From: Betaproteobacteria bacterium
GTDB taxonomy: Bacteria > Pseudomonadota > Gammaproteobacteria > Burkholderiales > CAIKXV01
Direction of reading: 5' to 3'
NCBI GenBank assembly: GCA_947458835.1
Contig: CANHBC010000012.1
Span: forward strand, 1 to 35,581
Length of the DNA: 35,581 bases
Made by a program: the position numbers and the translations under genes
Notes under the pieces: model-generated
What the model was told of the DNA's origin: nothing
Databases searched by the model: none
Seen by the model: the letters and a program-made list of their open reading frames with translations, nothing else
Shown: in pieces, positions 1 through 35,581 of the stretch
Layout: the number at the start of each line of letters is the position of its first letter
How positions within the stretch are numbered: position 1 is the stretch's first letter

Positions 1-704
1 CTGACATCGGTCAGCACGATCGACTTGCGGGCAGCGTTGACCCGCAACGCCCAGTCGGCCAGTGAAGGCGTCGGCTGGCCCTGGCCCCCGGCCCCGCCCG
101 AGGCCGCTGCCGCCCGCCGTGGGGGTATCTCGCCTCCCACCAGTTCTACGGGTATGCCGTAACGCTCGCGCAGCAGATCGGCCAGCGTCCAGGCCGTGCG
201 CCGGCCGGCATCGTAGCCCTCGGGCCAGTGGACAAACGCCGGTTCGAACACGATCCGTACCACGCGCCGGTCGCGCTCCCCGGCGACCAGCGTGACGAAC
301 GGAACGTGGCTCGAACGGGAGGACTGGCTCTTCAGGATGCGCGGCGCGCTGTTGAGCATCACGTAGAAGTTGGGATCCTTGCGCACATCCTCCGCGGGAG
401 GAGCCAGCGCAACCGGTGCCTCGATGCGGACGATACTGAACGCATCGCGACGGACCGGCGGCAGGGTGACGCTGCCGCCGGGGGCGATCGACTGGATCGC
501 ATGGGCCGCGGCGTCGAGTGACATGCCCAGTGACACGCCCATCATCTCCGGCGCCCGACCCGCACCGCCATCCAACAGCGGCTGAGCGGCGGCTGCATCC
601 TTCCCGGGGGGCGGCGGTGCAAGGAGAAGGCAGGAACCGGCCGCGAGCAGCAGTGCCCCGCCCACGAGCCGCCGCCGGCCTCGCGGCCGGCGCGTACCGG
701 TCAC
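1..704 (-). CDS. Secreted protein of unknown function (C-terminus beyond window)
   Basis: An open frame runs from a GTG at 704 to the left edge without a stop, about 234 codons, so the C-terminus is missing. The start is an arginine-rich stretch followed by a hydrophobic core (LVGGALLLAAG) and a proline/alanine-rich linker, which is a Sec-type signal peptide; the protein is probably periplasmic or membrane-anchored. The mature part begins with a GVSLGMSLDAAAHAI segment resembling the short 'LGM..eA' repeats of many uncharacterised exported proteobacterial proteins. I recognise no catalytic motif. It starts 18 bp after the stop of the iron-binding protein gene on the same strand, so the two are likely co-transcribed. 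An ATG at 709 in another frame is stopped at once. The function is unknown; an iron-linked role is inferred from position only. Confidence 0.75.
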   Translation of the reverse strand, partial: MTGTRRPRGRRRLVGGALLLAAGSCLLLAPPPPGKDAAAAQPLLDGGAGRAPEMMGVSLGMSLDAAAHAIQSIAPGGSVTLPPVRRDAFSIVRIEAPVALAPPAEDVRKDPNFYVMLNSAPRILKSQSSRSSHVPFVTLVAGERDRRVVRIVFEPAFVHWPEGYDAGRRTAWTLADLLRERYGIPVELVGGEIPPRRAAAASGGAGGQGQPTPSLADWALRVNAARKSIVLTDV

Positions 705-722
705 CGCATCGGGCCGGCTGTT

Positions 723-1778
723 CTACTTCCAGCCGACCCGGTCGAGGATCTTCTGTGCCTGAGCCTGGTTGCGACCGAGCACGCCGATGTTGAACGTCTC
801 GGCCTTGAATTTGCCGAGCGATGCCAGCTCGGGGTTGCGTGGGGCCGCCGTCGATACCACCGGCCACTCGTTGTTGCCGTCTGCGAAATAGATCTGCGCT
901 TCATCGCTGGCGAGGTACTCGAGGAAGAGGCGGGCGGCCACTGGATTCGGCGCGGTGCGCAGCATGCCGGCCCCGGACACGTTGACATGCGTACCCGAAG
1001 TGGCCTGGTTCGGGAACGAGATGGCGACCCGTTCAACCACCTGCCGGTCCTGCGGCCGGGTCGACTTCATCAGACGCACATAGTAATAGGTGTTCGCCAC
1101 CGCGACATCGCACTCGCCGGCGGCCACGCCCAGCAGCTGATCGGTGTCGCCGCCGCGAGGCGGACGCGCCAGGTTGGCGACGACGCCGCGCGCCCATGCC
1201 TCGGCTTTCGCCTCGCCCAGCCGCTCGATCATCGAGGCCATCAGGGACAGGTTGTAGACGTGGTTGCTCGCGCGGATGCAGATCCGCCCCTTGAGTCTCG
1301 GATGGGCGAGGTCCTCGTAGGTCGCGACCTCCTCGGGGCGAACCGTCTTGCGGTTGTAGGCGATCACCCGCGCTCGGGTGGAGAAGCCGAACCAGGTGCC
1401 GTTGGGGGTGCGCAGCTGGGCCGGGATCCGGGCCTTGAGCTCGGCGGAATCGAGCGGCTGGAACAGGTCGAACTGTTCGGCCCGCCACAACCTGCCGGCA
1501 TCGACGGTGATGAACACGTCGGCCGGGCTGTTGCGCCCCTCGCTGCGAACCCGCTCGAGCAACGCATCCTCGCCGGCCTCGATCCGGTTGACCTTGATGC
1601 CGGTCTTGCGCGTGAAGCCGGTGTAGAGCGCTTCGTCTGTCTGATAATGGCGCGCCGTGTAGAGGTTGAGCACCTTGTCGGTCTGCGCAGCCGTCGGCGC
1701 CGTCGCGAGCATGCTGGCGACCGCGCAGAGGGCGCCCGCCAGCGGCAGGGTCAGGCGGAAGGAAAGGAACATGCGCAT
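723..1778 (-). CDS. Fe(III) ABC transporter periplasmic substrate-binding protein (FutA/FbpA family)
   Basis: A 351-aa periplasmic binding protein of the FutA/FbpA/SfuA family, which captures ferric iron for an ABC importer. Residues 1-31 form a signal peptide ending in an alanine-rich cleavage site. The mature start KVLNLYTARHYQTDEALY is typical of the family and holds His44 and Tyr45. The hallmark tyrosine cluster is at 231-233 (NTYYYV), the metal ligands in characterised homologues, and the conserved asparagine/glycine segment SGTHVNVSGAG follows. The ATG at 1778 is preceded by a GAGGA Shine-Dalgarno with 4 nt spacing; a second ATG lies two codons in. No permease or ATPase gene of an iron importer is in the window, so this is an orphan binding protein here. 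The Fur-box candidate at 1871-1889 would make it iron-repressed. Confidence 0.93.
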   Translation of the reverse strand: MRMFLSFRLTLPLAGALCAVASMLATAPTAAQTDKVLNLYTARHYQTDEALYTGFTRKTGIKVNRIEAGEDALLERVRSEGRNSPADVFITVDAGRLWRAEQFDLFQPLDSAELKARIPAQLRTPNGTWFGFSTRARVIAYNRKTVRPEEVATYEDLAHPRLKGRICIRASNHVYNLSLMASMIERLGEAKAEAWARGVVANLARPPRGGDTDQLLGVAAGECDVAVANTYYYVRLMKSTRPQDRQVVERVAISFPNQATSGTHVNVSGAGMLRTAPNPVAARLFLEYLASDEAQIYFADGNNEWPVVSTAAPRNPELASLGKFKAETFNIGVLGRNQAQAQKILDRVGWK

Positions 1779-1842
1779 TGGATCCTCGGTCTCTGGATGG
1801 GAAACGGCTGCCCGTGTGTCTGTCGGCAGGGCAGCTTTGGTC

Positions 1843-1872
1843 ATCTTAACAAGAAGAATTCTCGTTTGTAAA
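1843..1872 (-). promoter_or_regulatory. Candidate sigma-70 promoter of the iron-binding protein gene
   Basis: On the minus strand, TTTACA (1867-1872, 5 of 6 matches to the -35 consensus) and TAAGAT (1843-1848, 4 of 6 matches to the -10) are separated by 18 bp. They lie in the only AT-rich patch of the neighbourhood, about 65 bp upstream of the start codon at 1778. The -35 overlaps the Fur-box candidate. Confidence 0.5.
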
Positions 1873-1889
1873 TGATAAAGATTCGCATT
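1871..1889. promoter_or_regulatory. Candidate Fur box between iron-binding protein and patatin-like genes
   Basis: The 19-bp site AATGATAAAGATTCGCATT matches the palindromic Fur consensus AATGATAATnATTATCATT at 15 of 18 specified positions and keeps the outer AATG...CATT symmetry. It overlaps the -35 of the minus-strand iron-binding protein gene and, on the plus strand, the first codons of the patatin-like gene (ATG at 1872-1874). Fur bound here with Fe(II) would be expected to block transcription of the iron-binding protein and could also affect the divergent lipoprotein. The site was seen by eye; no matrix score was calculated. Confidence 0.6.
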
Positions 1890-2936
1890 GAAAGGCCGGT
1901 CAGCCGGCTGCTGGCACGCCTTGTCGCGCTGTCCCTGATGCTGTCCGTCGTCGGCTGCGCCCAGCGACCTCTGCCCGGCGGTTCGCAGGCCGGGTCCGCG
2001 TTGCCGGGGCGTCCGTCGGCGGTGGTTCCCGGGGGGGCGCCCTCGACCTCGCCGCCAGCCGTGTCCTCGCCGGCACCGCAGGCAGGGCCAGTGCCGCTCC
2101 CCCAGCAGCCGCGGCCGGAACCGATTGCCGTTGCGCCACGGATCGGCCTGGCGTTGGGAGGCGGTGCCGCGCGCGGCTTTGCGCATGTCGGGGTGATCAT
2201 GGTGCTGGAGCAGGCCGGCATCGTGCCGGATGCCGTGTCGGGTACCAGCGCCGGCGCGGTGGTGGGCGCGATCTATTCGGCCGGATACCGTTCGGCCGAC
2301 CTGCTGCGCATCGCCGGCCAGCTCGCCGAGTCGGACGTGCGCGACTTCGCACTGCCCGACCGTGGCTTCGTGCGCGGCGAGCGGCTGCAGGCGTTCGTCA
2401 ACCGGGCCGTCCAGGATCGGCCGATCGAGAAGCTGAACCTGCGATTCGCGGCGGTAGCCACCGACCTGCAGTCCGGAGAAGCCGTGGTCTACCGGCGCGG
2501 GGACACCGGCCTTTCAGTGCGGGCCTCGAGCGCGGTGCCCGGCGTGTTCCAGCCGGTGCTGATCGGTGATCGCCAGCTGGTCGACGGCGGCCTCACGCAT
2601 CCGATCCCGGTTCGTGCGGCGCGTGCGCTCGGCGCAGAGGTGGTGATCGCGGTCGATATCTCGAGCCAGCCACAGCACGCGCGGCTGGGCGACTCGATCG
2701 ACATCCTGCTGCAGACGTTCACGATCATGGGCCGGGCGCTCGGCGTGGCCGAACTGGCGGAGGCGGATGTGGTGATCCGGCCGGCGACCAGCCGCCTGCG
2801 AGCCACCGATTTCGAGAGCCGCAAGCTCGCGATCGCCGAGGGACAGCGCGCCGCGCGCGAGGCTTTGCCGGAGATCCGGCGGAGGATCGAGGCGGCGACC
2901 CGACGGCTCAGCCAGCGAGTCGACGGGCCCCATTGA
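1872..2936 (+). CDS. Patatin-like phospholipase lipoprotein (RssA-like)
   Basis: A 354-aa patatin-family serine hydrolase. The N-terminus (1-28) is a lipoprotein signal with Cys29 in LSVVGC, followed by a proline/serine/alanine-rich linker to about residue 88. The catalytic domain shows the oxyanion-hole motif GGGAARG (96-102), the nucleophile elbow GTSAG with Ser126, and the dyad aspartate in DGG (Asp238). Family members hydrolyse acyl esters of lipids; the true substrate is unknown, and the RssA name reflects similarity only. The protein is likely anchored in the envelope. No convincing Shine-Dalgarno precedes the ATG at 1872, and the codons around it are unusually AT-rich because a Fur-box candidate overlaps them. 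The start is kept because it supplies a complete lipoprotein signal. The 3' end overlaps the convergent NlpC/P60 gene by 29 bp. Confidence 0.9.
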   Translation: MIKIRIERPVSRLLARLVALSLMLSVVGCAQRPLPGGSQAGSALPGRPSAVVPGGAPSTSPPAVSSPAPQAGPVPLPQQPRPEPIAVAPRIGLALGGGAARGFAHVGVIMVLEQAGIVPDAVSGTSAGAVVGAIYSAGYRSADLLRIAGQLAESDVRDFALPDRGFVRGERLQAFVNRAVQDRPIEKLNLRFAAVATDLQSGEAVVYRRGDTGLSVRASSAVPGVFQPVLIGDRQLVDGGLTHPIPVRAARALGAEVVIAVDISSQPQHARLGDSIDILLQTFTIMGRALGVAELAEADVVIRPATSRLRATDFESRKLAIAEGQRAAREALPEIRRRIEAATRRLSQRVDGPH

Positions 2937-3504
2937 AGCGGCTGACCCAGTAGCGGTCATCCATGTTCACGATATGCACCCGGCCGCCGCGGCTGGGCGC
3001 ATGGATGAAACGTCCTTCGCCAACGTAGATGCCGACGTGGGAGTAGCGCCGGCCACGCGTGTTGTAGAACACGAGGTCGCCCGGCTCGAGTTCGCCCGGC
3101 CGCACGCTGGTGCCCATGCGCGCCATCTCGTACGAATTGTGCGGCAGGGAACGGCCCATCACGCGGTCGAACACGTAGCGCACCAGGCCGCTGCAGTCGA
3201 AGCCGGTATCCGGGTTGCGCCCGCCGAACGAATAGCGGATGCCGATCATCCCCATCGCCTGGAGCACCAGTTCCTGTGCGGAATTCAGCGCCCGGTCGGC
3301 GAAGCTCTGGACGGCCGACGGTGCGGCAGCAGTGAGCGGGACCTCGGAGCCGATGGGAACGGCAGCCTCCGGCCGGTAGTCCTGGGCATGCACGATGCCT
3401 GCGAGGTGGATCGAAAGCAGCGCGCCGGTGGCGGCAACGGCCAGCGTGTGGAGGGCGCGCTGGGTGGCAGATCGCGTCGTGGTCTGGGAGGGAACAAGAG
3501 GCAC
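2908..3504 (-). CDS. C40 (NlpC/P60) family peptidoglycan endopeptidase
   Basis: A 198-aa exported cysteine peptidase predicted to cut peptide stems of peptidoglycan in the periplasm. A signal peptide spans residues 1-40 with probable cleavage after VHA. The NlpC/P60 domain fills about 75-192: catalytic Cys104 in GFDCSGLVRYVF, catalytic His156 in YSHVGIYVG and third polar residue His168 in RFIHAP. The size is typical of single-domain Spr/NlpC-type hydrolases without SH3 or LysM repeats. Translation starts at a GTG (3504) with an AAGGG about 10 nt upstream. The gene converges on the patatin-like gene and overlaps its last 29 bp. A perfect 6-bp inverted repeat lies about 24 nt upstream of the start. 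Confidence 0.93.
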   Translation of the reverse strand: MPLVPSQTTTRSATQRALHTLAVAATGALLSIHLAGIVHAQDYRPEAAVPIGSEVPLTAAAPSAVQSFADRALNSAQELVLQAMGMIGIRYSFGGRNPDTGFDCSGLVRYVFDRVMGRSLPHNSYEMARMGTSVRPGELEPGDLVFYNTRGRRYSHVGIYVGEGRFIHAPSRGGRVHIVNMDDRYWVSRFNGARRLAG

Positions 3505-3527
3505 TTTCTGAAGACCCTTTCAGAGAT

Positions 3528-3542
3528 GCTTGAATATCAAGC
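3528..3542. repeat. Short perfect inverted repeat upstream of the NlpC/P60 gene
   Basis: GCTTGA-ATA-TCAAGC is a perfect 6-bp-arm palindrome in an AT-richer patch of the 232-bp divergent region 3505-3736. It could be an operator for the minus-strand hydrolase gene. The rest of that region holds a hairpin at 3702-3724 (5 bp, one mismatch, 4 bp, AGC loop) just before the Shine-Dalgarno of the next gene. I see no strong promoter there. Confidence 0.3.
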
Positions 3543-3736
3543 AGAAGTCCGAGTCATGCCGCACGATCGGATAGACTCTGCTCCCCCCGGAGACATCCTT
3601 GAACTGCTATCCGCCGCAGCCTCCCCGGCGAACGCGGCGCAGAATGCCACAGCCCGCCGCCGCTGGCAAACCGCCAGTCGAGCGCCCCGTCACCTGGTCA
3701 GGCCGACCCCCAGCGGGGCTCGGCCGGGAGGTTCCG

Positions 3737-4609
3737 ATGTACAGATGCCGCCTTGCCGCCAACCGCCTGGTCCTGATGATGCTGTCCTGCCTGCCACTGC
3801 TCGGAGCGGTGCCAGCCGGCGCCCAGGGCCTGGTGATGGGCATCCTCCCGCTGCAGTATCGAACCGCCGAGCAGATGGTGCCGCTGGTGCGTCCGCTGGT
3901 GCCGCCACCCGGCACCGTCAGCGGCATCCAGAACCAGCTGATCGTGCACACCACGCCGCAGAACCTGGCCGAGATACGTGCCGTGCTCGCGCGCATCGAC
4001 ACCCTGCCGCGCCGGCTGCTGATCAGCGTTCGCCAGGACGGGGAGCGCACGGGCGGCACCGACGGTGTCGTTGTGTCTGGCCGGGCCTCGGCGGGCGGCG
4101 CCGAGGTGGTCGTCGGTACCGCGCCAGCCGGGGCCGGGCTCGGCGTCCATGCCCAGGCGACCACGCGCAGCGGCTCGGAGCGTGCCATGCAGCAGGTGCA
4201 GGCCCTGGAGGGTCAACCCGCGCTGATCCAGGCCGGTCGCTCGATCCCGGTCCCGGTGCGCCGGGTAGTGCGCGGACCCCTCGGCGTGCAGACGGTCGAC
4301 GCGGTCGAGTACCGCGAGGTCTCGTCCGGCTTCCAGGTCGTGGCGCGGCTCGCGGGGGACGAGGTGCTGCTGGACATCCTGCCGCAGCGGCAGTCGTCGC
4401 CGCCCGGTGTGCTGCCTGGCAGTACGGCCATCGGCGTGGTCGACACCCAGCAGATCGCCACCACCGTGCGCGGGCGGCTTGGCGAATGGATCGACCTGGG
4501 CGGGACGGCGCGCGTCGCCGACGATCGTCAGTCGGTGCTGCTGGGCCGGGCCGGTGCCTCGGTGTCCGAGGAGCGCCGTGTGCTGGTGCGGGTGGAGGAG
4601 CTGCGGTGA
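3737..4609 (+). CDS. Exported secretin N-domain-like protein without a secretion system
   Basis: A 290-aa exported protein. The ATG at 3737 is chosen because GGGAGG precedes it by 5-6 nt and because it gives a clean signal peptide (1-29, ending PAGAQ); an upstream in-frame ATG at 3599 adds an implausible proline/arginine-rich leader. Residues 35-100 (ILPLQYRTAEQMVPLVRPL, then NQLIVHTTPQNLAEIRAVLARID) match the secretin_N / NolW fold, which forms the periplasmic rings of type II/III secretion and type IV pilus secretins. The remainder has short segments reminiscent of a secretin core (QALEGQPALIQAGRSIPVPV, FQVVARLAGDEVLLDILPQ), but the protein is far shorter than a true secretin. No gsp, pil or sct gene is nearby. 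It may be a stand-alone periplasmic adaptor. A weak -10-like TAGACT lies at 3572-3577. Confidence 0.8.
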   Translation: MYRCRLAANRLVLMMLSCLPLLGAVPAGAQGLVMGILPLQYRTAEQMVPLVRPLVPPPGTVSGIQNQLIVHTTPQNLAEIRAVLARIDTLPRRLLISVRQDGERTGGTDGVVVSGRASAGGAEVVVGTAPAGAGLGVHAQATTRSGSERAMQQVQALEGQPALIQAGRSIPVPVRRVVRGPLGVQTVDAVEYREVSSGFQVVARLAGDEVLLDILPQRQSSPPGVLPGSTAIGVVDTQQIATTVRGRLGEWIDLGGTARVADDRQSVLLGRAGASVSEERRVLVRVEELR

Positions 4610-4681
4610 AGGCGCCGCGAACGCCCGGCTCGCTGCCACTGCTGTAGCCTCCGACCATCGCCGATCCGTGGAGAAACCGAG

Positions 4682-5830
4682 ATGACCCGCCACCGACTGC
4701 CTGCCGCATTCATGCGCGGCGGTACCAGCAAGGCCCTGATGGTCCACCGACAAGCCCTGCCGCCGGAGCAGGGCGACTGGGCTCCGATCTTCCTGCGTGC
4801 GATGGGCTCGCCCGACCCGCACGGCCGGCAGCTCGACGGCATGGGTGGCGGCCTGTCCTCGCTGTCCAAGGTGTGCGTGCTGTCTCGCTCGTCCAGGCCC
4901 GACGCCGACATCGACTATACGTTCGCGCAGGTGATGGTGAAGGACGCGCATGTCGACTACAGCGGCAACTGCGGCAACATGTCCTCGGCGGTCGGTCCGT
5001 TCGCGGTAGACGAGGGACTGGTCCAGGTGCCCGACGGCGAGGCCACGGTCCGCATCTACAACACCAACACCGACAAGATCATCCACGCCACCTTCCCGGT
5101 CGATGGCGGCCAGGCGGTCGAGGTCGGCGACCTGGCGATCCCTGGCGTAGGTGGGACCGGCGCACCGATCCGGCTCGACTTCCTGTCGCCCGGCGGCGCG
5201 AGCACCGGGCGACTCCTGCCCACCGGCAACGTCGTCGATCGCATCGACGTGCCCGGGCTGGGGCCGGTCGAGGTGTCGATGGTCGATGCTGCCAACGCCT
5301 GCGTGCTGGTTTCGGCGGCTGCGCTCGGCCTCACCGGCATCGAGATGCCGAACGAGCTCGAGACCGATGCAGTGGCGATGGAGCGACTGTCCGCCATCCG
5401 TCTGCAGGCATCCGTGGCGATGGGGCTGGCCCGCACGATCGATGAGGCGCGTCACCGGACGGTGGTGCCGTTCGTCGGCTTCGTCTCGCCGCCTTCGACG
5501 GCACACACCCTGGCCGGCGAGTCGATCTCCGCTGACGGCGTCGACCTGACCGCGCGCATGGTTTCCAACGGTCAGCCGCATCGGGCGCTACCGCTGACCG
5601 CATCGCTGTGCATCGCGGTGGCCGCATCGATCGAGGGCACGGTCGCCTGGCAGGCGCGGCGTCGCGACTCGACCACGGCCGCGCCGGGTGGGGCGCTGCG
5701 CATCGCGATGCCATCGGGCATCCTGACCGTGGGTGCCGAGGTCGAATGCAGGAGCGGGGCGTGGACCGCGTTGCGAGGGTCGTTCTACCGAACCGCCCGC
5801 CGGTTGTTCGAAGGATCGGTCTGCTACTGA
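4682..5830 (+). CDS. PrpF-family isomerase/tautomerase (methylaconitate or oxalomesaconate type)
   Basis: A 382-aa protein of the PrpF / 4-oxalomesaconate tautomerase family, diaminopimelate-epimerase fold, which shifts double bonds in unsaturated tricarboxylic acids such as 2-methyl-aconitate. The signatures are MRGGTSK (11-17), GGGLSSLSK with Lys63, and YSGNCGNM with Cys97; the lysine and cysteine are the expected catalytic residues of the family. Length is typical. The ATG at 4682 follows GGAGA with good spacing. None of the methylcitrate genes prpB, prpC or acnD is in the window, so the substrate cannot be assigned, and GalD-like tautomerase activity is equally possible. Its 3' end faces the MmgE/PrpD-family gene across 51 bp with a hairpin. 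A -10-like TAGCCT lies about 35 bp upstream. Confidence 0.9.
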   Translation: MTRHRLPAAFMRGGTSKALMVHRQALPPEQGDWAPIFLRAMGSPDPHGRQLDGMGGGLSSLSKVCVLSRSSRPDADIDYTFAQVMVKDAHVDYSGNCGNMSSAVGPFAVDEGLVQVPDGEATVRIYNTNTDKIIHATFPVDGGQAVEVGDLAIPGVGGTGAPIRLDFLSPGGASTGRLLPTGNVVDRIDVPGLGPVEVSMVDAANACVLVSAAALGLTGIEMPNELETDAVAMERLSAIRLQASVAMGLARTIDEARHRTVVPFVGFVSPPSTAHTLAGESISADGVDLTARMVSNGQPHRALPLTASLCIAVAASIEGTVAWQARRRDSTTAAPGGALRIAMPSGILTVGAEVECRSGAWTALRGSFYRTARRLFEGSVCY

Positions 5831-5839
5831 AAGCCGAGC

Positions 5840-5861
5840 GCGGCCCGGGTATCCGGGCCGC
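5840..5861. terminator. Perfect hairpin between convergent genes, candidate bidirectional terminator
   Basis: GCGGCCCGG-GTAT-CCGGGCCGC forms a perfect 9-bp stem with a 4-nt loop in the middle of the 51-bp gap between the convergent prpF-like and mmgE/prpD-like stop codons. No U-tract follows on either strand, so it is a hairpin terminator of the GC-rich-genome type or simply an RNA 3'-end stabiliser. Confidence 0.55.
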
Positions 5862-5881
5862 CTCAGGGTTGCATGTGAGCC

Positions 5882-7285
5882 TCAGGTCGGGCGGAACGCT
5901 GCCAGGTCCACCGCACCGTCGAACAGCGACCGGGTGGCAGAGAGCAGGCGGCCGGAGGCCGCGTCGTCCCAGCCGCCGTAGGCCGTGTTGCCGCGGAACT
6001 TGGACTCGAGTTCCTCCCGCGACAGCGGTGCGTGCACGCCGCCCCGGATGAACGGCTGCCGCTCCTCGATCACCCGACCGTCGGCCAGCGTGAACCGCAC
6101 ATGGCCGGTATAGGCGCGCGGATACGGATTGTCCGGGTCGACGACGTAGCGCACCTTCGATGCGAGTGCGAGGATGCGTTCGTCGCGGACGGTGGCCGGC
6201 GTGAAGGCATCCAGCCCTGCCGCGCCGGTGATGAAGCCAACCGCGATGTTGAACGGTGCACTGAACTTGGCCCCGTACTCGGTGGCTGGCCGGTGCTTGG
6301 ATGGGAGCGGTTCCCACAGCCGGTGCACGTAGCCTTCGGCCGTCTCGCACAGCACGTCGACCACGTCCTCCGCGGTGAAGCCCTCGGTGCGCGCACGACG
6401 CGCCAGGCGCAGCGCGCAGTCGATGTACGGCTGGTTCATCGTGCCGGTCGCGTAGGGCTTGAAGGTGATCGACAGCATGGTCCAGTCTGACCCGAAGCCG
6501 TCGAGCAGCGCGCCGTAGTCGCCCTCGGTGCTGTGCGCGAAGCCGTTGTACAGGCCGTGCGTGCCTTCGAAGACGGTACGCGGCGAGAAGAAGCCCTGGC
6601 GTCCGATGCGCGCGGCGCGCACCCCGCACTGCGCGGCCCATCCGGCATGCAGCCGCTTGGTCCACGATCCCTCGGCGAGGTACTCGATGATGCCGCTCGC
6701 CATGCTGCCGGCGGTACCCAGCGCATCCACCGCCTGCCGGCGGTTCAGGCCCAGCGCCACCGATACGGCGAGCGTGGCGGCCATCGTGCCGAGGATGGCC
6801 GTCGGGTGGAAGCCGGAGCGGTGGATCGCCTTCGGCACGACGCGGCTCATCCGGCACAGCGCCTCGGTACCGGCGACGACGCCGGCCAGCGCCGACTGGC
6901 CATCCCGGCCGAACCGCTCGCAGGCGGCAAGCACTGCCGGCACGATCACTGTCGCGCTATGCACCGGGCCGCCTTCGTAGGTGTCGTCGAAGTCCTCGCC
7001 GTGCGCGGCGGTGCCGTTGATCAGCGCAGCATCTTCGGCGCTGAAGCCGCCGGCGTGGCCGATCGCGGTGGCCGGTCCGCCGCCATCGACGGCTCCGGCC
7101 AGTGCCCGGATGTAGTCTGTGTCGCGCGCCGCCACGCACAGCCCGGCGACGTCGAGCAGCAGGAACTCCGCCTGCTCGCGTACCGCTTGCGGCAGCGTCT
7201 TCGGATCGATCGCCAGAGCGAGGTCGACGAGGCGTTCGGCGACGGAAACCTCGGGGAGGGCAGCGGCGGGGGCGTTCTGGCTCAT
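5882..7285 (-). CDS. MmgE/PrpD family protein
   Basis: A 467-aa member of the MmgE/PrpD superfamily, which includes 2-methylcitrate dehydratase and cis-aconitate decarboxylase. Family segments are visible: LLLDVAGLCVAAR (about 43-55), INGTAAHGEDFDDTY (about 90-104, the conserved His-Asp region), GFHPTAILG (about 150), the alpha-helical AGSMASGIIEYLAEGSWTKR, and the C-terminal GHVRFTLADGRVIEER. Length matches the family. It lies convergent with a PrpF-family gene, which suggests shared handling of a branched or unsaturated tricarboxylate, but many paralogues of this family have no assigned substrate. The ATG at 7285 has no strong Shine-Dalgarno. A -10-like TAGCAT on the minus strand lies about 50 bp upstream. 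Confidence 0.92.
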   Translation of the reverse strand: MSQNAPAAALPEVSVAERLVDLALAIDPKTLPQAVREQAEFLLLDVAGLCVAARDTDYIRALAGAVDGGGPATAIGHAGGFSAEDAALINGTAAHGEDFDDTYEGGPVHSATVIVPAVLAACERFGRDGQSALAGVVAGTEALCRMSRVVPKAIHRSGFHPTAILGTMAATLAVSVALGLNRRQAVDALGTAGSMASGIIEYLAEGSWTKRLHAGWAAQCGVRAARIGRQGFFSPRTVFEGTHGLYNGFAHSTEGDYGALLDGFGSDWTMLSITFKPYATGTMNQPYIDCALRLARRARTEGFTAEDVVDVLCETAEGYVHRLWEPLPSKHRPATEYGAKFSAPFNIAVGFITGAAGLDAFTPATVRDERILALASKVRYVVDPDNPYPRAYTGHVRFTLADGRVIEERQPFIRGGVHAPLSREELESKFRGNTAYGGWDDAASGRLLSATRSLFDGAVDLAAFRPT

Positions 7286-7441
7286 CTGTGCGGTTCCGGT
7301 CAGTGGGCCGGTGCAGGGCCGGCCTGGGCGCCGATGCTACCGCGGTTCGGTACGGTCGCGTCGCCGTGCGACGGCCGGCCGGGCCTTGAGTTGCGTGCGT
7401 CGATGCCGCACCATCGGCCCGCCACTGTCGAAGGAGCATGA

Positions 7442-7600
7442 ATGAAAATCACGCAACGCCGGGCCACGCTGCGGCCTTACGGCAGCGAAGACCGCTGCCG
7501 GCATGGGCCATCGGGTGCCCGCTGCGCGATCCGGACGCCATTCGGCCACGCCCGTTTTCCGGTCGTGCCGATTCGACGCCTGCTTGTTGACGCTGTCTGA
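7442..7600 (+). CDS. Possible 52-aa small protein upstream of DUF2237 gene
   Basis: A short frame in the 325-bp gap between the mmgE/prpD-like and DUF2237 genes. The ATG at 7442 is preceded by a perfect AAGGAG (7431-7436) at the ideal 5-nt spacing. The frame ends at 7600, 10 bp before the ATG of DUF2237, whose own CGGAGG lies in that gap, so the two could be translationally coupled. The predicted peptide is basic (many Arg) with two cysteines, no clear signal peptide and no recognised family. An overlapping alternative from the ATG at 7438 gives 50 codons in another frame but with only 1 nt spacing. It could be a leader peptide, a real small protein or a chance frame. The rest of the gap (7286-7430) shows only a weak 5-bp inverted repeat at 7338-7352. 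Confidence 0.4.
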   Translation: MKITQRRATLRPYGSEDRCRHGPSGARCAIRTPFGHARFPVVPIRRLLVDAV

Positions 7601-7610
7601 CGGAGGCACG

Positions 7611-8003
7611 ATGGACGGATCCTACGGCGGCGGTGGTTCCTGGCAGCTGAACGTGCTGGGTGGCCCGCTGGCGACCTGCTCGGTGCGGCCGTTGACCGGA
7701 TACTTCCGAACCGGATGCTGCGAAACCGCCGCGGACGACTTCGGCAGCCACACGGTCTGCGCCGAGGTGACCGCTGAGTTCCTGGACTTCTCGAAGTCGC
7801 GTGGCAACGACCTGAGCACACCGATGCCCGCGTACGGGTTCGACGGACTGAAGCCCGGTGACCGCTGGTGCCTGTGCGTCAGCCGCTGGCAGGAGGCGCT
7901 CGAGGCAGGCAGGGCGCCGCGCGTCGTGCTGGCTGCAACCCACCGCGCTGCGCTACAGGTGGTGACCCTCGAGCAACTGATGGCGCACGCGATCGACGCT
8001 TGA
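7611..8003 (+). CDS. DUF2237 family protein
   Basis: A 130-aa cytoplasmic protein with no signal peptide. It shows the DUF2237 pattern: NVLGGPLATCSVRPLTGYFRTGCC near the N-terminus, the conserved HTVCAEVTAEFLDFSKSRGNDLSTP in the centre and WCLCVSRWQEAL towards the C-terminus. Conserved cysteines, including the CC pair, recur throughout, which suggests metal binding or redox, but the family has no established function. The ATG at 7611 follows CGGAGG at good spacing; longer in-frame upstream starts lack this. The stop overlaps the TTG start of the next gene (TTGA), so the two are translationally coupled. Confidence 0.9.
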   Translation: MDGSYGGGGSWQLNVLGGPLATCSVRPLTGYFRTGCCETAADDFGSHTVCAEVTAEFLDFSKSRGNDLSTPMPAYGFDGLKPGDRWCLCVSRWQEALEAGRAPRVVLAATHRAALQVVTLEQLMAHAIDA

Positions 8004-8995
8004 CCGGTTCCGTCGTACACCTCGTCAACGGCGACCACGCTGCCGGGGCCCTGGCTGGCGCCGGGTTTGGGCTGTCGGCCATCGTGTGGCGTGACGTGCT
8101 GCATGACGGCCCGGTGCACGACCTCGCGCCGGACGCGCTCGCCCGCGAGCGGGCCGCGTTCGTCGCCGCTGCCGGCTGGGGTGCCCGGGAGGCCGTGCAC
8201 GCCACGTTCACCGAGCGGGACCGCCGGCTGGAGGCGGCGTTCGCCACCGCTGAAGAACTCGTGCTCTGGTTTGCACCGGGCGTGCACGACCAGTTGCAGC
8301 GCATCCAGGTGCTTGCGCGGGCGGCACGCTGCACCGGGCGGCGGGCCACCCTGCACGAGGCCGCGATCGAGGCACCTGCGGCGCTGCTCGATGGCACGGC
8401 ACTGCAGGCGGCGTTCGCACGTCGACGGCCGGTGGAAGGGGCGGCGCTCGCGCGCGCGCTCGAGGCATGGCTCGCGTTCACGTCGGACGACGCGTGCGAT
8501 CTCGACCGCCTGCTAGACGCCGACGATGACGGTTCGCCGCTGCTCGATGCCGCGATCAAGCGCTGGCGCGAGGAGTTCCCGGCGGCAGGAAACGGCCTGG
8601 GCCGCACCGAGCGCCAGCTGCTCGAGGCGCTCGCCCGCGGGGTGTTTCGTGCACGCGATGCCTGGGTCGCGGCGTGCCGCCACGCCGAGGATCAACCGTT
8701 CCTCGCGGACCTGCCGTTTGCTTCGCTCGCCTGCCGTCTGTCGGCCTGCGCCGTGCCGCTGCTGTCCCACCCGGACCAGCGCCCGCTGGCGATGCCTGAT
8801 CCCGCATCCGACGGCCGCGTGTTCTGGAACGATTCGCTCCTGGCGACGCGGGCCGGGCGCGAGCGACTGGCCGGCATCGGCGACTGGATGGCCGATGCAC
8901 CGCCGCGCTGGATGGGCGGAGTACTGCTGCACGGGACGGCGGGATGGCGCTGGGATCCCGCAGTGAACCGGCTGCGCCAGGGCCCTGCGCGTTAA
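8000..8995 (+). CDS. DUF1835 / DUF3658 domain protein
   Basis: A 331-aa protein starting, as inferred, from a TTG that shares four bases with the DUF2237 stop (TTGA). No ATG or GTG lies in frame between there and the first conserved motif. Residues 4-40 (VVHLVNGDHAAGAL ... IVWRDVLHDGPV) are the DUF1835 signature. The region about 183-215 (RWREEFPAAGNGLGRTERQLLEAL) resembles DUF3658. The family is found in many bacteria without a defined activity. The protein is probably cytoplasmic. Translation likely depends on coupling, because no Shine-Dalgarno is evident. A different annotation may extend the frame upstream to an ATG at 7868, but that part overlaps DUF2237 and looks like shadow coding. 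Confidence 0.85.
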   Translation: MTGSVVHLVNGDHAAGALAGAGFGLSAIVWRDVLHDGPVHDLAPDALARERAAFVAAAGWGAREAVHATFTERDRRLEAAFATAEELVLWFAPGVHDQLQRIQVLARAARCTGRRATLHEAAIEAPAALLDGTALQAAFARRRPVEGAALARALEAWLAFTSDDACDLDRLLDADDDGSPLLDAAIKRWREEFPAAGNGLGRTERQLLEALARGVFRARDAWVAACRHAEDQPFLADLPFASLACRLSACAVPLLSHPDQRPLAMPDPASDGRVFWNDSLLATRAGRERLAGIGDWMADAPPRWMGGVLLHGTAGWRWDPAVNRLRQGPAR

Positions 8996-8998
8996 AAT
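8993..8998 (+). promoter_or_regulatory. Possible -10 element before the phosphonatase-like gene
   Basis: TAAAAT (5 of 6 to the -10 consensus) overlaps the stop codon of the DUF1835 gene, 29 bp before the ATG at 9028. No credible -35 is found 16-18 bp upstream, so this is a weak internal promoter candidate. Confidence 0.3.
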
Positions 8999-9027
8999 CC
9001 ATCGATGCTTCGTGCAGGAGTGGAACG

Positions 9028-9753
9028 ATGAACAGCCAACGTACCGCAGCGGCGCCGGCGCTGCCGATCCGCCTCGCCGTGTTCGACATGGCGGGCACCA
9101 CCATCCAGGACACCGGCGTCGTGCCGCTGGCCTTCGACGCCGCGCTGGCCTCGCAGGGGCTGTCCGCGACGCCCGACGAACTGGTAGCAATCCGCGGTGC
9201 CAGCAAGCGCGAGGCGATCCGCCACCTGGTGCGATTGCACGCTGGTGAGTCCGACCTCGACCGGCGGTCCGAGGCCGTCTACGACGCGTTCCGCGCTGAA
9301 CTGGACCGTCGCTTCCGCGGCGGTGGCGTGCGCCCGGTCGATGGTGCGGCCGAGGTGTTCGAATGGCTGCGCCGGCGGGGAGTGTCGATCGCGCTCAACA
9401 CCGGCTTCGATCGGGACACGCAGGCGCTCGTGCTCGCCGCGGTTGGCTGGGACCATGGCGTGGCCGACGCGCTGGTGTGCGGTGACGATGTCGCCGTCGG
9501 CCGTCCCGCCCCGTACATGATCTTCCGTTCGATGGAACGCACCGGCACGCAGTCGGTGGCCGAGGTGCTGAACATCGGCGACACCGTGCTCGACATCCAG
9601 TCCGGCCGAAACGCCGGCTGTGGCGTGAACGTCGCGGTATGGAGTGGTGCGCATGGCCGCGACAAGCTCGAGCGCGAGCCGGGCGCCCACCTGATCGAGG
9701 ACGTGTCCGGGCTGCCGGCGCTGCTCGAACGGCTCGTCAGCAGCGCAGGGTGA
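9028..9753 (+). CDS. Phosphonatase-like HAD hydrolase
   Basis: A 241-aa HAD-superfamily protein of the phosphonatase (PhnX-like) subgroup. Motif I is FDMAGT with nucleophile Asp20 and the diagnostic Ala22 in place of the usual second aspartate, as in phosphonoacetaldehyde hydrolase. The cap contains RGASK with Lys60 where PhnX carries its Schiff-base lysine. Motif II is at about LNTGFD, and motifs III/IV are GRPAPYMIF and NIGDTVLDIQSG. The substrate could be phosphonoacetaldehyde or another phosphonate aldehyde; no phnW or other phosphonate gene is nearby, so this stays open. The ATG at 9028 has AGGAG 8 nt upstream. The stop overlaps the GTG start of the following lipoprotein gene (GTGA). Confidence 0.9.
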   Translation: MNSQRTAAAPALPIRLAVFDMAGTTIQDTGVVPLAFDAALASQGLSATPDELVAIRGASKREAIRHLVRLHAGESDLDRRSEAVYDAFRAELDRRFRGGGVRPVDGAAEVFEWLRRRGVSIALNTGFDRDTQALVLAAVGWDHGVADALVCGDDVAVGRPAPYMIFRSMERTGTQSVAEVLNIGDTVLDIQSGRNAGCGVNVAVWSGAHGRDKLEREPGAHLIEDVSGLPALLERLVSSAG

Positions 9754-10286
9754 ACGGCCGCCGCCGCTTACTGCTCGTCGCCAGCGCCGCGCTGGCAGCT
9801 GGCGGCTGCACGCGCGTCGACCGGGTCGAGGCGACGGTGCACTGGCTGGGTATCGACCACGCGTTCGGTGCCGGGCTGGTGCTCGCCTCGGCCGACGGCC
9901 GGCTGGCCACCGTCGGCTTCTTCGCCGAGCCACTGACGCTGCCCGCGCTGGAGTCGCTGCGCAGCGGCGGCTCGGTGGTGCAGGCGCTGGTGGCGCGCAA
10001 GGTGCCATGCCTGGTGCTTGAACTGCACTTCAAGGGACCGGGCCGGGCCGGGTTCGACAACCTCGAGCGCTACGCGGTGACCTTCGGCAATCTCGGCAGT
10101 TCGCCGGTGACGTTCAACCGCCAGAGCCGTGACTGGGTGAAGGACGGCAGCATCGAGCTCGCCGGCGAGGCACGCGCCGGCACGCGACTGCTCGGACGCG
10201 TGCGCCGCTCCGGCGCCACCGACATTGATGGCACCGACCGGCCTTATCGCTGGGACCTGAGCTTCGACGCCGCAGTCGCGGCCTGA
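9750..10286 (+). CDS. Small lipoprotein of unknown function
   Basis: A 178-aa protein from an inferred GTG start that overlaps the upstream stop by 4 bp (GTGA). The N-terminus NGRRRLLLVASAALAAGGC is a lipoprotein signal with the lipidated cysteine near residue 20. The mature domain alternates beta-like segments (VEATVHWLGIDHAF, GLVLASADGRLATVGFF, CLVLELHFKG) and has no motif I recognise. The protein is probably periplasmic and membrane-anchored. It is the last gene of the plus-strand run and is convergent with lysS across 16 bp without an obvious terminator. Confidence 0.78.
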   Translation: MNGRRRLLLVASAALAAGGCTRVDRVEATVHWLGIDHAFGAGLVLASADGRLATVGFFAEPLTLPALESLRSGGSVVQALVARKVPCLVLELHFKGPGRAGFDNLERYAVTFGNLGSSPVTFNRQSRDWVKDGSIELAGEARAGTRLLGRVRRSGATDIDGTDRPYRWDLSFDAAVAA

Positions 10287-10302
10287 CGGTCCGCCGTACG
10301 GT

Positions 10303-11817
<1,515 letters not shown>

Positions 11818-12922
11818 TTACACACCCTGCTTGAGGCTGGCGTTGATGAAGTCGTCGAGGTCTCCGTCGAGCACCCGCTGGGTGTCTCCGACCTCGTGGT
11901 TGGTGCGCAGGTCCTTGATGCGCGACTGGTCGAGCACGTACGAGCGGATCTGGTGGCCCCAGGCGATGTCGGTCTTGGATTCTTCCATCGCCTGCTTTTC
12001 CTCGTTGCGCTTGCGCAGCTCCAGTTCGTACAGGCGCGACTTGAGCATCGCCATCGCTTCGGCCCGGTTGCGGTGCTGCGAGCGGTCGTTCTGGCACTGC
12101 ACGACGATGTTGGTCGGCAGGTGCGTGATCCGGATCGCGGAGTCGGTCTTGTTGATGTGCTGGCCTCCGGCACCAGAGGCACGGAAGGTGTCGATGCGCA
12201 GGTCGGCCGGGTTGATTGTCACCTCGATCGAGTCGTCGACCTCGGGGTAGATGAACACGCTGGCGAACGAGGTGTGCCGGCGGGCGTTGGAATCGAACGG
12301 CGACTTGCGCACCAGCCGGTGTACGCCTGCCTCGGTGCGCAGCGTGCCATAGGCGTAAGGACCAGTGACCTTGATAGACGCGCTCTTGATGCCAGCGACG
12401 TCGCCGCTGGACTCCTCGAGCAGCTCGACCTTGAACTCGCGCCGCTCGCAGAAGCGCAGGTACATGCGTTCGAGCATCTGCGCCCAGTCCTGGGCCTCGG
12501 TGCCGCCGGTCCCGGCCTGGATGTCGATGAAGCAGTTTGCCGGGTCGAGCGGATCGCTGAACATCCGCTGGAACTCCATCTGCGCAACGGCCTTCTCGAT
12601 CTGCGCGATGTCGTCGGCGAGGTGCTCGAGCGTGCCGGTGTCGCCTTCGTTGCGCGCCATCTCGAACAGCTCCTGCGTGTCCGCAAGCATCCGTTCGGTG
12701 TCCTCCATTCGGGTAACCACGTCCTCGAGCTGCTTGCGCTCGCGGCCGAGCTCCTGCGCGCGCTTGGTGTCGGCCCAGACCGCGGGGTCTTCGAGGTCGC
12801 GGCTGACTTCCTTCAGGCGGGTGACCTTGGCATCGAAGTCAAAGAAACCTCCGCAGCTCGGCCGTGCGCAGGCCGAAACCGGCGAGGCTGTCGGAGAGCG
12901 AGTTCAGGCGTTCGGCTTCCAT
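11818..12922 (-). CDS. prfB: Peptide chain release factor 2, with programmed +1 frameshift
   Basis: RF2 recognises UAA and UGA stops and releases the peptide. The gene is read in two frames: codons 1-27 from the ATG at 12922, then an in-frame TGA at 12841-12839 bypassed by a +1 shift, then the main frame to 11818. The product is 367 aa, against 365 in E. coli. After joining, the stop-recognition motif SPF falls at 207-209 and the catalytic GGQ at 252-254, almost exactly the E. coli positions. An annotation without the shift would begin at the ATG at 12720 and lose the N-terminal domain. A GGGAA serves as a modest Shine-Dalgarno. recJ ends 72 bp upstream on the same strand; lysS follows immediately. 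Confidence 0.97.
12839..12852 (-). other. prfB programmed frameshift site
   Basis: On the minus strand the sequence is GGAGG TTT CTT TGA C. It contains an internal Shine-Dalgarno (12848-12852), the slippery CTT (12842-12844) and the in-frame stop TGA (12839-12841), with the canonical 3-nt spacer between Shine-Dalgarno and CTT. Low RF2 slows termination at UGA and the ribosome shifts +1 onto UUU, so RF2 autoregulates its own synthesis. The stop is codon 28; in E. coli it is codon 26. Confidence 0.95.
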
Positions 12923-12946
12923 GGATGTTCCCGGGGTAAACCGACG

Positions 12947-12952
12947 ATTATA
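12947..12952 (-). promoter_or_regulatory. Possible -10 element for prfB
   Basis: A perfect TATAAT on the minus strand lies 24 bp before the prfB start, in the 72-bp gap after recJ. The position 17 bp further upstream is GC-rich and does not resemble a -35, so this would be a weak or activator-dependent internal promoter for prfB-lysS. Confidence 0.4.
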
Positions 12953-12994
12953 GCTGCCCGCGCGCGGCGGCAGGGGCGGGGCGGTCCGGTCCGG

Positions 12995-14710
12995 TCAGTT
13001 CCAGGGCGAGTCCGCACCGGTCGCGTCACGCCAGTGTTCGATCGCCAGCTGCACGCTCTGCAGCCCCTGCCAGCTGTTCAGCTCGACCCTGTACACCGCC
13101 TCGATACGCGGTGGCAGCGGGTCCACCGAGTTGAACCGGATCGCGGCATGGCGGCCGCCGCTGCCGCGCAGCTCCAGCCGGGTATGAGCCGCACCGACCA
13201 CCCGCTGGGAAGCCACCTCGAAGCGGTCGACGAACGCCGGGCGCGGGAAGCCGGGGCCCCACACCGTCTCGTCCATCGATCGAGCGAGCGTCACATCGAG
13301 CCCTGCGCCTTCGAGGCTGCCGTCGGTCTCGATCACCTGCGACAGGTCGGCCGGGGTCAGCAGGGAACGCACGACCGCCTCGAGCGCCGCGGAGAACCGC
13401 GGCAGGTCAGCCTCGTGCAGGCTCAGTCCGGCCGCGGCTGCGTGGCCGCCGAAGGCGCGCAGCAGCCCCGGCTCGCGCTTGTCCACCAGGTCGAGCGCAT
13501 CGCGCAGATGGAGGCCGGCGATGGATCGTCCGGAACCCTTGAGCATGCCGCCCTCGCCGCGCGCGAAGCAGAACGCCGGGCGGTGCAGCCGGTCCTTCAG
13601 GCGCGCGGCGACGATGCCGATCACGCCCTGGTGCCAGCCCGGGTCGAACAGCGACACCGACCAGCCGTCGCCGGCGCGGTCCGGATCGATCGCGGCCAGG
13701 GCCTGCTCGCGCATCGTCGCCTCGATCTCTCGTCGCTGCCGATTCAGCTGGTCGAGCTGCTCGGCGATCGCTCCGGCCCTGGCGACATCGTCGGTGCACA
13801 GGCCTTCGATGCCGAGCGACATGTCCTGCAGTCGCCCGGCCGCGTTCAGCCGAGGCCCGGCGACGAACCCGAGGTCGTAGGTCGTGCAGCGCTCGAGCGT
13901 ACGACCGGCCACCCGCAGCAGCGCCGCGATGCCGGGCACGGTACGCCCGGCGCGGATGCGCCGCAGCCCCTGCGCGACCAGGATCCGGTTGTTCGTGTCG
14001 AGTCGCACCACGTCGGCCACCGTGCCCAGCGCGACCAGGTCCAGCCACTGCGCGAGGTTCGGTCCGCCGCCGGCCGGCAATCGCCCGCGGCGGCGCAGTT
14101 CGGCGCGCAATGCGAGCATCACGTAGAACATGACGCCGACCCCGGCCAGGTGCTTGCTCGGGAAGCCGCAGCCCGGCTGGTTCGGATTCACGATCACCTC
14201 GGCCGCGGGCAGCCGGCTGCCGGGCAGGTGGTGGTCGGTAACCAGCACGCGCATGCCCAGTGCATGCGCCCGCTCGACGCCCTCGACGCTGGCGATGCCG
14301 TTGTCCACGGTGATCAGCCAGTCGGGACGACGCTGGTGGGCGAGCTCGACGATCTCGGGCGTCAGGCCGTACCCGTACTCGAATCGGTTGGGGACCAGGT
14401 ATTCGACCCGCGCGCCGAACGCGCGCAGTGCACGGATGCCGACCGCGCACGCGGTGGCGCCGTCGCAGTCGTAGTCGGCGACGATCAGCAGCCGCTCGTC
14501 CCGGTCGATCGCGTCTGCCAGGGCCGCGGCGGCCGCATCCGCGCAGGACAGCTGAGCCGGCGCGAGCAGGCGTGCGAAGTCGTCGCACAGGTCGTCGGCG
14601 CCTGCCAGGCCGCGGGCGGCGAACACGCGGGCGAGCACCGGTGCGACGCCTGCGCGCTCTAGGGCGGTGCGGGCCGCCTCTGGCACCGGGCGGGTCAGCA
14701 GGTCAGGCAT
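12995..14710 (-). CDS. recJ: Single-stranded-DNA-specific exonuclease RecJ
   Basis: A 571-aa 5'-3' ssDNA exonuclease of the DHH phosphoesterase superfamily, acting in RecF-pathway recombination and mismatch repair; the E. coli protein has 577 aa. Visible motifs are ADYDCDG (78-84, motif I), TVDNG (about 134-138, motif II), DHH (159-161, motif III), and the DHHA1 signature AFGGHAAAAGLSL around 420-435. The C-terminal OB-fold segment follows (TVWGPGFPRPAFVD). The ATG at 14710 is chosen because it matches the family N-terminus and overlaps the upstream rpfE-like gene by 8 bp; longer in-frame extensions are shadow of that gene. Confidence 0.97.
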   Translation of the reverse strand: MPDLLTRPVPEAARTALERAGVAPVLARVFAARGLAGADDLCDDFARLLAPAQLSCADAAAAALADAIDRDERLLIVADYDCDGATACAVGIRALRAFGARVEYLVPNRFEYGYGLTPEIVELAHQRRPDWLITVDNGIASVEGVERAHALGMRVLVTDHHLPGSRLPAAEVIVNPNQPGCGFPSKHLAGVGVMFYVMLALRAELRRRGRLPAGGGPNLAQWLDLVALGTVADVVRLDTNNRILVAQGLRRIRAGRTVPGIAALLRVAGRTLERCTTYDLGFVAGPRLNAAGRLQDMSLGIEGLCTDDVARAGAIAEQLDQLNRQRREIEATMREQALAAIDPDRAGDGWSVSLFDPGWHQGVIGIVAARLKDRLHRPAFCFARGEGGMLKGSGRSIAGLHLRDALDLVDKREPGLLRAFGGHAAAAGLSLHEADLPRFSAALEAVVRSLLTPADLSQVIETDGSLEGAGLDVTLARSMDETVWGPGFPRPAFVDRFEVASQRVVGAAHTRLELRGSGGRHAAIRFNSVDPLPPRIEAVYRVELNSWQGLQSVQLAIEHWRDATGADSPWN

Positions 14711-15761
14711 GTGCACGGTCGTCCGGTATGTCGAGCAGCAGGTGCAAAGGCAAGCGGCGGCGCCAGAATCGGAAGCGGTCGGCCGCGCCGATGCGTGCGG
14801 TGGCAAGGCCGGCAGCCACCGGCCAGCGCAGCAGGATCGACGAGAGGTGCCCCGTGCGCAGGGCGTTGTCGAGCGGCGCGAACCAGTCTGTCTCCATCCG
14901 GTCGAGCGTGGCCTTCCAGGCTGACGCATCGCCCGCCTGCAACGGCGGCAGCAGGCCATCCAGGCTGATCAGCCAGCGTTCGCCGGCGGCACCGGACAGC
15001 CAGGCCGGAGCGTCGACTGGCAGTTCGCGCCACGCGCAGCCGGCGAGGACGGACAGGCCAGCGAGCGTCGTCCCACCGCCGGCCACGCCATCACAGCCGG
15101 GCTGGCCGGGCGCCGGCATCTGGCCGGCGCCGTGCAGCCACAGGCCGGATGCGGTCGGCGCACCGCGCTGCTCCCGCGCACGGTTGACCGGATGCTCGTA
15201 CCAGAGCATCTGAACCTCGTTGACGAAGCCCAGCCAGCGTCGGCGTCCCGCGCCGCGTGGCAGGTGGCGGTCGACATCCGCGCCGGCAGCGTCCGCCGGC
15301 GCGGTAGTCTCCAGTTCGAACGGTCGGTCGGCGCCCAAATACCAGCGTGACGGTCCGGGTGCCAGGAAGTCTGCTGCGACGTCGGAGAAGTGCGACCGCA
15401 CCGAAGCGGCCAGCGCGGCCGATTCCGCGGCGTCGAGTTGCAGGTAATCGGGCGGCGCCAGCCTCAGCCCGGTGCGGCCGACCACGAAGTGCACCGGATC
15501 GGCGCGCAGCCACCAGCGCCTGCCGGGCGCGTGGCCGTCGACGGCGAGCGTGACTGGCGCGATCGGCAGGTCCGAGCCTGCCTCCGGCGATGCCGCGGTG
15601 AACCGCTGCCACAGCCAGTGCGAAGGTGCGAGCGGCAGCGTCGGCTCGCGCACGGACCGTGACAGCCAGCGCTCGAGGGTCGGCGTGTCGACCCTCGGCA
15701 CCGCCTGCGTCGGCTCGCCGCCAGGGGGACACAGGCCGGGGATCAGGAGTTCCAGGTGCAA
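14703..15761 (-). CDS. RpfE-type protein (phosphoglycerate-mutase-like family)
   Basis: A protein of about 352 aa resembling the family annotated as 'regulatory protein RpfE' or cofactor-independent phosphoglycerate-mutase-like, encoded beside recJ in Xanthomonas and many betaproteobacteria. Family signatures are HLELLIPGL at the start, SHWLWQRF, WWLRADPVHFVV (about 110-120), SRWYLGADRP, NEVQMLWYEHPVNRARE and GLWLHGAG. No biochemical role is firmly established; I do not claim mutase activity. The inferred start is TTG at 15761, because homologues begin right at the LIPGL segment and a -10-like TAGACT lies about 50 bp upstream; an in-frame GTG at 15818 would add 19 residues that include the promoter region. 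The 3' end overlaps recJ by 8 bp. Confidence 0.85.
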   Translation of the reverse strand: MHLELLIPGLCPPGGEPTQAVPRVDTPTLERWLSRSVREPTLPLAPSHWLWQRFTAASPEAGSDLPIAPVTLAVDGHAPGRRWWLRADPVHFVVGRTGLRLAPPDYLQLDAAESAALAASVRSHFSDVAADFLAPGPSRWYLGADRPFELETTAPADAAGADVDRHLPRGAGRRRWLGFVNEVQMLWYEHPVNRAREQRGAPTASGLWLHGAGQMPAPGQPGCDGVAGGGTTLAGLSVLAGCAWRELPVDAPAWLSGAAGERWLISLDGLLPPLQAGDASAWKATLDRMETDWFAPLDNALRTGHLSSILLRWPVAAGLATARIGAADRFRFWRRRLPLHLLLDIPDDRAHA

Positions 15762-15808
15762 GGGTTCTTCGGACCGTGACGTTGTGCCGCAGCCGGCAGG
15801 GCGCGCGC

Positions 15809-15834
15809 AGTCTAGCACCCGCGACGGGTCGCGG
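15809..15834 (-). promoter_or_regulatory. Candidate -10 and adjoining palindrome upstream of the rpfE-like gene
   Basis: On the minus strand TAGACT (15809-15814, 4 of 6) is preceded by the perfect palindrome CCGCGAC-GG-GTCGCGG (15819-15834), which would lie between -35 and -10. The region is shared with the divergent lolC gene. It could be an operator, but 7-bp GC palindromes arise easily by chance in this base composition. Confidence 0.3.
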
Positions 15835-15915
15835 CAGCGGCCCGTCGGCCTTGGTGCAGGGCTGCTTGTGGCACACTTCGTCGCGCCTCCAACGCCGCAC
15901 CGGAAACGGATCGAC

Positions 15916-17160
15916 TTGACTCCCTACGAGCTGTTCGTCGGCCTGCGTTACACGCGCGCCCGGCGCAGCAACCACTTCATCTCGTTCATCTCGCTGGTCT
16001 CCACGCTGGGCATGGCGCTGGGCATCGCGGTGCTGATCACCGTCGTGTCGGTGATGAACGGGTTCCAGAAGGAGGTGCGCGACCGCATCCTGGGAGTGCT
16101 CGCGCACGTCCAGATATCCGGCCTCGAGCGTGGCCTGCCCGACTGGGAGGCGGTCGCCGCCACTGCCGCGGCAAACCCCGCGGTGCGTGGCAGCGCGCCC
16201 TACGTGCTTGCCCAGGGGCTGCTCGGCAACGACCAGGTGGTGCGCGGCGCAATCATCCGCGGCATCCTGCCAGCCCGCGAGGGCCAGGTCGCCGACTTCG
16301 CCACCTACCTGCGGGCCGGTTCGATCGATGCGCTCGTGCCGGAGAGCTTCGCCACCGTGCTCGGCATCGAACTGGCGCGCGCGCTCGGCGTGGGCGTCGG
16401 CGACAAGGTGCTGCTGATCGCCCCGCAGGGGCAGGTGACTCCGGCTGGCGTCATCCCGCGCCTGAAGCAGTTCACCGTCGCCGGGATCTTCGAGGCCGGG
16501 CACTTCGAGTTCGACTCGGGCCTTGCGCTGGTCAACATCGAGGATGCGCAGAAGCTCTACCGCCTGGGCGACACCGTCACCGGTGTCCGGCTCAAGCTCG
16601 ACGACATGTTCCAGGCGCCACGCGTGGCACGCGAGATCGCCCGCACGATGACCAGCGACGTCATGGTGGCCGACTGGTCGAGGCTCAATTCCGGCTGGTT
16701 CCGCGCGGTGGAGATCGAGAAGCGAATGATGTTCATCATCCTGTCGCTGATCGTCGCGGTGGCCGCCTTCAACATCGTGTCCACGCTCGTGATGGTGGTG
16801 ACCGAGAAGCGTGCCGACATCGCCATCCTGCGCACGCTGGGCGCCACGCCCTCGAGCATCATGGCGGTGTTCGTGATCCAGGGTGCACTGATCGGCGTCT
16901 TCGGCACCCTGCTCGGGGTGGGTGGCGGCGTGCTGCTCGCCGCCAACGTCGATGTAGTCGTGCCGTTCATCGAGCGCACCTTCGGCGTCCAGTTCCTCGC
17001 CAAGGACGTCTACTTCATCAGCGAACTGCCATCCGAGGTGCGCCTCGCGGACGTCACCTTCGTCGCGTCGATCTCGCTGGTGCTGTCCTTCCTCGCGACG
17101 CTCTACCCGAGCTGGCGCGCGTCGCGGATCAACCCGGCCGAGGCCTTGCGCTATGAATGA
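15916..17160 (+). CDS. lolC: Lipoprotein-releasing ABC transporter permease (LolC/LolE/LolF family)
   Basis: A 414-aa inner-membrane permease that extracts outer-membrane lipoproteins and passes them to LolA. The N-terminal [22 protein letters not shown] is the family signature. A first membrane segment at about 25-46 is followed by a large periplasmic MacB-like domain (about 47-265), then three C-terminal segments near 270-295, 313-340 and 376-400. The end reads [18 protein letters not shown], as in LolC/E. The inferred start is TTG at 15916, giving the standard N-terminus and length; the long upstream in-frame extension is shadow of the divergent gene. It overlaps lolD by 8 bp. Only one permease gene is present, so a single-permease (LolF-like) transporter is possible. 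Confidence 0.95.
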
Positions 17161-17848
17161 GCCGGGAGCGGTAGTGCTAGGCTGCACCGGGCTCGAGAAG
17201 GTCTTCGGTGAAGGCGGTGCGCTGGGCGAGGTGCCGGTGTTGCGCGGCGTCGACCTGCAGGTGCATGCGGGCGAGCGGATCGCGATCGTCGGCAGCTCCG
17301 GCTCGGGCAAGAGCACGTTGCTGCACCTGCTCGGCGGCCTCGACGCGCCGTCCGCCGGCGAGGTGTACCTGTGCGGCGAACGGGTCGATCGGATGGGGCA
17401 GGGCGCGCTTGCCGCGCTGCGCAACCGGGCGCTGGGCTTCCTCTACCAGTTCCATCACCTGCTGCCCGAGTTCAGCGCGCTCGAGAACGTCGCGATGCCG
17501 CTGCTGATCCGCCGCACGCCACGGACGGAAGCGTTCGCCCGGGCCCGCGTGGGCCTGGAGGCGGTCGGCCTTTCCCATCGGCTGGCTCACCGGCCGGGCG
17601 AACTGTCCGGTGGCGAGCGCCAGCGGGCTGCGCTGGCGAGGGCGCTGGTGACTGAGCCGGCCTGCGTGCTCGCAGATGAGCCCACCGGCAACCTCGACCG
17701 GACGAATGCCGAGGCGATGTTCGACCTGATGCTCGAGCTCAACCGCGCCCGCGGGACCAGCCTGGTCATGGTCACCCATGACGAGCGGCTGGCGTCACGC
17801 GCGCAGCGCCAGCTCCGGCTGGAGGACGGCAGGCTGCGTGCGGCCTGA
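17153..17848 (+). CDS. lolD: Lipoprotein-releasing system ATP-binding protein LolD
   Basis: A 231-aa ABC ATPase that powers lipoprotein release by the adjacent permease on the cytoplasmic face. Walker A is GSSGSGKST (47-55). The Q-loop is [18 protein letters not shown] (97-113), the typical LolD segment. The signature is LSGGERQ (151-157), Walker B is VLADEP (172-177) with Asp175 and Glu176, and the switch histidine is His209. The ATG lies inside the last codons of the permease gene, overlapping by 8 bp, so the pair is translationally coupled. It is convergent with a small membrane protein gene 35 bp downstream. Confidence 0.97.
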
Positions 17849-17883
17849 GTGGTGCGGCCGGACGGCGGGCTGGCTGGCCGCGT

Positions 17884-18240
17884 TCAGCAGCGCACCACGC
17901 GCAGGATGCCGACGCGCACCAGGTCGTCGTAGACGACGGCATCTTCCAGAGCGCGCCGCAGCATGAACGCGGGCGCGCTGGCCCGGGTCAGCCGTGGCAG
18001 CAGGAACCCGGCCACGATCACCAGCACGCCCGGGAACCAGTGCACCATCAGTGCGGTCCCGACGCCGGCGCCCAGCACCGCGAGCTGGACCAGCGGCAGC
18101 AGCGCACGGGCCGCGAGGTAACGGTAGGCGCCTGGCGGATCGATGTCGACCCGGATGCCGCCGTCGGCCCAGGCCTGACGGAATGCGGCATGGGTGAGGG
18201 TCACCGCGGTGCCGGTCGTGCTGGGATCGGTCCCGGCCAT
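17884..18240 (-). CDS. Small membrane protein of unknown function
   Basis: A 118-aa protein with two predicted membrane segments around 47-62 (ALLPLVQLAVLGAGVGTALMV) and 66-80 (PGVLVIVAGFLLPRL), preceded by a soluble N-terminal part. I recognise no family. The start at 18240 shares one base with the stop of the glycosylase gene (TGATG), indicating coupling, and is preferred over the longer frame that begins at 18312 inside that gene. Transcription would come from the DUF2062/glycosylase unit upstream. The protein is probably in the inner membrane. Confidence 0.75.
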   Translation of the reverse strand: MAGTDPSTTGTAVTLTHAAFRQAWADGGIRVDIDPPGAYRYLAARALLPLVQLAVLGAGVGTALMVHWFPGVLVIVAGFLLPRLTRASAPAFMLRRALEDAVVYDDLVRVGILRVVRC

Positions 18241-18875
18241 CAGTGGACGCACGGCTCCGGATCTAGGCTGCGCCACAGGTACCAGGTGGCGGCGGTGCGC
18301 CAGGGCTGCCACAGGCGCGACAGTCGCTCCAGCACAGGCGGCGGCAGGGGGTGCCCGCCGCCGTGGCCGGCTTCCAGTGCCCGGCGCAGGCCGAGGTCGG
18401 CCAGCGGCAGCACGTCCGGGCGGGCCAGGTTGAAGATCAGGAACATCTGGACGGTCCAGACGCCGATGCCGCGTACTGCCGTGAGTTCCTCGACGATCGC
18501 CGCGTCATTCATGCCGGACCATCCGCCCAGGCCGCCGGGCCGCGCCAGGAAATGGCGCGCAAGGTCGTGCAGGTACTCGACCTTGCGTCCGGACAGTCCG
18601 CAGGCACGCAGGCTATCGACCGGGGTGGCGAGTAGCGCAGCCGGGTCGAGCGAGGGACAGGCAAGGCCGACGCGTGCCCAGACCGACTGCGCCGCCTTCA
18701 CCGACACCTGCTGACCCACGATCGAGCGGGCGAGCGTCTGGAAGGCATCGCCCCGGCTACCGAGGCGCATCGGCGGGTGTCGTGCGATCAGCTTGGAGAG
18801 GAGCGGGTCACGCGCCGCGAGGTCGACGCAGGCCGCCGTCCACCAGCGCGGCCGCCGATCGGCCGGGGCTGGCAT
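18240..18875 (-). CDS. DNA-3-methyladenine glycosylase II (AlkA-type, HhH-GPD)
   Basis: A 211-aa base-excision-repair glycosylase that removes alkylated purines. It has the HhH-GPD core without the extra N-terminal domain of E. coli AlkA. The key segments are FQTLARSIVGQQVSVKAA (45-62), the helix-hairpin-helix LTAVRGIGVWTVQMF (131-145) and catalytic Asp160 in LPLADLGLRR. A GGGA just before the ATG at 18875 may serve as a short Shine-Dalgarno. The gene sits 9 bp after the DUF2062 gene and is coupled to the following membrane protein gene. A second alkylation-repair gene (Ada/Ogt type) lies unlinked at 27981. Confidence 0.93.
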   Translation of the reverse strand: MPAPADRRPRWWTAACVDLAARDPLLSKLIARHPPMRLGSRGDAFQTLARSIVGQQVSVKAAQSVWARVGLACPSLDPAALLATPVDSLRACGLSGRKVEYLHDLARHFLARPGGLGGWSGMNDAAIVEELTAVRGIGVWTVQMFLIFNLARPDVLPLADLGLRRALEAGHGGGHPLPPPVLERLSRLWQPWRTAATWYLWRSLDPEPCVH

Positions 18876-18884
18876 TCCCGACGC

Positions 18885-19439
18885 TCAGGCCGCGCCGTGC
18901 CGGCCGCGGGCACGGCGCCGCCAGGCCAGCACGACATACAGGCGCCAGGCGCCGCGTACCGCGAAGTAACCTGTCACGGCCATGAAGAGGCCGAGCAGCA
19001 GGAGGCCGAGCGCGAGCGGCTTGCCCATGCCGGTGAACCAGTCCCAGAGCGCAGGCAGCATGTCGAGCCAGCCGTCGTTCTGCAGCGGTTGCGGCTGGGG
19101 TACGTCGGCGGCCGTACCCAGCCCCATGGCCAGGCTGCCGATGTTGTAGGCGGCGATGTAGATCGGAACGATGGTGAGCGGGTTGGTCCAGAACGTGCCC
19201 AGGACCATCGCCGGCAGGTTCACCCTGAACAGGATCGCCAGCGCTGCGCCGGTGAAGATCTGCAGCGGACCCGGTATCAAGCCGGTGAACAATCCGATCG
19301 CAACCCCGCCTGCCACCGAGCGACGGTGCAGGTGCCAGAGGTTATGGTGGGTGAGCAATGAACCGAACTTCGCGAGGAAGCGATTCTCGATGATGCTCGA
19401 ATGGCTCGGCAGGTATTTCCTGAAGAATTTTCTCGGCAC
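18885..19439 (-). CDS. DUF2062 membrane protein
   Basis: A protein of about 184 aa. The N-terminus PRKFFRKYLPSHSSIIENRF ... LWHLHRRSVAGGVAIGLFTGLIPGPLQIF is the DUF2062 signature, with a GLF.G..PGP.Q re-entrant-like hydrophobic stretch at about 38-65. A central segment (GTFWTNPLTIVPIYIAAYNIG) and a C-terminal membrane helix (LALGLLLLGLFMAVTGYF) follow. The family is widespread in proteobacteria, often next to comEC, and its function is unknown. The inferred GTG start at 19439 matches the usual family beginning; the frame extends further upstream but without homology. It is divergent from comEC, with 53 bp between start codons. Confidence 0.9.
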   Translation of the reverse strand: MPRKFFRKYLPSHSSIIENRFLAKFGSLLTHHNLWHLHRRSVAGGVAIGLFTGLIPGPLQIFTGAALAILFRVNLPAMVLGTFWTNPLTIVPIYIAAYNIGSLAMGLGTAADVPQPQPLQNDGWLDMLPALWDWFTGMGKPLALGLLLLGLFMAVTGYFAVRGAWRLYVVLAWRRRARGRHGAA

Positions 19440-19492
19440 GACGAAAGCCTGCCACGCATGAGACGGCGGACTGTAACCCAAGCGCAAGGCCC

Positions 19493-21997
19493 GTGCCACC
19501 GGGTGCGCAACGCCAGGTGAGTCCGGTCCTGCCGGCACTCGGGTGGCTTGCCGGAACCCTGTGGCTGCAACTGCAGCCGCGCTTGCCGTCCACTGGCGCG
19601 CTGACCGTCGCGGCGACGCTGGCGGCGGCCGGTTTCGTCATCGCCGCCGTCGTGCACGGATCCCGCGCGAGGGGCGCTGCCGTGCTGCTGGCGGCGGTGC
19701 TGGCGAGCGTCGCCTGGAGCGGCTATCTCGCCACGGTCCGGATGGCCGATGCGCTTCCGGTGGAATGGGAGCGTCGGGACGTCGAGGTGGTCGGCGTGGT
19801 CGCGGAACTGGTCCAGCGCACCGAGCGCGGCGTGCGTTTTGCCTTCGAGGTCGAGCAGGTGCTGACCCCGGACGCCCCGATCCCGCGCCGCGTGCTGCTG
19901 TCGTGGTTCGGTGCCCGCTCGGCGCGCGCGCCGGCGCCGGACGACGAAGACCCTGGCGCGCGGCCGGCGGTGACCGCGCCGGTGGCCGGGGAACGCTGGC
20001 ACCTCGTGGTCCGCCTGCGTCGACCCCATGCCAGCGTGAACCCTCATGGCTTCGACATCGAGGCATGGCTGCTCGAGCGCAACCTGCGCGCCACCGGGCA
20101 CGTGCGGCGCGGGGTGCGCCGGATCGACCCGGTCGTGCACCGGCCCGGCTACTGGGTCGAACGGGCGCGCGAGGCGATCCGGGCGCGCTTCGAACGTACG
20201 TTGCCCGAGGCGACCTACGTCGGCGTGCTTTCGGCGCTCGCGATCGGCGACCAGCAGGCGATCCCGGCCGCGCAATGGGAACTGTTCAATCGCACCGGGA
20301 TCGGCCACCTCATGAGTATCTCCGGCCTGCACGTGACGATGGTCGCCGCGCTGGCCTTCTGGCTGGTCGACGCCGGGTGGCGGCACCGCGCCGCGCTGGT
20401 GCGCCGGCTGCCTGCGCGCAAGGCGGCCATCCTGGCCGGGCTTACGGCCGCCTTCGGTTATGCGATGCTCGCCGGCTTCTCGGTGCCGACCCGGCGTACC
20501 GTGTTCATGCTCGCGGTGATCGCCATCGCGCTCTGGCGGGCGCGTCGGGCGCGCGCGGCCGAGGTGCTTGCAGGCGCGCTGCTGCTGGTGCTGGTGCTCG
20601 ATCCGTGGGCCGTCCTTGCCACCGGATTCTGGCTGTCGTTTGGCGCAGTGGCTCTGCTGATGACCGTGTCGGCCGGCGTCATCGGACGGCCGGTCGCGCC
20701 GGGTGGTTGCCGCCCCTGCGCGACCGTGCTCCAGTGGGGGCGTGTCCAGTGGGCGATCACGATCGGCATGGTGCCAGCGACGCTGGCGCTGTTCTCCCAG
20801 GTCTCGCTGGTGTCGCCGATCGCCAACGCGATCGCGATCCCGGTCATCGGATCGGTGGTGGTGCCGATGGCGGTGGTCGCCGCGCTGCTGCCGGTACCGG
20901 GGCTGCTCCAGCTGGCGCACCTGCTGACCGAGGTAACGCTGGTGCCGATCGCCTGGCTTGGCGCCCTGTCCTGGGCGGTATGGACGCAGCCGTCGCCGTC
21001 GCTTCCGGCGAGCCTGCTCGCGCTGGCCGGCATCGCCTGGTGGCGGATGCCCGTCGGCTGGCCGGCACGGTGGCTCGGGCTCGCCACGTTGCTGCCGGTG
21101 CTGATGGCTCGTCCGACGCCAGTGGCGCCGGGCACCGCCGAGGCCACGCTGCTCGACGTCGGCCATGGTCTTGCGCTGGTGGTGCGTACCGAGAGGCATG
21201 TGCTGCTGTACGACACCGGGCCTGCCTGGAACAGCCAGGCGGATGCCGGCTCGCGCATCGTGTTGCCCTACCTGCGCGGGGAAGGGCTTGGGCGGCTTGA
21301 TGCGCTGGTGGTCTCGCACGACGACATCGACCATTCCGGCGGCGCACGCTCGGTGGTACGCGCGTTGCCGGTGGCCGATTTCCTGTCCTCGCTGCCGGCG
21401 GGTCACCCGGCGCGCCTTGCCGCGCGCGTCCATCGCCCCTGCGTACATGGCCAGGCATGGACCTGGGACGGCGTGCAGTTCCGCATCCTGCATCCGCCCG
21501 GCGGCGAAGGTACGGCCGGGCGGGCCGACAACGAGCGCAGCTGTGTCCTGCAGGTGGAGGCAGGCGGGCAACGACTGCTTGCCACCGCCGACATCGGCGC
21601 GGCGAGCGAGGCGCGGCTGCTTCGGTCGTTGCGCGACGGCAGCATCGAAACGCTGCAGGCCGACGTGCTGGTCGTGCCGCACCACGGTTCGCACGGGTCG
21701 TCCACGCCCGCCTTCGTCGATGCGGTCGCACCCCGGCTGGCGCTGCTGCCGGTCGGCTACCGCAACCGGTTCGGCCATCCCCGCCCCGAGGTGGTCGAGC
21801 GCTACCGGGCGGCGGCGGCCCAGGTGCTGCGCACCGACCAGGCCGGCGCTGTCCGGCTCACCCTCGGGGCGGGCGACTGGCAGCTGCGGCAGGAGCGCGC
21901 GCACGACCGGCGATACTGGCGCAACGTGCATTCGGATCCCCTGCCCGCCGTGCCAGTCGCTGCAGCCAGCGCCGCCGCGCCACGCGCAGGGCGGTAG
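19493..21997 (+). CDS. comEC: DNA internalization competence protein ComEC/Rec2
   Basis: An 834-aa polytopic inner-membrane channel protein that carries transforming single-stranded DNA into the cytoplasm. N-terminal membrane helices and the DUF4131 OB-like domain (about 75-200) are followed by the competence domain, whose hallmark GIGHLMSISGLHVTM is at about 272-286. The C-terminal metallo-beta-lactamase domain has SHDDIDH (608-614) and VPHHGSHGSS (about 730), both intact, which suggests a working nuclease-like domain. The start is GTG at 19493; GTG at 19517 is an equally possible start 8 codons later. Other competence genes are not in the window, so transformability cannot be judged. Confidence 0.96.
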   Translation: MPPGAQRQVSPVLPALGWLAGTLWLQLQPRLPSTGALTVAATLAAAGFVIAAVVHGSRARGAAVLLAAVLASVAWSGYLATVRMADALPVEWERRDVEVVGVVAELVQRTERGVRFAFEVEQVLTPDAPIPRRVLLSWFGARSARAPAPDDEDPGARPAVTAPVAGERWHLVVRLRRPHASVNPHGFDIEAWLLERNLRATGHVRRGVRRIDPVVHRPGYWVERAREAIRARFERTLPEATYVGVLSALAIGDQQAIPAAQWELFNRTGIGHLMSISGLHVTMVAALAFWLVDAGWRHRAALVRRLPARKAAILAGLTAAFGYAMLAGFSVPTRRTVFMLAVIAIALWRARRARAAEVLAGALLLVLVLDPWAVLATGFWLSFGAVALLMTVSAGVIGRPVAPGGCRPCATVLQWGRVQWAITIGMVPATLALFSQVSLVSPIANAIAIPVIGSVVVPMAVVAALLPVPGLLQLAHLLTEVTLVPIAWLGALSWAVWTQPSPSLPASLLALAGIAWWRMPVGWPARWLGLATLLPVLMARPTPVAPGTAEATLLDVGHGLALVVRTERHVLLYDTGPAWNSQADAGSRIVLPYLRGEGLGRLDALVVSHDDIDHSGGARSVVRALPVADFLSSLPAGHPARLAARVHRPCVHGQAWTWDGVQFRILHPPGGEGTAGRADNERSCVLQVEAGGQRLLATADIGAASEARLLRSLRDGSIETLQADVLVVPHHGSHGSSTPAFVDAVAPRLALLPVGYRNRFGHPRPEVVERYRAAAAQVLRTDQAGAVRLTLGAGDWQLRQERAHDRRYWRNVHSDPLPAVPVAAASAAAPRAGR

Positions 21998-22000
21998 ACT
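21995..22000 (+). promoter_or_regulatory. Possible -10 element upstream of the RidA-family relic
   Basis: TAGACT (4 of 6) spans the comEC stop codon and lies 12 bp before the RBS-masking hairpin. If active, transcription would begin just before that hairpin and carry it as a structured leader. Confidence 0.3.
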
Positions 22001-22011
22001 GGCGCCTGCCG

Positions 22012-22035
22012 CTCCTGAAGACGTCCGTTCAGGAG
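22012..22035 (+). promoter_or_regulatory. Leader hairpin burying the Shine-Dalgarno of the RidA-family relic
   Basis: CTCCTGAA and TTCAGGAG form a perfect 8-bp stem around an 8-nt loop (22020-22027). The 3' arm contains AGGAG (22031-22035), the Shine-Dalgarno of the ATG at 22044, and the 5' arm CTCCT is its exact complement. Four of the eight pairs are A-T, so this is less likely than GC-only stems to be chance. It could also act as a 3' end signal for comEC, though no U-tract follows. Confidence 0.5.
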
Positions 22036-22043
22036 ACGCTTCG

Positions 22044-22281
22044 ATGCCCCATGTACCGGTGATCCCGCCCGGTTCCGCACCGCCGCTGGCGCCGTACTCG
22101 CCGGGGTTACGGGTCGATTCGGTGCGCCGGGTCCTGCCGGTCTCCGGGATGCTCGCACTCGATGCATCGGGCGCGATCGTCGGCCAGTGCGAGGTGCGTG
22201 CGTCCGCGCGCACCTCGTGAAGCCGGAGTTCCTGGTCGAGGTGGGGCCACCGCCTACCTGCCCGGATGGGGCCCGCGATGA
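22044..22281 (+). pseudogene. RidA/RutC-family gene remnant (internal deletion plus frameshift)
   Basis: From the ATG at 22044 (AGGAG 8 nt upstream) about 50 codons read like the start of a RidA/RutC-family protein: VIPPGSAPPLAPYSPG, then VLPVSGMLALDASGAIVGQ and EVRA. That frame stops at 22220. In another frame, from about 22214, LVKPEFLVEVG matches the family C-terminus. One base is then missing in a run of G (22241-22247 area), after which ATAYLPGWGPR follows to a TGA at 22281. Roughly 60 central codons, including the trimer-interface and active-site arginine region, are absent. RidA proteins hydrolyse reactive enamine/imine intermediates; this copy cannot make a normal fold. The single-base loss could be a sequencing error; the large deletion is unlikely to be one. 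Confidence 0.75.
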
Positions 22282-22403
22282 AGCTGTCGTTCCGGCGCCC
22301 TGCCTTCATCGCGCCCCGCTCGCGGTGCCAGCGCAGTACATGCCTGGCCGACCGGTCGAAAGGGGCTCGGCTGGTCGCCGACGCGAAGATCCGGGTCGAG
22401 TAG
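22278..22403 (+). CDS. Short 41-codon frame after the RidA relic, doubtful
   Basis: The ATG overlaps the restored stop of the RidA remnant (ATGA) and the frame ends at 22403, just before the convergent algC stop. The peptide (MKLSFRRPAFIAPR ... LVADAKIRVE) has no recognised family. The overlap hints that a second gene once followed in an operon and was also largely deleted, leaving its ends. It may equally be chance. Nothing else is seen between 22282 and 22416. Confidence 0.2.
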   Translation: MKLSFRRPAFIAPRSRCQRSTCLADRSKGARLVADAKIRVE

Positions 22404-22416
22404 CGGAGGTGGCGGC

Positions 22417-23808
22417 TCAGAATCCCAGCGCGATCCCGGGTCTGGCGGCCGAGAGCACGCGCCGGAAGTCCCGCTGGATCCGCTCGAGCGCGGCGGCATC
22501 GTCCGCCTCGAAGCGCAGCACGATCACCGGTGTGGTGTTCGACGCGCGCGCGAGGCCGAAGCCGTCCGCGTACTCGACGCGCAGGCCGTCGAGGGTGATG
22601 ACCTCGCGAGCGCCCTCGAAGGTCGCCGAGCCCTGCAGCCCCGCGATCAGCGCGTGGTTCTCGCCTTCGGCGAGCTGGATGTTGAGTTCGGGCGTACTGA
22701 CCGCATCGGGCAGCGCGTCCAGTGTTGCCGAGGGGTCGGCACTGCGCGACAGGATCTCGAGCAGGCGGGCACCCGCGTACAGGCCGTCGTCGAAGCCGTA
22801 CCAGCGTTCCTTGAAGAACACGTGCCCACTCATCTCGCCGGCAAGCAGGGCACCGGTCTCCTTCATGCGCGCCTTGATGAACGAATGGCCGGTCTTGGAC
22901 ATCACCGGCACGCCCTGGCGTGCGGTGATCCACGGCGCGAGGTTCCGGGTGGACTTGACGTCGTAGATGATCTGCGCTCCGGGGTTGCGGGACAGTACGT
23001 CCTCGGCGAACATCATCAGCTGTCGGTCGGGGTAGATGATGTGGCCGTCGCGCGTGACCACGCCCAGGCGGTCGCCATCGCCGTCGAAGGCGAGGCCCAG
23101 CTCGGCGTCCCCTCTCGCCAGCGCCGCGATCAGGTCCTGCAGGTTCTTCGGCTGGGACGGATCGGGATGGTGGTTCGGGAAGTTGCCGTCGACCTCGCAG
23201 AACAGTTCCTCCACCGTGCAGCCCAGGCGCCGGTAGAGCTCGGGCGCGAAGGCTCCGGCTACGCCATTGCCGCAATCGACCACGATCTTCATCGGTCGCG
23301 CCAGCTTCACGTCGGACACGATGCGCGCAAGGTAGGCCTCGCCGACTTCCGCCGTGCGATAGCCGCCGTCGCCGCTGGCCAGATCCCCATCGACGATGCG
23401 CGCGCGCAGCTTCTGGATGTCCTCGCCGGCAAGCGTGGTGCCGGCCAGCAGCATCTTGAGCCCGTTGTAGTCCGGCGGATTGTGGCTGCCGGTGACCATC
23501 ACGCCGGAGCCGCCCGCCTGCTCCCAGGCCGCGTAGTAGACCATCGGCGTGGCCACCCGCCCGACGTCGATCACGTCCGCGCCGGCCGCCCGCAGGCCGC
23601 GTGCCAGTGCGTCGGAGAGCTTCGGCCCGGACAGTCGGCCATCGCGCCCGATCGCCACCGTGGGCACGCCGCGCGCGAGGGCTTCGGACCCGATCGCGCG
23701 GCCGATCTGCTCCACCGCTTCCACGGTGAGCGTGCGATCGACGATGCCGCGGATATCGTAGGCCTTGAAGATCTCGGCGGCCGGGGCGGGGTGCGGGGAA
23801 GGGGGCAT
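22417..23808 (-). CDS. algC: Phosphomannomutase/phosphoglucomutase (AlgC-type)
   Basis: A 463-aa cytoplasmic enzyme of the alpha-D-phosphohexomutase family that interconverts hexose 1- and 6-phosphates for LPS core, O-antigen or exopolysaccharide precursors. Motifs: FKAYDIRG at 14-21, catalytic phosphoserine Ser108 in VTGSHNP, metal-binding DGDGDR (242-247), sugar-binding GEMSGH (324-329), and the phosphate-binding ASNTTP near the C-terminus. Length matches Pseudomonas AlgC. The ATG at 23808 follows AAGGA. A near-consensus promoter (23864-23893) lies in the 94-bp gap behind the YheT-type gene, so it can be expressed independently of the waaF unit. Confidence 0.96.
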   Translation of the reverse strand: MPPSPHPAPAAEIFKAYDIRGIVDRTLTVEAVEQIGRAIGSEALARGVPTVAIGRDGRLSGPKLSDALARGLRAAGADVIDVGRVATPMVYYAAWEQAGGSGVMVTGSHNPPDYNGLKMLLAGTTLAGEDIQKLRARIVDGDLASGDGGYRTAEVGEAYLARIVSDVKLARPMKIVVDCGNGVAGAFAPELYRRLGCTVEELFCEVDGNFPNHHPDPSQPKNLQDLIAALARGDAELGLAFDGDGDRLGVVTRDGHIIYPDRQLMMFAEDVLSRNPGAQIIYDVKSTRNLAPWITARQGVPVMSKTGHSFIKARMKETGALLAGEMSGHVFFKERWYGFDDGLYAGARLLEILSRSADPSATLDALPDAVSTPELNIQLAEGENHALIAGLQGSATFEGAREVITLDGLRVEYADGFGLARASNTTPVIVLRFEADDAAALERIQRDFRRVLSAARPGIALGF

Positions 23809-23854
23809 GCTGAAGCGTCCTTGAGTGCGGGCGATGGCCCGTGGCTGGGCGGCT

Positions 23855-23893
23855 GGCGCCGCGATTAGAGCCGGCGCCGCGCCAGGGTGTCAA
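23855..23893 (-). promoter_or_regulatory. Near-consensus sigma-70 promoter of algC within an inverted repeat
   Basis: On the minus strand TTGACA (23888-23893, perfect -35) and TCTAAT (23864-23869, 5 of 6) are 18 bp apart, about 55 bp before the algC ATG. The -10 lies in the 10-nt centre of a perfect inverted repeat GGCGCCG ... CGGCGCC (23855-23861 and 23872-23878). The repeat might be an operator or, if read as RNA from upstream, the terminator of the YheT-type gene. Confidence 0.65.
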
Positions 23894-23902
23894 ACAACAG
23901 GT

Positions 23903-24916
23903 TCACGCGCCGCCCGATGCATGTTCGCCATCGGCCACGCCCAGGAAATGGGCGACGCGCCTCGCGAGCCAACTGGCGTTGCCGGGCGGTGGACCGGCAA
24001 CGAAGCCGACATGGCCACCCGAGGCGGGATAGTCGAGCGTCACGGTTGGCGATACCTCGCTCCGCCCCGGCAGGGCAGAGCGCGGCAGGAACGGGTCGTC
24101 CAGCGCATTGACCAGCAGCGAGCGCACGGCGACCGCAGGCAGTTGCGGCTTGCAACTCGCGCGCGCCCAGTAGTCGTCGACGCTGCGATAGCCGTGGAGG
24201 GGAGCAGTGAACACGTCGTCGAACGCACGCATGGTTCGTGCCCGGCGCAGCGCCTGCGCGTCGAACAGCCCCGGTTGGCGTTCCAGCTTCTGCAGCGCCT
24301 TCACCTTCAGCGTCTGGAGGAAATGCAGGGCATACGCGCGGGCGAAACCGTGCTCCAGCGCGGTCCCGGCCGCCGCCAGGTCGACCGGCGCGCAAACGGA
24401 GACCGCTGAATCGACCAGAGGTGCAGCCTCGCCGCCGCGCTCGCCCAGCCACTTCATCAGGACGTTCCCGCCCAGCGAGACCCCGACCGCATGCACCGGC
24501 GCGCCAGCCGCTCGCGCCGAGAAGCGGCGAAGGATCCAGTCGACCTCGGCCGTGTCGCCCGAGTGGTAGGCGCGCGGCAGCCGGTTCGGCTCGCCGCTGC
24601 AGCCGCGGAAGTGCGGTACCGCCCCGTTCCAGCCCAGTCGGCAGGCGAGGGCCATCAGCGTGCGGGCGTAGTGGCTGTCCGAACTGCCCTCCAGCCCGTG
24701 GAAAACGACCAGCCATGGAGCGTCCGGCGCGTCAGCCCCCGCCGGGACGAGGTCGACGTCGATGAAGTCGCCGTCCGGTGCATTCCAGCGCTCTCGACGG
24801 TAGGCGACCGGGGGGCGCGGACAGAAGCGTGACGCATAGATGGTCTGCGCGTGCGCACCCCGCAGCCAGTGCGGGGCGACGAAGGCCGGCGGCGTGCCGG
24901 GGCCCGGAGCACTCAA
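23903..24916 (-). CDS. YheT-family alpha/beta hydrolase
   Basis: A protein of about 337 aa of the YheT / ABHD1-3 hydrolase family. The N-terminal PHWLRGAHAQTIYASRF is diagnostic. The oxyanion segment is VVFHGLEGSSDSHYART, the nucleophile elbow GVSLGGNVLMKW holds the catalytic serine, the acid is in NALDDPFLP and the histidine in GGHVGF. Esterase activity on small acyl esters is assumed from the family; the physiological substrate is unknown. The inferred start is a TTG at 24916 that overlaps the stop of the SnoaL-like gene (TTGA), because no ATG or GTG lies in frame before the conserved N-terminus. It is the last gene of the ilvE-waaF run before algC. Confidence 0.9.
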   Translation of the reverse strand: MSAPGPGTPPAFVAPHWLRGAHAQTIYASRFCPRPPVAYRRERWNAPDGDFIDVDLVPAGADAPDAPWLVVFHGLEGSSDSHYARTLMALACRLGWNGAVPHFRGCSGEPNRLPRAYHSGDTAEVDWILRRFSARAAGAPVHAVGVSLGGNVLMKWLGERGGEAAPLVDSAVSVCAPVDLAAAGTALEHGFARAYALHFLQTLKVKALQKLERQPGLFDAQALRRARTMRAFDDVFTAPLHGYRSVDDYWARASCKPQLPAVAVRSLLVNALDDPFLPRSALPGRSEVSPTVTLDYPASGGHVGFVAGPPPGNASWLARRVAHFLGVADGEHASGGA

Positions 24917-25356
24917 TGCAGGATCGGCGGCGGCAGGTCGGCGTCGGAGGGATCCGCCACCTGGGCGTGTTCCGGCGCGGGCGATGCATGGTGCAATTGC
25001 AGTCGCCAGCCGCGCTGCGTCCGGATGTACACGTTGGTGGCCACCACCGGGACCCGCCCACGGACCTCGCCCGGCGCCGATACCGTCTCGTGCAGGGTGT
25101 GGATGGCGGTCTGCAGGGTCGCGGTGACCAGCGGTTGCGTGACCCGCAGGCGCAGCCGCGGACCACCGGCGAAGATCCTGCGCCAGGATTCGCGCACCGC
25201 CTCGATGCCGGCCAGCCGCGGCCCGCCGGGGTGCACGCAGATGATGTCGTCCTCTTCCGCCCAGACCGCCATCATCGCGGCCAGGTCGGCGGCCTCGAAG
25301 GCACGGTAGAACGCGATCTCGCAATCGCGGGAACTGCCGAAGATCAGGGTGTTCAT
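24913..25356 (-). CDS. SnoaL-like / nuclear transport factor 2 family protein
   Basis: A 147-aa soluble protein with the NTF2/SnoaL cone fold pattern: AFYRAFEAADLAAMMAVWAEEDDIICVHPGG, then GIEAVRESWRRIF and a C-terminal beta segment NVYIRTQRGWRLQLHHAS. This YybH/DUF4440-like subgroup often lacks a known activity. The start ATG overlaps the waaF stop by 4 bp (ATGA) and its stop overlaps the TTG start of the YheT-type gene, so three genes are chained by translational coupling. The last 15 residues are proline/aspartate-rich and probably disordered. Confidence 0.88.
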   Translation of the reverse strand: MNTLIFGSSRDCEIAFYRAFEAADLAAMMAVWAEEDDIICVHPGGPRLAGIEAVRESWRRIFAGGPRLRLRVTQPLVTATLQTAIHTLHETVSAPGEVRGRVPVVATNVYIRTQRGWRLQLHHASPAPEHAQVADPSDADLPPPILH

Positions 25357-26399
25357 GGCCGGATCGATGGGGAAGGAGAATCGTGCAGGCTGCCGATCGT
25401 ATCCAGTACCCGTTCGGGTGTCAGTTGCCGCATGCAGTTGAAGTGGCCGAGAGGGCATTCCCGCTTGAAGCAGGGGCTGCACGGCAGGCCGAGGCTCACC
25501 ACCCGGGCATAGGGCGACAGCGGCGGTGTGAAGCCCGGGCTGCTAGATCCGTACAGGGCGACGAGCGGGCGGTCCAGCGCCGCCGCGACATGCATCAGGC
25601 CGGAATCATTACTGACCACCAGCGCGGCGAGCGACATCAGGTCGATCGCCTCGGCCAGCGTGGTCCGGCCGGCGAGGTCGACCGGGGCAGGTCGGGCGCG
25701 GGCGCTGCACATTGCGCGGATCTCGGCCGTCACTGACTGGTCCTTCGCGGAGCCGAACAGCCATACCTGGCTGCCGTCAGCCAGAAGCCGTTCGGCGAGC
25801 GTGGCGAACTGGCTGGGGGGCCACCGCTTGGCCGGCCCGTACTCCGCGCCCGGACAGAGCGCGGCCACCGGGCGGCCGAGTTCGAGACCCAGGCGGGCGA
25901 GAACAGCCGCACGCGCGGCGGGATCGACCTGCAGCACCGGTCGCGTCAGCGCGGGCAGCGGCTCGCCGTCGGCGAGCGCGAGGGAGGCGAAGCGTTCTGC
26001 CATCGTCGGCAGGCGCATCGGGTCGAGCCGGCGGGCGTCGGTGAGCAGCCAGTGCCGCCATTCGCCGACGTAGCCGATGCGCGACGGGATGCCGGCGAAC
26101 CAGGGTACCAGTGCCGACTTGAACGAATTGGGCAGTACCCATGCGCGCGAATGGCCGCGCTCCCTGATCGATCGGGCTACCGCCCTGCGGGCGCCCAGTC
26201 CCAGCTGCCCGTGCCGGAACGGGGCCTCGATCACGTCGCGTACGCCGGGCAGGCGAGCCGCCAGACCTGCCGTCCACGGGGGCGCCAGCAGGTCAATCGC
26301 CAATGTCGGCTCGCGCTGCCGGATCAGCGCGAGCATCGGCTCGGCGAGGATGGTGTCCCCGACCCAGGCCGGAGCGACGACCAGCGCGCTCGGGGTCAT
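25353..26399 (-). CDS. waaF: LPS heptosyltransferase II
   Basis: A 348-aa GT9 glycosyltransferase that adds the second heptose to the LPS inner core at the cytoplasmic face of the inner membrane. N-terminal VVAPAWVGDTILAEPML is the WaaF form of the acceptor-site motif. WVLPNSFKSALVPWFAGIPSRIGY, CPGAEYGPAKRWP and the donor-binding region SNDSGLMHVAAALDRPLVALYGSSSPGFTPPL follow, and a CSPCFKRECPLGHFNCM segment is typical of WaaF. The ATG at 26399 gives standard length. It lies 28 bp after the zf-CHCC gene. The window therefore encodes an LPS inner-core heptose pathway step, and algC nearby may serve the same surface. Confidence 0.96.
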   Translation of the reverse strand: MTPSALVVAPAWVGDTILAEPMLALIRQREPTLAIDLLAPPWTAGLAARLPGVRDVIEAPFRHGQLGLGARRAVARSIRERGHSRAWVLPNSFKSALVPWFAGIPSRIGYVGEWRHWLLTDARRLDPMRLPTMAERFASLALADGEPLPALTRPVLQVDPAARAAVLARLGLELGRPVAALCPGAEYGPAKRWPPSQFATLAERLLADGSQVWLFGSAKDQSVTAEIRAMCSARARPAPVDLAGRTTLAEAIDLMSLAALVVSNDSGLMHVAAALDRPLVALYGSSSPGFTPPLSPYARVVSLGLPCSPCFKRECPLGHFNCMRQLTPERVLDTIGSLHDSPSPSIRP

Positions 26400-26427
26400 G
26401 CCGTACCCGACGCGCGACCGGCCGGGC

Positions 26428-26655
26428 TCAATGCCCGTGCGACACCGGCCCGCCCTGAAGCCGGTAGCGGGTGCCGCAGTACGGACAGAGTTCCTCGCCG
26501 CTCGTGGCAATCGGCAGGAACACGCGGGGGTGCGCGTTCCAGAGCAGCATCGATGGCATCGGGCAGTGCAGCGGCAGGTCGGCTGCAGTCACCTCGACCA
26601 ACCGTTCCCGGTTGGGCGAGCCGCTTTCGGCGGTGGGTTGGTTACGGTTCGACAT
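26428..26655 (-). CDS. zf-CHCC zinc-finger protein
   Basis: A 75-aa protein with the zf-CHCC arrangement: Cys31, His42, and Cys57/Cys60 in CPYCGTRY. The family resembles the NDUFS6 accessory subunit of respiratory complex I. In betaproteobacteria this small gene typically sits between ilvE and waaF, as here (25 bp after ilvE, 28 bp before waaF). The role is not established. The ATG at 26655 has a modest AGGG 8 nt upstream. Confidence 0.92.
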   Translation of the reverse strand: MSNRNQPTAESGSPNRERLVEVTAADLPLHCPMPSMLLWNAHPRVFLPIATSGEELCPYCGTRYRLQGGPVSHGH

Positions 26656-26680
26656 GTGCAGAGCCCTGCGGAAGCGGCGA

Positions 26681-27601
26681 TCAGACCGGGGTCAGCCACT
26701 CGAGGCGTCGCGGCACCCGGCCGTGCACGCAGTCGAAGTAGAGGGACTGGATCTTCTGCGTGATCGGGCCGCGCGCGCCGCTGCCGATGCGGCGGTTGTC
26801 GAGTTCGCGGATCGGCGTGACCTCGGCCGCGGTGCCGGTGAAGAAGGCCTCGTCGGCGATGTATACGTCGTCGCGGGTGAGCCGCCGGGCCACCACCGGG
26901 ATGCCGAGCTCGCCGGCGAGCTGGATCACTGCGTCCCGGGTGATGCCGATCAGCGCCGAGGTCAGTTCGGGCTCGTACAGCGTACCGTTCTTCACGATGA
27001 ACACATTCTCGCCCGAGCCTTCGGCGACGAATCCGTCGACGTCGAGGAGCATCGCCTCGTCATAGCCGTCGGCGGTAGCCTCGAGGTTGGCCAGGATGGA
27101 GTTGGCGTAGGTGGCTGCGAATTTCGCCCTCGCCATGGTCACGTTCACGTGGTGGCGTGCGAACGACGAGGTCTTCACCCGGATGCCTTTTTCGAGGCCC
27201 TCGGGGCCGAGGTAGGCGCCCCAGGGCCAGGCGGCGATCGCCACGTGCACGCTCGCACCCTTCGGCGACACGCCCATCTTTTCCGAGCCGTAGAAGGCGA
27301 TCGGACGGACGTAGCAGGACTCGAGCTGGTTTTCGCGCACGACCTGCTTGCAGGCTTCCGCGAGCTGTTCCCGGCTGTAGGGCAACTCCATCTGGTAGAT
27401 GTGGGCGGAATTGGACATCCGCTCCATGTGTTCCTGCAGCCGGAAGATGGCGGTGCCCTTGTCCGTCTTGTAGGCACGGATGCCCTCGAACACGGCCAGG
27501 CCGTAGTGCAGCGAGTGGGTCAGGACGTGGACGTTGGCCTCGCGCCAGGGCACGAGCTTCCCATCGAACCAGATCACTCCATCACGGTCGGACATCGACA
27601 T
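26681..27601 (-). CDS. ilvE: Branched-chain amino acid aminotransferase
   Basis: A 306-aa fold-type IV PLP enzyme that makes valine, leucine and isoleucine from their 2-oxo acids with glutamate. Visible are DGVIWFDGKLVPW at the start, HYGLAVFEGIRAY (32-44), the PLP lysine Lys160 in MARAKFAATYANS, GSGENVFIV (about 195-203) and TGTAAEVTPIREL (255-267). Three ATGs (27607, 27601, 27595) alternate with serine codons; 27601 is chosen because GAGGG precedes it by 7 nt, while 27607 would have only 1 nt spacing. It heads the ilvE-zf-waaF run and is preceded by a candidate promoter and leader hairpin at 27667-27729. Confidence 0.96.
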   Translation of the reverse strand: MSMSDRDGVIWFDGKLVPWREANVHVLTHSLHYGLAVFEGIRAYKTDKGTAIFRLQEHMERMSNSAHIYQMELPYSREQLAEACKQVVRENQLESCYVRPIAFYGSEKMGVSPKGASVHVAIAAWPWGAYLGPEGLEKGIRVKTSSFARHHVNVTMARAKFAATYANSILANLEATADGYDEAMLLDVDGFVAEGSGENVFIVKNGTLYEPELTSALIGITRDAVIQLAGELGIPVVARRLTRDDVYIADEAFFTGTAAEVTPIRELDNRRIGSGARGPITQKIQSLYFDCVHGRVPRRLEWLTPV

Positions 27602-27980
27602 GGACATTCCCTCGCATTCCTTCAGGTTCGGAAGACATTCACATGGGCACCGGCGCTCCAGGGGGCCGGGCGGCCCTTGCCGGGCCGCCGATGCCGCGCC
27701 AGGTCGCGCGCAGCCGGTCGTGGATTGTAGCGGAACTGCCGGCCCGGACACGCCGCCGGGTGCGCCGGCCGTCCGGGCGAGACGCGTGCCGCGCGCTGCC
27801 GCGAGGCTTGCCGCCCTTTCGCGCTGGTGGAACCATCGCGGCCTGGCCGAGCGATGCACCTCCGGACCCTGCGTGTCCGCCTGGCCGGTGCCAGCGGTGC
27901 ATGGCATTGGCAAGCAGCGGACTGCAGGGCTGCGCGGGATGGGCCACAGTGCGTACTGCACCACCGACACCGAGGACGCC
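27602..27980. other. Divergent intergenic region ilvE / methyltransferase
   Basis: About 375 bp without a convincing gene; frames here are short, arginine-rich GC shadows. It contains a -10-like TACAAT for ilvE on the minus strand (27724-27729, 5 of 6, no good -35) and a perfect hairpin at 27667-27687. On the plus side an in-frame ATG at 27939 could extend the methyltransferase by 14 residues. Confidence 0.6.
27667..27687 (-). promoter_or_regulatory. Leader hairpin upstream of ilvE
   Basis: GGCGGCCC-TTGCC-GGGCCGCC forms a perfect 8-bp GC stem with a 5-nt loop, 66-86 nt before the ilvE start and downstream of the TACAAT -10 candidate. No U-tract and no Val/Leu/Ile-rich leader peptide are seen, so classical attenuation is not supported. 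Confidence 0.3.
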
Positions 27981-28562
27981 ATGTGCGAAGCCGAGTTCCA
28001 CGAACACGCCGCTGGCCTGCCCGGACCGTCGTCCGGGGGGCGCGGTGCGGGCAGCCCCGGGGAGTGCATCCGGCATTCGGTGCGGACGTGCGGCCTGGGC
28101 CAGGTACTGGTGGCCGCGACCGGCCGTGGGGTCTGCGTGGTCGAGTTCGGCGACGGTCCCGACCGCCTGGAGGCGTCGCTGCGCCGACGATTCCCCCATG
28201 CCGCGTTCGTGGCGCCTGACGTGCCCTTCGATCGCTGGCTCGGTCAGGTGCTCGCCGGGATTGCGCTGCCACGTTCCGTGTTCGACCTGCCGCTGGACAT
28301 CCGCGGGACGGTGTTCCAGCAGACCGTGTGGCAGGCGCTGCGGGCGATACCGCCCGGCAGCACGACCACGTACGGCGATCTTGCCGCGCGGATCGGCCGG
28401 CCTGGTGCCGCACGCGCGGTCGCGCGCGCCTGCGCGAGTAACGAACTGGCCCTGGTCGTGCCCTGCCACCGTGTGGTGCGCGGCGACGGTCACCTCGGCG
28501 GCTATCGCTGGGGTATCGAACGCAAGCAGCGCCTGCTCGAGCTCGAACGCGGCGACCACTGA
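27981..28562 (+). CDS. Methylated-DNA-[protein]-cysteine S-methyltransferase (Ada C-domain/Ogt type)
   Basis: A 193-aa suicide repair protein that transfers methyl groups from O6-methylguanine to its own cysteine. The N-terminal domain (HSVRTCGLGQVLVAATGRGVCVVEFGD) resembles the methyltransferase half of Ada. The C-terminal domain has FQQTVWQALRAIPPGSTTTYGDLA, the arginine-finger region and the active site PCHRVV with Cys162. The Ada N-terminal zinc-binding and AraC-type regulatory domains are absent, so it should not be an adaptive regulator. The ATG at 27981 follows GAGGA; an alternative ATG lies at 27939. It converges on glnE across 21 bp. Confidence 0.94.
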   Translation: MCEAEFHEHAAGLPGPSSGGRGAGSPGECIRHSVRTCGLGQVLVAATGRGVCVVEFGDGPDRLEASLRRRFPHAAFVAPDVPFDRWLGQVLAGIALPRSVFDLPLDIRGTVFQQTVWQALRAIPPGSTTTYGDLAARIGRPGAARAVARACASNELALVVPCHRVVRGDGHLGGYRWGIERKQRLLELERGDH

Positions 28563-28583
28563 GCCAGTGTTCACCGCTGCGGG

Positions 28584-31349
28584 TCAGCGCGGGCCGAGCA
28601 CTGCCTGCCAGAGTGCATCGATCGCCTCCGCATGCCGCTGCAGGTCATCGACTGGCGCCTGGGCCGGGTCCCTGCCAGCCAGCTGCAGTGCGTGCTGCGC
28701 GCGGCGCAATTCCCGGTAGGCGCCCTGGGCCGCGGTCGCCAGCGCCGGGTCGACCAGCCCGTGCGTGGCTGCCACCTGCAGCAACGCGATGTTGCCGACG
28801 TTGCCGGTCAGTGCCGGCACCCGCTGCGCATGGGCGAGCACCAGGAATTGCACGATGAATTCGAGGTCTGCCAGTCCGCCGATGCCCTGCTTGATGTCGA
28901 GGGTACCCTCCGGGCGAGGTGCGCGCTTCGCTTCGCGCATGCGGCGCCGCATGTCCCGGATCTCGGCGCGGAGGGCCTCGTGCACGCGTGGCTGCCGCAG
29001 GATCTCGATGCGCAGGTGCTCGAAGCGTTCGCCCAGTGAAGCATCGCCTGCGACGAAGCGGGCGCGGGTGAGCGCCTGGTGCTCCCACACCCAGGCCTTC
29101 TCCCGCTGGTACTGTTCGAATGCGCTGAACGAAGGCGCCAGCAGGCCGGCCTCACCATCCGGACGCAGGCGCAGGTCGGTCTGGTACAGCACGCCGGCCG
29201 AGGTCATCGATGTCAGCCAGGAGTTCAGCCGCAGCGCCAGCCGCGCATGGCGTTCCGGTGCCACCGGCTCGCCGCCGCCGGGATCGGGCGCGTCATCGAA
29301 CACGAAGGCGAGATCGAGGTCGCTGCCGTAGCCCATCTCCTTGCCGCCCAGCTTGCCGTAGCCGATGATGCCGAAGCGCGGGGCAGGAACCGTCGTGTCG
29401 CCTGCGTTCAGGTGCACCCAGCAGCGCTGCAGGGCCTCGGCGAGCACCACGTCGGCCAGTTCACTGAGGCGGTCGGACACGACCTCGAGCTGCAGGTCGC
29501 CGGCGAGGTCCTGCGCGACGATGCGGAACAGCTGGGCATGCTTGAAGTGGCGCAGCAGGTCGAGCTGTCGCTCGACGTTCTCGCCGCTCGCGTCGAGGTG
29601 GTCGCGCAGTTCCGCGACCAGCCGCGGCCAGGACGGCGGCGCATGCAGCGTGCGCGCATCGATGAGTTCGTCGAGGAGGATCGGATGCCGGGCGAGGTAG
29701 TCGCTGGCCCACGGGCTTGCCGAGGCCAGGGCTGCCATGCGCTGCAGGACCGGGGGATACTCGACCAGCAGCGCGAGGTAGGACTCCCGGCGACCGATGC
29801 TCACCACCACGTCGAGCAGGCGCGCGATCGCCGCGTCCGGATCGGGCAGCGCCGCCGCGACTTCCAGGGCGCGCGGGATCAGTTGCGACAGTCGGGCCTG
29901 GCCGCTCGCTGCCATCCGCTTGACGCGGGCGCTCGAGCGCAGGTCGGCGAGCCGGCCGGCGAGCCGTTCCGGCTCCCGATAGCCGAGGCCTGCAAGCGTC
30001 GCCCCCGCCTCGGTCGGTTCGAGGTCGTCCTGCCACAGGGCCGAGAGCGGATGCTCTGCCTCGCCGCCGGAGGATATCGCGCATACCTGCTCGAACACCG
30101 CTGCGACCGAGGCACGCAGTGCGTCCAGAGCCGCCTCGAACGCGGTCCAGTCAGGGTGGCCCATCGCGTGCGCGATGCGCTGGCGGTCCTCGTCGGACCC
30201 GGGCAGCGCATGGGTCTGCGCATCGTCGAGGTACTGCAGGCGGTGTTCGAGCCGGCGCAGCACGTCGTAGCCGCGCTCCAGTTCCTCGACCACCGTTGCC
30301 TCGAGGATCGAACGCATGCGCAGCGCATCGAGCACCTGCAGCGTCGGCCGCGCACGCAGGGCGAGGTCACGCCCGCCGCGGATGAGCTGGAACACCTGGG
30401 CCACGAACTCGATCTGGCGGATGCCGCCGGCCCCGAGCTTGATGTTGCCGAGCATGTCGCGGCGCTTCACCTCGCGCCGGATCTGGCCGGACAGTTCGCG
30501 CATCGAAGCGATCGCGCTGAAGTCGAGGTGGCGCCGGAACACGAACGGCTGCACCGTGCCGGCCAGTGCGGCCTCGAAACCTGGCGCGCCGGGGGCGTCC
30601 TCGGCCACCGGCGTGCGCCCGACGATCCGGCCCTTGATCCAGGCATACCGTTCCCACTCACGGCCCTGCGTGATGAAGTACTCCTCTAGCATCGCCAGGC
30701 TGCACGCGAGCGGGCCGCTGTCCCCGTACGGGCGCAGCCGCATGTCGACGCGGAACACGAAGCCCTCGCCGGTGGGCTCGTTGAGCAGTGCGATGATCCG
30801 CCGTCCGCAGCGCACGAACCATTCGTGGTTGCTGATCGAGCGTGCTCCGCCGCGGGTCTCGCCCTCCTCGGGGTAGACGAACACCAGGTCGATGTCCGAG
30901 GAAACGTTCAGCTCGCCGCCGCCCAGCTTGCCCATGCCGACCACCAACAGAGGCTGCAGCCGCCCGGAGTCCTCGCCGATCGGGTCGCCAAACACAGGCC
31001 GCAGTTCCGCGCTCGCGCCGGCGCAGGCGGCCGCGATCGTTTCCTCGGCGAGTTCCGTCATCGTCGCCATCACTTCCTGCAGCGAGGCGCGGCCCGAAAG
31101 GTCGCGCCCGATCAGCGCGAGCAGGCAGTCGCGGCGCAGCCGGCGCAGGCGCACCGCGAGGTCGTCCGCCGGCGACGGTCCGTCGGTTGCCGCGGTCGGC
31201 TGCAGGGCTGCTTTCATCCGTTCCCGGGTGAACGGCGCGGCGGCCAGCGCATCGAAGGAGGCCCGGTCGGTCAGGCCGGCCGCGGCCAGCCTGCCCACGT
31301 GGCGGCTGTGCGCGAGCGCCGCGTCGAAGGGCGCGATGACGGAGGTCAC
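28584..31349 (-). CDS. glnE: Bifunctional glutamine synthetase adenylyltransferase/adenylyl-removing enzyme
   Basis: A protein of about 921 aa that adenylylates and deadenylylates glutamine synthetase in response to PII and glutamine, setting nitrogen assimilation. Two nucleotidyltransferase domains are intact. The N-terminal adenylyl-removing domain has GMGKLGGGELNVSSDIDLVF (139-158) with Asp152 and Asp154. The C-terminal adenylyltransferase domain has GYGKLGGKEMGYGSDLDLAF at about 660-680. LDIKQGIGGLADLEFIVQF is the conserved segment after the second domain. The start is uncertain: GTG at 31349 is chosen as the most family-like; the frame stays open to a TTG at 31433 within the divergent promoter region. 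Confidence 0.96.
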   Translation of the reverse strand: MTSVIAPFDAALAHSRHVGRLAAAGLTDRASFDALAAAPFTRERMKAALQPTAATDGPSPADDLAVRLRRLRRDCLLALIGRDLSGRASLQEVMATMTELAEETIAAACAGASAELRPVFGDPIGEDSGRLQPLLVVGMGKLGGGELNVSSDIDLVFVYPEEGETRGGARSISNHEWFVRCGRRIIALLNEPTGEGFVFRVDMRLRPYGDSGPLACSLAMLEEYFITQGREWERYAWIKGRIVGRTPVAEDAPGAPGFEAALAGTVQPFVFRRHLDFSAIASMRELSGQIRREVKRRDMLGNIKLGAGGIRQIEFVAQVFQLIRGGRDLALRARPTLQVLDALRMRSILEATVVEELERGYDVLRRLEHRLQYLDDAQTHALPGSDEDRQRIAHAMGHPDWTAFEAALDALRASVAAVFEQVCAISSGGEAEHPLSALWQDDLEPTEAGATLAGLGYREPERLAGRLADLRSSARVKRMAASGQARLSQLIPRALEVAAALPDPDAAIARLLDVVVSIGRRESYLALLVEYPPVLQRMAALASASPWASDYLARHPILLDELIDARTLHAPPSWPRLVAELRDHLDASGENVERQLDLLRHFKHAQLFRIVAQDLAGDLQLEVVSDRLSELADVVLAEALQRCWVHLNAGDTTVPAPRFGIIGYGKLGGKEMGYGSDLDLAFVFDDAPDPGGGEPVAPERHARLALRLNSWLTSMTSAGVLYQTDLRLRPDGEAGLLAPSFSAFEQYQREKAWVWEHQALTRARFVAGDASLGERFEHLRIEILRQPRVHEALRAEIRDMRRRMREAKRAPRPEGTLDIKQGIGGLADLEFIVQFLVLAHAQRVPALTGNVGNIALLQVAATHGLVDPALATAAQGAYRELRRAQHALQLAGRDPAQAPVDDLQRHAEAIDALWQAVLGPR

Positions 31350-31422
31350 CTCCGACCGCCCGTGCAACCTGCCATCGCTCGCGTCAGCCGGCACGGCGGC
31401 GAAACGCCGTCGTCGATGGCAG

Positions 31423-31428
31423 TACACT
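31423..31428 (+). promoter_or_regulatory. Possible -10 element in the glnE-yhdP divergent region
   Basis: TACACT (4 of 6) lies about 95 bp before the yhdP start; on the opposite strand the same spot reads TGTACT, 4 of 6, which could serve glnE. No good -35 is visible for either. Nothing else is seen in the 173-bp region 31350-31522. Confidence 0.25.
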
Positions 31429-31522
31429 CGCAATCATTGATCTGCAGCACGCTTCGACCTGTCCGATCCCGTCACGCCGGCCCTCAGTTCTCCCGCCAGC
31501 ACGCCAGTCTAGCGCAACGCCA

Positions 31523-34500
31523 TTGAACGATCCCGTCCCCCGTCCCGCAACGCCGCTTCGGCGCCTGCCGCGCCTGCGTCCGTTGCGCCTGCTGGGCCGG
31601 ATGTCGCTGCTGACCTACCGTCTGCTGATGGTGCTGGTTCTGCTGGTCGGCTTCGCCACGGCCGCGGTGGTGCTGTCGCTGCGCTACTACGTGCTGCCCG
31701 GCATCGACCAGCACCGCGAGCGGATCGCCGTGCTGATCAGCGAGGCGAGCGGGCAGAAGGTGACCATCGGCGGGATTTCAGCCCACTGGAATGGCCTGCG
31801 GCCGCACCTTTCGATGTCCGCGGTGGTCGTGCACGACTCGGCTGGGCGCCCGGCGCTCGAACTGCAGCGCGTCGAGACGACACTGTCGTGGCGGTCTATG
31901 CTGGTCGGCAGCGCGCGTACGCGCATGCTCGAGATCGTCGGGCCCAGCCTGACCATCCGCCGCGATGCGCAGGGCAGGCTGTCGGTGGCCGGGCTCCCGG
32001 TGGCCGGGGACGACGACAGCGGGGGATTCGGGCGCTGGGTCCTGGCGCAGCGCGGGATCGTCGTGCGCGATGCGGCTGTGGTGTGGATCGACGAGGCGCG
32101 GGGCGCACCGGAGCTGTGGCTCCGGCAGGCCAACCTCCGGCTGGAGTCGAGTGGCCGGCGACACCGGCTGGGCATCACCGCCGTGCCGCCCGATGGCCTT
32201 GCGGCACCCCTCGACGTTCGCGCTGAATGGCGTGACAACGACCTGTCCCGCCTGTCCGAATGGGACGGGCGGGTGTTCGTCGAGCTGCGCGACACCAGCC
32301 TGTCGGGCTGGGAGGCCTGGGTAGACCTGCCGGGGGGCGTGGAACGCGGCACCGGGGCGGTGCGGCTCTGGGCCGAGATGCAGGCCGGGCGCCTCACCTC
32401 GCTGACCACCGACCTCGAACTGACCTCGGTCCGGGCACGTCTCGCGCCGGGTCTGGACGAACTGGCCTTCGACGCGATGAGCGGTCGGCTCGCCTGGCGG
32501 CAGCTGCCGGACGGCTTCGAACTCGCGGCCAATGGTCTGTCGCTCGCCCAGGCCGGGAATGCACCGGCGCCGCCGACGGTTGCCCGCCTGCGCTGGCACG
32601 ACCCGGCCGCGAAGCCGCCCGCCGCCGGGCTGCTGCCCGGGGCGATCGGCGGTCTCGGCGGCCGCGTCCCGCGCAGCGAACTCAGCGCGAGCAGCCTCGA
32701 GCTGGCCCCGTGGGTCGCGCTCGCCAGCCAGTTGCCGCTCGACCCTGAGGTCCGCGAGTGGCTGCGGGAACTGGCGCCGCGCGGCCAGTTGTCCGACGTG
32801 TCGATCGCCTGGGAAGGCAGCCTGCCGGCGCCCACTGCGTGGCAGGTCCGCGGCCGCTTCGACCGGCTGGGGGTCCAGTCGCGGGGTAACCTGCCGGGCA
32901 TCGAGGGCGTTTCCGGATCGATCGAGGGCAGCGAGCGCGCGGGCGTGCTGCGCCTGGACTCGCGCGACCTTCGGTTCGAACTGGCGTCGGTGTTCACGCG
33001 GCCATTGGCGTTCGACACCTTCGCAGGGCAGGCGTCCTGGAGTGGGCAGGGTAGCCGGCTTGCGATCCAGCTGGCCGGGGTCTCCTTCGCCAATGCCGAC
33101 CTCGCCGGCACCCTGTCCGGCGAGTACCGTCCGGCTGCCTCCCGGTACGGTTACGCGGACCTGACCGGGATGCTCAGCCGGGCCCAGGCCACTGCCGTGG
33201 CGCGTTACCTCCCGCTGGCCGTCAGCGAGGACACCCGGAGCTGGCTCGCACGTGCACTGCTGGCCGGCCGTGCGACCGACGTCCGGCTGCGCCTGAGGGG
33301 CGACCTGGAAGCCTTCCCGTTTTCCGAACCCGGACGCGAGCGCAACGGGCAGTTCCTGGTCACGGTCAAGGCGCAGGGCGTGGACCTCGACTATGCGCCC
33401 GGGTGGCCCCGGATCACCGGCATCGACGGTGAGGTGATTTTCCGTGGCCAGCGCATGGAGATCGTGCCCAGGAGCGCGACGCTCGCCGGGGTGAGGCTGC
33501 AGCGGGTTCGGGCCATGGCTCCTGACATCGTGCACCACGACGAGATCCTCGAGGTTACTGGCGAGGCGGAATCGGCGACCGCAGATTTCCTTCGGTTCAT
33601 CGGTCAGAGTCCGGTCGACGGCATGCTCGACGGCGCGACCGGCGCAATGGAAGCTCAGGGCCGGGGTCGGCTCGCGATCAGGCTCGTGCTGCCCCTGCGG
33701 CACCTGGTTGACAGCACCGTCGCCGGGAGTTTCCAGTTCTTCAACAACCGGCTGGTGATCGACCGTGACATGCCGGTGCTGGAGTCGGTCAGCGGGCGCC
33801 TCGACTTCACCGAGAGCGGTATCCGGGTCAACGGCGCGACGGCACAGGTCCTGGGCGGGCCGGCGGTGATCAACGTCGCCTCCCAGCGCGACGGTTCGGT
33901 GCGGATCGGGGTGGCTGGCCGGGCCACGGCGGAACTGCTGCGCAAGGATCTTCCCGCCGTGATCGGCCAGGCGTTGCGCGGTGCAGCCGATTGGCGTGCC
34001 ACCGTGAACTACCGGCGCAAGCTCGGCGACGTCGTGATCGAGTCCACGCTCGCCGGCCTGTCGCTCGACCTGCCACCGCCGTTCGGCAAGGCCGCGAGCG
34101 ACGTGATGCCGCTGCGCATCGAACAGGTCACCGGCGTCGAACGCGACCGCATCGGCCTCACCCTGGGTAACGTCCTGTCCGCGCAGGTATTGCGCCGGCT
34201 CGACGCAGGGCAGGCGACGGTCGAGCGCGCCTCGCTGGTGCTCGGTGGCGGCACCGCGCCGGTTCCGGAACGGCGGGGTTTGTCGGTCAGCGGCACGCTC
34301 AGACAGGCGAGCCTGGACAGCTGGCGGCCGTTGCTGGCCGCGCTGGGTGGTCCGCCCGGCACCAGGGGTGGGACTGATCTGGCCGACATCGACCTGCGCA
34401 TCGGCGAGGTCGACGCGGTCGGGCGGCGGTTCCACGATGTCGTGCTGAGGACGGGCGCGCAGGCGGGAGGCTGGTCCGGCACGATCGCGTCGAAGGAAGT

Positions 34501-35491
34501 GTCGGGCGATCTGAGCTGGCGCTCCCAGGGGCGTGGCCGGCTGGTGGCGCGGCTGCGCCAGGTCAACCTGCCGCCGGCGCAGGCGACGCAGGCAGCGCTG
34601 CAGCAGTCGAAGTTCGACGACGCCGAACTGCCGGCGCTCGACGTGACGGTGGACAGTTTCCTGCTGGCCGACCGTGCACTCGGTCGGCTGGAACTGGCTG
34701 CGCAGCCGGAAGGCCGGGACTGGCGCATCGAGCGCCTTCGCGTCACGAATCCGGATGCCACCTTCAACATGGATGGCCTTTGGCAGAGCTGGATGGCTCA
34801 GCCGCGCACCCATGTGAACGTGCGGCTGGACATCGCCGACAGTGGTCGACTGCTGGCCCGGATGGGCTACCCCGAGGGCATGCGCGGCGGGGCGGGCCGC
34901 ATCGAGGGTCCCTTGTCCTGGGCCGGCAGTCCTCAGGACCTGGACGTGGCCACGCTCGGAGGGACGCTGATAGTCGAGTTGTCCAAGGGCCAGTTCCTCA
35001 CGCTGGAGCCCGGCGTCGGACGACTGCTCGGGGTCTTCAACCTGCAGAGCCTGCCGCGGCGGATCGCGCTCGACTTCCGCGATGTGTTCAGCGAGGGGTT
35101 CTCGTTCGACGAGATCGCGGGTTCGATGCGTATCGCGCGCGGGACGGGTCGTCTCGACGGCTTCCGGATCCAGGGCCCATCGGCGCGGGTGCTGATGAGC
35201 GGCGAAGTCAACCTGGCGAAGGAGACTCAGAACCTGCACGTGCGCGTCACGCCGGCACTCGGCGACAGCCTCGCGCTTGCCGGGGCGCTGTTGGGCGGGC
35301 CGGTGGCCGGCATCGCGAGCTTCCTGGTGCAGCGGGCGCTGAAGGATCCGCTCGCGCAGCTGGCGACCTTCGACTACGCGGTGACCGGCACCTGGGCTGA
35401 ACCCACCGTGAACCGGGTCGCCCGGCCGGAGCCCGGGGGCGGGCCGCGGCAGGAGCCGGGCGCCGCCCCCGCTTCCCCGGCACCGGGCTGA
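31523..35491 (+). CDS. yhdP: YhdP family AsmA-like envelope protein
   Basis: A protein of about 1322 aa in the YhdP branch (DUF3971 plus AsmA-like C-terminal domain) of bridge-like lipid-transfer proteins, which carry phospholipid from inner to outer membrane in E. coli. An arginine-rich N-terminus and one membrane helix (about 32-54) anchor it in the inner membrane. The rest is a long periplasmic run of beta repeats, ending with the AsmA-like region GRIEGPLSWAGSPQDLDVATLGGTLIVELSKGQFLTLEPGVGRLLGVFNLQSLPRR summarised here by its LSKGQFL and GRLLGVFNLQSLPRR cores. The C-terminus is proline/glycine-rich. The start is taken as TTG at 31523; ATG at 31601 would remove 26 residues but keep the helix. 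No clear Shine-Dalgarno is present at either. It is divergent from glnE. Confidence 0.94.
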   Translation: MNDPVPRPATPLRRLPRLRPLRLLGRMSLLTYRLLMVLVLLVGFATAAVVLSLRYYVLPGIDQHRERIAVLISEASGQKVTIGGISAHWNGLRPHLSMSAVVVHDSAGRPALELQRVETTLSWRSMLVGSARTRMLEIVGPSLTIRRDAQGRLSVAGLPVAGDDDSGGFGRWVLAQRGIVVRDAAVVWIDEARGAPELWLRQANLRLESSGRRHRLGITAVPPDGLAAPLDVRAEWRDNDLSRLSEWDGRVFVELRDTSLSGWEAWVDLPGGVERGTGAVRLWAEMQAGRLTSLTTDLELTSVRARLAPGLDELAFDAMSGRLAWRQLPDGFELAANGLSLAQAGNAPAPPTVARLRWHDPAAKPPAAGLLPGAIGGLGGRVPRSELSASSLELAPWVALASQLPLDPEVREWLRELAPRGQLSDVSIAWEGSLPAPTAWQVRGRFDRLGVQSRGNLPGIEGVSGSIEGSERAGVLRLDSRDLRFELASVFTRPLAFDTFAGQASWSGQGSRLAIQLAGVSFANADLAGTLSGEYRPAASRYGYADLTGMLSRAQATAVARYLPLAVSEDTRSWLARALLAGRATDVRLRLRGDLEAFPFSEPGRERNGQFLVTVKAQGVDLDYAPGWPRITGIDGEVIFRGQRMEIVPRSATLAGVRLQRVRAMAPDIVHHDEILEVTGEAESATADFLRFIGQSPVDGMLDGATGAMEAQGRGRLAIRLVLPLRHLVDSTVAGSFQFFNNRLVIDRDMPVLESVSGRLDFTESGIRVNGATAQVLGGPAVINVASQRDGSVRIGVAGRATAELLRKDLPAVIGQALRGAADWRATVNYRRKLGDVVIESTLAGLSLDLPPPFGKAASDVMPLRIEQVTGVERDRIGLTLGNVLSAQVLRRLDAGQATVERASLVLGGGTAPVPERRGLSVSGTLRQASLDSWRPLLAALGGPPGTRGGTDLADIDLRIGEVDAVGRRFHDVVLRTGAQAGGWSGTIASKEVSGDLSWRSQGRGRLVARLRQVNLPPAQATQAALQQSKFDDAELPALDVTVDSFLLADRALGRLELAAQPEGRDWRIERLRVTNPDATFNMDGLWQSWMAQPRTHVNVRLDIADSGRLLARMGYPEGMRGGAGRIEGPLSWAGSPQDLDVATLGGTLIVELSKGQFLTLEPGVGRLLGVFNLQSLPRRIALDFRDVFSEGFSFDEIAGSMRIARGTGRLDGFRIQGPSARVLMSGEVNLAKETQNLHVRVTPALGDSLALAGALLGGPVAGIASFLVQRALKDPLAQLATFDYAVTGTWAEPTVNRVARPEPGGGPRQEPGAAPASPAPG

Positions 35492-35496
35492 CGCGG

Positions 35497-35581
35497 ATGC
35501 GATCCTTCACCCTCCCGCGGCGGGCCGGCGCGCTGGCGCTGACGGCACAACTCCTTGCGGGCTGTCTGGCGATGGCTGCAC
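35497..35581 (+). CDS. Start of a lipoprotein gene, cut by the window edge
   Basis: The ATG at 35497 lies 5 bp after the yhdP stop, and 28 codons follow to the edge. The peptide reads as a lipoprotein signal: basic start (MRSFTLPRR), hydrophobic core and lipobox LLAGC. Its product cannot be identified from this fragment. It is probably in one operon with yhdP. Confidence 0.65.
   Translation, partial: MRSFTLPRRAGALALTAQLLAGCLAMAA

What the first reader, a model, noticed from the sequence alone, without database searches (positions are those of the whole stretch)
1843..1889. Fur-box candidate over both an iron-uptake promoter and the start codon of a patatin-like lipoprotein
AATGATAAAGATTCGCATT matches the Fur consensus at 15 of 18 positions in an otherwise GC-rich region. 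It overlaps the -35 of the Fe(III)-binding protein and the first codons of a divergent lipid hydrolase. Patatin-type lipases under iron control, possibly read with no Shine-Dalgarno, would link iron stress to membrane lipid turnover.
Basis: partly seen in the sequence, partly recalled or inferred. Interest (0 to 1): 0.55.

Follow-up and report, generated by a model that had tools for sequence, protein, structure and literature searches.

The report
Iron switch inside a lipase start
A DNA switch of the kind used by the iron regulator Fur sits between a ferric-iron uptake gene and a lipase-like lipoprotein gene and doubles as the lipase gene's first codons, which points to, but does not prove, control of both genes by iron.

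Summary
The Fur-box observation is confirmed. AATGATAAAGATTCGCATT (1871-1889) is the genome's only site within 3 mismatches of either Fur consensus form tested. A second, unnamed Fur-like dyad lies 22 bp away (1849-1867), inside the one predicted promoter, that of the divergent FutA/FbpA-type gene. Together they form a 44-bp block conserved (0.92-0.96) in nine same-genus genomes between flanks at 0.58-0.63. In the order, 63 of 84 fbpA orthologues have a box upstream, against 1 of 840 shuffles.

The divergent fbpA/patatin pair recurs in several betaproteobacterial lineages. In one other family, 28 of 35 pairs have an in-frame start before or within the box, all in one frame. Of 67 patatin homologues away from fbpA, 66 lack a box; the exception is divergent from an FTR1 iron permease. 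Six others follow a ferritin-like gene.

Fur control of fbpA is near certain. Co-control of the patatin is likely but unproven: no patatin promoter was found, the block also occurs without a patatin, and 21 of those 28 have later starts. Lipid turnover is untested.

The parts
1871..1889 (.). Fur box 1 (AATGATAAAGATTCGCATT); its AATG holds the patatin start codon and it encodes MIKIRI
   Evidence: 3 mismatches of 18; only such site in the genome; mean share of the commonest base 0.96 over 9 same-genus genomes
1849..1867 (.). Fur box 2 (AACAAGAAGAATTCTCGTT), 22 bp from box 1, inside the fbpA promoter spacer
   Evidence: 4 mismatches; mean share of the commonest base 0.91 over 9 genomes; the G003 copy reaches 3 mismatches
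1867..1872 (-). -35 element TTTACA of the FutA/FbpA gene
   Evidence: only promoter-like hit in 1700-1960; 50 shuffles gave mean 0.0
1843..1848 (-). -10 element TAAGAT of the FutA/FbpA gene, with TG before it
   Evidence: only loosely conserved in the genus
723..1778 (-). FutA/FbpA-type periplasmic Fe(III)-binding protein
   Evidence: Pfam SBP_bac_6; closest solved chains 6g7n, 2voz and 2pt1, E 8e-106 to 4e-113, the first two aligned residue by residue; no NCBIfam model over its cut-off
1872..2936 (+). patatin-like phospholipase, predicted lipoprotein
   Evidence: Pfam PF01734 9.3e-28; PlpD 5fqu 1.5e-43; GGGAARG, GTSAG and DGG present
1872..1958 (+). likely lipoprotein signal peptide MIKIRI...SVVGC (by inspection), whose first six codons lie in Fur box 1
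   Evidence: no other ATG/GTG/TTG 10 or more codons before the lipobox Cys

Best explanation
Positions 1843-1889 are a compound Fur operator of two dyads 22 bp apart, in the shared start region of a divergent FutA/FbpA ferric-uptake gene and a patatin-like lipoprotein gene. With iron plentiful, Fe-Fur bound to both dyads would cover the -35 and spacer of the fbpA promoter and block RNA polymerase. The same complex would sit on the DNA of the patatin's start codon and block initiation or early elongation there. In iron shortage Fur leaves and both genes are read, the patatin perhaps from a leaderless or Shine-Dalgarno-poor message. Box 1 is dual-purpose DNA: operator, and coding sequence for the charged start of the signal peptide. 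Shown by computation: sites, conservation, gene families, recurrence of the pair, and one open frame through the box. Inferred: Fur binding, repression of fbpA, co-repression of the patatin, translation from ATG 1872 without a leader. Unknown: the patatin promoter and substrate.
For: Unique <=3-mismatch Fur site in the genome. A Fur-family gene beside a recN-like gene (recN label recalled). 44 conserved bp in the 9 genus loci that could be read, of 11 genus genomes. All other <=3-mismatch hits in the genus are one recurring site, in six genomes. Read in G010 and G005, it lies before an FbpC-type gene with TATAAT beside it; divergent FbpB- and FbpC-type genes were listed in G010 and found by tblastn in L089, L090, L092, L093 and L094. 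Boxes of <=4 mismatches upstream of fbpA orthologues: 63 of 84 places against 1 of 840 shuffles; 59 of 90 in family f49 (no shuffles run). Divergent pair: 11 of 84 places, 35 of 90 in f49 (G238 is in both samples), plus 7 named non-genus loci. In f49, 28 of 35 have an in-frame start before or within the box, all 28 in the same frame; 26 of them with a lipobox found show 15 distinct box-to-Cys lengths. Patatin homologues with a box of <=5 mismatches within -300..+60: 12 of 13 next to fbpA, 1 of 67 elsewhere; that one is divergent from cupredoxin and FTR1 genes. The three Ile codons among the patatin's first six are ATA, ATT and ATT, types that make up 9 of 207 Ile codons in eight window ORFs, these three included.
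Against: No patatin promoter passes the scan on the plus strand; by a loose look the best -10-like hexamer is AAGAAT at 1854-1859, 4 of 6. No conserved element lies upstream of the ATG in f49. The block ATGATAAAGCA plus box also occurs at f49 fbpA genes without a neighbouring patatin, so fbpA alone explains its conservation there. 7 of 35 f49 pairs have the start after the box, and 21 of the other 28 also have an in-frame ATG, GTG or TTG after it. The pair is absent at most fbpA orthologues (73 of 84; 55 of 90). One of 11 genus genomes (G008) also has a hit to the reversed control pattern. G001 has only boxes of 4 and 5 mismatches before a contig end. No binding or expression data were seen for this organism.
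Confidence: 0.72

Rival explanations
1. The operator serves fbpA only. The patatin gene merely abuts it; its transcription comes from a promoter inside the fbpA leader and is not meaningfully iron-controlled.
For: No patatin promoter passed the scan. The promoter-plus-box block persists without a patatin in f49. The pair has come or gone repeatedly: at least 8 changes on the best tree, 5 forced by supported branches.
Against: Any message for the patatin must start in, or run through, the operator. The divergent pair recurs in several lineages, and homologues elsewhere sit beside FTR1 with its own Fur-like box, or behind a ferritin-like gene.
Confidence: 0.22
2. The patatin really starts downstream of the box, and the box is an ordinary upstream operator for both genes.
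For: 7 of 35 f49 pairs have only later starts and 21 of the other 28 have a possible later start; L105, L127, L140, L143, L153 and L159 have plausible starts after the box.
Against: In G000 and G005 no other ATG/GTG/TTG exists 10 or more codons before the lipobox; 7 of 28 f49 cases likewise have none after the box. All 28 keep one frame over 15 distinct spacer lengths.
Confidence: 0.06
3. Another Fur-family regulator (for example the second family member on G000 contig C256, beside a CobW-like gene) uses the site.
For: A second Fur-family gene exists.
Against: The site fits the classic Fur consensus and marks FutA/FbpA-type ferric transport genes. That gene's neighbourhood looks Zur-like (label recalled).
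Confidence: 0.04
4. Chance resemblance in an AT-rich promoter.
For: AT-rich islands favour Fur-like words.
Against: 0 of 100 window shuffles, unique in the genome, 63 of 84 against 1 of 840.
Confidence: 0.01

Closest known systems
Fur box / Fur-repressed fbpABC-type ferric ABC transporters
   Same: Consensus, promoter overlap, and a FutA/FbpA-type gene whose permease and ATPase genes share a further box (site in six genus genomes; genes read around it in G010).
   Different: The operator also covers the start codon and first codons of a divergent patatin-like lipoprotein.
PlpD/RssA-type bacterial patatin-like phospholipases
   Same: Patatin domain with GGGAARG, GTSAG and DGG.
   Different: Lipobox N-terminus (by inspection) and iron-gene neighbours; the RssA model scores below its cut-off (145.6 against 272 bits).
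Iron-regulated phospholipase C of Acinetobacter baumannii (PMC5119829, passages seen)
   Same: Predicted Fur boxes at lipase genes.
   Different: Phospholipase C, not patatin; no fbpA pairing in the passages seen.
Bidirectional promoters with a shared -10 element (PMC12825309, passages seen)
   Same: Divergent genes with overlapping start regions. In the window, the common 18-bp spacing would put a patatin mRNA start near 1854, before its ATG.
   Different: The plus strand has only a 3-of-6 -10 match there. In the f49 layout the same spacing would put the start after the ATG. Not excluded in the window.

Membership tests
Fur operator | match to the 19-bp Fur consensus above chance | tested here: met
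Fur operator | overlap with the promoter of an iron gene | tested here: met
Fur operator | conservation in orthologous regions | tested here: met
Fur operator | Fur protein binds and represses with iron | not testable with these tools
   no binding or expression data
FutA/FbpA ferric-binding proteins | close relatedness to solved iron-binding members, with His/Tyr positions aligned | tested here: met
   alignments to 6g7n and 2voz; ligand role recalled. NCBIfam's nearest models are 2-aminoethylphosphonate and thiamine binding proteins, all under their cut-offs
Patatin-like phospholipase | patatin domain with GxSxG and DGG/A dyad motifs | tested here: met
   activity not tested
RssA equivalog | score over the NCBIfam cut-off | tested here: not met
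   145.6 bits against 272
Bacterial lipoprotein | signal peptide ending in a lipobox Cys | tested here: met
   SVVGC by inspection; lipobox-like motifs in relatives by a simple pattern that sometimes picked a wrong Cys; no signal-peptide predictor was used
Leaderless mRNA | 5' end of the mRNA at the start codon | not testable with these tools
   no Shine-Dalgarno seen; no promoter passed the scan; only a weak AAGAAT hexamer that would start RNA near 1866
Bidirectional promoter with shared -10 | divergent TSSs about 10-23 bp apart around one -10 | tested here: inconclusive
   spacing; weak plus-strand -10; TSSs unknown

The most novel reading that the evidence does not exclude
Some patatin-like lipoproteins are a standing accessory of ferric iron acquisition and storage in betaproteobacteria, found beside futA/fbpA, FTR1 or a bacterioferritin-like gene. 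In many, the Fur operator has been fused into the signal-peptide codons, so that one 19-bp sequence is operator, start codon and part of the membrane-targeting peptide at once. The enzyme may trim acyl chains in the envelope, or of acylated siderophores, during iron shortage (last step pure conjecture).
Probability: 0.3. Interest if true: 0.7.

Novelty: new variant of a known kind. Interest (0 to 1): 0.52.

Why it matters
If the patatin is iron-controlled, it ties a family of lipid acyl hydrolases of unclear function to iron homeostasis and gives a concrete set of gene pairs to test. The dual use of one sequence as Fur operator and signal-peptide start also gives a natural case of coding DNA shaped by a repressor, with a clean prediction: silent changes in codons 2-6 should break regulation without changing the protein.

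Tried and rejected
Chance was rejected. The ATG in the f49 block ATGATAAAGCA was at first read as selected for being a start codon. One search showed the same block at fbpA genes without a patatin (G at that position 0.50 with, 0.42 without); on the other strand it reads TTGAGA-17-TATCAT, a promoter for fbpA. That argument was dropped and only the frame argument kept. A bidirectional promoter was considered; its usual spacing does not fit f49 and is not excluded in the window.

The independent-pairs test is not used as evidence: I had labelled every fbpA-adjacent row as box-bearing, including L311 (best site 6 mismatches), so it is nearly circular. The tree is a quick one with 45 of 115 inner branches open.

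Corrected work: and part used wrong orientations for minus-strand loci and were replaced. One search lost 20 fetched regions because they held little more than the signal peptide; redid all 84 by coordinates. One search misassigned the L157 start (its box was read) and scored L127 from a doubtful start. caught another site in G006 and G001 and was redone for nine genomes; G001 and G004 were left out (broken contigs; genes not found). The lipobox pattern took a false Cys in G003 and G007. L106, counted as non-adjacent, has an FbpA homologue about 4 kb upstream. The second genus site was not found in G000 within 3 mismatches. No structure was predicted.

Literature: nine searches listed no paper that by title or abstract start describes a Fur-controlled patatin beside fbpA. 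Lists were capped (8 of 40, 10 of 11, 10 of 637). Passages were seen of PMC5119829, PMC12825309, PMC4690342, PMC2680988 and PMC9602442; in the passages seen, none links a patatin to Fur or iron.

Full report
What is there. The 19-mer AATGATAAAGATTCGCATT lies at window 1871-1889 and occurs once in the 3,761,512-base genome. It matches 15 of 18 positions of two forms of the Fur consensus, and no other place in the genome comes within three mismatches of either form. The promoter scan of 1700-1960 finds one promoter only, on the minus strand: TTTACA, 18 bp, TAAGAT with a TG before it. The second dyad fills its spacer and the first touches its -35. This is the classic geometry of Fur repression (established knowledge).

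The genes. The minus-strand gene is a FutA/FbpA-type periplasmic protein. Its best solved relatives are 6g7n (extracellular solute-binding protein), 2voz (periplasmic iron-binding protein) and 2pt1 (iron transport protein), E 8e-106 to 4e-113; the RHY, VYN and TYYY stretches of the query align with like stretches of 2voz (their role as ligands is recalled). No NCBIfam model reaches its cut-off; the nearest are 2-aminoethylphosphonate and thiamine binding proteins. The plus-strand gene is a patatin-domain protein (PF01734, 9.3e-28; PlpD 5fqu, 1.5e-43) with GGGAARG, GTSAG and DGG motifs and a lipobox-like SVVGC. Its ATG at 1872 is the ATG inside the box's AATG. An in-frame TAA precedes it directly, and no other ATG, GTG or TTG lies 10 or more codons before the lipobox Cys. 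No Shine-Dalgarno is evident.

Conservation in the genus. Of 11 genus genomes searched, 9 have a <=3-mismatch Fur site; the reversed control pattern hits in one, G008. In the nine genomes whose start region could be read, aligned without gaps on box 1, the mean share of the commonest base is 0.92 in the 25 bases before box 1 and 0.96 in box 1, against 0.58 further upstream and 0.63 in the patatin's following codons. G004 showed neither gene. G001's copies sit at contig ends, with boxes of 4 and 5 mismatches on the fbpA side. The remaining genus hits are one recurring site in six genomes. I read it in G010 and G005, where it lies before an FbpC-type ATPase gene with TATAAT just before it. In G010 it separates that gene from a divergent FbpB-type permease gene, and tblastn finds the same divergent pair in L089, L090, L092, L093 and L094. 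It was not found in the window's genome within three mismatches, whose contig begins at window base 1, downstream of fbpA and short of that point. The genome carries a Fur-family gene beside a recN-like gene, and a second Fur-family gene (recN label recalled).

Beyond the genus. Orthologues of the iron-binding protein at E <= 1e-90 were found in 82 of 300 order genomes, 84 places. Within 300 bp upstream, 63 of 84 places have a site with at most four mismatches, against 1 of 840 dinucleotide shuffles. In family f49, 162 of 250 genomes have an orthologue at E <= 1e-110. I took 90 places, the 30 best delivered as loci plus 60 chosen from the list; 59 of 90 have a site with at most four mismatches (no shuffles run there). 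So a Fur-type box before this gene is a general feature.

The patatin partner. It lies divergently within about 1.4 kb upstream at 11 of 84 order places (7 of the genus, 4 others) and at 35 of 90 f49 places; G238 is in both samples. Among 80 named loci fetched with the patatin, 13 have fbpA divergent next door: six genus members, and L105, L127, L140, L143, L153, L157 and L159. These seven and G058 each have a Fur-like site of 2-5 mismatches in the shared region. Scoring -300..+60 around a mechanically chosen start, 12 of 13 adjacent patatins have a site with at most five mismatches, against 1 of 67 others. The thirteenth, L157, was missed through a wrong start and has its box in codons 4-10. 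The exception among the 67, L098, is divergent from a cupredoxin gene and an FTR1 iron permease gene (PF13473, PF03239). In six more of the 67 (L102, L104, L106, L108, L109, L112) a gene related to L106's ferritin-family protein (PF00210; bacterioferritin by recall) lies directly upstream on the same strand. The patatin tree needs at least 8 changes of the adjacency label, 5 forced by supported branches, so the pairing has arisen or been lost several times.

The box as coding DNA. In 28 of 35 f49 pairs an in-frame ATG, GTG or TTG lies before or within the box. In all 28 the box has the same frame relative to the patatin; the 26 with a lipobox found show 15 distinct box-to-Cys lengths. In the seven with the start after the box, frames are mixed. 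Of the 28, 7 have no possible start after the box, whereas 21 do, so the early start is firm only for part of them. Typical starts read MIKQTRIILN, with the box encoding the last residues. The window's genus uses a related layout: box 1 reads A ATG ATA AAG ATT CGC ATT. Its three Ile codons are of the two types that make up 9 of 207 Ile codons in eight window ORFs, these three included. The simplest reading is DNA under two demands, operator and signal-peptide start. Against over-reading this: the f49 block ATGATAAAGCA plus box also occurs at fbpA genes without a patatin, and its reverse strand reads as the fbpA promoter. The start codon may therefore have been borrowed from an existing promoter rather than built for the purpose.

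How it most likely works. Fe-Fur on both dyads blocks the fbpA promoter and occupies the patatin start region; iron shortage frees both. The first half is close to certain by analogy and conservation. The second is likely (about 0.7) but rests on position, recurrence and the FTR1 and ferritin-like neighbours. I did not find the patatin's promoter: none passed the scan, and the best plus-strand -10-like hexamer is a weak AAGAAT at 1854-1859. Leaderless translation, a bidirectional promoter, read-through from the fbpA leader, or weak constitutive transcription remain open.

Judgement. The known part is an ordinary Fur operator at a ferric ABC transporter. The new part is a recurrent partner gene, a patatin-like lipoprotein, whose start is fused with the operator. 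Nine literature searches listed no paper that by title or abstract start describes this; lists were capped and most subscription papers are not in that library. The lipid-turnover idea remains a conjecture.

Noticed in passing
L078:10697-10715: Second Fur box AAAGCGAATCGTTCTCATT, in six genus genomes; in G010 between divergent FbpB- and FbpC-type genes with TATAAT next to it.
   Followed up: yes
L102, L104, L106, L108, L109, L112: Patatin homologue directly downstream of a ferritin-family (bacterioferritin-like) gene on the same strand, a further iron link without a Fur box of <=5 mismatches in reach.
   Followed up: partly
window 2908-3504: NlpC/P60 gene convergent with, and overlapping the end of, the patatin gene; an NlpC/P60 hit occurs in 22 of 80 patatin loci.
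   Followed up: partly
window 3-704: Gene downstream of fbpA on the same strand, with a similar ORF in G010 (L078:8233-8970, by eye), without a Pfam or NCBIfam match.
   Followed up: no
G000 C256 (L063): Second Fur-family gene directly before a CobW-like GTPase gene, probably Zur (labels recalled).
   Followed up: no
L092: Record CAMDXD010000170.1 is titled Bordetella parapertussis but its patatin groups with the unnamed MAGs of this genus; the title looks wrong.
   Followed up: no
window 11818-12720: ORF resembling peptide chain release factor 2 (recalled) that opens with GTG, perhaps mid-protein downstream of a programmed frameshift; not checked.
   Followed up: no
G038 C4, G048 C2: fbpA and patatin homologues lie several kb apart on one contig rather than adjacent.
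   Followed up: no
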